From: Arthrobacter woluwensis
Lineage (GTDB): Bacteria; Actinomycetota; Actinomycetes; Actinomycetales; Micrococcaceae
Direction of reading: 5' to 3'
Assembly: GCF_900105345.1 (NCBI RefSeq)
Contig: NZ_FNSN01000003.1
Location: 744,001 to 808,000 of the forward strand
DNA: 64,000 nt
Part shown: piece after piece, positions 1-64,000 of the stretch
Layout of the letters: the number at the start of each line of letters is the position of its first letter
How positions within the stretch are numbered: the stretch's first letter is position 1
Program-made: the position numbers and the translations under genes
Notes under the pieces: model-generated
Seen by the model: only the letters and a program-made list of their open reading frames with translations
Database searches by the model: none
What the model was told of the DNA's origin: nothing

Positions 1-1229
1 CCCGGTCCTCCGGGCCGGCCGCCCTCTGCTGGCTGGCCATGGTGCTGGACGGCTTCGACCTGGTGGTCCTCGGGGCCGTGATCCCCACTCTGCTCAAGAG
101 CAAGGACCTCGGTTTCGATCCCGCCGGGGCCACCCTGGCGGCCACCCTCTCGCTCGTGGGAGTGGGGCTCGGTGCGCTCTTCATCGCGCCGCTTTCCGAC
201 CGCTTCGGCCGCAAGCGCCTCCTGGTGGCCTGCGTGCTGTGGTTCTCCATCTTCACCCTCGCCGTGACCGTGGCCCCCAACGTCGCGGTCTTCAGCGCCT
301 TCCGGTTGCTCGCCGGCGTCGGCCTCGGGGCCTGCCTGCCCGCGGCCCTGGCCTACATGAACGACTTCGCGCCCGCGTCCTCCTCCGCCCGCGCCACCAC
401 CCGGACCATGACCGGCTATCACGCCGGCGCCGTGGTGACCTCGCTGCTCGCGCTGGCCCTCATCCCCGACTGGCGCGCCGTGTTCGTGATCGGCGGCATC
501 GCCGGGCTCGTCCTCGCACCGATCCTGTGGTTCCGTCTGCCGGACACCACGGTGGACCGGCTCGCCGTGGGCGCTCCCGTCGAGGACCAGGCGGCGGCGG
601 GGGAACAGGCGGGGAAGCCCGCTGCCGCCGGCGCGAAGCCGGGCTTCCGGGTCCTGCTGCGGAAGCCGTACCCGCTCATCGCGGCGGGCATCGCGGCCGC
701 GTCCTTCATGGGGCTGCTGCTCGTGTACGGCCTGAACACCTGGCTCCCGACCCTCATGGCGAGTGCCGGGTATTCCATGAGCTCGTCCCTCGCCCTGCTG
801 TTCATCCTGAATCTCGGCGCCGTGGCCGGGCTCCTGCTGGCAGGCTGGCTGGCCGACCGGCACGGCACCAAACGGATCACCCTGCTCTGGTTCGGCCTGG
901 CCGCGGTGCTGCTCGCCCTGCTGAGCCTGAAGCTCCAGAACGAGCTCCTGCTCGACCTGGCCGTCTTCGTCACCGGCGTGTTCGTGTTCAGCGCGCAGGT
1001 CCTGGTGTACGCGTGGGTGAGCCAGCTCTTCCCGCGCGAACTCACGGGCACCGCACTCGGTTTCTCCGCGGGCGTCGGCCGCGTGGGCGCCATCCTGGGG
1101 CCGGCCGTCACGGGAGCGCTCGTCGCCGGAGGCATCGCTTATCCGTGGGGCTTCTACGTGTTCGCCCTCGCCGCGGTGGCGGCGCTGGCCGCGCTGCTGT
1201 TCATCCCGACGTCGCGCCCGGCGGACTAA
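1..1229 (+). CDS. MFS aromatic acid:H+ symporter (AAHS type), 5' end outside window
   Basis: Inner-membrane major facilitator that probably imports an aromatic or hydroaromatic acid with protons. The frame is open from base 3 to the left edge, so the true start lies outside the window; the first in-frame ATG at 39 falls inside TM1. The motif DGFDL in TM1 is the hallmark acidic motif of the PcaK/BenK family, and the loop SDRFGRKR is the MFS signature between TM2 and TM3. A hydrophilic Ala/Gly/Glu-rich loop separates the two six-helix halves, and the second half repeats the signature as ADRHGTKR. It converges with, and overlaps by 4 bp, the IclR gene. Context suggests uptake of protocatechuate, shikimate or related acids; the exact substrate cannot be read from sequence. 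Confidence 0.88.
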   Translation, partial: RSSGPAALCWLAMVLDGFDLVVLGAVIPTLLKSKDLGFDPAGATLAATLSLVGVGLGALFIAPLSDRFGRKRLLVACVLWFSIFTLAVTVAPNVAVFSAFRLLAGVGLGACLPAALAYMNDFAPASSSARATTRTMTGYHAGAVVTSLLALALIPDWRAVFVIGGIAGLVLAPILWFRLPDTTVDRLAVGAPVEDQAAAGEQAGKPAAAGAKPGFRVLLRKPYPLIAAGIAAASFMGLLLVYGLNTWLPTLMASAGYSMSSSLALLFILNLGAVAGLLLAGWLADRHGTKRITLLWFGLAAVLLALLSLKLQNELLLDLAVFVTGVFVFSAQVLVYAWVSQLFPRELTGTALGFSAGVGRVGAILGPAVTGALVAGGIAYPWGFYVFALAAVAALAALLFIPTSRPAD

Positions 1230-1975
1230 GCGCGCCGGAGCGTCTCCAGGCCGCGCCGCACACCCTGCGCCGCGGCCTGGAGCGCCGCCACGATCTCCCG
1301 GAGGCGCACCTCCGTCACCGGGACGACGACGCCGAGCGCGGCCACGGCGTGCCCCCGCGGGTCCAGCACGGGCGCGGCGATGCCCGACGTGTCCGGGTCG
1401 AGGATCCCCACGAGCTGGGCATACCCGTTGCGGGCGGTCTCCGCGAGCCGCAGCCGGAGTTCGTCCTCCGGCACGGCGCCCGCGAGGGTCTGCCGCGCCA
1501 CGTACTCCGCCTGGACCTCCCGCGGCTGGAACGCCATGAGCGCCAAACCCGCCGAGGAGAGGTGCACGGGGAGCCGGCCCGCGACCGTCGCCCGGTTCAC
1601 CACCGAGCCCGGCCGGGAGAGCCGCTCCACGAACAGGGCGTCCGGCCCGTCCAGCACCGCGAGATTCACGTTCTGCCGGAGCACCTGCTGGATGTCCTCC
1701 ATGAAGGGCAGGGCCACGGTGCGCAGTTCCAGAGTGGGCGCGTTCCGGCTGACGAGTTCCCAGAGGCGCAGCCCCGGCTTCACCGCACCGCCCTCCTCGA
1801 CGTCGAGGAGTCCGTGATCGCTCATCTGGCGGACGAGGCGATGCGCTGAGGACAGCGGCAGCCCCGCCCGGGCCGCGAGGTCGGAGAGAGGGAGTCTGGG
1901 GGTGCCCTCCGGGAAGGCGGCCAGCAGCCGCACCACGCGGTCCACCGCGGAGTCACCCGATGCGGAGTTCGCCAT
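1226..1975 (-). CDS. IclR-family transcriptional regulator
   Basis: A 249-residue regulator with an N-terminal winged helix (about residues 8-70, helix-turn-helix around LSDLAARAGLPLSSAHRLV) and a C-terminal IclR effector domain (about 75-245). The start is supported by a strong GAGGAGGT ribosome site just upstream. It lies 30 bp after the dehydroshikimate dehydratase on the same strand, so it is probably the last gene of the aroE-qsuB-iclR unit and may control that unit and the flanking transporter. Family members often bind aromatic or small carboxylic acids; the ligand here is unknown. Confidence 0.9.
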   Translation of the reverse strand: MANSASGDSAVDRVVRLLAAFPEGTPRLPLSDLAARAGLPLSSAHRLVRQMSDHGLLDVEEGGAVKPGLRLWELVSRNAPTLELRTVALPFMEDIQQVLRQNVNLAVLDGPDALFVERLSRPGSVVNRATVAGRLPVHLSSAGLALMAFQPREVQAEYVARQTLAGAVPEDELRLRLAETARNGYAQLVGILDPDTSGIAAPVLDPRGHAVAALGVVVPVTEVRLREIVAALQAAAQGVRRGLETLRRA

Positions 1976-2005
1976 GAGACACCTCCTCGTGCCAGGCCGT
2001 GCCGC

Positions 2006-3892
2006 TCAGGCGGACGGCCGGTCCTGACGGGCGTCGTACTGGACGGCGTGGCGGACCGGGGCGTTCGCGGCGCCGTAACCGTCGTAGCCGCCGCGGCGCT
2101 CCACCATCTCGAAGAAGACGCTGCCCACCGTGGCGGTGTAGAAGTGCAGGAACTCGCCGTCGCCGTCGCGGTCGTAGAGGAGATCGAGGTCCCGCAGCGT
2201 GGCCAGGAACTCCGGATCGAGCTGGAACCGGGCGTCCAGGTCCTCGTAATAGTTGGCGGGGATGGGCAGGAACTCCAGCCCCCGGTCCTTCGCCGCACGC
2301 GCCGTGGCCACGAGGTCGTCGACGGCGAAGGCGATGTGCTCCTGGTAGGTCTTGCGGCCCGGATCCCCGCCGGAATCGAGGCCCTGCTGGACCACGGGGG
2401 CGAGATTGAGCACCAGGCGCACGGCACGGTCCGAGGTCTGCATGACCTGCGAACGGACCAGGCCGGTGGGGCTGGGCACCTCGGCGAACGGCGCGGGCTC
2501 CAGCGCCAGGGCGCTCGTGTAGAAGAGGACGGCCTCGTCGAAGTGCTGCCACGGCTGGGCCAGGTTCACGTGGTCGATCGTCGCGGCGCCGCCCACCTTC
2601 CCGGGGCCGTCGCCGTCTCCGAATTCGTGAGTCCACACGGCGACTCCTCCCGGGCGGCTCTGGCACAGGAAGATCTCCGTCGAATCCGGGGCTGAGACCC
2701 CCTGGAAGACCTCCTCGTCGGCCTGGACCGTGCGGGCGACCGCGGGCGCCTTCAGCTGCTGGGCTCGCGCGGAGGCGAGCAGCGGTGACTCGACGTCGAA
2801 ACCGAGCGCGGCGATCGCGGGTTCGGCCTGGGAGGGCGCCTGCTCGTTGATGATGACGCGCGCCTGGCCCAGGGTCCAGAGCTGGACGTCCTTGGTGCGG
2901 TGCCGTCCCGCGAAGCTGAAGCCGAGCTGCCCGAGCAGCGTCTCCAGTCCGGCGGTGTCCTCGGCCTTCACCTCGGCGAAGTCGAAGCCGGCGGGCTCCG
3001 GCACCCGGGGCAGGGTGGCCAGTTCCATCGGGTGACGACGGCGGTGCGCAGCCTCCGTGCCCCCGTCCTGCTCGGTGAGCCAGCGTGCGCTCTGCTCCTC
3101 CAGCCAGATGAGCGACCGCATGGCGTCCACCGCGGTGCGGTCCACATCGGCCTGCCGGAAGACGTCGTTGAAGACCTCGAGGGAGACGGGACCGGAGTAG
3201 CCCGCCCGGATCACGTGGCCCATGAACTTCGCCAGGTCGAACTGCCCCTCGCCCGGGAACACCCGGTGGTGGCGGCTCCAGGACAGGACGTCCATGGAGA
3301 GGCGCGGGGCGTCGGCCACCTGGACGAAGAAGATCTTCTCCGGGTCGAAGGCCTCGATGGGCGCGGTGTCCCAGTCCCGGGAGAGGATGTGGAAGGAGTC
3401 CAGGCAGGTGCCGAGGTTCGGGTGGTCCACCATCTCGACGAGCCGGTGGGCGTGTTCGTAGTCGTTGACGTACTTGCCCCACGCCAGCGCCTCGTAGGCC
3501 ACCTTCACGCCGTGCTCACCGGCGAGTTCCGCGAGGCGGGCGAGCTGCTCGGCGCGCAGGCCGTCGTCGTCGATCTGTGCGGTGGCGACGTTGCTGCACA
3601 CGAGGATCGTGTCCATGCCGAGGCGGGACATGAGGCGGAACTTGGCATCGGCGCGGCGGAGGTTCTCCCGCAGGAGGTCCTCGGGGACGCTGTCGAAGTC
3701 ACGGAAAGGCTGGTAGAGATCGAGGCCGAGGCCGAGGTCGGCGGCCAGGGAGCGGACGTCCTCGGGACTGAGCGGGGAGGTGATCAGGTCGGGCTCGAAG
3801 ATCTCGATCCCGTCGAAGCCGGCGATGGCGCAGGCCTGCATCTTCTCGCGCAGCGTGCCGGACAGGCAGACGGTGGCGACTCCCGTGCGCAT
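2006..3892 (-). CDS. qsuB: 3-dehydroshikimate dehydratase fused to HPPD-like VOC domain
   Basis: Converts 3-dehydroshikimate to protocatechuate, feeding the beta-ketoadipate pathway. The 628 residues match bifunctional QsuB/QuiC1. Residues 1 to about 275 form an AP-endonuclease-like TIM barrel with conserved acidic and His positions in YEALAWGKY, CLDSFH and SLEVFND. Residues about 300-625 resemble 4-hydroxyphenylpyruvate dioxygenase and keep its iron-ligand pattern (His in IDHVNLA, His in EHIAFAV, Glu in FFEMVERRGG). I chose the ATG at 3892 because it overlaps the upstream stop as TGATG and the protein then begins MRTGVATVCLSG, the usual start of the barrel. The frame stays open upstream only because of overlap with the previous gene. 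In known family members the C-terminal half has no proven reaction. Confidence 0.9.
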   Translation of the reverse strand: MRTGVATVCLSGTLREKMQACAIAGFDGIEIFEPDLITSPLSPEDVRSLAADLGLGLDLYQPFRDFDSVPEDLLRENLRRADAKFRLMSRLGMDTILVCSNVATAQIDDDGLRAEQLARLAELAGEHGVKVAYEALAWGKYVNDYEHAHRLVEMVDHPNLGTCLDSFHILSRDWDTAPIEAFDPEKIFFVQVADAPRLSMDVLSWSRHHRVFPGEGQFDLAKFMGHVIRAGYSGPVSLEVFNDVFRQADVDRTAVDAMRSLIWLEEQSARWLTEQDGGTEAAHRRRHPMELATLPRVPEPAGFDFAEVKAEDTAGLETLLGQLGFSFAGRHRTKDVQLWTLGQARVIINEQAPSQAEPAIAALGFDVESPLLASARAQQLKAPAVARTVQADEEVFQGVSAPDSTEIFLCQSRPGGVAVWTHEFGDGDGPGKVGGAATIDHVNLAQPWQHFDEAVLFYTSALALEPAPFAEVPSPTGLVRSQVMQTSDRAVRLVLNLAPVVQQGLDSGGDPGRKTYQEHIAFAVDDLVATARAAKDRGLEFLPIPANYYEDLDARFQLDPEFLATLRDLDLLYDRDGDGEFLHFYTATVGSVFFEMVERRGGYDGYGAANAPVRHAVQYDARQDRPSA

Positions 3893-4788
3893 CAGCGGCC
3901 CCCTTCCGTAGCGGTGGCGTCCTCCGCCGCGATCAGCTCCAGGAAGTGTTCGCGCATGCGGCCGGCGTCGGCGTCGTGGCCGGTGAAGAGCCGGAAGGCG
4001 TCGGCGGCCTGCCCCACCGCCATGCGGCCCCCGTCCAGGACGCGGCAGCCGATGGCCCGGGCCCGTCGCACGAGTTCGGTCTCGAGTGGACGGTAGACGA
4101 TGTCCGCCACCCAGTGCCGGGGTTCCAGCAGCGCCGGATCCAACGGCAGGCCGGGGTGCGCGGCCATGCCGATCGGCGTGCAGTGCACCAGACCGTCGGC
4201 GAGCGGCAGGAGCGCCGGCAGCTCGTCCGGGGTGTGCGCGGTGACGACCGCGCCGGGGAACAGCGCCCGCAGGCTCTCGGCGCGCTCGGCGCACCGGACC
4301 GGGTCCGTGTCCACCAGATCCAGCACCCCGACGCCGGCGGTCAGGAGCGCATAGGCGACGGCGGACCCGGCGCCTCCCGCACCCAGCTGCACCACCCGCT
4401 CGAGCGAGGCTCCCGGCAGGCCGTCGGCGAGGGCGCGGGCGAAGCCGGAGAAATCGGTGTTGTGGCCGATGAACCGTCCGTCCTCGATCACGACCGTGTT
4501 CACCGCGGCGAGCCGCCGGGCGTCCTCGGACACCTCGTCGAGATGCGCCATCACGAGCTGCTTGCAGGGGTGCGTGATGTTCAGACCGTTGAAGCCGAGA
4601 TCGGCGGCCCACCGCAGCAGCTCGCCGATCGAGCCGGCGGGGAGGCCGGTCTCGAGCAGATCGAGGGGTCGGTACAGGTACCGGAGGCCCTGCCGGTCGC
4701 CCTCCCGCTCATGCATCGGCGGGGTGAGGGACGGCAGGACGCCCTCGCCCACCAGGCCCACCAGGAATGATCCTGCTCGAGTGCTCAT
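3892..4788 (-). CDS. aroE: Shikimate/quinate dehydrogenase
   Basis: Oxidoreductase interconverting shikimate and 3-dehydroshikimate; here probably catabolic. The 298-residue protein has an N-terminal substrate domain with the catalytic Lys in NITHPCKQLV and the Asp in NTDFSGF, then a Rossmann domain with GAGGAGSAV. An Asp at the end of the second Rossmann strand (LVDTDPVR) instead of the NRT-type motif suggests NAD+ use, as in QsuD, rather than NADP+. The ATG at 4788 is preceded by AAAGGAGCG; an upstream in-frame extension to 4848 lacks a ribosome site. Its stop overlaps the dehydratase start by one base (TGATG), indicating translational coupling. No dehydroquinate dehydratase is present, so shikimate is a more likely substrate than quinate. 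Confidence 0.88.
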   Translation of the reverse strand: MSTRAGSFLVGLVGEGVLPSLTPPMHEREGDRQGLRYLYRPLDLLETGLPAGSIGELLRWAADLGFNGLNITHPCKQLVMAHLDEVSEDARRLAAVNTVVIEDGRFIGHNTDFSGFARALADGLPGASLERVVQLGAGGAGSAVAYALLTAGVGVLDLVDTDPVRCAERAESLRALFPGAVVTAHTPDELPALLPLADGLVHCTPIGMAAHPGLPLDPALLEPRHWVADIVYRPLETELVRRARAIGCRVLDGGRMAVGQAADAFRLFTGHDADAGRMREHFLELIAAEDATATEGGR

Positions 4789-4872
4789 GCTCTTCGCTCC
4801 TTTGTCGGCCTGGGGGTTCAATGCCGGACGGTATGACCCAGGGTACACACGATGTTCACATCAAGCACAAGT

Positions 4873-4887
4873 GTTCGCATGCCGAAC
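4873..4887. promoter_or_regulatory. Putative IclR-type operator upstream of the aroE-qsuB unit
   Basis: The sequence GTTCGCATGCCGAAC is an inverted repeat (GTTCG/CGAAC). It matches at 11 of 15 positions the TTTCGCATTGCGAAA element upstream of the OHCU decarboxylase gene. A weaker copy (GTTCACATCAAGCAC) starts 19 bp away at 4854. It lies 85 bp upstream of the aroE start and between that gene and an IclR gene, so an IclR regulator is the likely binder. The 160-bp gap 4789-4948 holds no other clear element. Confidence 0.4.
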
Positions 4888-4948
4888 GGATGTCGCGAGC
4901 GGGCGCTGCGAGCGGGTGTGCGGCCCGTGACGGGGTTCATCGCTGCGC

Positions 4949-5719
4949 TCATCGCGACGGCAGGCGCGCGGCCAGCTCGCCGGCCGCGTCCCGCAGGAGG
5001 GGGACGGCGCCCTGCAGCTGTTCCACGCTCATCCGGAACACCGGCGCCGCCGTGGCCAGGGCCGCGAGCACGCCGCCGTGGCCGGCGAGCACCGGCACCG
5101 CGATGGCCCGCATGCCGATCTCGTTCTCCTCGTCCATGAGGGCGAAGCCCTGATGCCGGACGCGGGCGATCTCGGCGCGGAACGCCTCGCGGTCCGTGAT
5201 CGAGTGTTCGGTGAGGGGCGTCAGCTCCAGCTCGGCCAGGAGCGCCTCCCGCTCCTCGTCCGGCGCGAACGCCACGAGGACCTTGCCCACCGCCGTCGTG
5301 TGCAGCTGGCCGAGGTGTCCGGGATCGCTCGTGACGCGGAACATCTGGGGGCCGTCCACCTTGTTCACGGTCAGGTAGCGGTGCTGATCCCGGACGGAGA
5401 GGATCGTCGCCTCGCCCGTGCCTTCGGTGACCCGTTGCAGGACCGGCCGCGCCGTTCCCGCGAAGCCGTGGTGATTCGAGACGCGCTGCCCCAGCTGGAA
5501 GACCCGGAGGCCCAGGTGATACCGGCGTCCCTCCGGTTCGTAATCCACGAAACCGTCCCGCGTCAGGGAGCCCAGCAGTCGGTAGGCGGTGCTGAACGGC
5601 AGATCGGATCGGCGCGCCAGTTCCGCGGCGCTCGCGCCACGCGGTTCATCGCCCAGCAGCACGAGCAGGCTCAATGCCTTGCCGATCATGTCCGTCTTGC
5701 CGGTTTCCTTCTCGCTCAT
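4949..5719 (-). CDS. IclR-family transcriptional regulator
   Basis: A 256-residue IclR regulator: winged helix at about residues 10-75 (ASAAELARRSDLPFSTAYRL) and effector-binding domain at about 80-250 with the usual LHTTAVGKVLVA and IAVPVL segments. It is divergent from the MHS transporter at 5954 and lies upstream of, on the same strand as, the shikimate dehydrogenase, so it probably governs shikimate uptake and/or breakdown. It shares low similarity with the other IclR protein of this cluster, so two effectors are plausible. The ligand is unknown. Confidence 0.9.
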   Translation of the reverse strand: MSEKETGKTDMIGKALSLLVLLGDEPRGASAAELARRSDLPFSTAYRLLGSLTRDGFVDYEPEGRRYHLGLRVFQLGQRVSNHHGFAGTARPVLQRVTEGTGEATILSVRDQHRYLTVNKVDGPQMFRVTSDPGHLGQLHTTAVGKVLVAFAPDEEREALLAELELTPLTEHSITDREAFRAEIARVRHQGFALMDEENEIGMRAIAVPVLAGHGGVLAALATAAPVFRMSVEQLQGAVPLLRDAAGELAARLPSR

Positions 5720-5730
5720 GAAGAGAAGAT

Positions 5731-5801
5731 TGCCACATTGTGAGAGCTATATCTAGATCGTGAGAAAAATTCTTGACAGTGACGGCGCTCACAGCCAGAA
5801 T
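5731..5801 (+). promoter_or_regulatory. Promoter of the MHS transporter with overlapping candidate operators
   Basis: TTGACA at 5773-5778 and CAGAAT at 5796-5801 are separated by 17 bp, a good sigma70-type promoter pointing toward the transporter. Just upstream, TGCCACATTGTGAGA (5731-5745) matches 12 of 15 bases of the palindrome upstream of hyi. GTGAGA recurs exactly 20 bp apart at 5740 and 5760, and CTCAC at 5788 is its inverse inside the promoter spacer. These are consistent with IclR binding between the divergent genes. Promoter assignment is by eye. Confidence 0.5.
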
Positions 5802-5953
5802 CTTCTGTATCGCACCAACAGCTCTCATGATCCGGAAGCTGTTGCCGAGCGGGAATTCTCTCGCCAGCCGAAACCGTGATCCGGGCCGGCCGCCCGCATT
5901 CACCCCAGCGACTCCACCCTGATGCGACATCGCCGTCACACCGAAGGAATCCC

Positions 5954-7279
5954 ATGAACCAGACCCTTCCGCCCGCAGCGCCGGGCGCCGTCCCCTCCGG
6001 AGCGGCCGCGGGCCACTCCGGCACTCCCCGGAAGGCCGCCCTGGCCAGCTTCCTCGGCAGCGCGGTGGAGTATTACGACTTCTTCATCTTCGGTTCCGCC
6101 GCGGCGCTGATCTTCCCCAAGGTGTTCTTCCCCAGCGCCGATGCGAACGCCACCATCATGTCCTTCGCGACGTTCGGCTTCGCCTACATCGCCCGGCCCG
6201 TGGGCGCGGTCTTCCTGGGCCACTTCGGCGACCGACTCGGACGACAGAGGGTGCTCATGTTCACCCTGGTCCTGATGGGCGCCTCGACCTTCGTCATCGG
6301 CTGCCTCCCGGACTTCAAGACCGTGGGCTGGTGGGCACCCGCCCTCCTGGTGCTCGCGCGTCTCTGCCAGGGCCTTTCCGCGGCAGGTGAACAGGCGGGC
6401 GCTTCCTCGATGACGCTGGAGCACGCCCCCGACGACCGCCGGGCCTTCTTCACCTCGTGGACCCTCACCGGGACGCAGGGCGGGCAGATCCTCGCCGCCC
6501 TGGCCTTCATCCCCGTCGTCGCCCTGCCGGACGACCTGAAGTACGGCATCGGCTGGCGCATCCCGTTCTGGCTGAGCGCCGCCGTCGTCGTGGTCGCGTT
6601 CTTCATCCGCCGCAGCCTGCACGAGCCCACCACCTTCGCCGAGGCCAAGAAAGCGCGGCTGCCCTTCGTCGAGCTGATGAAGTATCACTGGCGAGACGTG
6701 GTCCGCGTGATCTGCTGCGCCTTCATCGCCGCGATCAGCACCGTCTTCGGCACCCTCGCCATCAGCTACGGCAAGCAGGTCGCCCATGTGGACAGCACCG
6801 TGACGCTGTGGCTCGTGGTGGTGGCGAACGTGGTGGCCCTCGGCACCCAGCCGTTCTTCGGCACGCTGGCAGACCGCTTCGGCCGCAAGCCGCTGTTCGT
6901 CTACGGCGCCCTGTCCAGCGCGGTCATGACGCCGCTGTTCTTCCTGAGCCTGCAGTCCGGTTCGGTCCCGCTGATGTTCGTGGCCGCCATCGTGTACTTC
7001 TCCTGCGGCTATGCGGCGGCGAACGCGGTCTGGCCGTCCTTCTACGGCGAGATGTTCAGCACCCAGGTCCGCTTCTCGGGTCTGGCCGTGGGAACCCAGC
7101 TCGGATTCCTCATGGCCGGCTTCGCTCCCACGATCGTCTCGGCGATCGGCGGCACCGGCCCCGGCGGCTGGGTCCAGACGTCGATCTTCGCCGCGGTCAT
7201 CTGCGTGATCGCCGCGGTGTCGGCGCTGACAGCCCGCGAGACGGCCAAGGTCCCCACCGCCCAGCTCGGCCTGAAGTAG
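5954..7279 (+). CDS. MHS-family MFS transporter (shikimate/alpha-ketoglutarate permease type)
   Basis: A 441-residue, 12-helix metabolite:H+ symporter of the ShiA/ProP/KgtP group. Evidence includes SAVEYYDFFIFG in the first helix, GHFGDRLGRQR in the 2-3 loop, the long loop QGLSAAGEQAGA, and ADRFGRKP in the second half. The start at 5954 follows GAAGGAAT; the open frame extends upstream to 5876 without a ribosome site. It is divergent from an IclR gene and near the shikimate dehydrogenase and dehydroshikimate dehydratase, so shikimate is the best substrate guess. Other dicarboxylates or betaine-like compounds cannot be excluded. Confidence 0.87.
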   Translation: MNQTLPPAAPGAVPSGAAAGHSGTPRKAALASFLGSAVEYYDFFIFGSAAALIFPKVFFPSADANATIMSFATFGFAYIARPVGAVFLGHFGDRLGRQRVLMFTLVLMGASTFVIGCLPDFKTVGWWAPALLVLARLCQGLSAAGEQAGASSMTLEHAPDDRRAFFTSWTLTGTQGGQILAALAFIPVVALPDDLKYGIGWRIPFWLSAAVVVVAFFIRRSLHEPTTFAEAKKARLPFVELMKYHWRDVVRVICCAFIAAISTVFGTLAISYGKQVAHVDSTVTLWLVVVANVVALGTQPFFGTLADRFGRKPLFVYGALSSAVMTPLFFLSLQSGSVPLMFVAAIVYFSCGYAAANAVWPSFYGEMFSTQVRFSGLAVGTQLGFLMAGFAPTIVSAIGGTGPGGWVQTSIFAAVICVIAAVSALTARETAKVPTAQLGLK

Positions 7280-7291
7280 CACCCCTTAACG

Positions 7292-7361
7292 ATCGACTGC
7301 TCCATACGATGTCGTTTTTCCCCGGAAATGGGGGATTTCGACATCGTATGGAGCAGTCGAT
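7292..7361. terminator. Long perfect intergenic hairpin (bidirectional terminator candidate)
   Basis: Arms 7292-7314 and 7339-7361 are perfectly complementary over 23 bp, around a 24-base centre that itself contains CCCC/GGGG and a run of five T. It sits in the 98-bp gap between the convergent MHS transporter and purM genes, so it could terminate both. It is far longer than a usual intrinsic terminator. Confidence 0.7.
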
Positions 7362-7377
7362 GAAGGGGGTGGGAGGG

Positions 7378-8511
7378 TCAGGCGTACTGGCCCACCAGGC
7401 GGACCGCGCCGCCGTCGACGCCCTTGGCACCCTGGACGTAGTCGACCGTGCCGGTGAAGGCGCCGGTGTCCTCGGCGACCGTGCCCATGACCCAGGAGGG
7501 CAGTCCCCGCTCGTTCAGACGCGCGACGGCGGCATCCGCGGCTTCGGGGGACGCGATCGCGATCATGCCCACACCCAGGTTCAGGGTGCGCTCCAGATCG
7601 GCGAGCGGCACGTTGCCCAGCTCGGAGACGAGCTTGAAGATCGCGGGCAGCTCCCAGGTGTTGCGGTCGACCGTGGCCAGCAGGCCCTGCGGCAGCACAC
7701 GGGCCAGGTTGGCGGCCAGGCCGCCACCCGTGACGTGGCTGAACCCGTTGATGCCCTTGCCGGAGTTCACCGGGAAGGTGCGGGTCAGGTCGAGGCAGTC
7801 GGCGGCGTACACGCGGGTGGGCTCCAGGAGCTCCTCGCCGAGCGTGCGGCCGAGCTCGGACACCTGACGGTCCAGTTCCCAGCCGGCGTGGTTGATGACG
7901 CGGCGGACCAGGGAATAGCCGTTGGAGTGCAGGCCGGAGGAAGCCATGCCGATCACGACGTCGCCCGCCTTGACCCGCTCCGGGCCGAGCAGCGCGTCAG
8001 CTTCGACCACACCGGTGGCCGCGCCCGCGACGTCGTACTCATGCTCACCCAGCAGACCGGGGTGCTCGGCCGTCTCGCCGCCCACCAGCGCGGTGCCCGC
8101 CACGGAGCAGGCCGCGGCGATGCCACGGACGATGTCCGCGATGCGCTCCGGGACCACCTTGCCGCAGGCGATGTAGTCGGTCATGTACAGCGGCTCGGCG
8201 CCCACCACGACGATGTCGTCCACGACCATGCCCACCAGGTCGAAGCCGATGGTGTCGTGGATGTCCATGGCCTGGGCGATCGCGACCTTGGTGCCGACGC
8301 CGTCCGTGGACGTCGCGAGCAGCGGCTTGCGGTACGTCAGCAGGCGGGAGACGTCGAAGAGGCCGGCGAAGCCGCCCACGCCGCCCAGCACGGAGGAGTT
8401 GTGGGTGGCCTTGACGGCGTCCTTCATCAGTTCGACGGCGCGGTCGCCGGCTTCCACATCGACGCCGGCGGAGGCGTAGGTGATGCCGTTCTCGGCGGGG
8501 GAGGAGCTCAT
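7378..8511 (-). CDS. purM: Phosphoribosylformylglycinamidine cyclo-ligase (AIR synthetase)
   Basis: Cytosolic ATP-dependent ring closure of FGAM to aminoimidazole ribonucleotide, fifth step of purine synthesis. The 377 residues show the PurM signature: YASAGVDVEAG near the N-terminus, GGVGGFAGLF, TDGVGTKV, GFDLVGMVVDDI, ALVGGETAEHPG, ASSGLHSNGYSLVR and HVTGGGLAANLARVLP. The length is normal for actinobacteria. The ATG at 8511 follows AAAGG. It lies 24 bp downstream of purF on the same strand, the usual purF-purM pair, and is surely co-transcribed with it. Confidence 0.97.
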   Translation of the reverse strand: MSSSPAENGITYASAGVDVEAGDRAVELMKDAVKATHNSSVLGGVGGFAGLFDVSRLLTYRKPLLATSTDGVGTKVAIAQAMDIHDTIGFDLVGMVVDDIVVVGAEPLYMTDYIACGKVVPERIADIVRGIAAACSVAGTALVGGETAEHPGLLGEHEYDVAGAATGVVEADALLGPERVKAGDVVIGMASSGLHSNGYSLVRRVINHAGWELDRQVSELGRTLGEELLEPTRVYAADCLDLTRTFPVNSGKGINGFSHVTGGGLAANLARVLPQGLLATVDRNTWELPAIFKLVSELGNVPLADLERTLNLGVGMIAIASPEAADAAVARLNERGLPSWVMGTVAEDTGAFTGTVDYVQGAKGVDGGAVRLVGQYA

Positions 8512-8535
8512 GGCTGCCTTTCTGGTGGGCGCGGC

Positions 8536-10170
8536 TTAGGAAGCGGGGCGCTTGTCTGCGTCGGTCAGGAAGTTCTCGAACTCGGAGTCGGGGCCCGGAT
8601 CGCATCCGGTGGCGCCCGCGACGACCTCGCCCGTGGGAGCGACCTGCGGCTCCTCGGATGGCTCGGCCGTGGGGGCGGGGACCGCCTGGGTGTCGGCCGG
8701 AGCCTCGTCCTCGCGCTCCAGCAGGTTCTTGCCGAGCAGCTCCGGATCCGGAAGGGCGATCGGGTACTTGCCCGTGAAGCAGGCGGTGCAGAGGCGTTCG
8801 CGCGGCTGGTGGGTCGCGGCGATCATGCCGTCCTCGGAGATGTACGCCAGCGAGTCCGCGCCGATCGCCTTGGAGATCTCCTCGATGGAGGCGCCGGAGG
8901 CGATCAGTTCCGCGCGGGATGCGAAGTCGATGCCGTAGAAGCACGGCCACTGCACGGGCGGCGAGGAGATCTTGACGTGGACCTCCTTGGCCCCGGCCTC
9001 CCGCAGCATGCGCACGATGGCGCGCTGGGTGTTGCCGCGCACGATCGAATCGTCCACCACGACCACGCGCTTGCCGCGGATCACGGACTCGAGGGCGTTG
9101 AGCTTGAGGCGGATGCCCAGCTGGCGCAGCGTCTGCGAGGGCTGGATGAAGGTGCGTCCCACATAGGAGTTCTTCACGAAGCCGTGCGCGAACGGGATGC
9201 CGGACTCCTCGGCGTAACCGACGGCGGCGGGGGTGCCGGATTCCGGCACGGGGATGACGATGTCCGCCTCGTGGGTGTTCTCGCGGGCCAGCTGACGGCC
9301 CATCTCCACGCGGGATTCGTAGACGGAGCGGCCGGCGATCGAAGCGTCCGGACGGGCCAGGTAGACGTACTCGAAGACGCAGCCGGCCGGGGTGGCCTCG
9401 GCGAAGCGCTGGGTGCGGACGCCGTTCTCGTCGATGGCCAGGAACTCGCCCGGTTCGATCTCGCGGATGAAGCTCGCGCCGACCGTGGCGAGAGCGGACT
9501 GCTCGGAGGCCACCACCCAGCCGCGCTCCAGGCGGCCGAGCACCAGCGGGCGGATGCCGTAGGTGTCGCGGGCGGCGTAGAGGGTGCCTTCATCCATGAA
9601 GACGAAGCAGAAGCCGCCCTTGATCTTGGGCAGCAGCTCCAGAGCCGTCTGCTCCAGGGTCTTGCCGGTGTCGCCCTCCAGGAGAGCGGTCACGAGCGCC
9701 GTGTCCGAGGTGTTGCCCTGCTTCATCTCGCCGCTGAGCTGGCCGCCGGTGCGGTCCATGATCATCTGGCGGAGTTCGGCGGTGTTGGTCAGGTTGCCGT
9801 TGTGCGCCAGGGCCACGGTGCCGTTGGCGGTCGCCCCCAGGGTCGGCTGGGCGTTGGCCCAGTGACTCGCACCCGTGGTGGAGTACCGGCAGTGCCCCAC
9901 GGCCAGGTGACCCGTGAGGGTGTTGAGGGTGGTCTCGTCGAACACCTGGGACACGAGTCCCATGTCCTTGTAGACGTTGATGCGTTGCCCATCGCTGGTT
10001 GCAATGCCGGCGGATTCCTGTCCGCGGTGCTGCAGAGCGTAAAGGCCGTAGTAGGTCAGTTTTGCCACTTCTTCGCCCGGTGCCCAGACGCCGAAGACGC
10101 CACAGGCGTCCTGGGGGCCTTTTTCGCCGGGAAGAAGATCGTGTGTGAGTTTTCCGTCGCCGCGTGCCAC
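8536..10170 (-). CDS. purF: Amidophosphoribosyltransferase
   Basis: First committed enzyme of purine synthesis, making phosphoribosylamine from PRPP and glutamine. The 544 residues contain an Ntn glutaminase domain whose nucleophile is Cys23 (DACGVFGVW), implying removal of a 22-residue propeptide, and a phosphoribosyltransferase domain with VVVVDDSIVRGNT. Cys residues at AGCVFEY, WPCFYGID and LCTACFTG correspond to the four Fe-S ligands of the Bacillus-type enzyme. The C-terminal ~55 residues are an acidic, Pro/Ala-rich tail, typical of actinobacteria and probably disordered. The GTG start at 10170 has no Shine-Dalgarno sequence but lies 6 bases after GATAAT, so the mRNA is probably leaderless. 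Confidence 0.97.
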   Translation of the reverse strand: MARGDGKLTHDLLPGEKGPQDACGVFGVWAPGEEVAKLTYYGLYALQHRGQESAGIATSDGQRINVYKDMGLVSQVFDETTLNTLTGHLAVGHCRYSTTGASHWANAQPTLGATANGTVALAHNGNLTNTAELRQMIMDRTGGQLSGEMKQGNTSDTALVTALLEGDTGKTLEQTALELLPKIKGGFCFVFMDEGTLYAARDTYGIRPLVLGRLERGWVVASEQSALATVGASFIREIEPGEFLAIDENGVRTQRFAEATPAGCVFEYVYLARPDASIAGRSVYESRVEMGRQLARENTHEADIVIPVPESGTPAAVGYAEESGIPFAHGFVKNSYVGRTFIQPSQTLRQLGIRLKLNALESVIRGKRVVVVDDSIVRGNTQRAIVRMLREAGAKEVHVKISSPPVQWPCFYGIDFASRAELIASGASIEEISKAIGADSLAYISEDGMIAATHQPRERLCTACFTGKYPIALPDPELLGKNLLEREDEAPADTQAVPAPTAEPSEEPQVAPTGEVVAGATGCDPGPDSEFENFLTDADKRPAS

Positions 10171-10182
10171 TGCTCAATTATC
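10171..10182 (-). promoter_or_regulatory. Leaderless promoter -10 element of purF
   Basis: Reading the minus strand, GATAAT (10182-10177) is followed by exactly six bases and then the GTG start. Initiation 6-7 bases after the -10 would place the first transcribed base at or next to the start codon. This matches leaderless genes in actinobacteria. No purine riboswitch-like structure is visible upstream. Confidence 0.5.
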
Positions 10183-10220
10183 GCATGTCCGGAGGGACGC
10201 GCCGCCCTGTGACGGGAAGC

Positions 10221-10244
10221 GCGACGGCGGCCCTCCGCCGTCGT
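10221..10244. terminator. Short GC hairpin between the membrane protein gene and purF
   Basis: Nine-bp arms (CGACGGCGG at 10222-10230 and CCGCCGTCG at 10235-10243) close over the tetraloop CCCT. It lies downstream of the small membrane protein gene and just upstream of the purF promoter, so it probably ends the former transcript. There is no T-run. Confidence 0.5.
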
Positions 10245-10334
10245 GCGCCGGGCGCGGTCGAGAGGGTCGCGGAAAGCGGTGAAGAGCCTGCTCAGCCGCG
10301 GTGCGGCGGCCGTAGGGAAGGTGAGGGGGCGCCG

Positions 10335-10727
10335 TCAGGCGTCGGCGTCCCGTTCGGCCTGCTCGGCCGCTCGGTCCTCTTCCGGGGTGAGGGCCTGAAC
10401 GGTCGCGATGCGGCTGCGCTTGCGGCCCACACGGTCCAGGATCAGTGCCACGATGGCGCCGAGGACGACGCCGATCCCGGCGAACAGGACGGCCAGGAAC
10501 CCGAAGACCGTGCTGGGGTCGTAGGACCGGGCCGGGTTGGAAGCCGACTGCGGGTTGGGGAACCCGAAGGCGGAGATCGCGGCGACGGCCAGGCCGATCA
10601 GACCGCCGAGTACCAGGAACGGCACGTACTTCGGGGCGGTACGCACGGTGATCTGGCGCTGTTCGAACGTCGTGTCGCCGGAGCGGGTGGGGTCCTGCTG
10701 CATGCCTTCAAGGGTATCCCGGATCAC
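10335..10727 (-). CDS. Conserved two-helix membrane protein of unknown function
   Basis: A 130-residue protein with an N-terminal polar stretch, two predicted membrane helices (about residues 34-56 and 73-97), a loop rich in Pro/Ser/Asn between them, and a charged, Ala/Glu-rich cytosolic tail. I do not recognise a named family. The chosen start is the GTG at 10727 with AGGGAA upstream; an internal ATG at 10703 is an alternative but its GAAGG is too close. It is upstream of purF on the same strand, separated by a hairpin, so it is likely transcribed on its own. Confidence 0.7.
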   Translation of the reverse strand: MIRDTLEGMQQDPTRSGDTTFEQRQITVRTAPKYVPFLVLGGLIGLAVAAISAFGFPNPQSASNPARSYDPSTVFGFLAVLFAGIGVVLGAIVALILDRVGRKRSRIATVQALTPEEDRAAEQAERDADA

Positions 10728-10794
10728 TGGACGTTCCCTGCGAGTTGCCCGTGCAGGCCCGCAGGATCGCTCGCCACCCTGCTCCGCACGTACG

Positions 10795-10851
10795 CGAACC
10801 GCCAGTAAAGGCCCGTATGCGGTGGCGATACGGGCCTCTACTGGCGGTTCG
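10795..10851. terminator. Long near-perfect hairpin downstream of the hiuH gene
   Basis: Arms 10795-10818 and 10828-10851 pair over 24 bp with a single mismatch, around a 9-base loop. It starts 22 bp past the stop of the HIU hydrolase gene and lies upstream of the small membrane protein, so it most likely terminates the uraD-hiuH transcript. There is no T-run. Confidence 0.65.
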
Positions 10852-10872
10852 GGGAAGGAGAAGAGGCGAGGG

Positions 10873-11214
10873 TCAGGAGCCCCGGTAGGTGGAGAACGCG
10901 AACGGGCTCAGGAGGAGCGGCACGTGGTAGTGCTCGCCCGTGTCCGCCACGGCGAACGTGAGCTCGACCTCCGGGAAGAACGTGGACTGGCCCTGGCCCT
11001 CGTAGTAGGCGCCGGTGGCGAAGTTGAGCTTGTAGGTGCCGCCGGGGACGGATTCCGGGCCGAGGTTCTTGATCCGGCCGTCGGCGTCGGTGACGCCGCG
11101 CGCGATCTCGTTCCAGGCGCCGTCGGCATTCGCGAACAGGATCACAGGGACGTCGGCGGCGGGGCGGCCGGAGCCGGTGTCCAGGATGTGGGTGGTGATC
11201 TGGGAAACGCTCAT
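10873..11214 (-). CDS. uraH: 5-hydroxyisourate hydrolase (transthyretin-like)
   Basis: Hydrolyses 5-hydroxyisourate, the product of urate oxidase, to OHCU in the cytosol. The 113-residue length is typical of HIUase. The N-terminal ITTHILDTGSGRPA and the C-terminal tetrapeptide YRGS are the two family signatures supplying active-site His, Arg and Ser. The ATG at 11214 overlaps the upstream decarboxylase stop as ATGA, giving tight translational coupling. Unusually, no urate oxidase gene follows or precedes it, although the three are commonly clustered. Confidence 0.95.
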   Translation of the reverse strand: MSVSQITTHILDTGSGRPAADVPVILFANADGAWNEIARGVTDADGRIKNLGPESVPGGTYKLNFATGAYYEGQGQSTFFPEVELTFAVADTGEHYHVPLLLSPFAFSTYRGS

Positions 11215-11708
11215 GCCTGCACGGCTCCTTCCAGGCGGAGCACGGCGATCTGGCGCAGTTGCTCGGCCACGATGATGTCTTCTTCTTCCGGGGTGTTGCC
11301 CAGGCGTTCGTTCAGCGCGGCCAGGATCTCCTGAGCGCTGCGGCCCGCGGCGCGGATCAGGAAGACCCGGCCGAACTTCTGGTCGTAGGCGGCGTTGCCG
11401 GCGGCCAGGGCCTCCTGGACCTCGCGGTCGCTGGGGTCGACGGCGGACTGCTCGTTGCGCGACAGCGAGGCCTCCTTGCTGTCCCCCTGGGCCCGTTCCC
11501 CGATCCGCGGGTGGTGTGCGAGCGCGGCTTCGAGTTCCTCCGCGGTGAACGGGTCCGCGACGGACCCGGCCGTCTCGCTCAGGTCCCCGGCCGAGGCGTA
11601 GGGGCGCGCGTCCACCACGGCCTCGATCCAGCGCTGGATGTCCAGGCACGGGCGGACGACGGCGATGGCGTCCTCCCGCGACAGGGCGTTGAATTCGTCG
11701 AGCGTCAT
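11211..11708 (-). CDS. uraD: OHCU decarboxylase
   Basis: Decarboxylates 2-oxo-4-hydroxy-4-carboxy-5-ureidoimidazoline to S-allantoin. The 165 residues carry the family motif HHPRIGE (catalytic His) and the helix FGRVFLIRAAGRSAQEILAAL with the conserved Arg. Its stop overlaps the HIUase ATG by 4 bp, so the two successive pathway steps are made together. The 15-bp palindrome about 95 bp upstream matches the operator of the allantoin/glyoxylate operon at 29288, so the two units may be co-regulated. Confidence 0.94.
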   Translation of the reverse strand: MTLDEFNALSREDAIAVVRPCLDIQRWIEAVVDARPYASAGDLSETAGSVADPFTAEELEAALAHHPRIGERAQGDSKEASLSRNEQSAVDPSDREVQEALAAGNAAYDQKFGRVFLIRAAGRSAQEILAALNERLGNTPEEEDIIVAEQLRQIAVLRLEGAVQA

Positions 11709-11800
11709 GTGTCCTCTGTCCTCTGCGTGGAGGCGTCCCGGGAGGGGAGGTGCGGGGCCTTGACGCCGCGTGAACCCATCCCGCCGAAAGCTCCTCGCAA

Positions 11801-11844
11801 TTTCGCATTGCGAAAGTTGATTTTCAATATGCGTAATTATTGAA
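11801..11844. promoter_or_regulatory. Tandem palindromic operators upstream of uraD
   Basis: TTTCGCATTGCGAAA (11801-11815) is a perfect palindrome with 7-bp arms and one central base. Exactly 21 bp further, TTTCAATATGCGTAA (11822-11836) matches it at 10 of 15 positions. A separate inverted repeat TTCAATA/TATTGAA (11823-11829, 11838-11844) overlaps the second copy. The site is AT-rich within GC-rich surroundings, fitting a promoter-operator region. The rest of the 288-bp gap (11709-11996) contains a G/C-rich stretch with CGCTCGCGG repeats and no gene I can support. Confidence 0.6.
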
Positions 11845-11996
11845 CGGCTCGAGAGGGGTGGGTGTCAAGCGTCACAGGCGCGCCGACGTGTCACGAAGGC
11901 GATGATCGGCGGGCGCCGGGCGAGCGGCGACCCGCCGTCGTCGCGCACCCGGCGACGCGGCAGCCCGATGCCACGCGCTCGCGGCGCTCGCGGCGC

Positions 11997-12716
11997 TCAG
12001 CCGACGGGCATGACCGCGGTGTGGGCCGTGAAGTGGCGACCCAGGCGGTAGGAGACCGAGCCCGGAGCCGCGTGCACGGCGTCGCCCGGGTCCACCGAGG
12101 GGCTCACGGCCACGATCGCGCGGCCGGCGTCGCTCACCAGGGCCGCCTCGGGCCCCAGGGTCCGCAGGGACGCGAGGGCCATCACCTCGAGATTCTGTGC
12201 CGTGATGTCCAGGCCGACGATGCCCGCCACGAGACCGTCGCGGAACACCGGGTGGGTGAAGGTGCAGACGTATTCGTCCGTGCACAGCAGGTCGATGTAC
12301 GGGCCGGTGACGTGCGGCAGGCCGGTCGAGACGGGGACGCGGAACCACTCGGCCCGCATGTATCGGCTGACGGGCTGAGGGCTGAAGTTCGCCAGGGCGT
12401 CGACGCGCTCCATGTCGTCGCCCTGCCACCAGGCGATGTAGCTGCGGTCGGGCGCCAGGAGGCCGAGGTTGGCAACGAAACCGGCCCCCGCGAACGGGGA
12501 ACCCGGCTGGTGGAGCAGCGCTTCGACGGCGGGCCGGATGACCTTGTCCACGGCGGTGCTCGTGATCCGGGGCGTGGCCGCGAGCCAGGCGGTGGTCTGC
12601 TCCGCCCAGGTCACCAGGCGGCTGTCCAGGGTGTCGAGCAGGGTGTTCAGGTGCCGGATGGACTCGGGGGCGTCCTCGGCGGGCTGGGGAAGGGTGATGG
12701 GGTCAGTGTGTGTCAT
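11997..12716 (-). CDS. Soluble Cache (PDC) sensor-domain protein
   Basis: A 239-residue protein with no signal peptide and no membrane helix. A helical N-terminal part (about 15-75) leads into a Cache/PDC-type sensor fold (about 75-235), suggested by DRSYIAWWQGDD, RAEWFRVPVSTG, HVTGPYIDLLCTDEYVCTFTHP and VGLDITAQNLEVMAL. Such domains are normally extracellular parts of chemoreceptors or histidine kinases. Here the gene overlaps the end of a GntR regulator gene by 14 bp, so the protein probably stays in the cytosol and senses a small ligand together with, or for, that regulator. The function is inferred from context. Confidence 0.72.
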   Translation of the reverse strand: MTHTDPITLPQPAEDAPESIRHLNTLLDTLDSRLVTWAEQTTAWLAATPRITSTAVDKVIRPAVEALLHQPGSPFAGAGFVANLGLLAPDRSYIAWWQGDDMERVDALANFSPQPVSRYMRAEWFRVPVSTGLPHVTGPYIDLLCTDEYVCTFTHPVFRDGLVAGIVGLDITAQNLEVMALASLRTLGPEAALVSDAGRAIVAVSPSVDPGDAVHAAPGSVSYRLGRHFTAHTAVMPVG

Positions 12717-13485
12717 GAGCCGCCTCCTTGCGGCTGAGCTGCTCCGAGGAGAGTTCGTTGAGCAGCCATGAACTGATGTTCTGGATGAGTTCGCGCACCA
12801 GGGACTCTGCGGTGGGGGGATCGTGCTGTCCGATGGCGGTGGCGATGGCGTGATGGAGCCGGGTGGCCTCCACGCGAAAAGCTTGTTCCCCGAAGGGCAG
12901 CAGCGTCAAGGTGCCGAGCTCCGCCTGGATGCGGAGCAGCTCGCGGGCCAGGCGCGCGGATCGCGCGGCGGCGGCGATCTCCAGGACGAATTCGGAGTGC
13001 GCCATGCGCCAGGCGAGGGGATCCTCGGTGTCCTTGCCGGGCAGGAAGGCGAGTTCCTCGAGGGTGTCGACGTCGTCCGCGGTGGCACGCCGGGCCGCCA
13101 GGCCGGCGCAGGCCGACGCGATGGCCTGGTAATGCAGGTTCAGGTCGCTGATCTGAAGCCGGGTGAGAGAGGCGAGGCGCTGGCGGGCCTTCTGCGGGGA
13201 TGGCAGGGCGTCGTCGGCGATGAAGCTGCCGCCGCTGCGCCCGCGGACCGTGCGGATGAGCCCCTGGCCCCGCAGCTGGGACAGGGCTTCGCGGGTGGTG
13301 ACGGCCGAGACGCCCAGGGCGGAGGCGAGTTCCACTTCATTGGGCAGGCGCTGCCCGGCCGTGAGCAGGCCGGTCTCGATGGCCAGTTCGATCCGGGAGC
13401 AGACCTCGTCCACCAGGCCCCCGGACTTGATGGGGGTGAACAGCGCGGCGAGGCTGCGGGACGCGCCGAGGGGTGAGAGCGACAT
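12703..13485 (-). CDS. GntR/FadR-type (FCD) transcriptional regulator
   Basis: A 260-residue regulator with a winged helix at about residues 15-85 (GQRLPNEVELASALGVSAVTTREAL) and an all-helical FCD ligand domain at about 110-245, with His in RMAHSEFVLEI and TRLHHAIATAI as likely metal ligands. I start it at 13485 (MSLSPLGA), which has GGAGGGGG upstream; the frame extends to 13563 without a ribosome site. It is divergent from the polyamine-type ABC importer and overlaps the Cache gene, so it likely controls this transporter. No clear palindromic operator was found in the 227-bp divergent gap 13486-13712, only AT-rich sequence around 13590-13620. Confidence 0.88.
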   Translation of the reverse strand: MSLSPLGASRSLAALFTPIKSGGLVDEVCSRIELAIETGLLTAGQRLPNEVELASALGVSAVTTREALSQLRGQGLIRTVRGRSGGSFIADDALPSPQKARQRLASLTRLQISDLNLHYQAIASACAGLAARRATADDVDTLEELAFLPGKDTEDPLAWRMAHSEFVLEIAAAARSARLARELLRIQAELGTLTLLPFGEQAFRVEATRLHHAIATAIGQHDPPTAESLVRELIQNISSWLLNELSSEQLSRKEAAHDTH

Positions 13486-13712
13486 CCGTGAACCCCCTCC
13501 TGGCGTGGCTCCCCGCGGCGTCGGTGCGGCTGGAGCAGGCCGGGATCCCGGCTTACACGCCATGCTAGCCGGGCTCGGAATCAGGGTCTATACATAAATC
13601 CTCTTAAGTAATAGTCTTTAGCCCAGAAGTTGCATGTGAGCCACGTCACGGTGGCCGCGCACTCCGGATTCCGGGCCGTGAAAGGGCCCCTGACCACAGA
13701 AAAGGCACTGCG

Positions 13713-14801
13713 ATGAGCGAACAGGCGATGCGCCCCACGGCATCCTCCACGGCGGTGGACGCCCCCGAGACGCGGGACGCGGTTCCGGCCATCCGGCTGA
13801 AGAACCTCGTCAAGACCTTCGGCGAAGTGAACGCCGTGGACGGCGTGGACCTGGACATCCGCCAGGGCGAGTTCTTCTCCATGCTGGGACCGTCCGGCTC
13901 CGGCAAGACCACCGTGCTGCGCATGATCGCAGGCTTCGAACTCCCCACCTCGGGGACCATCGAACTCGACGGCGTGGACGTCAGCACCAAGGCGCCCTTC
14001 GAACGGGATGTCAGCACCGTCTTCCAGGACTATGCGCTCTTCCCCCACATGTCCCTGATCGACAACGTCGCCTACGGACTCCGGGTCCGGGGGATGGCGA
14101 AGGCCGAGCGACGGGAACGCGCGGCGGAAGCCCTGGACCGGGTCCAGCTCGGCAAATTCCTGGACCGCCGCCCCGCGCAGCTCTCGGGCGGCCAGCGGCA
14201 GCGCGTCGCCCTCGCCCGGGCCCTCGTGGTGGAGCCCAAGGTCCTCCTCCTCGACGAACCGCTCGGCGCCCTGGACCTCAAGCTCCGGCAGCAGATGCAG
14301 ATCGAACTCAAGGAACTTCAGCGCTCCCTCGGCATCACCTTCATCTTCGTCACCCACGACCAGGAGGAGGCCCTGACCATGAGCGACCGGATCGGGGTGT
14401 TCAGCAACGGCAGGATCGCCCAGATCGGCTCCGCCCACGAGATCTACCAGCGTCCCCTCAGCGGCTTCGTGGCCAACTTCGTCGGCACCTCGAACATCCT
14501 CCCCTCCGGGATCGGCGGCACCGAGGCCGGCCCCGGCGCCAGTTTCGTGCTCCGCCCCGAACGGCTGCGCCTCGACTGGGAGGCCGCGGCACACGACGCC
14601 GGCCCTCGCACCCTGAGCGGCCAGGTCACCTCGGCCGTCTACATCGGACACGCCACCCAAGTCCACATCGCCCTGGACGCGGGTCCGACGGTCGTCGCGC
14701 TCCTTCACGAGGACGTGCCGGACACGGACGCCCTCGAAGGCCGGCGGGTCACCGTCTCCTGGGCCGAACGGGACGCCGTCTGGCTGCCCGAGGCGGCCTG
14801 A
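13713..14801 (+). CDS. ABC importer ATPase, spermidine/putrescine type (PotA-like)
   Basis: Cytosolic ATPase powering the importer encoded next. The 362 residues show Walker A GPSGSGKTT, Q-loop VFQDYALFPHM, signature LSGGQRQRVALARAL, Walker B VLLLDEPLGALD and the H-loop VTHDQEEAL, followed by a C-terminal TOBE domain (about 280-360). The ATG is preceded by AAAAGG. It opens a four-gene unit potA-D-B-C read left to right and divergent from the GntR-Cache pair. The substrate need not be a polyamine; this family also imports other amines and iron chelates. Confidence 0.93.
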   Translation: MSEQAMRPTASSTAVDAPETRDAVPAIRLKNLVKTFGEVNAVDGVDLDIRQGEFFSMLGPSGSGKTTVLRMIAGFELPTSGTIELDGVDVSTKAPFERDVSTVFQDYALFPHMSLIDNVAYGLRVRGMAKAERRERAAEALDRVQLGKFLDRRPAQLSGGQRQRVALARALVVEPKVLLLDEPLGALDLKLRQQMQIELKELQRSLGITFIFVTHDQEEALTMSDRIGVFSNGRIAQIGSAHEIYQRPLSGFVANFVGTSNILPSGIGGTEAGPGASFVLRPERLRLDWEAAAHDAGPRTLSGQVTSAVYIGHATQVHIALDAGPTVVALLHEDVPDTDALEGRRVTVSWAERDAVWLPEAA

Positions 14802-14930
14802 CGCCCGGCCTGGCCCGGGCTCCCGGAACCCGGCCCGGCGCGAACGCCGGCACCCGGCCGGCCGTGCGCCGTCGTCGTTCCCCCAGCACCTCACGATTCA
14901 CTCAGCAGTAAGCACCGAAAGGACAGAACA

Positions 14931-16118
14931 GTGGCTCAGAACAGCATGCGCCTCAAGGTGGCGGGCATCGCAGCCGTCGCCGCGCTCGCCCTCACCGCCT
15001 GTGGCACCTCCAGCGGAGGCGGCGGCAGTGCCGCCCAGACCCCGGCCATGAAGGAGATCGGACAGGGCGAAGGGCAGGTGTCCATCCTCGGCTGGCCCGG
15101 CTACGTCGAGGACGGCTCCAACGACCCCAAGGTCGACTGGGTGACGCCCTTCGAGAAGGAGACCGGCTGCAAGGTCAGCTTCAAGCCGTTCGGCACGTCG
15201 GACGAGGCCGTCACCCTCATGCGGACCGGCCAGTACGACGTCATCTCCGCCTCCGGTGACGCCTCGCTGCGCCTGGTGGCCGGCGGCGACGTCCAGCAGG
15301 TCAACACCGGTCTGCTGAAGAACTATGGCGACATCTCGCCGTTCCTCAAGGACAAGGCCTGGAACACCGTGGACGGCAAGAACTACGGCGTGCCGCACGG
15401 CTGGGGCGCCAACGTCCTGATGTACCGCACGGACAAGGTGAGCCCCGCACCCACCTCCTGGAAGTCCGTGTTCGAGGACGGCTCGCAGCACGCGGGCAAG
15501 GTCACCGCCTACGACTCGCCGATCTACATCGCGGACGCCGCCATGTACCTCATGAAGCACCAGCCGGATCTGGGCATCAAGAACCCGTACGCGCTGGATG
15601 AGAAGCAGTTGGACGCCGCGAAGAACCTGCTCAAGGACCAGAAGAAGAACGTCGGCGAGTACTGGAACGACGTCACCAAGGAGGTCCAGTCCTTCGCCTC
15701 CGGTTCGACCGTCATCGGCACCACCTGGCAGGTGGGAGCGAACATCGCCACCGGAAACGGGACCAAGGTCGCCACCGTGCTGCCCGAGGAAGGCGCCACC
15801 GGCTGGTCCGACACCTGGATGATCGGGTCCAAGACCAAGAACCCGAACTGCTCCTACAAGTGGCTCGACTACATCGCCAGCCCCAAGGCCCAGGCCGCCG
15901 TGGCCGAGTACTTCGGCGAGGCCCCGGCGAACCCGAAGGCCTGTGAGCTGACCACGGACAAGAAGTTCTGCGACAGCTACCACGTCAAGGACGCCGACTA
16001 CGCGTCCAAGATCTGGTACTGGACCACGCCCGTGGAGAAGTGCCTGGACGGCCGCACCGATGCCAAGTGCACGGATTACTCGGCCTGGACCAAGGCCTGG
16101 ACGGAAATCAAGGGCTGA
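14931..16118 (+). CDS. ABC substrate-binding lipoprotein (PotD-like)
   Basis: A 395-residue extracytoplasmic solute-binding protein. The signal peptide ends in the lipobox LTAC, so Cys24 is lipid-modified and anchors it to the membrane. The mature part follows the PotD/SBP_bac_8 pattern (SILGWPGYVEDG, LMRTGQYDVISAS, VPHGWGANVLMY, IASPKAQAAVAEYF). Six further Cys residues near the C-terminus (CSYKW, ACELTTDKKFC, EKCLDGRTDAKC) could form disulfides. It starts with GTG preceded by GAAAGGA. The 129-bp gap after the ATPase gene is C/G-rich, with no clear separate promoter. Confidence 0.92.
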   Translation: MAQNSMRLKVAGIAAVAALALTACGTSSGGGGSAAQTPAMKEIGQGEGQVSILGWPGYVEDGSNDPKVDWVTPFEKETGCKVSFKPFGTSDEAVTLMRTGQYDVISASGDASLRLVAGGDVQQVNTGLLKNYGDISPFLKDKAWNTVDGKNYGVPHGWGANVLMYRTDKVSPAPTSWKSVFEDGSQHAGKVTAYDSPIYIADAAMYLMKHQPDLGIKNPYALDEKQLDAAKNLLKDQKKNVGEYWNDVTKEVQSFASGSTVIGTTWQVGANIATGNGTKVATVLPEEGATGWSDTWMIGSKTKNPNCSYKWLDYIASPKAQAAVAEYFGEAPANPKACELTTDKKFCDSYHVKDADYASKIWYWTTPVEKCLDGRTDAKCTDYSAWTKAWTEIKG

Positions 16119-16120
16119 TC

Positions 16121-17056
16121 ATGTCACTCCAGCTCAGCCGGCCCGGCGTCGATCCGGGACGGGGAGGCGCCTCCGGCGGCGTCCCCCGGGCCAAAGTGAG
16201 CCCGCTCTCCGGGTTCCTGTACCGCTCACCCCGTGCCCGCCTGGCGGGTCTGCTCACGGCGCCGGCCGGCTGGCTGGTCCTCGTCTACATCGCGGCCCTC
16301 GCGACCCTGCTCATCACCGCACTGTGGAGCGTGGACACGTTCACCGGCAAGGTGTCCCAGGTCTGGACCCTGGACAACATCAAGCAGGCGCTCTTCGACC
16401 CGGTGTACCAGGGCATCGCCCTGCGCACGCTGTGGATCGCCGTGCTCGTGACGGTGATCGACGCCGTCGTCGCCATCCCGCTGGCCTTCTTCATCGCTAA
16501 GGTGGCCTCCGCCCGCTGGCAGAAACTCCTGCTGGCCGCGGTCCTCATGCCGCTCTGGGCGAGCTACCTCGTCAAGGCGTACGCCTGGCGGAACGTCCTG
16601 GCGGAGGGCGGCCTGCTCGAATGGCTGGGCGCCCCGCTCGGGGTGAGCTCTCCCGGGTATTCGGAGACGGCCGTGATCCTCACGCTCTCCTACATCTGGC
16701 TGCCGTACATGATCCTGCCGATCCACGCCGGTTTCGAGAAGGTGCCCGGCAATCTGCTCGAGGCCTCCGGTGACCTGGGCGCCAAGCCCTGGACGACGGT
16801 GCGCCTGGTGGTCATGCCGTTGCTGGTGCCGTCGATCATCGCGGGGACCATCTTCACGTTCTCGCTGACGCTGGGCGACTACATCACGGCGCAGATCGTG
16901 GGCGGCAAGACCCAGATGCTCGGCACCGTGGTCTACAGCAATGTGGGCGCGGCGAACAATCTGCCCTTCGCGTCGGCGGTCTCCCTGATCCCGATCGCGA
17001 TCATCATGATCTACCTGCTGGTGGTGCGCCGGACCGGCGCCCTGGACGAGCTGTAA
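16121..17056 (+). CDS. ABC importer permease, PotB-like
   Basis: A 311-residue membrane permease with about six helices. The EAA loop LLEASGDLGAKPWTTVRLVVMPLL contacts the ATPase. The open frame begins at 16040, but I place the start at ATG 16121, two bases after the binding-protein stop, with AAGGG upstream and an N-terminal cytosolic segment before helix 1. It forms a heterodimer with the next permease. Helix GTIFTFSLTLGDYITAQIVGG is typical of PotB. Confidence 0.92.
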   Translation: MSLQLSRPGVDPGRGGASGGVPRAKVSPLSGFLYRSPRARLAGLLTAPAGWLVLVYIAALATLLITALWSVDTFTGKVSQVWTLDNIKQALFDPVYQGIALRTLWIAVLVTVIDAVVAIPLAFFIAKVASARWQKLLLAAVLMPLWASYLVKAYAWRNVLAEGGLLEWLGAPLGVSSPGYSETAVILTLSYIWLPYMILPIHAGFEKVPGNLLEASGDLGAKPWTTVRLVVMPLLVPSIIAGTIFTFSLTLGDYITAQIVGGKTQMLGTVVYSNVGAANNLPFASAVSLIPIAIIMIYLLVVRRTGALDEL

Positions 17057-17067
17057 GGAGGCGTCCC

Positions 17068-17868
17068 ATGAGACTTTCACGGAGTGCCAAAGGGATCCTC
17101 GGCCTGATCACGGGGCTGGTCCTGCTGTTCATCTACGCGCCGCTGCTCCTGGTGGTGGTCAACTCGTTCAATGCCGACCGCACCTTCGGCTGGCCGCCTC
17201 AGGGTTTCACGCTGGAGTGGTGGACGCGGGCTTTCGAGAACGACGGCGTGCGCTCGGCTCTGGTCTCCTCCCTCTGGGTGGGCGCCGTGGCGACGCTGAT
17301 CGCGCTCGTCCTGGGCACGCTGCTCGCCCTGGCGCTGCAGCGGTACCGCTTCTTCGGACGTGATGTGGTGAACCTGCTGGTGATCCTGCCGATCGCACTG
17401 CCCGGCATCGTCACGGGTATCGCGCTGAACAACATGTTCACCACCATCCTCGGGGTGCCGCTCAGCATGTTCACGGTGGTGGTGGCCCACGCGACCTTCT
17501 GCATCGTGACGGTGTTCAACAACGTCATCGCCCGGCTGAGGCGGGTCAACCCCGGGCTCGAGGAGGCCTCCGCGGATCTGGGCGCCGGGGTGTTCACCAC
17601 GTTCTGGCAGGTGACGTTCCCGCAGCTCCGCTCGGCGCTCCTGGCCGGTGGTCTGCTGGCCTTCGCGCTCAGCTTCGACGAGATCATCGTGACCACGTTC
17701 ACGATCGGGGCGGGCGAGACCACGCTCCCGATCTGGATCCTGCAGAACCTGTTCCGTCCCAACCAGGCGCCCGTGGTCAACGTGGTGGCCGTGGTCCTGA
17801 TCGTGGTGTCGATCGTCCCGATCTGGCTCGCGCAGAAGCTGTCGTCCGACACGGTGGCGGGGAAATAG
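17068..17868 (+). CDS. ABC importer permease, PotC-like
   Basis: A 266-residue six-helix permease partner of the PotB-like protein. It carries the EAA loop LEEASADLGAGVFTTFWQVTFP and the PotC-type motif LSFDEIIVTTFTIG. It begins 11 bp after the previous stop with a strong AAGGAGG ribosome site. It is the last gene of the importer unit; a long hairpin follows 37 bp later. Confidence 0.93.
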   Translation: MRLSRSAKGILGLITGLVLLFIYAPLLLVVVNSFNADRTFGWPPQGFTLEWWTRAFENDGVRSALVSSLWVGAVATLIALVLGTLLALALQRYRFFGRDVVNLLVILPIALPGIVTGIALNNMFTTILGVPLSMFTVVVAHATFCIVTVFNNVIARLRRVNPGLEEASADLGAGVFTTFWQVTFPQLRSALLAGGLLAFALSFDEIIVTTFTIGAGETTLPIWILQNLFRPNQAPVVNVVAVVLIVVSIVPIWLAQKLSSDTVAGK

Positions 17869-17905
17869 GGCACGTCAGTCTCCCGTCCCGCGAAAGCCCT
17901 CCGCA

Positions 17906-17966
17906 CGCGAAAGCACAGATGGTGCCCCTAAACCGAGGTTTTAGGGGCACCATCTGTGCTTTCGCG
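17906..17966. terminator. 27-bp perfect hairpin between convergent genes
   Basis: Arms 17906-17932 and 17940-17966 are perfectly complementary over 27 bp with a 7-base loop. It lies between the rightward ABC importer unit and the leftward DUF779 gene, so it can terminate both strands. It is the longest perfect hairpin in the window and has no T-run outside the stem. Confidence 0.75.
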
Positions 17967-17991
17967 GGCGGGTTCCGAAGGAGAGGGGTGG

Positions 17992-18362
17992 TCAGAGGCC
18001 CTCGTCCTCGGCGTACTCCTCGTCCGTGAGGATCCGGGATCGGGTCAGGAAGCGCACACCGAGCGGAGCCTCCAGGGAGAAGCCCGCGCCGCGGCCCGGC
18101 ACGACGTCGATGGTCAGGTGCGTGTGCTTCCAGTACTCGAACTGCGCGGCGGACATCCACACGGGCACCTCCCGTTCCAGACCCACCGCGAGGGCGCCCA
18201 GGCGCACGTCGGAATCTCCCAGGAGGAACTCGCCGTCGGGATAACACATGGGCGCGGACCCGTCACAGCACCCGCCGGATTGGTGGAACATGAGCGGCCC
18301 GTGGTCCGCCGTGAGGCGGCGGATCAGCTCCGCCGCCTCCGCGGTGACCGCCACCCGGGCCA

Positions 18363-18363
<1 letters not shown>
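17992..18363 (-). CDS. DUF779 protein linked to aldehyde dehydrogenase
   Basis: A 123-residue small protein of the DUF779 family. It has a Cys-rich motif, SGGCCDGSAPMC (about residues 29-40), that may bind metal or be redox-active. Its ATG overlaps the stop of the aldehyde dehydrogenase gene as TGATG, so the two are translationally coupled. DUF779 genes are commonly found beside ExaC/AcoD-type dehydrogenases, but their role is unknown. The start at 18363 fits this overlap; the frame continues upstream only as out-of-frame sequence of the neighbour. Confidence 0.88.
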
Positions 18364-19886
<1,523 letters not shown>

Positions 19887-19936
19887 GAGTGCTCCCTTGC
19901 CTGTACATGTTGCGCGTCGACGGTGACGCACTTCAC

Positions 19937-19970
19937 ACGCTAGAACCGGCGACGTTGCAGCGATGTTGCT
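19937..19970 (-). promoter_or_regulatory. Aldehyde dehydrogenase promoter with GACGTTGCA-type repeats
   Basis: GACGTTGCA (19951-19959) and GATGTTGCT (19962-19970), written on the plus strand, are direct repeats 11 bp apart. They cover the expected -35 area of a minus-strand promoter whose -10 would be TAGCGT (19942-19937). The same 9-mer occurs three times upstream of the regulator gene at 21234-21275, suggesting a common binding protein. The 123-bp gap holds nothing else clear. Confidence 0.55.
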
Positions 19971-20009
19971 TGGGCGGCCGCCGCTGCTCGGTGTCCAGGA
20001 TCCTCGGGC

Positions 20010-21203
20010 TCAGAGCCCCAGCTCGCGCTCGAGCCGTGCCAGCTGGCCTTCCGCCAGGGCCCGCAGCGGTGCACCGGGGGAGAGGAGGTCCCGCTGCCGG
20101 GTCCAGAGCTCGTAGTCGTCAGAACCCCACGCCGAGCGGGTCCAGGCGGAGATGAGGTCCGGCTGCCGCGAGTGCAGGAGAGCGGCCCGGAGCTGATGGC
20201 TCAGGCCTTCGCGCAGCCGCACGACGCCGGGCGCCGTGGACCGAGGCAGCATCGGGCCGTGGAAGAGACGGAGCGCCCCGCCGACGTCGCCCGCGGCCAG
20301 TTTCGCCTCGACCGCCAGCCAGTCTCCGCTCACCTCCGCCAGCAGCCGGTACGGCCGCGAGCCCAGGAACTCCTCGCTCAGGAGGTTGCGCAGGCGGTTC
20401 ACCTCCGCGCGCAGGGTGGACGAGCCGCCGTCGTGCTCATAGAGGAGCACGGCCAGCTCGTCACCGGAGAGGCCTTGGGGCGCGCTCGCCAGGAGCGCCA
20501 GCAGCTCGCTGTGCCGCGGCGAGAGGCGGAGGCGCGCGCGGTGGCCGCGGGCGTCGTCGAGCAGGAGCAGCGCTTCGCTGCGGCCCAGGAGCTCCAGCCG
20601 CAGCTGGGGGCGCGCCACAGGCCCCGGCGCGACGGCGGCCCGCACCTCACGTGCGAGTTCGGACTCGGCGAGGCGCACCGCGGCTTTGACCAGGGCCATC
20701 GTCTGCGGCACGACGATCGCGTCCCCGCCCGTGACGTCGAGCACCCCCAGGAGCCGGGAGGTGGCCGGGTCGTGGATGGGCGCGGCCGCGCAGCTCCAGC
20801 TCCGGACGGATTGCCGGAAGTGCTCGGAGCGGGTGATCATCGACGGCCCGTCGAGGCGCAGCGCGAGTCCCGGAGCGTTGGTCCCGGCCAGCCGTTCATC
20901 CCAGTTGCTGCCTTCGACGAAGCCGATGCCCTCCGCCTTGCGCAGGGCCGACGGTGAACCGCACACCCAGAGCAGCTGGCCGGCCTCGTCCGACACGGCC
21001 ATGACGGCGTCGCAGTCCCGGGCGGCCTGGCCGAGGACGTCGTCGAGGAGGGGGAACACCTGGGCGAGCGGATGGGCCGCGCGGACGTCCTGCAGATCCG
21101 CGTGGTCCAGAGTGATCGGGGCCGCCGGTTCCTCCGCCAGGACGCCGGCCGCCGCGGACCGGTGCCAGGAGTCCGCGACCTCGGCGCGCATTCCGCTTTC
21201 CAC
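20010..21203 (-). CDS. GAF-domain transcriptional regulator with C-terminal winged helix
   Basis: A 397-residue regulator. The N-terminal half resembles the sensor part of AcoR-type activators (ADSWHRSAAAGV, a GAF fold with VSDEAGQLLWVCG, NWDERLAGTNAPGLAL and RSWSCAAAPIHDPATSRLLGVLD). It has no AAA+ sigma-54 domain. A winged-helix segment (about residues 245-335, LSPRHSELLALLASAPQGLSGDELAVLLY) and a helical tail follow instead. The GTG at 21203 is preferred because CATACT (21215-21210) lies exactly six bases upstream, implying a leaderless mRNA; ATG 21191 is the alternative. It probably activates the adjacent aldehyde dehydrogenase genes and itself through the GACGTTGCA repeats. Confidence 0.82.
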   Translation of the reverse strand: MESGMRAEVADSWHRSAAAGVLAEEPAAPITLDHADLQDVRAAHPLAQVFPLLDDVLGQAARDCDAVMAVSDEAGQLLWVCGSPSALRKAEGIGFVEGSNWDERLAGTNAPGLALRLDGPSMITRSEHFRQSVRSWSCAAAPIHDPATSRLLGVLDVTGGDAIVVPQTMALVKAAVRLAESELAREVRAAVAPGPVARPQLRLELLGRSEALLLLDDARGHRARLRLSPRHSELLALLASAPQGLSGDELAVLLYEHDGGSSTLRAEVNRLRNLLSEEFLGSRPYRLLAEVSGDWLAVEAKLAAGDVGGALRLFHGPMLPRSTAPGVVRLREGLSHQLRAALLHSRQPDLISAWTRSAWGSDDYELWTRQRDLLSPGAPLRALAEGQLARLERELGL

Positions 21204-21233
21204 CCGCCCAGTATGACACCCGTCACATAGCGA

Positions 21234-21275
21234 GGACGTTGCAGTGTGGGGACGTTGCAGTGCGAGGACGTTGCA
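21234..21275 (-). promoter_or_regulatory. Three direct GGACGTTGCA operators upstream of the GAF regulator
   Basis: GGACGTTGCA occurs at 21234-21243, 21250-21259 and 21266-21275, each exactly 16 bp from the next. The array covers roughly -25 to -65 relative to the presumed leaderless start at 21203. A related pair lies upstream of the aldehyde dehydrogenase. This looks like cooperative binding by the GAF regulator, but that is inferred. Confidence 0.7.
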
Positions 21276-21290
21276 TCCCGGAAACGGCAC

Positions 21291-21344
21291 GAGCCGCCCG
21301 GCGACCGCCGTACCCCCGGAGGGACGGCGGCCGCCGGGCGGCTC
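21291..21344. terminator. Long hairpin downstream of bcp
   Basis: Arms 21291-21311 and 21324-21344 pair at 20 of 21 positions around a 12-base loop. It lies 43 bp past the bcp stop on the minus strand and upstream of the regulator's operator array, so it would insulate the regulator promoter from bcp transcription. Confidence 0.6.
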
Positions 21345-21386
21345 GCGGAGAGGAACTCGCGGTGCAGGGCCCTCAGAGCAGCGGGC

Positions 21387-21866
21387 TCAGAGACCCAGCT
21401 CGGTCTTCAACTCGGAGACGTGGCCCTCGGCGGCCACCTGGTACTTGGCCAGCTTGACCTTGCCCTCCGGATCCACCACGACGGTGGAGCGGACGATGCC
21501 CTCGACGACCTCGCCGTCGAGCAGCTTCTCGCCCCACGCGCCGTAGGCCAGGGCGACCTTGTGATCCTCGTCCGCGAGGAGCGGGAAGGTCAGGCTGAAG
21601 TCGTCGGCGAAGGAGGAGATGGCCTCCTGGCTGTCGGGGGAGACGCCCAGGACCTCGTAGCCGTGGCCCTTGAAGCTGGCCAGGGAGTCGCGGAAGTCGC
21701 AGGCCTCGGTGGTGCAGCCGGGGGTGGCGGCCTTCGGGTAGAAGTACACCACCACGTTCTTGCCGCGGTAGTCCGAGAGGCTGTGGGTCTCGCCACGGGC
21801 GTCGGTCAAGGCGAAATCAGGGGCTTCGGTGCCCGGAAGGAGCTTGACGGTGCTCGGTGCAGTCAT
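21387..21866 (-). CDS. bcp: Thioredoxin-dependent thiol peroxidase (Bcp/PrxQ)
   Basis: Cytosolic peroxiredoxin reducing hydrogen peroxide and organic peroxides. The 159 residues include VVVYFYPKAATPGCTTEACDFRD, with the peroxidatic Cys in TPGCT and a second Cys five residues later, the usual alpha-2 resolving position of PrxQ. The conserved Arg lies in GIVRSTVVVD. It stands alone between hairpins and appears monocistronic. Three 14-bp-period repeats lie 21-59 bp upstream of the start. Confidence 0.95.
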   Translation of the reverse strand: MTAPSTVKLLPGTEAPDFALTDARGETHSLSDYRGKNVVVYFYPKAATPGCTTEACDFRDSLASFKGHGYEVLGVSPDSQEAISSFADDFSLTFPLLADEDHKVALAYGAWGEKLLDGEVVEGIVRSTVVVDPEGKVKLAKYQVAAEGHVSELKTELGL

Positions 21867-21887
21867 GGTGGATCCTCGTTCTCGTCG

Positions 21888-21925
21888 GTGGTCTCTGAAC
21901 AGTGGTCTCTGGTCAGTGGTCTCTG
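21888..21925. repeat. Tandem GTGGTCTCTG repeats upstream of bcp
   Basis: GTGGTCTCTG occurs at 21888, 21902 and 21916, an exact 14-bp period, followed by a degenerate CAGTGGCC. They lie 22-60 bp upstream of the bcp start codon, where promoter or operator elements are expected. Two similar CAGTGG-containing pieces continue to about 21937. The remainder of the gap (to 22096) shows no gene. Confidence 0.5.
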
Positions 21926-22096
21926 CCGCACAGTGGCCTGGCGGAGGTGGTCGGTCGCAGTGGGCAGGGGCAGGGGCGCGGTGCCACGGAATCCCGGGCC
22001 GGGACGACCCACCCCTCCTCGTCTCTGAGGACTACAGCGCTTCCGGGCCCACACCTATTCCGGTCCCGTGTGAGGGGTGGGGTCAGGCGCTGTCCT

Positions 22097-22777
22097 TCAG
22101 ATGCTGTACTCGGCGGGGCCGCGCACCCGGGAGTGCCTGCCTGCCTGGAAACGGTATCCGCCTCCGCGCACGGTTTCCACTACGTGACGCACGGGACCCA
22201 GCTTGCGGCGGATCCGGCTCACGTAGACGTCGATCGACCGGGGCGCTGCCGTCGCGTCGAGGGAGATCAGGAAATCCGCGAGTTCCTGCCGGGGCACGGA
22301 GCGGGAGCAGTGCTGCACCAGGTAGCGGAGCAGGCGGTACTCGACCCCGCTGAAGGAGACCGGCACCCCGTCCACCCGCACCTGATCGGCGGCGAGGTCG
22401 ACGTCGACTTCGTGGACGAGCCCGTCGTCCCCCGAGGACCCGGCGTCGGCGGCCGCCAGTGCCGCGGCGTCCTCGGCCAGGGCGGTCTCCCGGGCGTCTT
22501 CGAGCTCGGCGTCCGGGACGTTCCAGAGCATCGCCTCGGCGTCCGCGTTGAGGTGGTGCAGACGGGTCAGGATGAGCTCTTCGAGACGCGCGAACTGCTC
22601 GTCGGTGAGCTCCTCCGGGGTCTGGAAGAAGAGTGCGGCTCCGTGTGCGGCCATGCGGGGACGCGCACCCTGCGCGGTGTCCGGCGCCGCCGCCCGGCGG
22701 GCGGCCCCCGTGCGGGGACCGCCCGCCGGCACGGGATGTCCGGCGTCGGAGCGGTGGTGTACTGGCTGGGCGCTCAT
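22097..22777 (-). CDS. Orphan winged-helix (OmpR/PhoB-type) DNA-binding protein
   Basis: A 226-residue protein without a receiver domain. Residues 1 to about 45 are low-complexity; about 45-115 form an acidic, helical segment (LTDEQFARLEELILTRLHHL); residues about 122-215 are an OmpR-type winged helix (VSFSGVEYRLLRYLVQH, RSIDVYVSRIRRKLG, VETVRGGGYRF). It starts 9 bp after the allantoinase stop on the same strand, so it probably belongs to the allantoin operon. Target and signal are unknown; the helical segment may replace phosphorylation as the input. Confidence 0.8.
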   Translation of the reverse strand: MSAQPVHHRSDAGHPVPAGGPRTGAARRAAAPDTAQGARPRMAAHGAALFFQTPEELTDEQFARLEELILTRLHHLNADAEAMLWNVPDAELEDARETALAEDAAALAAADAGSSGDDGLVHEVDVDLAADQVRVDGVPVSFSGVEYRLLRYLVQHCSRSVPRQELADFLISLDATAAPRSIDVYVSRIRRKLGPVRHVVETVRGGGYRFQAGRHSRVRGPAEYSI

Positions 22778-22786
22778 GCCTGCCGC

Positions 22787-24145
22787 CTAGATGCCCCCGC
22801 GGCGGATCAGCTTGCCGATCGGCTGGGTGCCGTCGGCCACCTGGCCGCGGAGGAAGGTCTTGCGCACGACGCCGGACAGGGCCCGGCCGTCGTAAGGGGT
22901 GATCGGGTTCTTGTGCTTCAGGCGCTGGACGTCCACCACGAAGGCGTCGTCCGCGGCGAAGATGGAGAAGTCGGCGTCGTAGCCGACCGCGATGAGTCCC
23001 TTGTTGGGCACCCGGGCGATCTCGGCCGGGCGGGTGGACATCCAGGAGATGACCTTCTCGAGCGGGATGCCGCGGTGACGCGCCTCGGTCCAGATGAGCG
23101 AGAGGCCGAGCTGCAGCGAGGAGACGCCGCCCCACGCGACGGCGAAGTCGCCGTTCTCCAGGTCCTTGAGGTCCAGGGTGCTGGGGGAGTGGTCCGAGAC
23201 GATGCAGTCGATGGTGCCTTCTTCGAGGCCCTTCCACAGCAGTTCGCGGTTGGACGCCTCGCGGATCGGCGGGCAGCACTTGTACGCCGTGGCGCCGTTG
23301 GGGATCTCCTCGGCGTTCAGGGTCAGGTAGTGCGGACAGGTCTCCACGGTGACGTTCACGCCGTCCCGCTTGGCCGTGGCGATCATGGGCAGCGCGTCCG
23401 AGGAGGAGAGGTGCAGGATGTGCGAGCGGGCGCCCGTCCAGCGGGTGCGCTCGATGACCTCCGCGATGGCCTTGTTCTCCGCGCCGCGGGGGCGGGAGGC
23501 CAGGAACTTCGCGTAGACGTCACCCTCGGCGTGCGGGGCGCGGTCGATCGCGTGGGAGTCCTCGGCGTGGACCAGCATGAGGGAGTCGAACTTGCGAAGC
23601 TCGGCGAGGTCCGTCTCCATCTCGTCCGCCTCCAGGTGCGGGAACTCGTCCACGCCGGAGTGCAGGAGGAAGCACTTGAAACCGAAGACGCCGGCGTCGT
23701 GCAGCGGGCGGAGGTTCTCGGTGTTGCCCGGGATGGCCCCGCCCCAGAACCCGACGTCCACGAACGCCTGGTCACGGGCCACGGACCGCTTGAGCTCGAG
23801 GTTCTCCACGCTGGTGGTGGGCGGAACGGAGTTCAGCGGCATGTCGATGATGGTGGTGACGCCGCCCGCGGCAGCGGCACGGGTGGCGGAGGCGAAGCCC
23901 TCCCACTCGGTGCGGCCGGGCTCGTTGACGTGCACGTGCGTGTCCACCAGGCCGGGGATGAGGGTCTCGTCATCGGCCAGCTCGACGGTCTCCGCGCCCA
24001 CCAGGTTGTTGCCGAGGGGCTCCATGGCCACGACGCGGCCGTCCTTGACGCCGACCTCGCGCGGCGCGATGCCCGCGCTCGTGAGGACTCGCTGACCACG
24101 GATGACGAGGTCGAACTCTGCGGGGGTGTTCTGTTCTTCAGACAT
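22787..24145 (-). CDS. allB: Allantoinase
   Basis: Hydrolyses allantoin to allantoate. The 452-residue amidohydrolase has the Zn motif DTHVHVNEPGRTEWEGF, the carboxylated-Lys segment GFKCFLLHSG, His in LVHAEDSH and ARSHILHLSSSDAL, and Asp in CIVSDHSPS. The length is normal. It sits 12 bp downstream of the glycerate kinase gene and just upstream of the winged-helix gene, in the unit hyi-glxR-gcl-glxK-allB. Its presence at the 3' end of a glyoxylate-recycling unit shows that glyoxylate here comes from ureides. Confidence 0.95.
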   Translation of the reverse strand: MSEEQNTPAEFDLVIRGQRVLTSAGIAPREVGVKDGRVVAMEPLGNNLVGAETVELADDETLIPGLVDTHVHVNEPGRTEWEGFASATRAAAAGGVTTIIDMPLNSVPPTTSVENLELKRSVARDQAFVDVGFWGGAIPGNTENLRPLHDAGVFGFKCFLLHSGVDEFPHLEADEMETDLAELRKFDSLMLVHAEDSHAIDRAPHAEGDVYAKFLASRPRGAENKAIAEVIERTRWTGARSHILHLSSSDALPMIATAKRDGVNVTVETCPHYLTLNAEEIPNGATAYKCCPPIREASNRELLWKGLEEGTIDCIVSDHSPSTLDLKDLENGDFAVAWGGVSSLQLGLSLIWTEARHRGIPLEKVISWMSTRPAEIARVPNKGLIAVGYDADFSIFAADDAFVVDVQRLKHKNPITPYDGRALSGVVRKTFLRGQVADGTQPIGKLIRRGGI

Positions 24146-24157
24146 GCTGATCCTGTT

Positions 24158-25294
24158 CTAGTTGCTCTGCTTGATCAGGCTGTTGGCGATGATGCCGCCA
24201 AGCTTCTCCACCAGCGGTCCGGCCTGAGTGATGCACTTCTCAACATCTTCCTCGATGCTGGTCAGCGAGTACACGGCCTGGATCCCGGATGTGGAAATCT
24301 GTGCGTCGGTGAGGGTGGTGCGTCCGCAGACGGCCACGACGGGGACCCCGGCCGCGCGTGCCGCGTCGGCGACGCCCATCGGGGTCTTGCCGCCCAGGCT
24401 CTGCTCATCCAGGCTGCCTTCGCCTGTGATGACCAGGGTGGCGCCGTCGAGCTTCTCGGACAGGCCGGTGAAGTCGAGGACGACGTCGACCCCCCGCCGC
24501 CGCTCGGCGTTCAGCACGGCGAGAGCGGCATAGCCCACCCCGCCCGCGGCCCCGGCGCCGGGTGCCGCCGCGGCGGTGGACGCCTGCAGGCCGATCTCGC
24601 GGCCTAGGACCTCCACGAAGTGCGCCAGAGTGGCGTCCAGCTCGGTGACGTCCTCCGGGCTCAGGCCCTTCTGCGGGCCGAACACTGCCGGGGCGCCCTG
24701 GGATCCGAGGAGGGGGTTGTCCACGTCGCTGGCGAGGATGAAGCGGGTCCGTTCCAGGCGGACGTCTAGCCCGGACAGATCGATGTGGTCCAGGGCGGCC
24801 AGCGCGGCGCCGCCGTCGGGCAGCTCGGCGCCGGAGGCGTCCAGGAAGCGGCCGCCCAGGCCCTTGATGACGCCCGCGCCGCCGTCGGTGTTGGCACTGC
24901 CGCCCACGCCGAGCACGATCGTCCGGGCGCCCGCGTCGAGTGCGGCGCGGATGAGCTGGCCGGTGCCCAGGCTCGTGGCGCCGCGGCCGTCCTTCACGCC
25001 GCCCGGGAGGACGGCGAGGCCGGAGGCGAGGGCCATTTCGATGACCGCCTCATCATCTCGGAGGGCGAAGTCGGCGTTGAGGGGCTGTCCGGTGGGTCCG
25101 GCGACGCGGACCGTCCGGCGGGAGAAGCCGGAGCCGATCGCCGCGTCGAGGGTGCCCTCGCCGCCGTCGGCCACGGGGATGCCCACGATGTCGAGGGAGC
25201 CGTCCACGGCGCGCAGACCGGTTTCCAGGTGCGCCACGACCTCGGGGGCCGAGAGCGAGCCTTTGAACTTATCCGGTGCGATCACGATCCGCAT
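24158..25294 (-). CDS. glxK: Glycerate kinase (GarK/GlxK type)
   Basis: Phosphorylates D-glycerate, the product of tartronate semialdehyde reduction, returning carbon to glycolysis. The 378 residues start with the family signature MRIVIAPDKFKGSLSA and contain PVADGGEGTLDA, GVGGSANTDGGAG and ITGEGSLDEQSLGGKTP. The spacing to allB is 12 bp. A hairpin in the 142-bp gap to gcl may lower its expression relative to the upstream genes. Confidence 0.94.
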   Translation of the reverse strand: MRIVIAPDKFKGSLSAPEVVAHLETGLRAVDGSLDIVGIPVADGGEGTLDAAIGSGFSRRTVRVAGPTGQPLNADFALRDDEAVIEMALASGLAVLPGGVKDGRGATSLGTGQLIRAALDAGARTIVLGVGGSANTDGGAGVIKGLGGRFLDASGAELPDGGAALAALDHIDLSGLDVRLERTRFILASDVDNPLLGSQGAPAVFGPQKGLSPEDVTELDATLAHFVEVLGREIGLQASTAAAAPGAGAAGGVGYAALAVLNAERRRGVDVVLDFTGLSEKLDGATLVITGEGSLDEQSLGGKTPMGVADAARAAGVPVVAVCGRTTLTDAQISTSGIQAVYSLTSIEEDVEKCITQAGPLVEKLGGIIANSLIKQSN

Positions 25295-25330
25295 GTGGAC
25301 TCCTTCGTCAGTGCGGTGGGTGTTTCAGAT

Positions 25331-25375
25331 CCGGGTGGCCTGCCGCGCTGACGACAGCGACGGCGGGCCACCCGG
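25331..25375. terminator. Intra-operon hairpin between gcl and glycerate kinase
   Basis: Arms CCGGGTGGCC (25331-25340) and GGCCACCCGG (25366-25375) are perfectly complementary over 10 bp around a 25-base interior. It lies between two genes of the same operon, so it may act as an attenuator or mRNA-stability element rather than a full terminator. It has no T-run. Confidence 0.45.
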
Positions 25376-25436
25376 GGTGCGGCGTGAAGCCTGGTGTCCT
25401 CGTCCGGCCGAGCGATCCCGGCCGGGCGAGGAGGTG

Positions 25437-27215
<1,779 letters not shown>

Positions 27216-27250
27216 GGTTTGCTCCTTGAAAAAGTCTGAAAGGGGGTGCG

Positions 27251-27327
27251 ACGACGGCGCGTGGGCTGCTCTCGCGGCCTTGTTGCGGGAGGTGATGCGT
27301 GAGCGGGTGGTGCGCACGCGCCGTCGT
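27251..27327. terminator. Hairpin in the glxR-gcl gap
   Basis: ACGACGGCGCGTG (27251-27263) and CACGCGCCGTCGT (27315-27327) are perfect 13-bp arms around a 51-base interior. A second, weaker dyad with GACTCGCTTCGCTCGTC at its centre follows at about 27360-27385. Together they fill the 256-bp gap 27216-27471. They could attenuate transcription between glxR and gcl, or separate two units; I see no clear promoter for gcl. Confidence 0.45.
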
Positions 27328-27471
27328 ACGGTCTGGGGTGTTGTGTGTCCCCGGCGGCTCCCAAGACTCGCTTCGCTCGTCTCGGGACCCTCGCCGCCGT
27401 GGGCCCTCAGTTGTCGCGGGTGTTCCGGGCCGGAAGCCGCATCTGCTGAGCACGCAACGTCGGTGGAGTGG

Positions 27472-28350
27472 TCAGTTCTTGCCGGACAGCTCGGTGGTGA
27501 GCTTGAAGAGGCCGGAGTGGTCCAGGCCGCCGTCGCCGCGGGCGACGAGGGCGGAGACCAGCTGAGCGACGGCGGAGCCGAGCGGGACCACCACTCCTGC
27601 TTCGCGGGCTGCGGAGGTGACGATGCCGAGGTCCTTGTTGTGGAGGGCCAGGCGGAAGCCGGGGTCGAAGTTGCGGTCGAGCATCTTCTGACCCTTCTGG
27701 TCGAGGACCTTGGAGCCGGCGAGGCCGCCGCCGAGGACCTTGAGGGCGGCGTCGGTGTCCACGCCGTACGCTTCGAGGAAGGTGACCGCCTCGGCCAGGG
27801 CCTGGATGTTGACGGCCACGATCAGCTGGTTGGCGGCCTTGACGGTCTGACCTGAGCCGGAGGGGCCGACGTGGACGATCGTCTTGCCGACGGCGTTGAG
27901 GACCGGCTGCGCGTCCTCGAAGTCGGCGGCCTCGCCGCCGACCATGATGGACAGCACGCCGTCGATGGCACCCTGCTCGCCACCGGAGACGGGGCCGTCC
28001 AGCGGGCGGAGACCGGCTTCACGGGCGTCGGCGGAGAGGCGTGCGGCCACATCCGGGCGGATGGAGGAGGCGTCGATCCAGAGGGCGCCGGACTTCGCGT
28101 TGGCGAAGACGCCTTCGGGGCCGGAGACCACGCCTTCGACGTCCGGGGAGTCCGGGACCATCGTGATGATGACGTCGGCGTCCTTGACGGATTCGGCGAT
28201 GCTGCCGGCGCCGTTGCCGCCTGCCTCGACGAGCGCGTCGATCTTGTCCTGGGAGCGGTTGAAGCCGGTGACGGTGAAGCCGGCCTTGACGAGGTTCTTG
28301 GCCATGGGCAGACCCATGATGCCGAGGCCGATCACGGTGACGTTGGTCAT
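27472..28350 (-). CDS. glxR: Tartronate-semialdehyde reductase (2-hydroxy-3-oxopropionate reductase)
   Basis: Reduces tartronate semialdehyde to D-glycerate with NAD(P)H. The 292-residue beta-hydroxyacid dehydrogenase has the Rossmann motif [13 protein letters not shown], the substrate motif [12 protein letters not shown] and the catalytic Lys in TVKAANQL. Asn/Arg in GFNRSQDK after the second strand would favour NADPH. It lies 71 bp downstream of hyi on the same strand. Confidence 0.94.
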
Positions 28351-28421
28351 TGGAAATCCTTTGCTAGCTGAGGTGAGCTAAAAATCTGTGGTGGTGCTGG
28401 GGCGTCCGGGGCGGCAGACGC

Positions 28422-29204
28422 TCAGCGGACCAGCCAGGAGAAGGCCGAATCCTGGGGCTGCTTGTACTCCAGGGCGATGTAGCCGGTGTAGCCGAGTTCG
28501 CGGCTGCGGCTGACCCACTCGCCGAGCGGGAGTTCGCCGGTGCCGGGGGCGCCGCGGCCGGGGTTGTCGGCGATCTGAATGTGGCCGAAGTCCTTGGTGT
28601 GACTCTCGATCACGGCGGCCACGTCGTCGCCGTTGACGGACAGGTGGTAGAAGTCCGCCAGGAACTTGACGTTGTCCACGCCGGCTTCCTGGGTCTTGGC
28701 GATGACCGCGAAGGTGTCGGCGGCCGTCTTGAGCGGGTACGCGGGGGTGCCGGAGACGGGCTCCAGGAGGACGGTGCCGCCGATCTTCGAGACACCCTCG
28801 GCCGCTGCGACCAGGTTCTTCAGGCCGAGCTCGTCCTGCTCCTCCGGGGTGAAGCCGTCGAGGCGGTTGCCGTAGAGGGCGTTGAACGCCTTGGTGCCGA
28901 GGCGCTCACCGATGCCGACGACGACGTCGATGTTGTCCTTGAACTCGCCGCAGCGGCCCTTCCAAGAGACCAGGCCGCGGTCGCCGCCGGGCATGTCGCC
29001 CGCGAAGAAGTTGAGGCCGGCCAGCTGGACGCCGGCGTCGTTGATGGCATTGACGAACTGGTCCACGTCCGTATCGGCGGGGACGGCCTCGGCGAAGGGC
29101 CACCAGAACTCGACGGCGTCGAAGCCGGCGGCCTTGGCGGCGGCCGGGCGCTCCAGGAGGGGGAGCTCGGTCAAGAGGATTGAGCAGTTCACGGAGTAGG
29201 TCAT
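28422..29204 (-). CDS. hyi: Hydroxypyruvate isomerase
   Basis: Interconverts hydroxypyruvate and tartronate semialdehyde. The 260-residue TIM-barrel protein of the AP-endonuclease-2 superfamily has NCSILLTELPLLERP at its start and metal-site segments such as LLEPVSG, FLADFYHLSVNGD, HIQIADNPGRGAPGTGEL and IALEYKPQ-like IALEYKQP. I start at ATG 29204 (MTYSVN) with GGAAGGA upstream; the frame extends to 29273 without support. It is the first gene of the glyoxylate/allantoin unit and has a tandem palindromic operator upstream. Confidence 0.93.
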   Translation of the reverse strand: MTYSVNCSILLTELPLLERPAAAKAAGFDAVEFWWPFAEAVPADTDVDQFVNAINDAGVQLAGLNFFAGDMPGGDRGLVSWKGRCGEFKDNIDVVVGIGERLGTKAFNALYGNRLDGFTPEEQDELGLKNLVAAAEGVSKIGGTVLLEPVSGTPAYPLKTAADTFAVIAKTQEAGVDNVKFLADFYHLSVNGDDVAAVIESHTKDFGHIQIADNPGRGAPGTGELPLGEWVSRSRELGYTGYIALEYKQPQDSAFSWLVR

Positions 29205-29287
29205 GTCGTGTCCTTCCCGGGCGTCTTTGCCCTGCTGGTGGTCTTCGGAGTCCCTCCGTCCGTGTCGTCTCACCGCTTCCGGCTAGA

Positions 29288-29323
29288 TTCCACATTGTGG
29301 AAGGAAAGTTTTGCTTAGTGAAA
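29288..29323. promoter_or_regulatory. Tandem palindromic operators upstream of the hyi-gcl-allB unit
   Basis: TTCCACATTGTGGAA (29288-29302) is a perfect palindrome with 7-bp arms and one central base. A degenerate copy, TTTTGCTTAGTGAAA (29309-29323), begins exactly 21 bp later, two helical turns. The same architecture and 21-bp spacing occur upstream of uraD. The element is 84 bp upstream of hyi, in an AT-rich patch that probably contains the promoter. An IclR-type repressor is the likely binder, because known IclR/AllR sites have this form. The 324-bp gap 29205-29528 otherwise holds only the hairpin at 29430. Confidence 0.65.
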
Positions 29324-29429
29324 GTTTACGAAGAGCTGAGGGTGGGCGTCAAGTGGGGTGGGTCACGTCTGAGTGGATGGGATACAAAAATCTGACGTGT
29401 TGGGGGTGGGGCGGAGGGCGCGCCAGGGG

Positions 29430-29495
29430 TTTCGGTGCCCGGATTTCGTCCGGGCGTGGCAATTACCGCACCCGGACGAAATCCGGGCACCGAAA
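29430..29495. terminator. 25-bp perfect hairpin downstream of the GNAT gene
   Basis: Arms 29430-29454 and 29471-29495 are perfectly complementary over 25 bp around a 16-base loop. It lies 33 bp past the stop of the acetyltransferase gene on the minus strand and upstream of the hyi operators, so it would block read-through into the allantoin unit. There is no T-run. Confidence 0.65.
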
Positions 29496-29528
29496 GGCAC
29501 CGAAAAGGGAGGGGCGTGCGGTGGGTGA

Positions 29529-29987
29529 CTAGCCCAGGATCACGAAACTCCGGAGCCGTTCGGCGCCGTCCGTTCCGACCTGGGTGAATCCGAGCGCCTC
29601 GTAGAAGCTCTTCTGGGACAGGTCGTCGTCCGTGAGCAGCACCTTCTGGCGGACATGCCGGAACCGGTCGAGCACGGCTTCGGCCAGGGCCTTGCCCGCG
29701 CCTCTCCGGTGATGGGACGGAGCGACCAGGATGTCCTGGAGGTACATGATCGTGGCGTCGTCGGAGAGGGCTCGCGCGAGTCCGACGAGGCGGGTGCCGG
29801 CCCATGCGGCCGCGACGAAGGATGAGCCGCGGATCGCGGCCGACAACGTCTCGGGATGCTCCGTGTAGGCCGTCCATCCGACGGAGTCGTACAGTGCGAG
29901 GAGGTCGGCCAGGGGCGGATCGGCCTCGCGCTCGATGCGGATCGACTGCGCGTCCGTGGCAGCCGCCCGCGTCGCCTCAGTCCTCAA
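29529..29987 (-). CDS. GNAT-family N-acetyltransferase
   Basis: About 152 residues with the GNAT core: strand and P-loop YLQDILVAPSHHRRGAGKALAEAV (acetyl-CoA site RRGAGKA) and C-terminal QKSFYEALGFTQVG. The start is uncertain. No ATG lies in a sensible place; the TTG at 29987 would overlap the preceding VOC gene by 11 bp, and the longer frame to 30080 would overlap it by about 100 bp. The gene is probably translationally coupled to the VOC gene. Substrate unknown. Confidence 0.75.
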   Translation of the reverse strand: MRTEATRAAATDAQSIRIEREADPPLADLLALYDSVGWTAYTEHPETLSAAIRGSSFVAAAWAGTRLVGLARALSDDATIMYLQDILVAPSHHRRGAGKALAEAVLDRFRHVRQKVLLTDDDLSQKSFYEALGFTQVGTDGAERLRSFVILG

Positions 29988-30372
29988 ACCCCACCAGCCA
30001 CCGCACCCCGAACCGGTCCACGACCTGCCCGTCGGTCGCGCCCCAGGGCCTGACCTGCAGCGGATCCACGACGTCGCCACCGTCGGCGAGCTGGTCGAAC
30101 CAGGTGCGGAGCGTCTCGCCGGGCGCCGTGCCCAGCAGCGACAGCATCAGCCCTTCGGCCTGGAACGGCTGGTCGTCGCCTGCGGCATCCGCCCCGGCCA
30201 GCTCCACGGTGCCCGCCAGCATGCCGTGGGCGACGGCGTCGGCCGGCCCGTCGTCGCGCCCGAACTGGGCGAACGTGTTCAGACTCAGCTCGCCGCCGAA
30301 GATGCCCTGGTAGAACTCGAGCGCCTGCCGCGCCGTGCCGGGGAAGTGGATGTACACCAGTGGATGCGCCAT
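29977..30372 (-). CDS. VOC-family (PhnB-like) protein
   Basis: A 131-residue glyoxalase/bleomycin-resistance fold protein of the PhnB (3-demethylubiquinone methyltransferase-like) group: MAHPLVYIHFPGTARQALEFY at the start, a central GADAAGDDQPFQAEG and the C-terminal DRFGVRWLVGFED typical of the family. The length matches. The role is unknown; metal-binding residues are only partly conserved. It is followed by an overlapping acetyltransferase gene. Upstream (30373-30525) lies the promoter region of the divergent secreted-protein gene. Confidence 0.88.
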   Translation of the reverse strand: MAHPLVYIHFPGTARQALEFYQGIFGGELSLNTFAQFGRDDGPADAVAHGMLAGTVELAGADAAGDDQPFQAEGLMLSLLGTAPGETLRTWFDQLADGGDVVDPLQVRPWGATDGQVVDRFGVRWLVGFED

Positions 30373-30424
30373 AGGCCCAGTCAAGCAGGGTTCCGCGCGC
30401 TTGCCCAGACCTTTCTCTTGCCCC

Positions 30425-30469
30425 GTAACCCTCCCGCGCGAGGGCCCGCGAGGGTTACACTTCGAGTGT
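30425..30469. promoter_or_regulatory. Inverted repeats in the divergent VOC/secreted protein region
   Basis: GTAACCCTC (30425-30433) and GAGGGTTAC (30450-30458) form a perfect 9-bp dyad, directly followed by a second dyad ACACT-TCG-AGTGT (30457-30469). They lie 57-101 bp upstream of the secreted protein start, in an otherwise featureless gap. They may be regulator sites; none of the neighbours is an obvious binder. Confidence 0.4.
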
Positions 30470-30525
30470 TTGTACATCACTTGGAATAACCGGCGTCCTC
30501 GCCTGACCTCCTGAAGGATCCCCCC

Positions 30526-31443
30526 ATGAAACTCACCGGCAAACTCCTGGGTGGCCTGGCCGTGGCGGCCCTGGCCCTGACCACCGCGACCCCGGCCCAG
30601 GCCGCCACGCAGTACCCCACGCCCACGCCGACCCCGGCTGACTGCTACACCGGCATGCAGACGGTGAACGCGGACCGGAGCGTCGGCGTCGTCAGTCTCA
30701 GCAATTCGAAGCTGAGCTGGGAGCAGAACGCCTCCGCGCCGGTTCCCTTCGACGCGACCTATCTCCGTCAGACCGGGGCGTCCGGGGACGCGACGACCTT
30801 CCAGGAGAGCTACTTCGGCACGGCCGCGGACGGCACCACCAAGTTCTACCGCTCCCGCTCCGAGAAGCAGGCGGACGGCACGTGGAAGCGGTTCGTCGAC
30901 GGCGCAGTGACCACCCTGGGCAACGGCTGGTTCCAGAAATCCCTGACCACGGCCTACCTCCCGGCCGCCGTCGCGAACACGCCCGGCCAGGATTACCTCT
31001 ACCGCCTCACCGCGGCGGGCGACCTCTACCGCTACCCGGTCGACTTCTTCGGCATGACCATCGGAGGGGCCGTCAAGGTCTTCAGCGGGGGCGGGTCGAT
31101 CACCGCGATCGGCGCCGCGCCGTCCATCACGGTCAACGGGAAGCCGACCGCCGTCCTGATGGCGACCCTCTCCACCGGGGAGCTGCGCCAGTACCTCATC
31201 CCGGGCGCCACGCCCACTCAGTGGAGCTCGCGCACGATCCGCCCCGCGGGGTCGGGCTGGCAGGGTTTCACCACGATCTCCGCGCGCAGCTGCGACGTGG
31301 GTCAGGTGATGATCGGTGTGACCGGCGGCCACGTCGCCTCCTACTACGACCCCACCGGCCTGAACGCGAACGACGCCGACATCAGCGGCCGTGCCAGCTC
31401 CATGCCGGTCCTGCCGTCCACCACGCGCGTCTTCGCCTGGTGA
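30526..31443 (+). CDS. Secreted protein, probable beta-propeller-like, function unknown
   Basis: A 305-residue exported protein: Sec signal peptide with cleavage near AQA-A (residue ~27), a short Thr/Pro linker, then a soluble domain. Segments such as DYLYRLTAAGDLYRYPVDF and repeated aromatic/Gly turns resemble tachylectin-type or similar propeller blades, but the match is weak. Two Cys (CYTG and SARSCDVG) could bridge the ends. GAAGGA supports the start. It is monocistronic and converges with ggt across a hairpin. No catalytic motif is visible. Confidence 0.7.
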   Translation: MKLTGKLLGGLAVAALALTTATPAQAATQYPTPTPTPADCYTGMQTVNADRSVGVVSLSNSKLSWEQNASAPVPFDATYLRQTGASGDATTFQESYFGTAADGTTKFYRSRSEKQADGTWKRFVDGAVTTLGNGWFQKSLTTAYLPAAVANTPGQDYLYRLTAAGDLYRYPVDFFGMTIGGAVKVFSGGGSITAIGAAPSITVNGKPTAVLMATLSTGELRQYLIPGATPTQWSSRTIRPAGSGWQGFTTISARSCDVGQVMIGVTGGHVASYYDPTGLNANDADISGRASSMPVLPSTTRVFAW

Positions 31444-31503
31444 GCCCGGCACGCTGAGCCGATAGAGAGCCTGAGCTGACGGAGAAGCCTGAGCTGACAC
31501 GGA

Positions 31504-31549
31504 AAGGGCCGACGACGGCGGAACCCTGGTTCCGCCGTCGTCGGCCCTT
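31504..31549. terminator. 22-bp perfect palindrome between convergent genes
   Basis: Arms 31504-31525 and 31528-31549 are perfectly complementary with only two bases between, so the RNA loop must open slightly. It contains the core ACGACGGCGG. It lies between the secreted protein gene and ggt, both ending here, so it is a bidirectional terminator candidate. Confidence 0.65.
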
Positions 31550-31563
31550 GGTGTGTGGCCGGC

Positions 31564-33393
31564 TCAGCGCCTGCCGGACACGACCATCGCCGAACCCCCG
31601 CCGCGCCGGACCGGCTCGGCCGCCGCGACGGTGCTGCCGTCGGGCCGGAACTCGATCGCCGTGGCCGCCCCGATCTCGGAGGCCGAGGTGAAGGAGTCTC
31701 CGGAGGCGACCAGTTTGTGGCCGAGCGCGCTCAGCCCGGCGCCGTACTTCTCGATGAACGCCGGCTCGGCCACGACCGTGGCCCCGTTGCGCGGGGACAC
31801 CCGCGGTGCCGCGATCGCGTCCGAGACGCTCATCCCCAGGTCCACCCGGTTGAGGATGGTCTGCAGCACGGTGGTGATGATGGTCGAGCCGCCGGGTGAA
31901 CCCAGGGCGAGGAAGGGCTTGCCGTCGCGCAGGATGATGGTCGGCGACATCGAGGACCGCGGGCGCTTGCCGGGTTCGATCCGGTTGGGGTCGGCGGCGT
32001 TCCAGACGGTCGAGAAGTCGGTGAGCTCGTTGTTCAGGAGGAAGCCGCGACCGGGCACGACCATGCCCGATCCGCCGGTCTGCTCGATCGTCAGGGTGTA
32101 CTCCGCGACGTTGCCCCAGCGGTCGGACACCGTCAGGTTCGTGGTGGAGATGTTCTCAGTGTCGCGCTCCTCGGCCGGCTTCGCCGTGGAGGCCGGGCAC
32201 ACGCCGTCGTAGTTCGTGACGTCGCCCGGCGCGAGCGGCTTCGGCAGGGCCTTCGCCGGATCGATCAGGCAGGCACGCTCCTTGCCGAACAGCGGGTCGG
32301 TCAGGGCCGCCGTCGGGACGTCAACGAAGGCCGGATCGCCCACGTACTTCCCGCGGTCCGCGAAAGCCAGGGAGCTCGCCTCGATGTAGTGGTGCAGTGC
32401 CTGGGTGGGGCTCATCCCGGACAGTTCGGAGGTCTTCAGGATGTTCAGCGCCTCGCCCACCGTGGTGCCGCCGCTGCTGGACGGCGCCATGCCGTAGACG
32501 TCCAGGCCTCGGTACGTGACATGGGTGGTGCCCTGGTCCGCGACCTTGTACTTCGCCAGATCGGCCGCGGTCATGGACCCGACCGGCACCGGGAGCGTGG
32601 TGTCCGGCGTCTTCGGGGGAGCCTGCACGGTCTGCGCGATTTCGCGGGCCAGCGGGCCCCGGTAGAAGGCGTCGACGCCGCCCTTGGAGAGCAGCCGGTA
32701 CGTGGCGGCGAGATCGTGGTTGCGGAACACCGTGCCCACCGCCGGAGCGTCCCCGCCCGGGAGGTACAGCTTGCTGGTGGAGGTGAAAGCGGCGAAGCGG
32801 GCTTTGTTGTCGAGGGTCTGCTGGCGGAACGTGTCGTCGACGACGAAACCGCGATCGGCCACCCGGATGGCGGGCTTCAGGGCCTCGCCCAGGCTGAGCT
32901 TGCCCCAGCGCTGGAGGGCCCGGGCCCAGGTGGCCGGCGTCCCGGGCACGCCGACGGCGACGCCGCTCGTGACGAGTTCCGGAGTGAAGGGGTACGGCTG
33001 GCCGGTGGCGGGGTTGATGAACGCGTCGTGCGTGATGCCGGCCGGCGCGGTTTCGCGGCCGTCGATGGAGCTGACGGTGCGGGACTTCGCGTCGTAGTAG
33101 ACGAAGTAGCCGCCGCCTCCGATCCCGGCGCTGTAGGGCTCGGTCACGCCGAGTGTCGCCGCGGCCGCGACGGCGGCGTCCGCCGCGGTGCCGCCCTTGC
33201 GGAGCACCTCGATGGCGGCGGCGGAGGCCTCGGGGTCGACGGTGCTGACGGCCCCGCCGTAACCCGTGGCCGTCGGCGTCTTCTCGGTGTGCCGGGGGTC
33301 GGCGTGGGCTGCGGGCAGCGACGCCGCGCCGGCGGTGAGGGCCAGGGCCAGGGCGGAGAGGCCCGCCGCAGCTCTTCTGGGTAACCGGTTCAC
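31564..33393 (-). CDS. ggt: Gamma-glutamyltransferase, secreted
   Basis: Extracellular enzyme splitting glutathione and other gamma-glutamyl compounds. The 609-residue precursor has a signal peptide (RR, then a hydrophobic stretch, cleavage near AHA-D). It should self-cleave before Thr417 in STTNLTVSDRWGN, giving large and small subunits; Thr417 is the nucleophile. PSSSGGTT and GGSGMVVPGRGFLLNNELTDF are the gamma-glutamyl binding and lid-region motifs. I start at GTG 33393, which follows AGGAGGATTCAC; the upstream frame to 33420 lacks a ribosome site. It is monocistronic. Confidence 0.95.
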   Translation of the reverse strand: MNRLPRRAAAGLSALALALTAGAASLPAAHADPRHTEKTPTATGYGGAVSTVDPEASAAAIEVLRKGGTAADAAVAAAATLGVTEPYSAGIGGGGYFVYYDAKSRTVSSIDGRETAPAGITHDAFINPATGQPYPFTPELVTSGVAVGVPGTPATWARALQRWGKLSLGEALKPAIRVADRGFVVDDTFRQQTLDNKARFAAFTSTSKLYLPGGDAPAVGTVFRNHDLAATYRLLSKGGVDAFYRGPLAREIAQTVQAPPKTPDTTLPVPVGSMTAADLAKYKVADQGTTHVTYRGLDVYGMAPSSSGGTTVGEALNILKTSELSGMSPTQALHHYIEASSLAFADRGKYVGDPAFVDVPTAALTDPLFGKERACLIDPAKALPKPLAPGDVTNYDGVCPASTAKPAEERDTENISTTNLTVSDRWGNVAEYTLTIEQTGGSGMVVPGRGFLLNNELTDFSTVWNAADPNRIEPGKRPRSSMSPTIILRDGKPFLALGSPGGSTIITTVLQTILNRVDLGMSVSDAIAAPRVSPRNGATVVAEPAFIEKYGAGLSALGHKLVASGDSFTSASEIGAATAIEFRPDGSTVAAAEPVRRGGGSAMVVSGRR

Positions 33394-33517
33394 GTGAATC
33401 CTCCTGATCGAGTCATGCAACTTGACGGTTCTGTCACGCTACTGCCGGGGTGGGGGCGGAGCAATGGGTGGGTCGTTCGTGACGCGGGGCGGGTGGGGGT
33501 GGCTGGTGGGCGCGGCC

Positions 33518-33585
33518 GGTTCTGCGCCCGGAATCGCCTTCTGCGCCCCCATTGAGGCGCAGGTCGCGAAGAAGGGCGCAGAACC
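33518..33585. repeat. Nested inverted repeats between ggt and the arsR gene
   Basis: Outer arms GGTTCTGCGCCC (33518-33529) and GGGCGCAGAACC (33574-33585) enclose an inner dyad CTGCGCC/GGCGCAG (33541-33547, 33556-33562). TTCTGCGCCC also recurs as a direct repeat at 33520 and 33539. The location is between divergent genes, so it is not a simple terminator; its right edge abuts the -35 of the arsR promoter. Confidence 0.5.
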
Positions 33586-33586
33586 C

Positions 33587-33631
33587 TTGACGCGGCTGTC
33601 CCCGAGCGATAACGTACAACCAAATGGTTGT
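33587..33631 (+). promoter_or_regulatory. arsR promoter with operator containing the start codon
   Basis: TTGACG (33587-33592) and TAACGT (33610-33615) are 17 bp apart. ACAACCA and TGGTTGT (33616-33622, 33625-33631) form a perfect 7-bp dyad whose centre contains the ATG at 33624. There is no Shine-Dalgarno, so the mRNA should be (nearly) leaderless and the ArsR dimer would sit on its own start codon, giving direct autorepression. Confidence 0.6.
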
Positions 33632-33995
33632 AGAACAGCTCCGAACCCCCGAGCCGGAAGAGCTCGATCGACTCTTCCAGGCGCTCGCCGACGCCACCCG
33701 ACGCGACATTCTCACGCAGGTGTCCCTGGCGGAACGCTCCGTGTCCGGGCTCGCCGCCCTCTATGCCATGAGTTTCGCCGCGGTTCAGAAGCACGTCGCC
33801 GTCCTGGAACGTGCCGGTCTGGTCCGCAAGGACAAGCGGGGGAGGGAGCAGATGGTGAGTGCCGATCACGAACGGCTGGCCCTGGCCCGCAGGGTGCTGG
33901 ACCGCTATGAGGAGATCTGGCGCGAACGCTCCCTCCGGATGGACCGGATCCTCGCCGAAACACCGCATGACTCCACCTCGCAGGACACCCGGTAG
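33624..33995 (+). CDS. ArsR-family regulator (SRPBCC-linked type)
   Basis: A 123-residue ArsR/SmtB winged-helix protein: LFQALADATRRDILTQV, recognition helix AVQKHVAVLERAGLVRKDK, and a C-terminal basic/helical part. No metal-binding Cys cluster is present, which fits the SdpR-like subgroup paired with SRPBCC proteins. It precedes the SRPBCC gene by 18 bp and appears to bind its own start region. Effector unknown. Confidence 0.9.
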   Translation: MVVEQLRTPEPEELDRLFQALADATRRDILTQVSLAERSVSGLAALYAMSFAAVQKHVAVLERAGLVRKDKRGREQMVSADHERLALARRVLDRYEEIWRERSLRMDRILAETPHDSTSQDTR

Positions 33996-34013
33996 GCACA
34001 GGAAGGCAACGAC

Positions 34014-34499
34014 ATGACAGTCATCAGTTCGGTCAAGGATTACGAGGCCCTGACCCTCACCATCGTCAATGAGTTCGACGCCGGCGTGGACCGCGTCTGG
34101 CAGCTCTGGGAGAACCCGCGTCAGCTCGAGCGCTGGTGGGGCCCGCCGACCTGGCCCGCCACGTTCACCGCATTCGAGTTCGCTCCCGGCGGCCAGGCCA
34201 GGTATCACATGACCGGCCCGGAGGGGGAGAAGGCCCACGGTTGGTGGAAGTTCCTCTCGATCTCCCGTCCCACCGGTCTGGAGATCGAGGACGGCTTCGC
34301 CGACACGAACGGCGACCCGGACCCGAACACGCCCTCCGGCACCATGCGGATCACGCTTGAGGATCTCGGCGGGCGCACCCGGATGACCATCGAATCCCAC
34401 AACGACACCGTCGAACAGCTCCAGGAGCTCGTGGAGATGGGCATGGAGGAAGGCATGAAGGAGGCGCTGGGACAGATTGACGCAATCCTCGCGGAGTAA
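34014..34499 (+). CDS. SRPBCC (AHSA1-like) domain protein
   Basis: A 161-residue START-like fold protein of the AHSA1 group: FDAGVDRVWQLWENPRQLERWWGPPTWPATF, FEFAPGGQARYHMTGPEGEKAHGWW and GRTRMTIESH are standard. It has a ribosome site (GGAAGG) and forms an operon with the ArsR gene. Such pairs are widespread; the protein may bind a hydrophobic ligand, but no reaction is established. Confidence 0.9.
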   Translation: MTVISSVKDYEALTLTIVNEFDAGVDRVWQLWENPRQLERWWGPPTWPATFTAFEFAPGGQARYHMTGPEGEKAHGWWKFLSISRPTGLEIEDGFADTNGDPDPNTPSGTMRITLEDLGGRTRMTIESHNDTVEQLQELVEMGMEEGMKEALGQIDAILAE

Positions 34500-34519
34500 A
34501 GCTCCCGCAGACGCACGCG

Positions 34520-34581
34520 CGACGACGGCGGTGTGCGGCCAGGTGCCCGGGCAGGGCGGCGGCCGCGCCGTCGTCGTTTTT
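34520..34581 (+). terminator. Intrinsic terminator of the arsR-SRPBCC unit
   Basis: CGACGACGGC (34520-34529) and GCCGTCGTCG (34567-34576) pair perfectly and are followed at once by TTTTT (34577-34581). This is one of only two hairpins in the window with a clear T-run for the plus strand. Its arm contains the recurrent ACGACGGC core. Confidence 0.7.
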
Positions 34582-34604
34582 CTGCCCTGTGGAGCGGTGG
34601 GTGA

Positions 34605-35324
34605 TCAGAGGTGGCGGAGGTAGCGCTCGGGTTCGTTCAGGAAGTTGCGCCAGTTCTTGACGAGGTCGAGGTCGTCCCAGGGTTCGGCGCGGAGGCCCCA
34701 GGCGCCGACCTCATAGATGGTGGCTCCTGGGAGGGCGGCGAGGAGCGGGGAGTGGGTCGAGAGGATCACCTGGGAATCGCCGCGGTCGAGCAGGTCTTTG
34801 AGGATGCCCATGAGTGCCAGGCAGCCTGAAAGAGAGAGGGCGGATTCGGGTTCGTCGAGGATCCAGAGCCCTGCGCCCCGGAAGCGTTCCACCGCCAGTT
34901 CCAGGAAGGACTCGCCGTGGGACAGCTCGTGGAAGACGGCCTCCGGCCCTGTCCCGGGATTCCGTTCGAGGTACGTGAAGAAGCCGTGCATTGCTTCCGC
35001 CCGCAGGAAGTATCCGCGCCGGGAGGCACCGGCATTGCGGACGAGGCGGAGGTGCTCGTGGAGGGGTGACTCGGACACGCGCGTCGAGTGCATCGCGCCG
35101 GTCGAACCGCCTTCCGGAGAGAATCCGAAGGCGAGGGCGATGGCCTCCACCAAGGTGGACTTTCCGGTGCCGTTGTCCCCGACGAACACCGTGGCCGGGC
35201 CGAGGTCCAGCCCTTCGTCGAGCAGCTGCGCGACCGGCGGCAAGGTGGCAGGCCATTCGTCGCGGGGAGCAGGTCTGCGGTCATCCGGCTCCACGCGCCG
35301 GATCGGATACTCGGCCCATTGCAT
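34605..35324 (-). CDS. AAA/ABC-like ATPase (COG3910 type)
   Basis: A 239-residue soluble P-loop ATPase of the SMC/ABC superfamily: Walker A VGDNGTGKSTLVEAI, signature-like ELSHGESFLELA, Walker B GLWILDEPESALS and the H-loop STHSPLLAALPG. It has no membrane partner and no coiled-coil arm, which fits the stand-alone predicted ATPases. The ATG at 35324 lies six bases after TAGCCT (35336-35331) with no Shine-Dalgarno, so it is likely leaderless. Function unknown. Confidence 0.85.
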   Translation of the reverse strand: MQWAEYPIRRVEPDDRRPAPRDEWPATLPPVAQLLDEGLDLGPATVFVGDNGTGKSTLVEAIALAFGFSPEGGSTGAMHSTRVSESPLHEHLRLVRNAGASRRGYFLRAEAMHGFFTYLERNPGTGPEAVFHELSHGESFLELAVERFRGAGLWILDEPESALSLSGCLALMGILKDLLDRGDSQVILSTHSPLLAALPGATIYEVGAWGLRAEPWDDLDLVKNWRNFLNEPERYLRHL

Positions 35325-35432
35325 GACAGCAGGCTAGCCGAGGGGTCTGACAGGATGCGTCGAGCTTATTTAGCTCGCGTGGGCCATTGCTTGATGCTCG
35401 ACGACGACGGAAGGCCGCCTTCGGGACAGGGA

Positions 35433-35472
35433 CAACCGTCCGGGAACGGTGGGGGCCGTTCCCGGACGGTTG
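35433..35472. terminator. 17-bp perfect hairpin in the gap 35325-35625
   Basis: Arms 35433-35449 and 35456-35472 are perfectly complementary over 17 bp around TGGGGG. It lies in a 301-bp gap between the ATPase promoter and the end of the surface-protein gene. With the second hairpin at 35558 it probably stops leftward transcription from the surface locus. I see no gene in this gap. Confidence 0.55.
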
Positions 35473-35557
35473 CGGGTGCCTCAGGGGTGCGGAGTTGGGG
35501 AGTGTGAGGGGATGAGGGGGTTTTCCGTGCGTCGTCCGGTCCGGGAGGACCGGGGGA

Positions 35558-35599
35558 GACCGGCCTGGTGGACGGTGGTCACCGCCCGCCAGGCCGGTC
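35558..35599. terminator. Hairpin directly downstream of the surface-protein gene
   Basis: GACCGGCCTGG (35558-35568) and CCAGGCCGGTC (35589-35599) pair over 11 bp and enclose a further dyad CGGTG-GT-CACCG. It begins 27 bp past the stop of the collagen-like gene on the minus strand and is the likely terminator of that operon. Confidence 0.6.
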
Positions 35600-35625
35600 C
35601 GGTTCAGGAACCGGATGCTCCGAGG

Positions 35626-38600
35626 TCAGCCGCGACGCCTCGGCATGAGGAGGAATCCTCCGACCATCATCAGCAGGCCCACCACCAGGGTGGCCTCTGC
35701 GGGGATGGCGCCCGTGCGGGCCAGTTCCTGGGAGGAGTCACCGGTCACGTTGGCCGGCGCTCCCGCCAGAGAGTAGGGATCGAAGCCGGCTGATGCCGGG
35801 TCGACCCAGGAACCCGCTCCGCCACCCGGAGTGGAGCCGGGGACGAAGACGCCGGGAACGGAGACCGGAACGGTTCCGCTGCCGGAGTTCGACCCGGTGC
35901 CGGTACCCGTGCCCGACCCGGGGGTGCCGGGGTTCGAGCCACCGGGCGTGGTGCCGGTTCCGCCGTTGCCACCCGGGAGGCCCGGGACGGTGGGCAGGCC
36001 GGGGGTGGTGCCGGTGCCGTTACCGCCCGGGAGGCCCGGGAGGGTGGGCAGGCCGGGGGTGGTGCCGGTGCCGTTACCGCCCGGGAGGCCCGGGAGGGTG
36101 CCGGTGCCGTTACCGCCCGGGAGGCCCGGGAGGGTGGGCAGGCCGGGGATGGTGCCGGTGCCGTTACCGCCCGGGAGGCCCGGGAGGGTGGGCAGGCCGG
36201 GGGTGGTGCCGGTGCCGTTACCGCCCGGGAGGCCCGGGAGGCCCGGGAGGCCCGGGAGGGTGGGCAGGCCGGGGGTGGTGCCGGTGCCGTTACCGCCCGG
36301 GAGGCCCGGGAGGCCCGGGAGGGTGGGCAGGCCGGGCAGGGTGCCGGTGCCGTTACCGCCCGGGAGGCCCGGGAGGGTGGGCAGGCCGGGGATGGTGCCG
36401 GTGCCGTTACCACCGGGCAGGCCCGGGAGGGTGCCGGTGCCGTTACCACCGGGCAGGCCCGGGAGGGTGCCGGTGCCGTTACCGCCCGGGAGGCCCGCTG
36501 TCACGCCGTCAAGAACTTCCGTGACGTTGTCGAGCAGCCCGCTGGGTGAGTTACCTCCATTGTTTCCGAGCACGCCGTCCAGGAGTGCTTCAGGAATGAC
36601 CGTCACCACATTGGGGATCTGGTGGAACAGACCGCCGGGGAGGTCTGCCGGGTCGGTTCCGGGAACTCCGGGGACGGACGGCAGGCTCGGGATGGTTCCG
36701 GTGCCGCCGGGGATGAGCCCGCCGATCAGATCGGGCAGGCTGCCGAGGATGTCACCCGGGTTCCCGCCGGGGGTTCCCGGAGTGCCGGGGTTGCCACCCG
36801 GAAGACCGGGGATGACTCCACCGGGCAGGCCCGGGAGACCAGGCAGGCCGGGGATGGTTCCGCCGGGGGTTCCCGGGGTGCCGGGGGTTCCCGGGGTGCC
36901 GGGGGTTCCCGGGGTTCCGGGGGTTCCGCCGGTGAGTCCGGGGAGTTCGATGTTCAGGTGGGGTTTGCCGTTCTTGAGGGGGGCGGCTGCGTCGACGAAG
37001 ACGTTGGTGGTGTCGGTGCCGATGCGGTCGGTGGTGGAGGCTCCGTTGGGTCCTACGGTGAGGTCCCAGAGGTCTTTGACGCCGGCGACGTTGAGGTTCT
37101 TGCCGACGCTGACTCCGCCGTTGGGGGTGGTTCCGGCGCGGACGGATCCGATGCCGGGGACGGGGATCTCGACACCCTTGGGGGTGCCGTTGTTCCCGCC
37201 GGGGATGACCCCACCAGTGCCGGGAGTGCCCGGGGTTCCGGGGTTACCACCAGGCAGGCCAGGAAGACCCGGAAGACCCGGGATGCTTGGCAGGCCGGGG
37301 ATGGTTCCGCCGGGGGTTCCCGGGGTGCCGGGGGTTCCCGGGGTTCCGGGGGTTCCGCCGGTGAGTCCGGGGAGTTCGATGTTCAGGTGGGGTTTGCCGT
37401 CTTTGAGGGGGGCGGCTGCGTCGACGAAGACGTTGGTGGTGTCGGTGCCGATGCGGTCGGTGGTGGAGGCTCCGTTGGGTCCTACGGTGAGGTCCCAGAG
37501 GTCTTTGACGCCGGCGACGTTGAGGTTCTTGCCGACGCTGACTCCGCCGTTGGGGGTGGTTCCGGCGCGGACGGATCCGATGCCGGGGACGGGGATCTCC
37601 ACACCCTTGGGGGTGCCGTTGTTCCCGCCCGGGATCACCCCACCAGTACCGGGGGTTCCCGGGGTTCCGGGGGTTCCGGGGTTACCACCCGGCAGGCCAG
37701 GCAGACCCGGGATCGTGCCGGTGCCGCCGGGGATGAGTCCGCCGATGACGTTCGGCAGGCTCCCCAGCAGACCGCCCGGGTTCGTTCCCGGGGTACCCGG
37801 GTTGCCGCCCGGGAGGCCCGGAAGGCCGGGCAGGCCGGGGATGGTTCCGCCGGGGGTTCCCGGGGTGCCCGGGTTGCCGCCCGGGAGGCCCGGAAGGCCG
37901 GGCAGGCCGGGGATGGTTCCGCCGGGGGTTCCCGGGGTGCCGGGGGTTCCCGGGGTTCCGGGGGTTCCCGGGGTTCCGGGGGTTCCGCCGGTGAGTCCGG
38001 GGAGTTCGATGTTCAGGTGGGGTTTGCCGTTCTTGAGGGGGGCGGCTGCGTCGACGAAGACGTTGGTGGTGTCGGTGCCGATGCGGTCGGTGGTGGAGGC
38101 TCCGTTGGGTCCTACGGTGAGGTCCCAGAGGTCTTTGACGCCGGCGACGTTGAGGTTCTTGCCGACGCTGACTCCGCCGTTGGGGGTGGTTCCGGCGCGG
38201 ACGGATCCGATGCCGGGGACGGGGATCTCGACACCCTTGGGGGTGCCGTTGTTCCCGCCGGGAATGACCCCACCAGTGCCGGGAGTGCCCGGGGTTCCGG
38301 GGTTACCACCAGGCAGGCCAGGAAGACCCGGAAGACCCGGGATGCTTGGCAGGCCGGGGATGGTTCCGCCGGGGGTTCCCGGGGTGCCGGGGGTTCCCGG
38401 GGTTCCGGGGGTTCCGCCGGTGAGTCCGGGGAGTTCGATGTTCAGGTGGGGTTTGCCGTCTTTGAGGGGGGCGGCTGCGTCGACGAAGACGTTGGTGGTG
38501 TCGGTGCCGATGCGGTCGGTGGTGGAGGCTCCGTTGGGTCCTACGGTGAGGTCCCAGAGGTCTTTGACGCCGGCGACGTTGAGGTTCTTGCCGACGCTGA

Positions 38601-39675
38601 CTCCGCCGTTGGGGGTGGTTCCGGCGCGGACGGATCCGATGCCGGGGACGGGGATCTCCACACCCTTGGGGGTGCCGTTGTTCCCGCCGGGGATGACCCC
38701 ACCAGTGCCCGGAGTACCCGGGGTTCCGGGGCTACCACCAGGCAGGCCAGGAAGTCCCGGAAGACCAGGGATACCGGGAAAACCCGGACCACCCGGAAGC
38801 GGACCGGTCCCGCCCGGAATCGGCAGACCCGGCAGGCCCGGCAGTTCACCGGAGCCGTCGAGCGGCGGAACCGGGAGACCCGGCACGTCCACCGGCGGCT
38901 TGCCGTTTCCATGTCCGGGGACCTTGCCGATGAGCCCGCCAAGCACGTTCTCCACGGGAGTCGCCACGGGGTCGACGACCCCGCCGAGCAGCTTCCCGGT
39001 GGTGGAGTGCGTGCCGTCAGGGCAGCCGCAAGGAGCCGTGCTCCCGGACCCCTGACCGGTGCCGCTCGGCACGTGCGTCGACGGCGCGTGCGTGGACGGC
39101 ACGTGGGTGGTCGGCGTGTGAGCGCTCGGGGCGTGGACCCGGGTCGATGTCTGTGCTCCGGCGGTGGCGTTCCCGGCCGAGGCGTTCGCCTGACCGTTCG
39201 CCGTCGTCGGCTCCGCCACGTGGCGGCCGTTGCCCGGCGCCGGGGTGATGACCTGAGCGATCGGACGGCTGGCCGGGGCCACCCGCTTCACGACGTTCTG
39301 TGGGGTGATCGCCTCAGGCGCCTGGACGTGCGGCGCCGGGACGCTGGCAGCCGGCGCGACCGGGATCGCCTTCGCGGCGACCTTCCGGACCACATCGGTC
39401 GCGGGCGCCGGGGCAGGTGCCTTGGCCGCCGTCGACGTCGCGCCGGTGAGGGCTCCGACAGTCTGGTTGACGGTCGCCGTGGCGGTGCCGGTCACCTGGC
39501 GGGTGAGGCCGGAGACCGCTCCGAAGAGGGACGGTTTGGCGGTGGCCACCTGAGGATCGGCCGCCGGAGGGGTGGTGTCGTTGGAGGGGGCTGCTGTTGC
39601 TGCGGTCTGGCCTATGCCGTACAAGCCGCAGGCGAAGAAGGTGCCGAGAAGTACCCGGCGTGCATGCCTGTTCAC
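35626..39675 (-). CDS. Giant collagen-like, LARTG-anchored surface protein
   Basis: A 1349-residue cell-wall protein. Order: signal peptide (about 1-29), an Ala/Pro/Thr-rich region (30-230) with a CGC motif, a Gly-Pro-Leu/Thr region of collagen-like triplets (GLP, GTP), four near-identical modules of about 70 residues (GVEIPVPGIGSVRAGTTPN ... HLNIELPGLTGG) separated by (PGT)n and (PGL)n runs, a second triplet region with GGNGTGT repeats, and a C-terminal LARTG motif (1318-1322) followed by a membrane helix and PRRRG. LAXTG-type signals are used by class E sortases. GTG start with AGGAG. It probably forms an extended stalk or fibre. No sortase gene is in the window. The antisense strand is also open across the repeats, which is a composition effect. 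Confidence 0.9.
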   Translation of the reverse strand: MNRHARRVLLGTFFACGLYGIGQTAATAAPSNDTTPPAADPQVATAKPSLFGAVSGLTRQVTGTATATVNQTVGALTGATSTAAKAPAPAPATDVVRKVAAKAIPVAPAASVPAPHVQAPEAITPQNVVKRVAPASRPIAQVITPAPGNGRHVAEPTTANGQANASAGNATAGAQTSTRVHAPSAHTPTTHVPSTHAPSTHVPSGTGQGSGSTAPCGCPDGTHSTTGKLLGGVVDPVATPVENVLGGLIGKVPGHGNGKPPVDVPGLPVPPLDGSGELPGLPGLPIPGGTGPLPGGPGFPGIPGLPGLPGLPGGSPGTPGTPGTGGVIPGGNNGTPKGVEIPVPGIGSVRAGTTPNGGVSVGKNLNVAGVKDLWDLTVGPNGASTTDRIGTDTTNVFVDAAAPLKDGKPHLNIELPGLTGGTPGTPGTPGTPGTPGGTIPGLPSIPGLPGLPGLPGGNPGTPGTPGTGGVIPGGNNGTPKGVEIPVPGIGSVRAGTTPNGGVSVGKNLNVAGVKDLWDLTVGPNGASTTDRIGTDTTNVFVDAAAPLKNGKPHLNIELPGLTGGTPGTPGTPGTPGTPGTPGTPGGTIPGLPGLPGLPGGNPGTPGTPGGTIPGLPGLPGLPGGNPGTPGTNPGGLLGSLPNVIGGLIPGGTGTIPGLPGLPGGNPGTPGTPGTPGTGGVIPGGNNGTPKGVEIPVPGIGSVRAGTTPNGGVSVGKNLNVAGVKDLWDLTVGPNGASTTDRIGTDTTNVFVDAAAPLKDGKPHLNIELPGLTGGTPGTPGTPGTPGTPGGTIPGLPSIPGLPGLPGLPGGNPGTPGTPGTGGVIPGGNNGTPKGVEIPVPGIGSVRAGTTPNGGVSVGKNLNVAGVKDLWDLTVGPNGASTTDRIGTDTTNVFVDAAAPLKNGKPHLNIELPGLTGGTPGTPGTPGTPGTPGTPGTPGGTIPGLPGLPGLPGGVIPGLPGGNPGTPGTPGGNPGDILGSLPDLIGGLIPGGTGTIPSLPSVPGVPGTDPADLPGGLFHQIPNVVTVIPEALLDGVLGNNGGNSPSGLLDNVTEVLDGVTAGLPGGNGTGTLPGLPGGNGTGTLPGLPGGNGTGTIPGLPTLPGLPGGNGTGTLPGLPTLPGLPGLPGGNGTGTTPGLPTLPGLPGLPGLPGGNGTGTTPGLPTLPGLPGGNGTGTIPGLPTLPGLPGGNGTGTLPGLPGGNGTGTTPGLPTLPGLPGGNGTGTTPGLPTVPGLPGGNGGTGTTPGGSNPGTPGSGTGTGTGSNSGSGTVPVSVPGVFVPGSTPGGGAGSWVDPASAGFDPYSLAGAPANVTGDSSQELARTGAIPAEATLVVGLLMMVGGFLLMPRRRG
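35960..36495. repeat. Minisatellite encoding PGGNGTGT / LPGLP repeats
   Basis: About a dozen imperfect units of roughly 33-60 bp, built from GGTGCCGGTGCCGTTACC plus GGGAGGCCC and GTGGGCAGGCC blocks, run head to tail in frame. Unit lengths are multiples of three and differ by whole GLP triplets, as expected from slippage. Copy number may vary between strains or be affected by assembly. Confidence 0.75.
36850..37650. repeat. Copy 1 of an in-frame 0.8-kb repeat (two modules)
   Basis: This block encodes two of the four 70-residue modules (the two start 429 bp, 143 codons, apart). It is nearly identical to 37909-38709; corresponding landmarks are displaced by exactly 1059 bp (353 codons) in three independent places I checked. 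Confidence 0.8.
37909..38709. repeat. Copy 2 of the in-frame 0.8-kb repeat
   Basis: Near-identical partner of 36850-37650 at a 1059-bp offset. The variant bases that distinguish module 1 from module 2 (KNGKPH against KDGKPH) are repeated in the same order, showing that a two-module unit was duplicated rather than single modules. Nearly no substitutions separate the copies, indicating a recent event or gene conversion. Confidence 0.8.
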
Positions 39676-39764
39676 TGTATTTCTCCTGAATGATGATGAT
39701 GCGGGAAGCGCCGCGAAGCGCTCGGATGAGGTGTCTGCCGGTCTGGCGCAGACGCTTCCCGTGA

Positions 39765-41018
39765 TCAGTCAGGAGTGGAGCCGGGGCTGAAAGCCGCGGA
39801 GGCGGGCGGGGTGCCCGCGGTGCGGGCACCGGCATCGCCGGCCTGGTGGGGGAGAAGAACGAAACCGTCCGCAGGCAGTGCGGCGACGGCGCCGCCGCCC
39901 GCCTGCGACAAAGTAGAGGAGCTCAGGCCGCTGGTGACATTGAGCGGTTCAGGAGCGGGTGAGGGGTGCTTCGGGCCTTCCGCCTTGGCGGGCGCCGCAG
40001 CGGTCTGGACGCTTCGCGCGGCCTGCGCGACGTCGGCCAGGACCGCATCCGCCGGGGTCCACCGGAGGGTGCCGACCGCTGCCGTCGTGGTCGCCACGGA
40101 GCCGACCGTCGCAGCCGCCTGGCCGGCGGCCGGGACGGTGCGGGCGGGGGCCGGCAGAGCCGGGGTCCCAGGCACCGCCGGGGTCGTCACGGGAACCGTG
40201 GGGGTGACGCCGGGAACCGGGAGAACAGCTCCGGGAAGCGAGGGGACGAGTCCGCCAGGTCCGGTCACCGAACCGATGATGCCACCGACCTGTCCGGTGG
40301 TGTGCTTCACGGCCCGGTCGACGCCGGTGGTCACCGACGCGATCGGTGCGGTGATCTGTGCGACCGGGAGCTCCTTGACGGTCCCGCTCACGGCGTCACC
40401 GGCGGAGGCCACGGTCTTGTCGACGACGCCGGTCACGGCGCCGACGGTGGGCGCGAGTGCCGCGACGGTGGACGTCACGGTCCGGTTCACCACACCGGTG
40501 ACGGATGTGACCTCGGAGGTCACCGTCTTGGTGGTGGAAGCGATGGTGTCGGCTGCGGCCTTCTGCACCTGAGGCACGACGGCGGTCACGGACCGGACGG
40601 TCGACGTGACGGTCGAGGTGGTGGAGGCGACGCTGCCCGTGGTGGTGTTGAGAGTCCGGGTGACGGTGCCGCTCAGTCCGGAGACGGTCGAGCCGAGGGT
40701 GGCCGGAAGGGCTGCCGGCGCGGGTGAGGTCCGAGGAGTCTGCGGAGCCGGGGCGGTGTACGCGGGGGGCGCCTGCCGGGCGGGGGCTGCATGAGCGAAA
40801 GGTCGCGTCGCCGTGACGAGATCGTGGGAGAGGCCGCCCACCGTCGAGCTGACCGAGCTGGTCACGGAGCCGAGAAGGCCCTGGGAGGGTCCGTCATCGG
40901 CGGCGGCGGAGGCGGGCGCCGCGGACAGGAGGAGCCATCCGGCGCCGGTGCCTGCAGCCAGAGCCGCATAGCGCAACAGGCGGAGAGCCCGCGACTGCGA
41001 GCCTTTCCTGGACGGCAT
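39765..41018 (-). CDS. Secreted Thr/Val/Ala-rich repetitive protein, companion of the surface protein
   Basis: A 417-residue exported protein. The signal peptide ends near ASA-A (about residue 39). The mature chain is low-complexity: a long stretch of TV/TS-rich quasi-repeats (GTVTRTLNTTTG, TSTVTSTVRSVTAVV, GVVNRTVTSTVAALAP) predicted to be extended or helical, then a Pro-rich region, and a C-terminal segment without a membrane anchor or sorting motif. Its start, GLLGSVTSSVSSTVGGLSHDL, resembles the N-terminal region of the 1349-residue protein. It precedes that gene by 89 bp on the same strand, so the two are probably one operon and may assemble together. GGGAGG supports the ATG. Confidence 0.8.
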   Translation of the reverse strand: MPSRKGSQSRALRLLRYAALAAGTGAGWLLLSAAPASAAADDGPSQGLLGSVTSSVSSTVGGLSHDLVTATRPFAHAAPARQAPPAYTAPAPQTPRTSPAPAALPATLGSTVSGLSGTVTRTLNTTTGSVASTTSTVTSTVRSVTAVVPQVQKAAADTIASTTKTVTSEVTSVTGVVNRTVTSTVAALAPTVGAVTGVVDKTVASAGDAVSGTVKELPVAQITAPIASVTTGVDRAVKHTTGQVGGIIGSVTGPGGLVPSLPGAVLPVPGVTPTVPVTTPAVPGTPALPAPARTVPAAGQAAATVGSVATTTAAVGTLRWTPADAVLADVAQAARSVQTAAAPAKAEGPKHPSPAPEPLNVTSGLSSSTLSQAGGGAVAALPADGFVLLPHQAGDAGARTAGTPPASAAFSPGSTPD

Positions 41019-41086
41019 GTTCCCTCCCCTCGGTCACACCAGGTGTGGAACTCAGGGATGGTTTCCACGCCACTCGACTACTGCCA

Positions 41087-41115
41087 TTTACACAAATGCA
41101 TGACAAGAATGTCAA
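41087..41115 (-). promoter_or_regulatory. Strong sigma70-type promoter of the surface locus, with overlapping dyad
   Basis: On the minus strand TTGACA (41115-41110) and TGTAAA (41092-41087) are 17 bp apart, about 70 bp before the start codon. The dyad TGACA-AGAA-TGTCA (41101-41114) overlaps the -35 and spacer, and could be a repressor site. The surrounding gap 41019-41382 (364 bp) is notably AT-richer than its neighbours. Its right part holds the promoter of the next gene and no ORF I can support. Confidence 0.65.
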
Positions 41116-41382
41116 GACAATTTCAGATCATGGAGGATGAACTTTGCAGAATTCCGCATGGTGAGAGTTCTTCGAGGTGAGAGCTCGGTTTCGATTGATC
41201 CGGCGTATCCCGAGTCTGGTGGATTTGTGAAGCAATGGGTTCATGAATCCGGCAGGCGGTCCGCGACGATGGAGCTGGGTTGTGGATCTTGCGCCCCAAG
41301 GTCTGTCCGTCGTGCGCGGACAAGACTTTTCCGTCGCATCTGCGAGGAGTTGCGCGACCTGCCTTCTTGCTAGCGTTGAGCC

Positions 41383-41784
41383 GTGATTTCCCGGGCCTTC
41401 AAGCACCACGTCCTCCCGTTGATGGCACTGCTGTGCTATTTCATGGCGACGCCCTGGCTGGCGGTGGAGAAGGCGACGGACTTCCCTCCTTTCCTTCTGG
41501 CGATCATCGCCGGGGCCCTCCTCGGACTCTGGATCACCCCGAGGATCCAGAGCGTGGGACGAGCGTGGGTCCGGGTGGTGATCCGCGCGGCCATCGTGGC
41601 GCTCGGGGTCCTGCTGCTCGCCAACGTGAAGCCGGTCTACGAGGCTGTCCCGGATGGGCTGATCGGAAGCTCCGTCTTCTTCCTCAACATGACGGCCATC
41701 CCGTTCCTGACGCTGTGTGCGACGGCTCTGCTCACGGACGTCCTGTTTCTTCCCGGCATGATGCGGCGGAAGGCCGGGAAGTGA
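41383..41784 (+). CDS. Small integral membrane protein, unknown function
   Basis: A 133-residue protein with about four hydrophobic helices (around 10-25, 35-52, 65-80 and 95-120) and a basic C-terminus RRKAGK. I do not recognise a family. The GTG start is exactly six bases after TAGCGT (41371-41376) with no Shine-Dalgarno, so it is probably leaderless. It stands alone. Confidence 0.7.
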   Translation: MISRAFKHHVLPLMALLCYFMATPWLAVEKATDFPPFLLAIIAGALLGLWITPRIQSVGRAWVRVVIRAAIVALGVLLLANVKPVYEAVPDGLIGSSVFFLNMTAIPFLTLCATALLTDVLFLPGMMRRKAGK

Positions 41785-41838
41785 CCGCATGCGGCGAGCC
41801 GGGACTCAGTGCTCCCGGAGCTCATCCGTTCGTGAACG

Positions 41839-42270
41839 TCAGTACTCCTGGAATGCGGACGCCTGTGCGCGCTGGGACTTCGCGGCCTGCGGGTTGAGTC
41901 CTTCGCACCACGACGGGTACACCCGGAAACCGCGTTTGCCCGGACGGGCCCCGGCGGTGATGCCGAGATCCTCGAGGTGTGCGTCCGTGAACCGGAAGAC
42001 GCCGCGGCGTCCTTCCTCCTCCAGGAACACGAGCAACCCTGCGCCCACGTCCTCGCGGCCGAACGGGACCGTGGCGCCGTCGTCGTCGCGGCGCCAGAAG
42101 GCCAGGAACGCGCCCGGCTTGGTGGGCGTGATCCGTGCGGTCCTGACATGCCACGAGCCACCCTGGAGGCGGGCGAGCCCGGATCCGTAGTCGCTGTTCT
42201 GCTCCTCGGGAGTCACCTCGAACGATTCACCGAGGTGGGCGGCATAATCCTCCAACGCACTGAACAGCAT
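41839..42270 (-). CDS. MepB-family protein
   Basis: A 143-residue protein matching the MepB pattern: EEQNSDYGSGLARL, ARITPTKPGAFLAFWRR, PFGREDVGAGLLVFLE, GVFRFTDAHLEDLGI and the ending KRGFRVYPSWCEGLNPQAAKSQ. The length is typical. MepB is named from the staphylococcal mepRAB locus, but its biochemical role is unknown. The ATG at 42270 lies six bases after TAGCGT (42282-42277), indicating a leaderless transcript. Confidence 0.87.
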   Translation of the reverse strand: MLFSALEDYAAHLGESFEVTPEEQNSDYGSGLARLQGGSWHVRTARITPTKPGAFLAFWRRDDDGATVPFGREDVGAGLLVFLEEEGRRGVFRFTDAHLEDLGITAGARPGKRGFRVYPSWCEGLNPQAAKSQRAQASAFQEY

Positions 42271-42442
42271 CCGGCCACGCTACCGCACGACGGCGGGGCT
42301 TCTCATCCGGGAATACCTTGTCCACATACGGCCCTTACCCCTATGCGGGCCTCGGGAGGGCGCGCAGAATTGAAAGACGGTCCGTCCTGGGGAGGAGGGC
42401 GTTCCACCACGAGCCTTCGGGCAGGTCTTCAGGAGCGTACAG

Positions 42443-43879
42443 ATGTCAGAAACGCACACAGCCACCGCAGTGCCGGAGGGAGGCCTGCGCCGCTCGCTCG
42501 GTCTCAAGCAGCTGATCGGCAATGGCCTGGTCTTCATCGGTCCGGCCGCGCCGGTGGGCATCTTCGGCCCCATCTACGCGAAGAGCGGTGGTGCGGTGGT
42601 CACCGTCTACGTGGTGGCCACGCTGATCATGGCGCTGACGGCCATCTCCTACTCTCAGATGTCGCGGGTGGTCCCGGCCGCCGGGTCGGTGTACTCCTAT
42701 GCCACGACGGGCATCGGCCGAGGGGCGGGGTTCGTGGCCGGGTGGATGGTCCTGCTGGATTACCTCCTCATCCCCAGCGTGGCCTTCCTCTTCACCGGGC
42801 TGGCCATGCACTCGTTCCTCCCCGCCATCCCCGCGTGGGTCTTCACGGCCCTCGCGGTCGTCCTCACCACCGGTCTGAACCTCGCCGGCGGCAAGAGCCT
42901 CGCCCGCGCGGCGATGGCCGTGGTGATCGCCGAGGTGGCCGTGCTGGCGATCGTCCTCGTCGCAGCGCTGGCCGCCATCGCCGGATCCGGGATCCACCAG
43001 GCCCCGCTGTCACCGATCGCCGGAGTGGACGGATTCTCCCTGGCGGCCGTCCTGGGCGCGGTCTCGATCGCGGCCATGGCTTTCCTGGGGTTCGACGCGA
43101 TCGCCACTTTCGCCGAGGAGGCCAAGGGCACCAGCCGCATGGTCGGCAAGGCCATGCTGGCGTGCCTCGTGATCGCGGGCGTCCTCTTCCTCTTCCAGAG
43201 CTACATCGTGGAGCTCATCACGGTCCCGTCCCCGGCTCAGCTGGCCGCCGATCCTGAAGCCCAGGGCACCGCCTTCTACGACACGATCCGTTCGCAGGTG
43301 GCGCCGTGGCTCGCGACCCTCCTGGGCATCGCCAAGGCGCTGGGCGCGAGCTTCGCCGGCATGATGGGCCTGGCCGCAGGAAGCCGGGTGGTCATGACGA
43401 TGTCGCGCGAACGCCGCTTCCCTGCCGTGTTCGGCACGGTGACCCGGAGCGGCTCGGCCCCGGCGCTGGCCACGGTGCTCGTCACCGCGGTCACTCTGAT
43501 CCTGGCGGTGTGGGCGGCCGCCGAGCCCGACGGGCTGGACCTGCTGTCGTCCACGGTCTCCATCGGGGCCATGAGCGCCTTCATCCTGCTTCATGCCTCC
43601 GTGATCGGGTATTTCCTGGTCAAACGCAAGAGCCGGAACCGGCTGGTGCACCTGGTGGTGCCGGTGGTCGGGATCGTGTTCTTCCTGCTGGTGATCGCCT
43701 TCGCGAACATCAGCGCCCTGACGGTGGGCGCCGTCTGGCTGGTCCTCGGCATCGCGGTGGCCGTGATCCAGCACCTGCGGCGGCGGGGAACGGACACCCC
43801 GTTGACGGACGGTCCGGACACTCCAGCGCCGGCCGCCGGTCGGGCCCACGACAAGGCACACGACCAGGCACACGACTAG
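42443..43879 (+). CDS. APC-superfamily amino acid/amine permease
   Basis: A 478-residue, 12-helix transporter. The N-terminal GLKQLIGNGLVFIGPAAPVGIFG and the consensus segment YSQMSRVVPAAGSVYSYA place it in the APC family, close to putrescine/amino acid importers. The central GFDAIATFAEEAKGTSRMVGKAML is the conserved helix 6-7 region. The C-terminal tail is hydrophilic, ending in repeated HDKAHDQAHD, which is unusual and probably cytosolic. OsmC and DUF1992 genes follow on the same strand, but no function links them. The promoter region 42271-42442 shows a possible TTGTCC-17-CTATGC. Confidence 0.87.
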   Translation: MSETHTATAVPEGGLRRSLGLKQLIGNGLVFIGPAAPVGIFGPIYAKSGGAVVTVYVVATLIMALTAISYSQMSRVVPAAGSVYSYATTGIGRGAGFVAGWMVLLDYLLIPSVAFLFTGLAMHSFLPAIPAWVFTALAVVLTTGLNLAGGKSLARAAMAVVIAEVAVLAIVLVAALAAIAGSGIHQAPLSPIAGVDGFSLAAVLGAVSIAAMAFLGFDAIATFAEEAKGTSRMVGKAMLACLVIAGVLFLFQSYIVELITVPSPAQLAADPEAQGTAFYDTIRSQVAPWLATLLGIAKALGASFAGMMGLAAGSRVVMTMSRERRFPAVFGTVTRSGSAPALATVLVTAVTLILAVWAAAEPDGLDLLSSTVSIGAMSAFILLHASVIGYFLVKRKSRNRLVHLVVPVVGIVFFLLVIAFANISALTVGAVWLVLGIAVAVIQHLRRRGTDTPLTDGPDTPAPAAGRAHDKAHDQAHD

Positions 43880-43907
43880 ACATCCGATCCCATCTCAGGA
43901 GGCTCCC

Positions 43908-44300
43908 ATGGCAGATCACTACAGCATCACCGCCCAGCAGACCGCGGCGCAGAACTTCACCGTCCGGTCCGGCGAGAACTCGGTGGAGGTGGGGATCGGG
44001 ACGTTCATGCCGACCGAGCTCCTCCTCGGCTCCCTCGGATCCTGCATCCTCTCCGTCGTGTCCGACTACGCGCAGCGCAATGGCATCGAACTCTCCGCTC
44101 CGCTGACCGTCCAGGTGGACGGGGACATGGCGAACAAGCCGCGGCGCATGGGCTCGATCGCGGTCCGGCTCGGCCTTCCGGAGGGGCTGACCGATTCCCA
44201 GCGGCAGGCCCTGCTGCGCGCCAGCAAGCACTGCACCATCCACGCCACCCTGGCCTCCGAACCCGAGGTGACGGTCGAGCTGCTGCAGGAAGTACCGTAG
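43908..44300 (+). CDS. OsmC-family peroxidase-like protein
   Basis: A 130-residue OsmC/YhfA-type protein: PTELLLGSLGSCILSVVSDYA holds the first catalytic Cys and ALLRASKHCTIHATL the second, the pair expected for organic hydroperoxide reduction. A good ribosome site (AGGAGG) precedes the start. It lies 28 bp after the permease gene and may be co-transcribed. Confidence 0.9.
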   Translation: MADHYSITAQQTAAQNFTVRSGENSVEVGIGTFMPTELLLGSLGSCILSVVSDYAQRNGIELSAPLTVQVDGDMANKPRRMGSIAVRLGLPEGLTDSQRQALLRASKHCTIHATLASEPEVTVELLQEVP

Positions 44301-44304
44301 AAGC

Positions 44305-44913
44305 ATGGCCACCGGTGGTTCCCGCAGGAATTCGCTCGAGGCCCGTCTGGAACGGGCCGCGGTGCTGCGCGCCGGCGCGGACGGCGCACCGCTGACCGAG
44401 GAGGAACGCGCTCACGAGGCCGAACAGGAAGCCCTGAGGGAGAAGCGCTCACGGGTGAACACTGCGGCGCGCGCCGACTACCTGGTCCGCGAAGCGATGG
44501 CCCAGGGCAAGTTCGAGAACCTGCAGTACGCGGGCAAACCGATCCCCGGCCTGGACCGCGGCTACGATCCCGATTGGTGGCTCAAGGGCCTCATCCAGCG
44601 CGAGAACCTGAGCGGTCTGGCGCCGGAGGCGATCCTCCTGAGAACCGTGGACCGGGACCTCGACTCCACCCTCGACGGGCTGCCCGGCGAACGTCAGGTC
44701 CGGGAAGCGCTCGAGGAATTCAACCGGCGCGTCATCAACGCCCGCCGGCAACTGCAGGGCGGGCCGCCGGTCGTGACGCCGACCCGGGACGTCGAAGAGG
44801 AAGTGGAACGCTGGCGCTCGCGCCGCGCCGCCGTCGTCGTGCCTGCCGAAGAGCCGACGACGCCGGAACGCGGCCACGGCTGGTGGCGCCGGCTCTGGCG
44901 CGGCGAAACGTAG
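44305..44913 (+). CDS. DUF1992 (DnaJ-like C28 conserved region) protein
   Basis: A 202-residue protein. After a charged N-terminus, residues about 50-165 match DUF1992: REAMAQGKFENLQYAGKPIPGLD, PDWWLKGLIQRENL and RREFNRRVINARR-like EFNRRVINARRQL. The C-terminus is Arg/Trp-rich. The ATG lies six bases after TACCGT (44293-44298), inside the end of the OsmC gene, so a leaderless internal transcript is possible. Function unknown; relatives are annotated as DnaJ homologue subfamily members without a J domain. Confidence 0.87.
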   Translation: MATGGSRRNSLEARLERAAVLRAGADGAPLTEEERAHEAEQEALREKRSRVNTAARADYLVREAMAQGKFENLQYAGKPIPGLDRGYDPDWWLKGLIQRENLSGLAPEAILLRTVDRDLDSTLDGLPGERQVREALEEFNRRVINARRQLQGGPPVVTPTRDVEEEVERWRSRRAAVVVPAEEPTTPERGHGWWRRLWRGET

Positions 44914-44956
44914 CCCGCTGAACCGCCCGGCGATCACACCGCCGGCGTGGCTCTGG

Positions 44957-45439
44957 TCAGGCAGGAACCGCGAGGACCGCCTGACCGGCGAGTTCGCGGC
45001 TCATGAAGACGCTGTTCGGATCCTCGGCGTAGTCCGCGAAGGGACGGCATTCCCGGAAACCCGCCTGCCGATACAGGGCTCGGGCGGGTTCGAAGAAGGC
45101 CATGCTCCCGGTCTCCAGCGAGATCCGGGTGACGCCCCGGCGCCAGGCATCCTCGAGGAGGAAGTCCAGCATGCGGCGAGCCACACCGCGGCCCCGGTAG
45201 TCCGGGTGGGTCCGCATGGACTTGAGCTCCTCGTGGGCGCCGTCGATCATCTTGAGGGCGCCCGTGCTGATCAGTTCCCGCCCGAGGTATGCGGCGAACA
45301 GGCGGACGGAAGGGTGCAGGAGCGCGTCGACATCCAGGGCATGGCAGCTCTCCGCGGGGGCGGTCTGCGACAGCTCGGCCTGATGGGTGGTCAGGAAGTC
45401 TTCCAGCGCGGGGGTGGTGAGCCGGACACGTTCGATCAT
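44957..45439 (-). CDS. GNAT-family N-acetyltransferase
   Basis: A 160-residue acetyltransferase: ELKSMRTHPDYRGRGVARRMLDFLLEDA contains the acetyl-CoA P-loop (RGRGVA) and SMAFFEPARALYRQAGFREC the C-terminal core. I use ATG 45439, which has AAGGGG at good spacing; a GTG three codons upstream is too close to that ribosome site. ISLETG before the core is typical of the YsnE-type subgroup. Substrate unknown. Confidence 0.88.
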   Translation of the reverse strand: MIERVRLTTPALEDFLTTHQAELSQTAPAESCHALDVDALLHPSVRLFAAYLGRELISTGALKMIDGAHEELKSMRTHPDYRGRGVARRMLDFLLEDAWRRGVTRISLETGSMAFFEPARALYRQAGFRECRPFADYAEDPNSVFMSRELAGQAVLAVPA

Positions 45440-45506
45440 GATTTCCACCCCTTCACCATCGCAGGCGACGATTTCCGGCGTGTTTCCTGACGGTGTCGGA
45501 GGTGTT

Positions 45507-46154
45507 TTATCTGCCGTCGTGGGACGGGGCCTGGGCGCTGTCGGACGCCACCGTCCGGTCGCCGTCGTGTGTCTCGGGACGAGGGGAGGCGAGCGCCGCC
45601 TGGGCCTTCAGCCAGCGGTCCAGCTCGGCGGCCTTGCGGAACACCAGGACGGGCGGGGCGGAGGGGTCGTCGGCCCAGGCCCGGATCCGTTCCCGCTTGC
45701 CCGGGAAGCTTCGGAAATGCCACAGGAGGATGGAATCGGTGGAGAGCACCCTCCCCAGGGTCTCGGTGTTCCCGCTGCATGCCGGCGTGCGGTCCTTGAC
45801 CCGCAGGAACGTCCGCCGCACCAGACGGCCGAACGAGAACACCCGGGAATAGTCCAGCCCGATCACCAGCTCGACCCGGGCCAGTGCAGCGTCCCGGAAC
45901 TGGCGGTACGCGCTGTCCAGGATCCACTCATCGCGTGCGACGATGTCCTCCGCGATGGCCTTCATGTCCTCATCGGTGCGGTTGGTCCACGGCGCCTCGG
46001 ACGCGGGGAGCCAGCCGATCTCATCGTCGACCGAGTGCCACGGGATCCCCGCGATCCGGCTCAGCCGGGCCGCCGCCGTCGACTTCCCGGTCCCGGCCAC
46101 GCCGTAGATCAGGATCCTTCGGGGCAGGGGGGAATCCACGGATGCTCGGCTCAT
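45507..46154 (-). CDS. P-loop kinase-like ATPase (adenylate kinase/topology-modulation type)
   Basis: A 215-residue soluble nucleotide kinase-like protein: P-loop ILIYGVAGTGKSTAAARLS, then IPWHSVDDEIGWLP, the region DEWILDSAYRQFRDAALARVELVIGLDYSR and LVRRTFLRVK. This order is typical of FlaR/topology-modulation ATPases. The last 30 residues are polar and variable. The ATG lies six bases after TAGGCT (46166-46161) without Shine-Dalgarno. It is divergent from a small KOW gene only 57 bp away. Function unknown. Confidence 0.82.
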   Translation of the reverse strand: MSRASVDSPLPRRILIYGVAGTGKSTAAARLSRIAGIPWHSVDDEIGWLPASEAPWTNRTDEDMKAIAEDIVARDEWILDSAYRQFRDAALARVELVIGLDYSRVFSFGRLVRRTFLRVKDRTPACSGNTETLGRVLSTDSILLWHFRSFPGKRERIRAWADDPSAPPVLVFRKAAELDRWLKAQAALASPRPETHDGDRTVASDSAQAPSHDGR

Positions 46155-46211
46155 GGCCCCAGCCTACTCACGACCGCCGTGCGGGTCCGATCGGGTCGGT
46201 ATCATGGCCGC

Positions 46212-46400
46212 ATGAGCCAGGAACCCGCGTCCGCGCAGAACGGTCAGCACTGTGACGTCATCGCGGGCACCCATGCCGGCAAGTCCGGGATCGTGCAGGA
46301 CGTCAATACGAGCAAGACCGGCGCGGTCACCCTCACCGTTCTTCAATCCGACGGCGTCCGGTTCAAGACCCTCGCGAAAAACGTCCGGATCACCGGCTGA
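46212..46400 (+). CDS. Small KOW-motif protein (62 aa)
   Basis: A short gene, MSQEPASAQNGQHC..., whose core (residues about 14-60) reads DVIAGTHAGKSGIVQDVN and ends in KNVRITG, the pattern of a KOW/L24-like RNA-binding barrel: turn GTHAGKSGIV and a conserved Gly. The start is supported by TATCAT (46200-46205) lying exactly six bases before the ATG, a leaderless arrangement. The frame is also open upstream on this strand across the neighbouring ATPase gene, which hides the short gene. It may bind RNA or the ribosome; this is inference. Confidence 0.72.
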   Translation: MSQEPASAQNGQHCDVIAGTHAGKSGIVQDVNTSKTGAVTLTVLQSDGVRFKTLAKNVRITG

Positions 46401-46479
46401 CCGCGGCCCGGCTTCCCGTGTTCCCGCCCGTGGGCGACGGGGCGGTGAGTCCGTCCTGCTCAGGCGGACCTGTCTGCGT

Positions 46480-47028
46480 TCAGCGCGCGACGACGGCCAG
46501 AGGTCGCTGCGGCAAGGCGCAGCTGGCGAGGGGAGCGCCGACGCTTGCGTCGCCGTAGAACGCGGCGTCAGCCATACCGTCGTGGCCCTGGGTCGATCCC
46601 GCGTGGCGCGGAGTGTCGAAGCAGGTGTCGATGCCGTACGGGGTGGCGGCGACGGTGTAGTCGCCGGGCGGTAGATTCCCGGGCACGTTCAGGGTGGTGC
46701 GGAAGCCGCCGTCGTCGGTCATCGGAATGAGCAGCCGGACGACGCTCGCGGACGTCCGGTCCATCAGCTGGACCTCCGCCTGGGCGTTCGCGCCGTAGCG
46801 CGGATGGCATTCGGCGTCGGGCGCCTCCACGGTGACGGTGTCCCCGGGGTGAGCCGTCGGGGCGCTGAGGTGAAAGGGCGGGGGCGAGCACCGGGTGGAC
46901 GGCGGGAACAGGTGGCCGTGGAGAGCCATCATCCCGAAGACGCCCGCCAGGAACAGGAGCCCGAGGCAGAGGAGCCCGACGTTGAACAGGCGCCAGAGGC
47001 GCGTGGCAGGATCGCTGCGTGTGCTCAT
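46480..47028 (-). CDS. Membrane-anchored extracytoplasmic Ig-like protein, unknown function
   Basis: A 182-residue protein with one N-terminal membrane helix (about 15-38) and an external domain. PPPFHLSAPTAHPGDTVTVEAPDAEC, RTTLNVPGNLPPGDYTVAATPYGID and four Cys suggest a disulfide-bonded Ig-like or invasin-type fold. Unknown function. The ATG follows CAGAAT (47040-47035) by six bases. It is a lone gene. Confidence 0.72.
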   Translation of the reverse strand: MSTRSDPATRLWRLFNVGLLCLGLLFLAGVFGMMALHGHLFPPSTRCSPPPFHLSAPTAHPGDTVTVEAPDAECHPRYGANAQAEVQLMDRTSASVVRLLIPMTDDGGFRTTLNVPGNLPPGDYTVAATPYGIDTCFDTPRHAGSTQGHDGMADAAFYGDASVGAPLASCALPQRPLAVVAR

Positions 47029-47132
47029 GACCTCATTCTGGGTGACAGCGTGTCATGCGACGGTGACGATCCCATCACGATCGTCGGGGAAAGCGGGGAC
47101 GCCCGACGCCCGGACTCAACACGCCGCCGCGT

Positions 47133-48035
47133 TCACGCCACCAGGTTCAACGGGGCGGGGGCCAGTCCCACCAGGACCTCCTGGCCCCACGTCAGGGTCA
47201 GCCGGTCGTCCTCCATGCCGTCGCCGAACACCACGAGCTGCTCTGAGGACACCGTGACACTGAGGGCCTCGCCGGGCTGGAGCAGCCCCTCGGTCAGCGT
47301 CGCCCCGGTCGCCGGGGACGGCCAGGCCTCGCGGACGAACCACGCGAGCTGCGGATCGGTCGGCGCGGGCAGAGCCCGTCCTCCCCGCTCGCCGGCGATC
47401 GACGCGCACCAGCCCGTGGATCCGGTTCCCGTGGAGACGATGAGCCCGGAAGAGGACTGCCGTTCCCGTCGGCCGTCCGGGGTGCGCAGTTCGTAACGCG
47501 CGGACTGATGCGAGGCGTGTCCCAGGAACACCTCGTTGAGGGCGGAGAGCTCCTGACCGTCGTCCGTGCGAGCGGTCACCATCGAGAGCCGCTCCTGCGG
47601 CAGACCCCAGGCGCCCGGCGTTCCGGCAGACGCCTGGGCCAGCAGCGCCGCTGCCCGCCGCGGGCTGTGGCGGACGAGCACTCCCGGGTTGCGGCGGGGC
47701 TCCGCGTTGACGCCGATCACGGGCTGGCCCGCGAGGTACTTCGCCGTGTTCGCCACCAGGCCGTCCTGCCCGACGACCACCACGACGTCGTCGGGCGCCA
47801 TGAGGAAGCGGCTGAGGTCCGCGCGTTCCACTTCGCCCGTCCGCCAGCCGGCGGGAACCGCCTGGCGGAGCGCGGCGCGGGCCTCGGTGAGGGTGTCGTG
47901 CGCCGCCTGCACCTCCGCCAGGTCGCGGTCGCGGACCTTGAGGAAGAACTCCACCTGGCCGCGGGTCCCGTGCCGGTCCAGGAGTTCGTCCAGCTCGGTC
48001 CGGCGGTGGACCAGGACCATCCGGGGATTGGCCAT
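47133..48035 (-). CDS. NAD kinase-like protein in the SPFH operon
   Basis: A 300-residue member of the NAD kinase/diacylglycerol kinase superfamily. VVVVVGQDGLVANTAKYL replaces the usual GGDG with GQDG, the acidic NE motif is present in ALNEVFLGH, and VSTGTGSTGWCAS matches the third NAD kinase motif. The altered first motif may change or remove activity. It starts 12 bp after the SPFH gene with GAGAGGA and is clearly co-transcribed with it. The pair is divergent from a Nudix/NrtR regulator, which suggests a link to NAD or ADP-ribose metabolism. Confidence 0.82.
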   Translation of the reverse strand: MANPRMVLVHRRTELDELLDRHGTRGQVEFFLKVRDRDLAEVQAAHDTLTEARAALRQAVPAGWRTGEVERADLSRFLMAPDDVVVVVGQDGLVANTAKYLAGQPVIGVNAEPRRNPGVLVRHSPRRAAALLAQASAGTPGAWGLPQERLSMVTARTDDGQELSALNEVFLGHASHQSARYELRTPDGRRERQSSSGLIVSTGTGSTGWCASIAGERGGRALPAPTDPQLAWFVREAWPSPATGATLTEGLLQPGEALSVTVSSEQLVVFGDGMEDDRLTLTWGQEVLVGLAPAPLNLVA

Positions 48036-48047
48036 GATCAGTCCTCT

Positions 48048-49046
48048 CTACTTCTTCGCCGCGGTCAGTGCGGTCAGTGCGGTTCCGAGCATGTCCGGCG
48101 TGATGGTCAGGTTCTGGATGCCGGGCAGGTTCGCCGCGGCCTCCTTCAGGGCCAGTGCCAGCAGGATGCCCTGGTCGAGATCGCGGTAGGTGTCCATGGC
48201 CGCCTTCTCACGAGCCGCCTCGGCTTCACCCACCAGCTTGATCCTGCCAGCTTCGGCCTCCGCCGCGATGGCGCCGCGCTCGGCCGCGGCCTGCGCCTCG
48301 ATGCCGGCGGCCGCCGCACGCTCCTCCGCCTCACGGCGGGCGTTGGCGCCCTCCTGGGCCACCAGGTTCTCGCGGCGTGCTGCGAGTTCGATCTGATTGG
48401 CCAGTTCGTTCTCGGCGATGGCACGTTCGCGTTCGACGGCGAGTGCCCGCCGTTCGAAGGTGGCACGGTCCGCCTCGGCCTGGAGCTGTTCCCGGACCGG
48501 AGTCTGCAGCGCACGCTCCACCTCGGCCTCGGGGCGGATGGCGAGGACGTGCACGCCGAGCACCGCGATCCCGGTGTCCTGGAGGCGGGCGTCCCGGGTC
48601 AGGGTCCCGAACAGGACGTCCCGCAGCGGGGCGGCCCCGTTGCTCAGGGCGTCGGCCAGGGTGAAGCGGGCGACATGGTCGTTCGCGGCCGCCTGGCAGA
48701 GCTGGCCGATGATCGTCTCGACCTGCTGGGCGCCGGTGGCCGGCGCCTCGTCCCTCTTCTTGAGGCCGAAATCCAGGCGGGCGCTCGCGAGCACCGGGTC
48801 GGTGAAGCGGTAGGTGATGTTCGCCTGGACGCTGACGTCCTGGTGGTCCTGGGTGAGGGCGTGGAAGAGGGTCGGCAGTTCGCGGTCCTCCACGGGGATC
48901 TCGCTCAGCACGGAGATCCCCGGGCGGTACCAGAACGCCTGGCCCACGCCCTGGTGACGGACTTGTCCGCCCTGGACGTGGACCACGTAGCCGGTGGGGC
49001 CGCCGAGGAAGTGGTTGATCCAGGGGTAGCTCTTGATGGTGTTCAT
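48048..49046 (-). CDS. SPFH/Band 7 domain protein
   Basis: A 332-residue prohibitin-type protein. Residues about 10-190 form the SPFH domain (GYVVHVQGGQVRHQGVGQAFWYRPG, DVSVQANITYRFTDPVLA, GVHVLAIRPEAEVERAL). Residues about 190-285 are a long Ala/Glu coiled coil (ERRALAVERERAIAENELANQIEL). I see no N-terminal membrane helix, unlike most family members, so it may be a soluble ring former or peripheral protein. AAGGAGAG precedes the start. A perfect 21-bp palindrome lies 20 bp upstream of the ATG. Confidence 0.88.
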   Translation of the reverse strand: MNTIKSYPWINHFLGGPTGYVVHVQGGQVRHQGVGQAFWYRPGISVLSEIPVEDRELPTLFHALTQDHQDVSVQANITYRFTDPVLASARLDFGLKKRDEAPATGAQQVETIIGQLCQAAANDHVARFTLADALSNGAAPLRDVLFGTLTRDARLQDTGIAVLGVHVLAIRPEAEVERALQTPVREQLQAEADRATFERRALAVERERAIAENELANQIELAARRENLVAQEGANARREAEERAAAAGIEAQAAAERGAIAAEAEAGRIKLVGEAEAAREKAAMDTYRDLDQGILLALALKEAAANLPGIQNLTITPDMLGTALTALTAAKK

Positions 49047-49065
49047 AATGTCTCTCCTTCGTTCT

Positions 49066-49131
49066 TTATCGTCAACTTGACGATAATTGAACTCTAGGGG
49101 GTCTCCGGCATTAATGTCAAGGTGACGATAA
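49066..49131. promoter_or_regulatory. Two 21-bp palindromic operators between the SPFH and Nudix regulator genes
   Basis: Operator 1 (49066-49086) is TTATCGTCAA, one base C, then TTGACGATAA: a perfect 21-bp palindrome. Operator 2 (49111-49131) is TTAATGTCAA, G, GTGACGATAA, the same element with a few changes, 45 bp away. Operator 1 overlaps the probable SPFH promoter, operator 2 the -35 area of the regulator, whose -10 may be TAGGCT (49136-49141). The form fits an NrtR-type dimer site. Confidence 0.7.
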
Positions 49132-49148
49132 ATGCTAGGCTGAGGACC

Positions 49149-49883
49149 ATGACGAACCGGAAGTCCGATGCTCTCGCTGCTTTCCACGCTTTCCCGGTCA
49201 CGGTGGACATCGTCGCTCTCACCGTGCGCGACGCCGCGCTGCACGTGCTGCTCGTGCGCCGCCTGCTCGAGCCGTTCAAGGACCGCCTGGCGCTGCCGGG
49301 CGGCTTCGTCCTGCCGGGGGAGGCGCTCGCCGAGGCCGCGCGGCGGGAGCTCGCCGAGGAGACCGGCGTCGAACGCCTGCCCGGGCACCTTGAGCAGCTG
49401 GCGAGTTACGGCCCCGCCGGACGCGATCCGCGAGGCGACGTCCTGACGGTCGCCCACCTGGTGCTCGCACCGGACTTCCCGGTGGTCGCGGGCGGTGGCG
49501 ACGCGAGCGAAGCGCTCTGGGTCCCGGTGGACCGGGTGCTGGGCGACGACGGCGCCCTGGCTTTCGACCATGCGCGGATCCTGGGCGACGGCGTGGAGCG
49601 GGCGCGTGCCAAGCTGGAGTACTCGCCACTGGGCGCGGCGTTCTGCGGCGACGAGTTCACCATCGCCCAGTTGCGGGGCGTCTATGAGGCGGTCTGGGGT
49701 GTCCGCCTCGATCCGCGGAACTTCCACCGCAAGGCCACGGGCGCCGCGGGATTCCTCGAGGAGACGGGCGAGGTGTCCTCGGGCGAGGCAGGCCGGCCCG
49801 CCGCGCTGTTCCGTCTGGCGCCCGAGGCCCGCTCCGGGAACCGCGCGGTGCTGAACCCGCCGCTCATGAGGCCGGTGGCCTGA
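49149..49883 (+). CDS. NrtR-type Nudix transcriptional regulator
   Basis: A 244-residue protein combining a Nudix domain (about 15-150) with a C-terminal winged helix (about 160-235: FTIAQLRGVYEAVWGVRLDPRNFHRKATG and GRPAALFRL), the NrtR layout. Unlike many NrtR proteins, the Nudix box GFVLPGEALAEAARRELAEETGV is complete (G-x5-E-x7-REL-x-EE-x-G), so it may still hydrolyse an ADP-ribose-type substrate. ATG 49149 with GAGGA is preferred; a frame extension to 49122 lies in the operator. It is divergent from SPFH-NAD-kinase-like genes and is the likely binder of the two 21-bp palindromes. Confidence 0.87.
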   Translation: MTNRKSDALAAFHAFPVTVDIVALTVRDAALHVLLVRRLLEPFKDRLALPGGFVLPGEALAEAARRELAEETGVERLPGHLEQLASYGPAGRDPRGDVLTVAHLVLAPDFPVVAGGGDASEALWVPVDRVLGDDGALAFDHARILGDGVERARAKLEYSPLGAAFCGDEFTIAQLRGVYEAVWGVRLDPRNFHRKATGAAGFLEETGEVSSGEAGRPAALFRLAPEARSGNRAVLNPPLMRPVA

Positions 49884-49895
49884 ATGCGCGGGGTC

Positions 49896-50309
49896 TCAGC
49901 TCTCGACGATCCGCGCTTCGAGGATGTTCAGCACTGCGCCCCAATGCGCTAGCATCTCTTCGCGTTCTGCCGGGCCTGAAAGCCGTTCATGGTGGATGGC
50001 GATCGTGCTGCCCGTCTTCGCCGGGATGACCCTGAGCTGCACCGTCGAGTCCGTCTCAGCTCCGGCCGGCTGCCATGTCAGGCGCAGCATGGATCCCTCG
50101 GCGCGGCTTCTGAGCTCTCCGCGCGTACCCTCCGCGGTCACGTAAGCCCCGCCGATTGCGCGGATCGCTCCGGGGTCCAGGGTGCCCAGCCACGAGCTGA
50201 GTCCCGGCCCGGTGAGAAATTCCCAGGCCTGGTGTGGCGTCACCGGAACGGTCCTTCTGATGCCCATTTGCCAGCCCGCGTCTTGAGTCAGTCCGAGTGA
50301 TGTGTTCAT
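49896..50309 (-). CDS. SRPBCC (AHSA1-like) protein paired with a CGNR regulator
   Basis: A 137-residue START-like fold protein: MGIRRTVPVTPHQAWEFLTGPGLSSWLG at the start and HHERLSGPAEREEMLAHWGAVLNILEARI at the end are typical of AHSA1-type proteins. The start codon at 50309-50307 lies inside one arm of the palindrome shared with the divergent CGNR gene; there is no Shine-Dalgarno, so it should be leaderless. Its function probably concerns a small ligand sensed by the pair. Confidence 0.83.
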   Translation of the reverse strand: MNTSLGLTQDAGWQMGIRRTVPVTPHQAWEFLTGPGLSSWLGTLDPGAIRAIGGAYVTAEGTRGELRSRAEGSMLRLTWQPAGAETDSTVQLRVIPAKTGSTIAIHHERLSGPAEREEMLAHWGAVLNILEARIVES

Positions 50310-50334
50310 GTAACCAGTTATAGTGGTTACATGA
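50306..50334. promoter_or_regulatory. Palindrome holding the start codons of two divergent genes
   Basis: Arms TCATGTAACCA (50306-50316) and TGGTTACATGA (50324-50334) are perfect over 11 bp around GTTATAG. The left arm contains the ATG of the SRPBCC gene (minus strand), the right arm the ATG of the CGNR gene. TATAGT (50319-50324) is six bases before the plus-strand ATG, and TATAAC lies seven before the minus-strand one. Thus two overlapping leaderless promoters and one operator share 29 bp. Confidence 0.72.
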
Positions 50335-50909
50335 GTGCCGGTCAATGGATGATGTCCGCCGAGGGAGTGCGCTGGTTTTTCGATGCGGGATCGCTTGCCC
50401 TCGACTTCGGGTATACAGGCGATTTCGGCTACGGTGTCGCGGCCTGGGAACGCCTGCACAACCCGGGGGACTTGGACGGGTGGCTGGGGGAACACGGCGG
50501 CGTGGCGAGTGGCGGGCGGCTGCCGGCCACCGAACGCGACTTCGCGGAGGCCCTCCAGCTGCGCGCGGCGATCTGGGAACTTGCTCGAGCCGCGGCCGAC
50601 GGTGTCGGTGCGGATCCGTTGAGCATCGACGTTGTGAACCGGTTCGCGAGGGGGCTCTCCCCGGCCCCTCAGTTGCCTGGCGGGGCGGAGTCTGCTCCGG
50701 CCTCGACGGCCGCGATGCTGCTGGCCGCCGTCGCGCGAGACGCGGTGACGGTTTTCAGCTCGCCGGACCGAATCCGGCGGTGCGGCGCGGAAGACTGCGC
50801 TCTGATCTTCCACGACGGCAGCCGCACCCAAGCGCGCCGCTGGTGCTCCATGCAGCGCTGTGGCAATCGGCAGAAGGTCCGGATGCATCGCGCCCGGGCC
50901 TCGGAGTGA
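50331..50909 (+). CDS. CGNR zinc-finger regulator
   Basis: A 192-residue regulator with an N-terminal ABATE-type domain (about 5-135, FDAGSLALDFGYTGDFGY, LHNPGDLDGWL) and a C-terminal CGNR zinc finger (RRCGAEDCALIFHD ... RRWCSMQRCGNRQKVRMHRAR). It is divergent from the SRPBCC gene and begins within their shared palindrome, which it presumably binds. ArsR-SRPBCC pairs are common; a CGNR-SRPBCC pair is less so. Confidence 0.88.
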   Translation: MSAGQWMMSAEGVRWFFDAGSLALDFGYTGDFGYGVAAWERLHNPGDLDGWLGEHGGVASGGRLPATERDFAEALQLRAAIWELARAAADGVGADPLSIDVVNRFARGLSPAPQLPGGAESAPASTAAMLLAAVARDAVTVFSSPDRIRRCGAEDCALIFHDGSRTQARRWCSMQRCGNRQKVRMHRARASE

Positions 50910-50974
50910 TGGTGAGGGGAGCGCCGGTCTTTGAGACACTGGAACCAGACCCACCCCGCTCCGGAAGGCATCCC

Positions 50975-51559
50975 ATGGCAAGCACCCTGCACCTCGTCCG
51001 ACACGGCCAGACCGACTGGAACGTGAGGGGCCATTTTCAGGGGCAGACCGACATCCCCTTGAACCGGACGGGTGTCGAGCAGGCGGCAGGGGTGGCCGAG
51101 GCGTTACGCGAGGTGCCCCTGGCCGCCGTCGTGACCTCGACCCTGGGCCGCGCGGTGGCCACCGGCCGGGCCATCGCCGACGCGCAGGACCTCCCCGCGC
51201 CGGCTACCGACGCCCGTCTCATGGAGCGCCACTTCGGGGAGGCGGAAGGGATGCACGGCGACGACGTCGCGCGTCTCTTCCCCGACCGCGAGCAGATCCC
51301 GGGCCGGGAGAGTGACGAGGAGCTACGCGCGCGGGCGTTCGGCGCGCTGGAAGAATTGGCCGCGGCGTTCGATGGCGAGGAGATCGCCGTCGTGAGTCAT
51401 GGCGGCTGGATGGCCATGGTGCTGCGGACGCTGGTCGGGGACGCTTACGACTACTCCACGCTCACCAACTGCTCCGTGCACACCCTGGTCTGGGACACCG
51501 CCACGGGCGAGGTGCGGGTGGCCGGGGTGGAGACCGCCGCGCAGCTCATCCGGGACTAG
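50975..51559 (+). CDS. Histidine phosphatase (phosphoglycerate mutase-like)
   Basis: A 194-residue protein with LHLVRHGQTDWN (catalytic His), Arg in TLGRAVATG, Glu in MERHFGEAEG and the second His in VVSHGGWMAMVL. Size and motifs fit a broad-specificity acid phosphatase (cobC/gpmB-like) rather than true phosphoglycerate mutase. GGAAGG supports the start. Substrate unknown. It lies 65 bp after the CGNR gene. Confidence 0.9.
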   Translation: MASTLHLVRHGQTDWNVRGHFQGQTDIPLNRTGVEQAAGVAEALREVPLAAVVTSTLGRAVATGRAIADAQDLPAPATDARLMERHFGEAEGMHGDDVARLFPDREQIPGRESDEELRARAFGALEELAAAFDGEEIAVVSHGGWMAMVLRTLVGDAYDYSTLTNCSVHTLVWDTATGEVRVAGVETAAQLIRD

Positions 51560-51587
51560 CGATCGTCCCCGACGGCGCGACCCGGGG

Positions 51588-52646
51588 CTAGACCAGCCCG
51601 ATCTTCCGGAGCTGCTCCGCCAGTCCGGCGCCGTCCGGGGCGTAGACCCACGGGATCGCCGAGCCTGAGTGGTCCATGTCCGGCGTGTGACCGCCGGCCA
51701 GGACCGCCTCGCCCACGGAGAGCTGCCGGATGGCCACCGCGGCCACATTCTCCGGATGCCGCTGGGCGAATTCCGAGTAGATGGCCTCGTCGTGCTGGCC
51801 GTTGTCGCCCACCAGGAGCCACTTCATGCGCGGGAACTCCTGTGCCAGCCGCTCAAGATTGTCCTGCTTGTGCTCGCGGCCGCTGCGGAACCAGCGGTCC
51901 TCCGTGAGGCCCCAATCCGTCAGGAGCATGGGTCCCACCGGGTAGAGGTTGCGGTGCAGGAAGCGGCTCAGTGTCGGGGCGGCGTTCCACGGACCGGTGG
52001 AGAGATAGAACGCGGGGGCACCCGGGTGGGCGCGCAGGATCCGCTCGTACAGCACGGCCATGCCGGTGGTGGCCATCCGGGCGCGTTCGTTGAGGACGAA
52101 GGCGTTCCAGAAGGCGAGCAGGGGTCGGGGGAGCGCCGTCACCATGACGGTGTCATCGATGTCGGAGAGGATGCCGAACTCCATGTCCGGCGGCAGCACC
52201 AGCAGGGGGGCCTCGGCGGAGGGCGTCCCGGAGGCGCGGATCGTGGCGGTGTGCCAACCCGGTTCCAGGTCCACCTCGACCGTGGTGTCCACGAGGCCGC
52301 CGCGGTCGGCTTTGACCCGCACGCGCGCGTCGCCGATTTCGATGTCCACTTCGCGTTCCGGAATCGGAACGGAGGTGAAGGCGCGCCAGCCGCGGATGTT
52401 CTGGTTGCCGTCGCGTGCCGCGCGATCGGCGCGGCTGCCGGGCAGGGCGCGGGCCGCGAGCATCACGCGGGCCAGGATCCGGACCTGCGTGGTGGAGCCG
52501 TAGCCCATGTACGGGACGGTCGCGGGCTGGAAGTGCGTCTTCCGGGCCATCTTCAGGCGCGCGGAATTGATGAAGGACGAGATCCTGTGGGCCGCCCCGA
52601 AGAGCGGGTTGCCTGCCCAGGAGCGGCGGGCTGGCTCATGCTGCAT
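51588..52646 (-). CDS. App1-family phosphatase (DUF2183)
   Basis: A 352-residue protein matching App1-type phosphatidate phosphatases. The N-terminal half contains a beta-rich domain (WRAFTSVPIPEREVDIEIGDARVRVKAD), and the C-terminal half an HAD-like catalytic core with the signature SDIDDTVMVT (Asp nucleophile and general acid), FYLSTGPWN and WLLVGDNGQHD. Fungal App1 dephosphorylates phosphatidate; bacterial substrates are unproven. Lys/Arg-rich N-terminus and no membrane helix. It converges with the histidine phosphatase gene. Confidence 0.9.
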   Translation of the reverse strand: MQHEPARRSWAGNPLFGAAHRISSFINSARLKMARKTHFQPATVPYMGYGSTTQVRILARVMLAARALPGSRADRAARDGNQNIRGWRAFTSVPIPEREVDIEIGDARVRVKADRGGLVDTTVEVDLEPGWHTATIRASGTPSAEAPLLVLPPDMEFGILSDIDDTVMVTALPRPLLAFWNAFVLNERARMATTGMAVLYERILRAHPGAPAFYLSTGPWNAAPTLSRFLHRNLYPVGPMLLTDWGLTEDRWFRSGREHKQDNLERLAQEFPRMKWLLVGDNGQHDEAIYSEFAQRHPENVAAVAIRQLSVGEAVLAGGHTPDMDHSGSAIPWVYAPDGAGLAEQLRKIGLV

Positions 52647-52840
52647 GGGCTTAACTCTGTCACAGACTGCCCTTCTTTTTGAGCGGCCCTACTTGCCATG
52701 GTGAATCGGGGTCGTCGGTACTGGGGTCTTTGCGACTTCCGCTGTCAGTAACCGTGCCCTACGCTCCGCATGGGGAATGACTCGCGCCGTCATGGGCACT
52801 TCATTGGTTAAGCGTGGAATGACAAAAGGAGTTGAATTCT

Positions 52841-54046
52841 ATGAAGAGATCCCTTATCGGCGCCGCTGGATCATTGATGCTTCTCGTGGCTGGTCTCACG
52901 GCGACGGCAATGCCGAGTTCCGCGGACCCTGGTCACGGATGGGTCAGAGGTCACGCCACTCGAGTGTGCACTGAGCCCAGTTCCGGCCACGCGGCGTGCC
53001 ATGCGTACCGGGAGACGGATGCGGCCGGCAAGCCCTTGGACAGCGCGACGCCTCCTGCCGGCGCTCTGACTCCGGCCGGGCTGCAGGATGCTTACAAGCT
53101 GACCGGCCTGAAGTCTGGGGGGCGGACTGTGGCGATCGTGGACGCTTACGGTTACCCGAGTCTGGAGCGTGATCTTGGCGTGTTCCGGAGCCAGTTCGGT
53201 CTGCCATCCTGCACCGTCGCCAACGGGTGTCTGAAGATCGTCGGTCAGACCGGGGGAGCCTCTCTGCCGAAGTTCGATGCCGGCTGGGCGGGCGAGCAGG
53301 CCCTCGACGTCGACGCCGTGTCCTCTGCGTGCCCCGACTGCAAGATCGTCGTGGTGCAGACCAATTCCGCGTCCTTCGCGGATCTGGGGGCCGGGGTCCA
53401 GACCGCCTCGAAACTGCCGGGAGTGGTTGCGATCTCCAACAGCTACGGCGGGGGCGATGCTTCTGATGCCAGCAATGGCGCGTACTACAACCATCCCGGA
53501 ATCGCCGTCACGGCCAGCGCCGGAGATGACGGGTATCAGGGTGTTTCCTTCCCGGCTTCCTCCAGCTATGTCACGGCCGTGGGTGGAACGTCACTGACTA
53601 AGGCCTCCAGCGCCCGCGGGTGGACTGAAGCCGTATGGACCGGTACGGGCTCGGGTTGCTCCACACTCAACACAGCCCTCCCTGCGGCGGCATCGGTCGA
53701 CACGCAGTGCGGCAAGCGGGCGATGAACGACGTCGCCGCAGCAGCGGACCCGAGCAACGGCGGCCTTGCGGTCTATTACCCCAAGACCAGCACCACATCG
53801 ACCTGGGGTCAGATCGGCGGCACGAGCGAATCGGCTCCGATCGTCGCTAGCGTCTATGCGTTGAGCGGGAATACGGGTGGTTCCGGCAAATATGCCAATG
53901 CTCTGCCGTATGAGAACTCCGGCGCACTCTTCGATGTGACCAGTGGCAGCAACGGCTCGTGCACCACGGCGCTGTGGTGCAATGCCGGTGCCGGTTGGGA
54001 CGGCCCTACGGGTCTGGGCACGCCCAACGGAACGGCGGCGTTCTGA
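52841..54046 (+). CDS. Secreted S53 (sedolisin) serine-carboxyl peptidase
   Basis: A 401-residue exported protease. Signal peptide cleavage is near SSA-D (about residue 28). The sedolisin residues are present: Glu152 and Asp156 in WAGEQALDVDA, the oxyanion Asp229 in SAGDDGY and the nucleophile Ser329 in IGGTSESAP. Six or more Cys may form disulfides. Fewer than 60 residues separate the signal peptide from the catalytic domain, so the large propeptide of classical sedolisins is absent. ATG 52841 is chosen because AAAGGAG lies nine bases upstream; TTG 52832 abuts it. It is monocistronic and has its own terminator. The 194-bp gap 52647-52840 shows no clear promoter beyond a possible TTGCGA. Confidence 0.9.
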   Translation: MKRSLIGAAGSLMLLVAGLTATAMPSSADPGHGWVRGHATRVCTEPSSGHAACHAYRETDAAGKPLDSATPPAGALTPAGLQDAYKLTGLKSGGRTVAIVDAYGYPSLERDLGVFRSQFGLPSCTVANGCLKIVGQTGGASLPKFDAGWAGEQALDVDAVSSACPDCKIVVVQTNSASFADLGAGVQTASKLPGVVAISNSYGGGDASDASNGAYYNHPGIAVTASAGDDGYQGVSFPASSSYVTAVGGTSLTKASSARGWTEAVWTGTGSGCSTLNTALPAAASVDTQCGKRAMNDVAAAADPSNGGLAVYYPKTSTTSTWGQIGGTSESAPIVASVYALSGNTGGSGKYANALPYENSGALFDVTSGSNGSCTTALWCNAGAGWDGPTGLGTPNGTAAF

Positions 54047-54074
54047 GCATCGCTCGGATGAGGTGACCTTTCGA

Positions 54075-54117
54075 GATCCCCCGGAGGCGCTGGTCGCCTC
54101 CGGGGGATCACGTTTTC
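54075..54117 (+). terminator. Intrinsic terminator of the S53 peptidase gene
   Basis: Arms 54075-54089 and 54095-54109 pair perfectly over 15 bp around CTGGT and are followed by ACGTTTTCG. It begins 29 bp after the stop codon, a conventional Rho-independent terminator. Confidence 0.8.
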
Positions 54118-54135
54118 GTCGTCCTCGGCTCCGCG

Positions 54136-54735
54136 TCACTCCGGGAGCAGGATCAGGTCAAGATACGCCCCCAGGCTGGCGGCCACGTCCACCGTGTCCG
54201 GCGCGTAGAGGCGCTGGAGCTGCACGCCATCCCAGAGCCCGATCAGTGAAGCGGCCGCCTGCGCCGGGTCGACGCCGGGACGCAGCATCCCGGCCGCGCG
54301 CAGGGCCTCGAGCTCGCCGGTGTACTCCTCCCGCAGCCGCTCGAAGCGCTGGGCGAAGTAGTCCCGGCCGGGATGGCCCTCCGTGGTCGACTCGCCGCTG
54401 AGCACCGCGTAGAGCTGGGTGAGGCCGGCGATGTCCACATTGGCCCGGGCCTGCAGCAGCACCATGTCCCGGAACGGCATCGGCCCGAGGCGGGAGACGC
54501 CGCTGCTGTCGCGCTGTTCGAGGACTGCGAGGAGCAGATCGCTCTTGCGCTTGAAGTGGTGCAGAAGGCTCGTCTGGCTCATGCCCACCTCGTCGGCCAC
54601 ATCCTGCAGGCTTCCTGCGTGATAGCCGCGCGTGGCGAACACGTTGAGGGCGGCGTCGACGATCTTCTGGCGGGTCGCCGCCGTCTTGGCGTACGGGCCG
54701 CGTTTGCCGGTGCGGGGTGCTCGCTGGGCGCTCAT
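54136..54735 (-). CDS. TetR-family transcriptional regulator
   Basis: A 199-residue TetR protein: helix-turn-helix at about residues 20-65 (IVDAALNVFATRGYHAGSLQDVADEVGMSQTSLLHHFKRK) and a helical ligand domain behind. It is divergent from the sugar ABC importer-beta-galactosidase operon (136-bp gap) and is its likely repressor; most such operons use LacI-type regulators. The ATG follows TAAGCT by seven bases with no Shine-Dalgarno. Confidence 0.9.
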   Translation of the reverse strand: MSAQRAPRTGKRGPYAKTAATRQKIVDAALNVFATRGYHAGSLQDVADEVGMSQTSLLHHFKRKSDLLLAVLEQRDSSGVSRLGPMPFRDMVLLQARANVDIAGLTQLYAVLSGESTTEGHPGRDYFAQRFERLREEYTGELEALRAAGMLRPGVDPAQAAASLIGLWDGVQLQRLYAPDTVDVAASLGAYLDLILLPE

Positions 54736-54777
54736 GGAGTGGAGCTTAGCGCCGCTGAGGGGAACATTGTGAAATTA

Positions 54778-54789
54778 GAGTGACTACTC
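54778..54789. promoter_or_regulatory. Small dyad in the TetR/ABC-lacZ divergent promoter
   Basis: GAGT-GACT-ACTC (54778-54789) is a 12-bp inverted repeat in an AT-rich patch. It sits where the -35 of a plus-strand promoter with -10 TAGCCT (54801-54806) would be. It is a possible operator for the TetR protein, but the arms are only four bases. Confidence 0.35.
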
Positions 54790-54871
54790 GAAATTTGTGT
54801 TAGCCTCGTCACACTGGCCGCGCCGGCCTCCGTCGTCCGGCGCCCGCTACAGGTACAGAGAGGTATGTGTC

Positions 54872-56205
54872 ATGCCCCATGTTTCCCGGAGACGGCTGCT
54901 CGGCACAGGGCTGGGCGCCCTGTCCCTGGCGGCCCTCGGCGCGTGCGCCACTCCCGGCACGCACTCCGTCAACGCCGATCCGGCCATCCCCGCCGCGACG
55001 GGGGAGAAGATCCGGCTCACCTATTGGGCCTGGCTCAAGGATTTCCAGAAGGTGGCCGACCTCTGGAACGCCAAGAACCCCCGGGTCCAGGTGGACGTGG
55101 TCTGGATCCCCGGAGGGAACTCGGGCGGGTACCAGAAGATGTACTCGGCGCTCGCCGCCGGCGCCGGCCCGGACCTGGCCCAGATCGAATTGCGGTCCAT
55201 CCCTGAGTTCATGCTGGTCAACGGTCTCGTCGACCTGAACCGTTACGGGGCGCAGGAGTTCGCGCCGCTCTACGACCCCACGCTCTGGGGGCAAGTCAGC
55301 TTCACCGGCGGCGTGTACGGCATCCCCCAGGACTCCGGCCCCATGGCGACGTTCTACCAGCCCGCGCTCCTGGAGAAGGTGGGCGCCACCCCGCCGAAGA
55401 CCTGGGACGAGTGGGCCGCCGTGGGCAAGGAACTGCGGCGTGCGGGCAGTTACATCGACTGCTTCGCGATCAGCGACGCGAGCCCCTTCGCCGCCTTCGC
55501 GGGCCAGGCGGGCGCCGCCTGGTTCCGGCCCGAGGAGGACGGCTGGGTCATCAACATGACGGATGACGCCACGCTGAACGTCGCGCGCTTCTTCGACAAG
55601 GCAATCGACGACGGACTGGTCCAGACCGGGTTCGCCCACTACAGCCCGGCCTGGTTCGCCGCGGCGGCCAAGGGCGGCATCGCCTCCATCACGTCCGGCA
55701 GCTGGGGCGACGCCCTCGTGGAAGGCGTCAGCGGCGGCAAGGGCAAATGGAAGGCCGCCCCCATGCCCGTGTGGGGCAAGACCGGCTTCGGGTCCAGCTA
55801 CCTGGGCGGCTCCACCACGGCCATCCTGGCCGGCAGCAAGCACCCCCGCGAGGCCCTCGAATTCGCCGTCTGGCTGACGACCTCGCACGAAGGCATCGAC
55901 GCCATGATCAAGCACAGCGGCATCGGCTGGTCGCCCGCCAAGGACTTCGTCGGCACCGCCCGTCAGCAGCCCTCGGAGTTCTTCAGCGGACAGAACTACT
56001 TCAAGGACGTGCTGATCCCGGCGAGCCGCGAACAGAACCCGAAGTGGTCCTGGTGGCCGGTCACGCAGCAGACCTTCAACATCCTCAGCGACGGCTTCCG
56101 GAAGAAGGCGAGCGGCACCTCCCTGGTGGACGCCGTGGCCTCGGCCGAGAAGGACGTCATGACCGTCTTCAGGAACAAGGGCCTGACCATCAGGAAGGAA
56201 CAGGC

Positions 56206-56209
<4 letters not shown>
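54872..56209 (+). CDS. Sugar ABC transporter substrate-binding lipoprotein
   Basis: A 445-residue extracytoplasmic binding protein of the SBP_bac_1 (CUT1) family. The N-terminus SRRRLLGTGLGALSLAALGAC combines a twin-arginine motif with a lipobox (Cys25), so it is probably Tat-exported and lipid-anchored. Mature features: KIRLTYWAWLKDFQKVADLWNAKNP, VNGLVDLNRYG, VYGIPQDSGPMATFYQ and EALEFAVWLTTSHEG. ATG 54872 with GAGAGG is preferred to the longer frame from 54797. It heads a four-gene unit in which all later starts overlap the previous stop. Substrate is probably a beta-galactoside. Confidence 0.92.
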
Positions 56210-61315
<5,106 letters not shown>

Positions 61316-61347
61316 GCGGGAGGCGCTGTCCGCGCCTCCCCCAACGC

Positions 61348-61398
61348 CGACGGCCGCCGTCGTGCCCCTCCTTCGAGAGTGCACGACGGCGGCCGTCG
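61348..61398. terminator. 18-bp perfect hairpin between lacZ and the UGHY gene
   Basis: Arms 61348-61365 and 61381-61398 are perfectly complementary over 18 bp around a 15-base loop. The stem carries the core ACGACGGCGG. The flanking genes converge, so it may serve both. Confidence 0.7.
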
Positions 61399-61437
61399 CG
61401 GTCAGCGCCTCAGCGCTGAGTAGTCAGAGCGGCAGGC

Positions 61438-62268
61438 TCAGCCCGGCAACGGTGCGCCGGTGAGCTTGATCTGGCGGTTCTGATCCTTGTAGAGCAGGTA
61501 GCGGAACTGGCCGGGGCCGGAGGCGTAGCAGGCCTGCGGGCAGAACGCGCGGAGCCACATGTAGTCGCCCGCCTCGACCTCCACCCAGTCCTTGTTGAGC
61601 AGGTACATGGCCTTGCCCTCCAGGACGTAGAGGCCGTGCTCCATGACGTGGGTCTCCGGGAAGGGGATCACGCCGCCGGGCTGGAAGGTGACGATGTTGA
61701 CCTGCATGTCGTGCGCCAGATCGTCCGACGGCACGAAGCGCTGGGTCTTCCAGACGCCGTCGGTGTCCGGCATCGCGGTGCCTTCGACGTCCTTCTCGTT
61801 GGTGACGAAGGACGTGGCCTCGTAGCCTTCGAGACGGTCGTAGGCTTTGCGGATCCAGTGGAACGTGGCGATGTCACCGCTGGTGTTCTCCACACCCCAC
61901 TCGTCGCCGGCGGCCAGGTAGGCGTAGCCGCCTTCCTCCATGACGTGCTGCTCGCCCTTGAGGTTCAGCGTGAGCGTGCCCTTGACCACGAAGATGACAC
62001 CCTCGACGCCGGACTCGAACTCGGCCTTCGGCGCGCCGCCGCCAGGCCCCACCTCGACGATGAGCTGGGAGAACGTGGTGGCGAAGCCGGAGATCGGGCG
62101 CGCGATGATCCACGAACGGGTGTTCGTGAAGCCCGGCAGGAGGCTCGTCACGATGTCCGTGAGAACGCCCTTGGGGATGACCGTGTACGCCTCGGTGACG
62201 ATCGCACGCTCGGTGGTGAGATGGGACTGCGGCGGCAGGCCACCCGTGGGGTAGTAGAGATTTCCCAT
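61438..62268 (-). CDS. allE: (S)-ureidoglycine aminohydrolase, bicupin
   Basis: Releases ammonia from S-ureidoglycine to give S-ureidoglycolate. The 276-residue bicupin has the family segments TRSWIIARPISGFATTFSQLIVEV and, in the C-terminal cupin, the metal/substrate residues of ETHVMEHGLYVLEGKA and LRAFCPQACYASG (Glu, His, His, Gln). A GGAG site precedes the ATG. It follows the malate synthase and DUF6986 genes on the same strand, so the glyoxylate formed later from ureidoglycolate can be used at once. Confidence 0.94.
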   Translation of the reverse strand: MGNLYYPTGGLPPQSHLTTERAIVTEAYTVIPKGVLTDIVTSLLPGFTNTRSWIIARPISGFATTFSQLIVEVGPGGGAPKAEFESGVEGVIFVVKGTLTLNLKGEQHVMEEGGYAYLAAGDEWGVENTSGDIATFHWIRKAYDRLEGYEATSFVTNEKDVEGTAMPDTDGVWKTQRFVPSDDLAHDMQVNIVTFQPGGVIPFPETHVMEHGLYVLEGKAMYLLNKDWVEVEAGDYMWLRAFCPQACYASGPGQFRYLLYKDQNRQIKLTGAPLPG

Positions 62269-62286
62269 GAAGGACTCCTTCGTGAA

Positions 62287-63552
62287 TCAGTGAGAAGTGG
62301 TGGCGAGCCGCGGGTGCGCGAGCACCGTCAGCTCCGGGAGTGCGACGCCGGTCAGGGTCAGGACCTCGTCCTCGCCGACCGCGCCGCACTGGACGCCGCG
62401 GAGGACGAAGTTGGCCAGCGCGCGGGCGGTGGCGGGCTCGTCCATGACGCCCGCGTCCGTCTGGGAGAAGTAGTTCTTCAGGCGGGTGGTGGCCGCGGCC
62501 AGACCCTCGCGGTAGAAGGCGTAGCTCGCCGCGAACCGGCTCGGCAGCTGGTGCGCGTGCAGGTCCCAGCCCTGGTAGTAGCCGCGCTCCAGGGAGCGGC
62601 GGACCAGGCGGCCGTGCAGCTTCCAGGCGTTCTCCACGTTCTCGCCCACGGGGATGATGTTGGTGGAGCCATCGGAGAGGCGGATGCCCGTCCCGGCGAC
62701 GGCCAGCTGCATGATCTCCTTGGCCACATCCGCCACCGGGTGCTCCATGGACTGGTATTCGGCGGCGATCTGCAGGCTCGCGGAGTAGTCGTAGGTGCCG
62801 TAGTGCAGCGAGCTGATGCGGCCCGGGACGACGTGCGGCAGCTGCGCCACCGGATGCGTGCCCTCGTGGCCGAGGATCAGCTGCGGCGTCTCCACCTGCA
62901 CTTCGAAGCGCAGACGGCCGGCGGGCAGTCCGTGGATCTCTTCGAGACGGGAGACGACGTGGTCCATGGCCGTGACCTGGTCCACGGTGGTCACCTTCGG
63001 CAGGGTCAGGACCAGGCCGTTGGGCAGTCCGCCCTGCTCCACCAGGGTGGAGACGAAGAGGTCCAGCGTGCGCAGGCCCCGGGCCCGGGTGGGGGCCTCG
63101 AAGCACTTGAAGCGGATGCCGATGAACGGGGGAGCAGTGCCGGCCTCCACCGCCTGGTGGACGGCCTTGGCCGCGGTCACGACGTCGGCGTCTTCGGCCT
63201 CGTCGCCACGGTTGCCGTAGCCGTCCTCGAAGTCGAGACGCAGGTCCTCGATGGGCTCGTTCGCGAGCTTGGCCGCGACGCGCGGCGCGACGGCGGCGTT
63301 CAGCTCCTCGGACTGACCCAGCAGGGCGCCCAGGGCCTCGAGCCCGCCGTGCTGCGCGACGACGTCGTTCGCGGCCTGTCCCCATTCCGCGGCGAAGTCC
63401 GGCGTGAAACGGTCCGCGGAGACGTAGACGGTGTGGATGGGCTGGCGGCTGCCGTCGTCGCCCGGGTAGTTGCGGTCCAGGAGCGTGTCCGTGGCCGCGA
63501 GCCGGGTTTCGACGTCCGCAAGATCGGCGGCGGAGAGTGAGGTGCCCGCCAT
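62287..63552 (-). CDS. DUF6986 / HpcH-HpaI aldolase-like protein
   Basis: A 421-residue protein related to the citrate lyase/HpcH aldolase superfamily: PIEDLRLDFEDGYGNRGDEAEDAD carries the acidic metal-site pattern, followed by IGIRFKCFEAPTRARGLRTLDLF, LPKVTTVDQV and RLRFEVQVETPQLILG. Its start overlaps the malate synthase stop as TGATG, and it lies 18 bp before allE. It may handle glyoxylate, ureidoglycolate or a malate-like compound. No reaction is established to my knowledge. Confidence 0.82.
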   Translation of the reverse strand: MAGTSLSAADLADVETRLAATDTLLDRNYPGDDGSRQPIHTVYVSADRFTPDFAAEWGQAANDVVAQHGGLEALGALLGQSEELNAAVAPRVAAKLANEPIEDLRLDFEDGYGNRGDEAEDADVVTAAKAVHQAVEAGTAPPFIGIRFKCFEAPTRARGLRTLDLFVSTLVEQGGLPNGLVLTLPKVTTVDQVTAMDHVVSRLEEIHGLPAGRLRFEVQVETPQLILGHEGTHPVAQLPHVVPGRISSLHYGTYDYSASLQIAAEYQSMEHPVADVAKEIMQLAVAGTGIRLSDGSTNIIPVGENVENAWKLHGRLVRRSLERGYYQGWDLHAHQLPSRFAASYAFYREGLAAATTRLKNYFSQTDAGVMDEPATARALANFVLRGVQCGAVGEDEVLTLTGVALPELTVLAHPRLATTSH

Positions 63553-64000
63553 CAGTCGACCAGCTCGTAGGCCGGGGTGGTGAGGAAGTCGACGAAGTCC
63601 TCGCCCAGGCACAGCTCGGCGATCAGCTCGCTGGCGGGGGAGTAGAACTTCTCGAAGGCCTCTTCGCCCACCTCGCCGCGCAGCTTCTCGGTCTCCTCGG
63701 TGAGGATCTGCCGGACGAGCTCGCGGGTGACGGTGTTGCCGGTGTCGGCCAGCACGGAGCCGGCGTTGATCTGCTGCCACACCTGGGAGCGGGAGATCTC
63801 GGCGGTGGCGGCGTCCTCCATGAGGTTGTGGATGGCCACGGCGCCGTTGCCGGAGATCCAGACGGCGGTGTAGGCCACGGCCACGTAGAGGTTCAGGCGC
63901 AGGCCGGCCTCGGTGACCTCGCCCTTGGCGGAGGCGACGTCGAGCAGCTGGGCGGCGGTGACCTCGACCTCGGGGCGCTGCTTGTCCAGCTGGTTCGGCT
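63552..64000 (-). CDS. aceB: Malate synthase, C-terminal part (5' end beyond window)
   Basis: Condenses glyoxylate with acetyl-CoA. About 148 C-terminal residues are present; the frame remains open to the right edge, where it reads NQLDKQRPEVEVTAAQLLDVASA, a segment typical of malate synthase A. The remainder (AYTAVWISGNGAVAIHNLMEDAATAEISRSQVWQQI) is the C-terminal helical plug with its catalytic Asp in MEDAATAE. The GTG at 63884 is internal. The gene opens the aceB-DUF6986-allE unit. Confidence 0.93.
   Translation of the reverse strand, partial: PNQLDKQRPEVEVTAAQLLDVASAKGEVTEAGLRLNLYVAVAYTAVWISGNGAVAIHNLMEDAATAEISRSQVWQQINAGSVLADTGNTVTRELVRQILTEETEKLRGEVGEEAFEKFYSPASELIAELCLGEDFVDFLTTPAYELVD

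Follow-up and report, generated by a model that had tools for sequence, protein, structure and literature searches.

Which process does an NrtR-type regulator control when the genes beside it encode an SPFH protein and a protein with the fold of an NAD kinase? For MsNrtR of Mycobacterium smegmatis, the known ligand is ADP-ribose (PMC6800001). The question is raised by a locus in a stretch of 64,000 nucleotides from Arthrobacter woluwensis (the whole of the DNA analyzed, here called the window), which an earlier note had described as a divergon of these three genes with two 21-bp palindromes, and had tentatively read as a nucleotide-stress response rather than as NAD synthesis. At the window locus the observation is confirmed, gene order, coordinates and domains being correct, and the interpretation is partly supported. 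The features are:

47133–48035, minus strand: gene for a 300-aa protein with the NAD kinase fold, NADK2-related, carrying a GQDG motif.
48048–49046, minus strand: gene for a 332-aa SPFH/Band 7 protein without an N-terminal membrane helix.
49066–49086, no strand assigned: operator 1, a perfect 21-bp palindrome, TTATCGTCAACTTGACGATAA, which covers the predicted SPFH transcription start.
49091–49120, minus strand: predicted SPFH-kinase promoter, with -35 box TTGACA (49120–49115), an 18-base spacer and -10 box TAGAGT (49096–49091).
49111–49131, no strand assigned: operator 2, which departs from operator 1 by three mismatches; it overlies the SPFH -35 box, 17 bases ahead of the start codon of the NrtR gene.
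49149–49883, plus strand: gene for a 244-aa NrtR-type regulator, a Nudix domain with a complete Nudix box and an NrtR winged helix.

The regulator matches PF00293 NUDIX with 65.7 bits (cut-off 21.1) and PF21906 NrtR_WHD with 59.5 bits (cut-off 27), and its profile matches include 5bs6 (4.9e-51) and 3gz5 (8.9e-49); among solved structures the best match is AraR, a member of the same family that acts as an arabinose regulator. Against the equivalog model it scores 108.7 bits with a cut-off of 400, which places it in the family and outside the equivalog. Its Nudix box is present in full (G-x5-E-x7-RELAEETGV), as had been claimed. The window genome has a second NrtR-type gene, which precedes nadA and nadC, and its canonical housekeeping NAD kinase, like the nadABC regulator, is encoded by a separate gene elsewhere. 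Because of this second gene, the earlier statement that the targets here are not NAD synthesis genes stands.

The stop codon of the SPFH gene is followed after 12 bases by the start of the NAD-kinase-fold gene, and a promoter search over 46900–50000 returned one site, that of the SPFH gene (shuffles: mean 0.0, sd 0.2). Its -35 box lies inside operator 2 and its -10 box just ahead of operator 1, the two operators lying 45 bp from each other. Operator 1 pairs at 10/10 positions around a one-base center. Operator 2 pairs with itself at only 7/10 and differs from operator 1 at three bases, so that the earlier description holds for the perfect copy and was generous in calling the second near-perfect. 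These are the sole two sites in the 3.86-Mb genome at three mismatches or fewer, and 100 shuffles of the window yielded no such palindrome. The proposal of one palindrome per promoter was abandoned: both sites flank the SPFH promoter, the only promoter-like site in the region searched, and the paired sites stay with the SPFH operon in genomes whose regulator gene lies elsewhere. In comparison loci, two sites were found in 38 of 48 upstream regions (0/2400 shuffles), at a spacing of 33–34 bp in 16, 44–45 bp in 18 and other distances in four. In actinobacteria, two 21-bp operators about three or four helical turns apart appear to flank or contain the SPFH-operon promoter, although the -10 boxes at the comparison loci match only 3–4 of 6 positions at the best of four spacers and are weak evidence.

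It is very unlikely that the operators serve another regulator and that the NrtR-type gene is a mere frequent neighbor. In genus g8, which has large genomes, the site stands at the operon as well as at an unlinked regulator gene in 7/7 genomes, with none for a reversed-pattern control. A scan with the exact motif alone matched 17 of 394 genomes (control 0), the pattern being insensitive enough to miss the g8 genomes; with the window genome excluded, the match led to a divergon of SPFH and NrtR-type regulator genes in 13 of 16 genomes, in two to pnuC, which encodes the NMN transporter, and in one (G1061, L164) to neither. Clades with other NrtR-type proteins have different operator-like palindromes. 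What speaks for the neighbor explanation is that several NrtR-type paralogues share a genome in some cases, and that the regulator tree does not single out the strict orthologue among them: one clade of 45 (support 100/98) holds the module regulators and the unlinked ones and leaves out the nadABC regulator, yet it also includes a third paralogue set, and its inner branches are not resolved, so the tree lends no support to strict orthology of the unlinked regulators. On these sequence comparisons the operator is associated with this NrtR-type regulator family even where the regulator gene is unlinked, and the earlier pairing of palindrome and regulator holds up.

Sites with at most one mismatch also occur away from the trio and regulator genes in three genomes: at 439069 and 445508 in G023, where two neighbors have no Pfam match; at four places in G296, namely C49 (SIR2-like, PDC-S65), C50 (PhoH), C186 and C868; and at C1:130558 in G300. 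They may be additional targets, belong to paralogous regulators or have arisen by chance.

The trio co-occurs beyond the window and so passes the check that the earlier note had set for its own reading, and the module is present in several bacterial phyla, in the soil laboratory strain Paenarthrobacter aurescens TC1 (L016) and on plasmids (64 records). The SPFH and kinase genes adjoin in 48/48 loci found through SPFH, which is not an independent count because these loci were chosen through short conserved peptides of SPFH, and Arthrobacter relatives abound among them. The less biased surveys based on the kinase gave the same picture, with the two genes adjoining in 12/12 Actinomycetota places (12 of 296 genomes) and 12/12 Pseudomonadota places (12 of 398 genomes). 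In 16 of the 48 loci the two genes share 4 bp. By these comparisons they form a tight, conserved operon. The regulator adjoins 41 of the 48 SPFH-found loci but only 4 of the 12 Actinomycetota places found without that bias, and among the short Pseudomonadota stretches it turned up in 7 of 12; kinase-found stretches carry a flank of about 1.5 kb, so more distant regulators are missed. In 34 representative loci of the 48 no gene besides the trio recurs, most other neighbor clusters being limited to one family or to related myxococcal loci. An apparent SPFH-kinase fusion in Micropruina (L038), where an open frame spans both genes, was given no weight because an N base (1 of 4) sits at the junction, at position 7002. 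No publication on the SPFH-kinase-NrtR set was found in the literature collection searched.

The SPFH protein matches PF01145 with 57.5 bits (cut-off 23.6) and resembles the folds of HflK, stomatin and prohibitin, with an SPFH domain followed by a long helix. By hydropathy it has no N-terminal hydrophobic stretch, in agreement with its earlier description as soluble-looking, while the genome's other Band_7 protein has one. Among 29 SPFH members a 19-residue hydropathy window found no N-terminal membrane anchor of the HflK/C or stomatin type, a feature that is typical of the SPFH/Band 7 superfamily though not universal in it; four of the 29 exceed 1.6, at residues 107–121, away from the N-terminus.

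The third protein scores 16.9 bits against Pfam NAD_kinase PF01513, below the cut-off of 25.5, and lies far below the NCBIfam NAD kinase cut-offs; among 29 kinase relatives PF01513 reaches E 0.001 in one. Its best solved match is NADK2 (2.3e-16), ahead of the top-scoring bacterial NAD kinase (2.5e-8), and in a second kinase subgroup the values are 1.3e-16 and 0.0011. The structure model (pLDDT 94.4) has the NAD kinase fold. Structural comparison gave Z 25.6, rmsd 3.1 and 279 aligned residues for NADK2 (7r4l), and Z 22.6, rmsd 3.4 and 246 aligned residues for a bacterial NAD kinase, though Foldseek hardly separates the two (2.1e-18 vs 4.5e-18). The kinase is NADK2-related, with human mitochondrial NADK2 as the closest solved relative, and it may therefore have a role in NAD(P) supply, contrary to the earlier note.

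Whether the protein still acts as an NAD kinase bears directly on this role. Loss or change of the activity, which would make the protein a pseudokinase that senses or a kinase that acts on some other acceptor and leave the module without NADP(H) production, is a possibility of some substance, if not the one we favor. The replacement of GGDG that had been noted in the window kinase is a family trait, with GQDG in 78 and GPDG in three of 81 distinct homologous places and GGDG in none (duplicate rows L070, L071, L072 and L134 removed). In an alignment by eye, Asp-189 and Tyr-202 of the M. tuberculosis NAD kinase are replaced by Ser and Trp, and no curated family claims the protein. Nevertheless, the catalytic Asp D90 and N166 are invariant in 29/29 kinase relatives, E167 is kept in at least 90%, and human NADK2, itself an active NAD kinase, has the same Ser and Trp changes.

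We put at about even chances that the locus is an autoregulated three-gene module in which an ADP-ribose-type signal of NAD turnover derepresses an SPFH-organized, NADK2-type NAD(H) kinase-like enzyme. From what is known of the family, an NrtR dimer would sit on the -35 box and the start region, thereby repressing the operon as well as its own gene, and would be released once ADP-ribose or a related NAD-derived nucleotide binds to the Nudix domain. With its complete Nudix box, the actinobacterial regulator could in addition hydrolyze this inducer and in that way return the switch to its initial state. The least certain steps are those downstream, where the SPFH protein may build a ring- or cage-like assembly organizing the enzyme, and the enzyme may transfer phosphate to the 2'-hydroxyl of NAD(H), so that a signal of NAD breakdown would lead to a supply of NADP(H). 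A bolder and rather improbable version is that the invariant change beside the catalytic Asp has retuned the kinase to phosphorylate the regulator's own inducer, ADP-ribose or another NAD-derived nucleotide, inside an SPFH cage, making the module a new bacterial compartment for ADP-ribose handling and NADP supply and a living counterpart of mitochondrial NADK2.

A conflict or phage-defense system answering NAD depletion or ADP-ribosylation seems unlikely and was rejected as the main reading. NrtR-type regulators do occur in predicted ADP-ribose conflict systems (PMC9503650), the module is found on plasmids, and in G296 an exact-pattern site lies ahead of the SIR2-like gene of PADLOC family PDC-S65. 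This link is confined to one genome, however, and PADLOC, at E 0.001, placed none of the three proteins of the module in a family, tblastn with the kinase found no match in 50,697 phage records, and no effector-like gene recurs by the trio in the 34 representative loci. Matches in PHROGs were all weak or general. Neither the nucleotide-stress response proposed earlier nor a phage response finds backing in these searches.

NADK2 is the main mitochondrial source of NADP in animals. To our knowledge, known bacterial NAD kinases match it poorly. A bacterial family closer to NADK2, always by an SPFH gene and usually under an NrtR-type switch, would offer a simple system for studying NADK2-type enzymes, and the kinase a first concrete client for a bacterial SPFH protein without a transmembrane helix. 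NrtR control would extend from NAD synthesis to apparent NAD(P) partitioning. Since the module consists of three small genes, the predictions on operator binding, ligand, kinase substrate and co-assembly can be put to a direct test.

Each part of the module has a known counterpart. Human NADK2 (7r4j, 7n29) is the best sequence and fold match, its N-terminal region and the LNE and SSG..TGTG..W motifs aligning with the kinase, whereas the module protein is bacterial, has GQDG instead of GGDG, shares about 23% identity and stands beside an SPFH gene. With the bacterial NAD kinases (PpnK/NadK) it shares the fold, the catalytic Asp and the NE/D motif, but it falls under the curated cut-offs, and the window genome has a separate housekeeping copy. 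HflK/C, stomatin, prohibitin and erlin have the SPFH domain and long helix in common with the window protein, which differs in lacking an N-terminal membrane helix by hydropathy, in being paired with a kinase and in the absence of an FtsH or NfeD partner. ARG-centered systems with Nudix transcription factors (PMC9503650) are alike in the Nudix-type regulator and the occurrence in actinobacteria and proteobacteria, but no ADP-ribosylglycohydrolase, phosphatase or chaperone recurs by the trio in 34 loci, and MsNrtR (PMC6800001) is alike in being a Nudix and winged-helix repressor beside its target operon, with a palindromic operator and autoregulation, predicted here from sequence. MsNrtR targets nadABC and has a degenerate Nudix box, and the known mycobacterial motif is GTTTTCGA-N7-TCGAAAAC, whereas the regulator described here has a complete Nudix box, two operators unlike that motif, and an SPFH and an NADK2-type protein as its apparent targets.

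The earlier note read this locus as an NrtR-type regulator facing an operon of an SPFH gene and a kinase-fold gene, and both the order and the coordinates hold:

47133-48035, minus strand, NAD-kinase-fold gene
48048-49046, minus strand, SPFH gene
49149-49883, plus strand, NrtR-type regulator, with a Nudix domain carrying a complete Nudix box and an NrtR winged helix

Twelve bases separate the SPFH stop codon from the kinase gene start. Beyond the regulator, 50331-50909 encodes a putative stress regulator of the CGNR zinc-finger/ABATE type. The region between SPFH and regulator contains operator 1 (49066-49086), a 21-bp palindrome that is perfect around its 1-base centre, and operator 2 (49111-49131), which differs from it at three bases and pairs with itself at 7 of 10 positions; no further copies were found with up to three mismatches in the 3.86 Mb actinobacterial host genome, which is Micrococcaceae-like to judge by its closest relatives. 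One palindrome for each promoter had been proposed. Instead, both embrace a single promoter, that of SPFH (the sole promoter-like match within 46900-50000), since the predicted -35 box falls inside one palindrome and the -10 box immediately precedes the other. Because the upstream palindrome ends 17 bases before the regulator start codon, its position would also allow autoregulation.

The earlier note had made its reading depend on the trio co-occurring elsewhere, which it does. With the SPFH protein as query, GTDB species genomes yielded 48 loci, a set chosen by SPFH and rich in Arthrobacter relatives (41 actinobacterial, five from Myxococcota/deltaproteobacterial bins, one Caulobacter and one Rhodobacteraceae). 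In this SPFH-chosen set the kinase gene follows SPFH in all 48, with a 4-bp overlap in 16, and a Nudix regulator adjoins the pair in 41 (35 divergent, 6 co-directional). Searches based on the kinase found it in 12 of 296 Actinomycetota and 12 of 398 Pseudomonadota genomes, with SPFH alongside in every case; the regulator stood beside the module in 4 of the 12 actinomycetotal places (window included) and within short stretches in 7 of the 12 pseudomonadotal ones. The kinase was also matched in 64 plasmid records, of which ten were inspected: all ten have SPFH or pieces of it beside the kinase and seven have a Nudix gene, about 4 kb distant in Treponema. In 34 representative loci, no ORF other than the trio recurs across clades.

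Several of these loci deserve separate mention. On Rhizobium etli plasmids the trio occurs in divergent arrangement as NUDIX, band 7 and kinase genes (L126, 3134-5918), the kinase being annotated as PpnK-type or sugar kinase. A tetracycline gene, tet(H) or tet(J), directly adjoins the trio or fragments of it in an Acinetobacter lwoffii plasmid (L128, SPFH matches split over several frames), plasmid pAST2 (L132, SPFH match in the later part only) and a Proteus mirabilis record (L133). In a Micropruina bin (L038, 6001-7893) a single open frame spans SPFH and kinase, but with an undetermined base at the junction, and in Tessaracoccus coleopterorum (L046, 4778-5956) the regulator matches fall in pieces in several frames and the kinase gene is split too. 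In another genome (G193, L150) the SPFH-kinase operon has a PNKP_ligase (polynucleotide kinase-ligase) gene on one side and, on the other, divergent genes for arginine deiminase and ornithine carbamoyltransferase.

When a site was called at 14 or more of 20 matching positions, at least one operator was present in 40 of the 48 upstream regions against 5 of 2400 dinucleotide shuffles, and two in 38 against none of the 2400. All 38 two-site loci are among the 41 actinobacterial ones. The two sites are spaced by 33-34 bp in 16 of these, by 44-45 bp in 18 and by 36, 37, 39 or 42 bp in the other four, the two main spacings being about one helical turn apart; the left site regularly provides TTGAC, a possible -35 box, and -10 matches are weak. 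The motif is absent from all seven non-actinobacterial loci, and other, clade-specific palindromes precede SPFH in some non-actinobacterial members, such as a myxococcal group, Rhizobium, Cupriavidus and Proteus.

The best comparative evidence linking operator and regulator comes from genomes in which regulator and operon lie apart. In one large-genome genus, presumably Streptomyces, seven of the eight genomes listed carry the kinase, and none of these seven has a regulator beside the SPFH-kinase operon; a close NrtR-type gene lies elsewhere, about 90 to 150 kb off when on the same contig. In all seven, the SPFH operon and the unlinked regulator are each preceded by a site with at most one mismatch to the pattern, and the reversed-pattern control stood at zero in all 14 genomes searched. 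Named Streptomyces plasmids also carry the SPFH-kinase pair. In a test by motif only, the exact pattern occurred in 17 of 394 genomes of the class (reversed control 0). Among the 16 besides the window genome, 13 place it between SPFH and an NrtR-type regulator (kinase visible in 12; the contig ends in the 13th), two of one family (L165, L166) place it before a gene for a PnuC-type nicotinamide mononucleotide transporter (PF04973, 5e-55 and 7.5e-55), an NAD-precursor gene, and one leads elsewhere. These end points tie the motif to NrtR-type regulators and NAD metabolism.

Additional sites exist outside these places. Catenulispora rubra (G296) has an exact-pattern palindrome (L147, 2037-2057) before a SIR2-like gene (2134-3954; PADLOC family PDC-S65), and two sites 36 bp apart (L148, 1985-2041) before a PhoH gene, near which lies an adenylosuccinate synthetase-like gene. 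At another locus (L162, 3-1455) a Sir2-family gene (PF02146, 6e-36) follows the module regulator in the same direction.

The host also encodes a canonical NAD kinase. A profile of 29 relatives of the module kinase best matches human mitochondrial NADK2 (2.3e-16; bacterial NAD kinases 2.5e-8 and weaker), as does that of a second subgroup of 13 sequences from Rhizobium, Cupriavidus, Proteus, Treponema and others (1.3e-16; next 0.0011). The structure model (pLDDT 94.4) likewise fits NADK2 best (Z 25.6, rmsd 3.1, 279 residues, against Z 22.6, rmsd 3.4, 246 residues for the best bacterial NAD kinase), and Foldseek E-values by themselves do not separate the two. All 29 relatives retain the catalytic Asp and the Asn of NE/D. 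In alignments read by eye, an invariant Trp takes the Tyr position of the M. tuberculosis NAD kinase and a Ser that of its Asp-189, and the NADK2 alignment shows both residues too. The one strong departure is GQDG (78 of 81 places; GPDG in three). The membership test did not class the protein as an NAD kinase, but it may well function as one. For the SPFH protein, the model reaches pLDDT 88.5, with low values at the C-terminus, and its structural matches are HflK/C, stomatin, erlin and prohibitin. Whereas the host's second Band_7 protein peaks at 3.6 at residue 7 (19-residue hydropathy window), the trio SPFH has no N-terminal hydrophobic stretch.

In the likeliest mechanism, a repressor on both operators would hold the operon low until released by an NAD-derived nucleotide; SPFH and kinase would then be produced together, and NAD(H) or a related nucleotide would be the kinase's substrate inside an SPFH assembly. 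Support is good for the operator architecture and for its link with the regulator family, and we infer the ligand, the substrate and the assembly. We regard the set as an NrtR-type regulon whose two targets are new; no publication on the trio was found in the open-access literature, where one candidate paper mentions SPFH in a reference only. The founding NrtR paper falls outside that search, so that a prior mention there is possible.

The module regulator is not the NAD synthesis regulator. A second NrtR-type gene of the host lies directly before nadA, with nadC nearby, and has no operator copy in the search with up to three mismatches; the tree puts the actinobacterial module regulators in a clade that leaves out the nadABC regulator (100/98), support that covers this split and not the inner branching. 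The strict Nudix box pattern is intact in none of the six co-directional regulators (Myxococcota, Rhodobacteraceae) and in 32 of the 35 divergent actinobacterial ones. Passages of PMC6800001 describe the NrtR of Mycobacterium smegmatis as having a degenerate Nudix box and lacking ADP-ribose hydrolase activity. Because their box is mostly intact, unlike that of the M. smegmatis protein, the actinobacterial regulators may still have an enzyme activity able to remove their own inducer.
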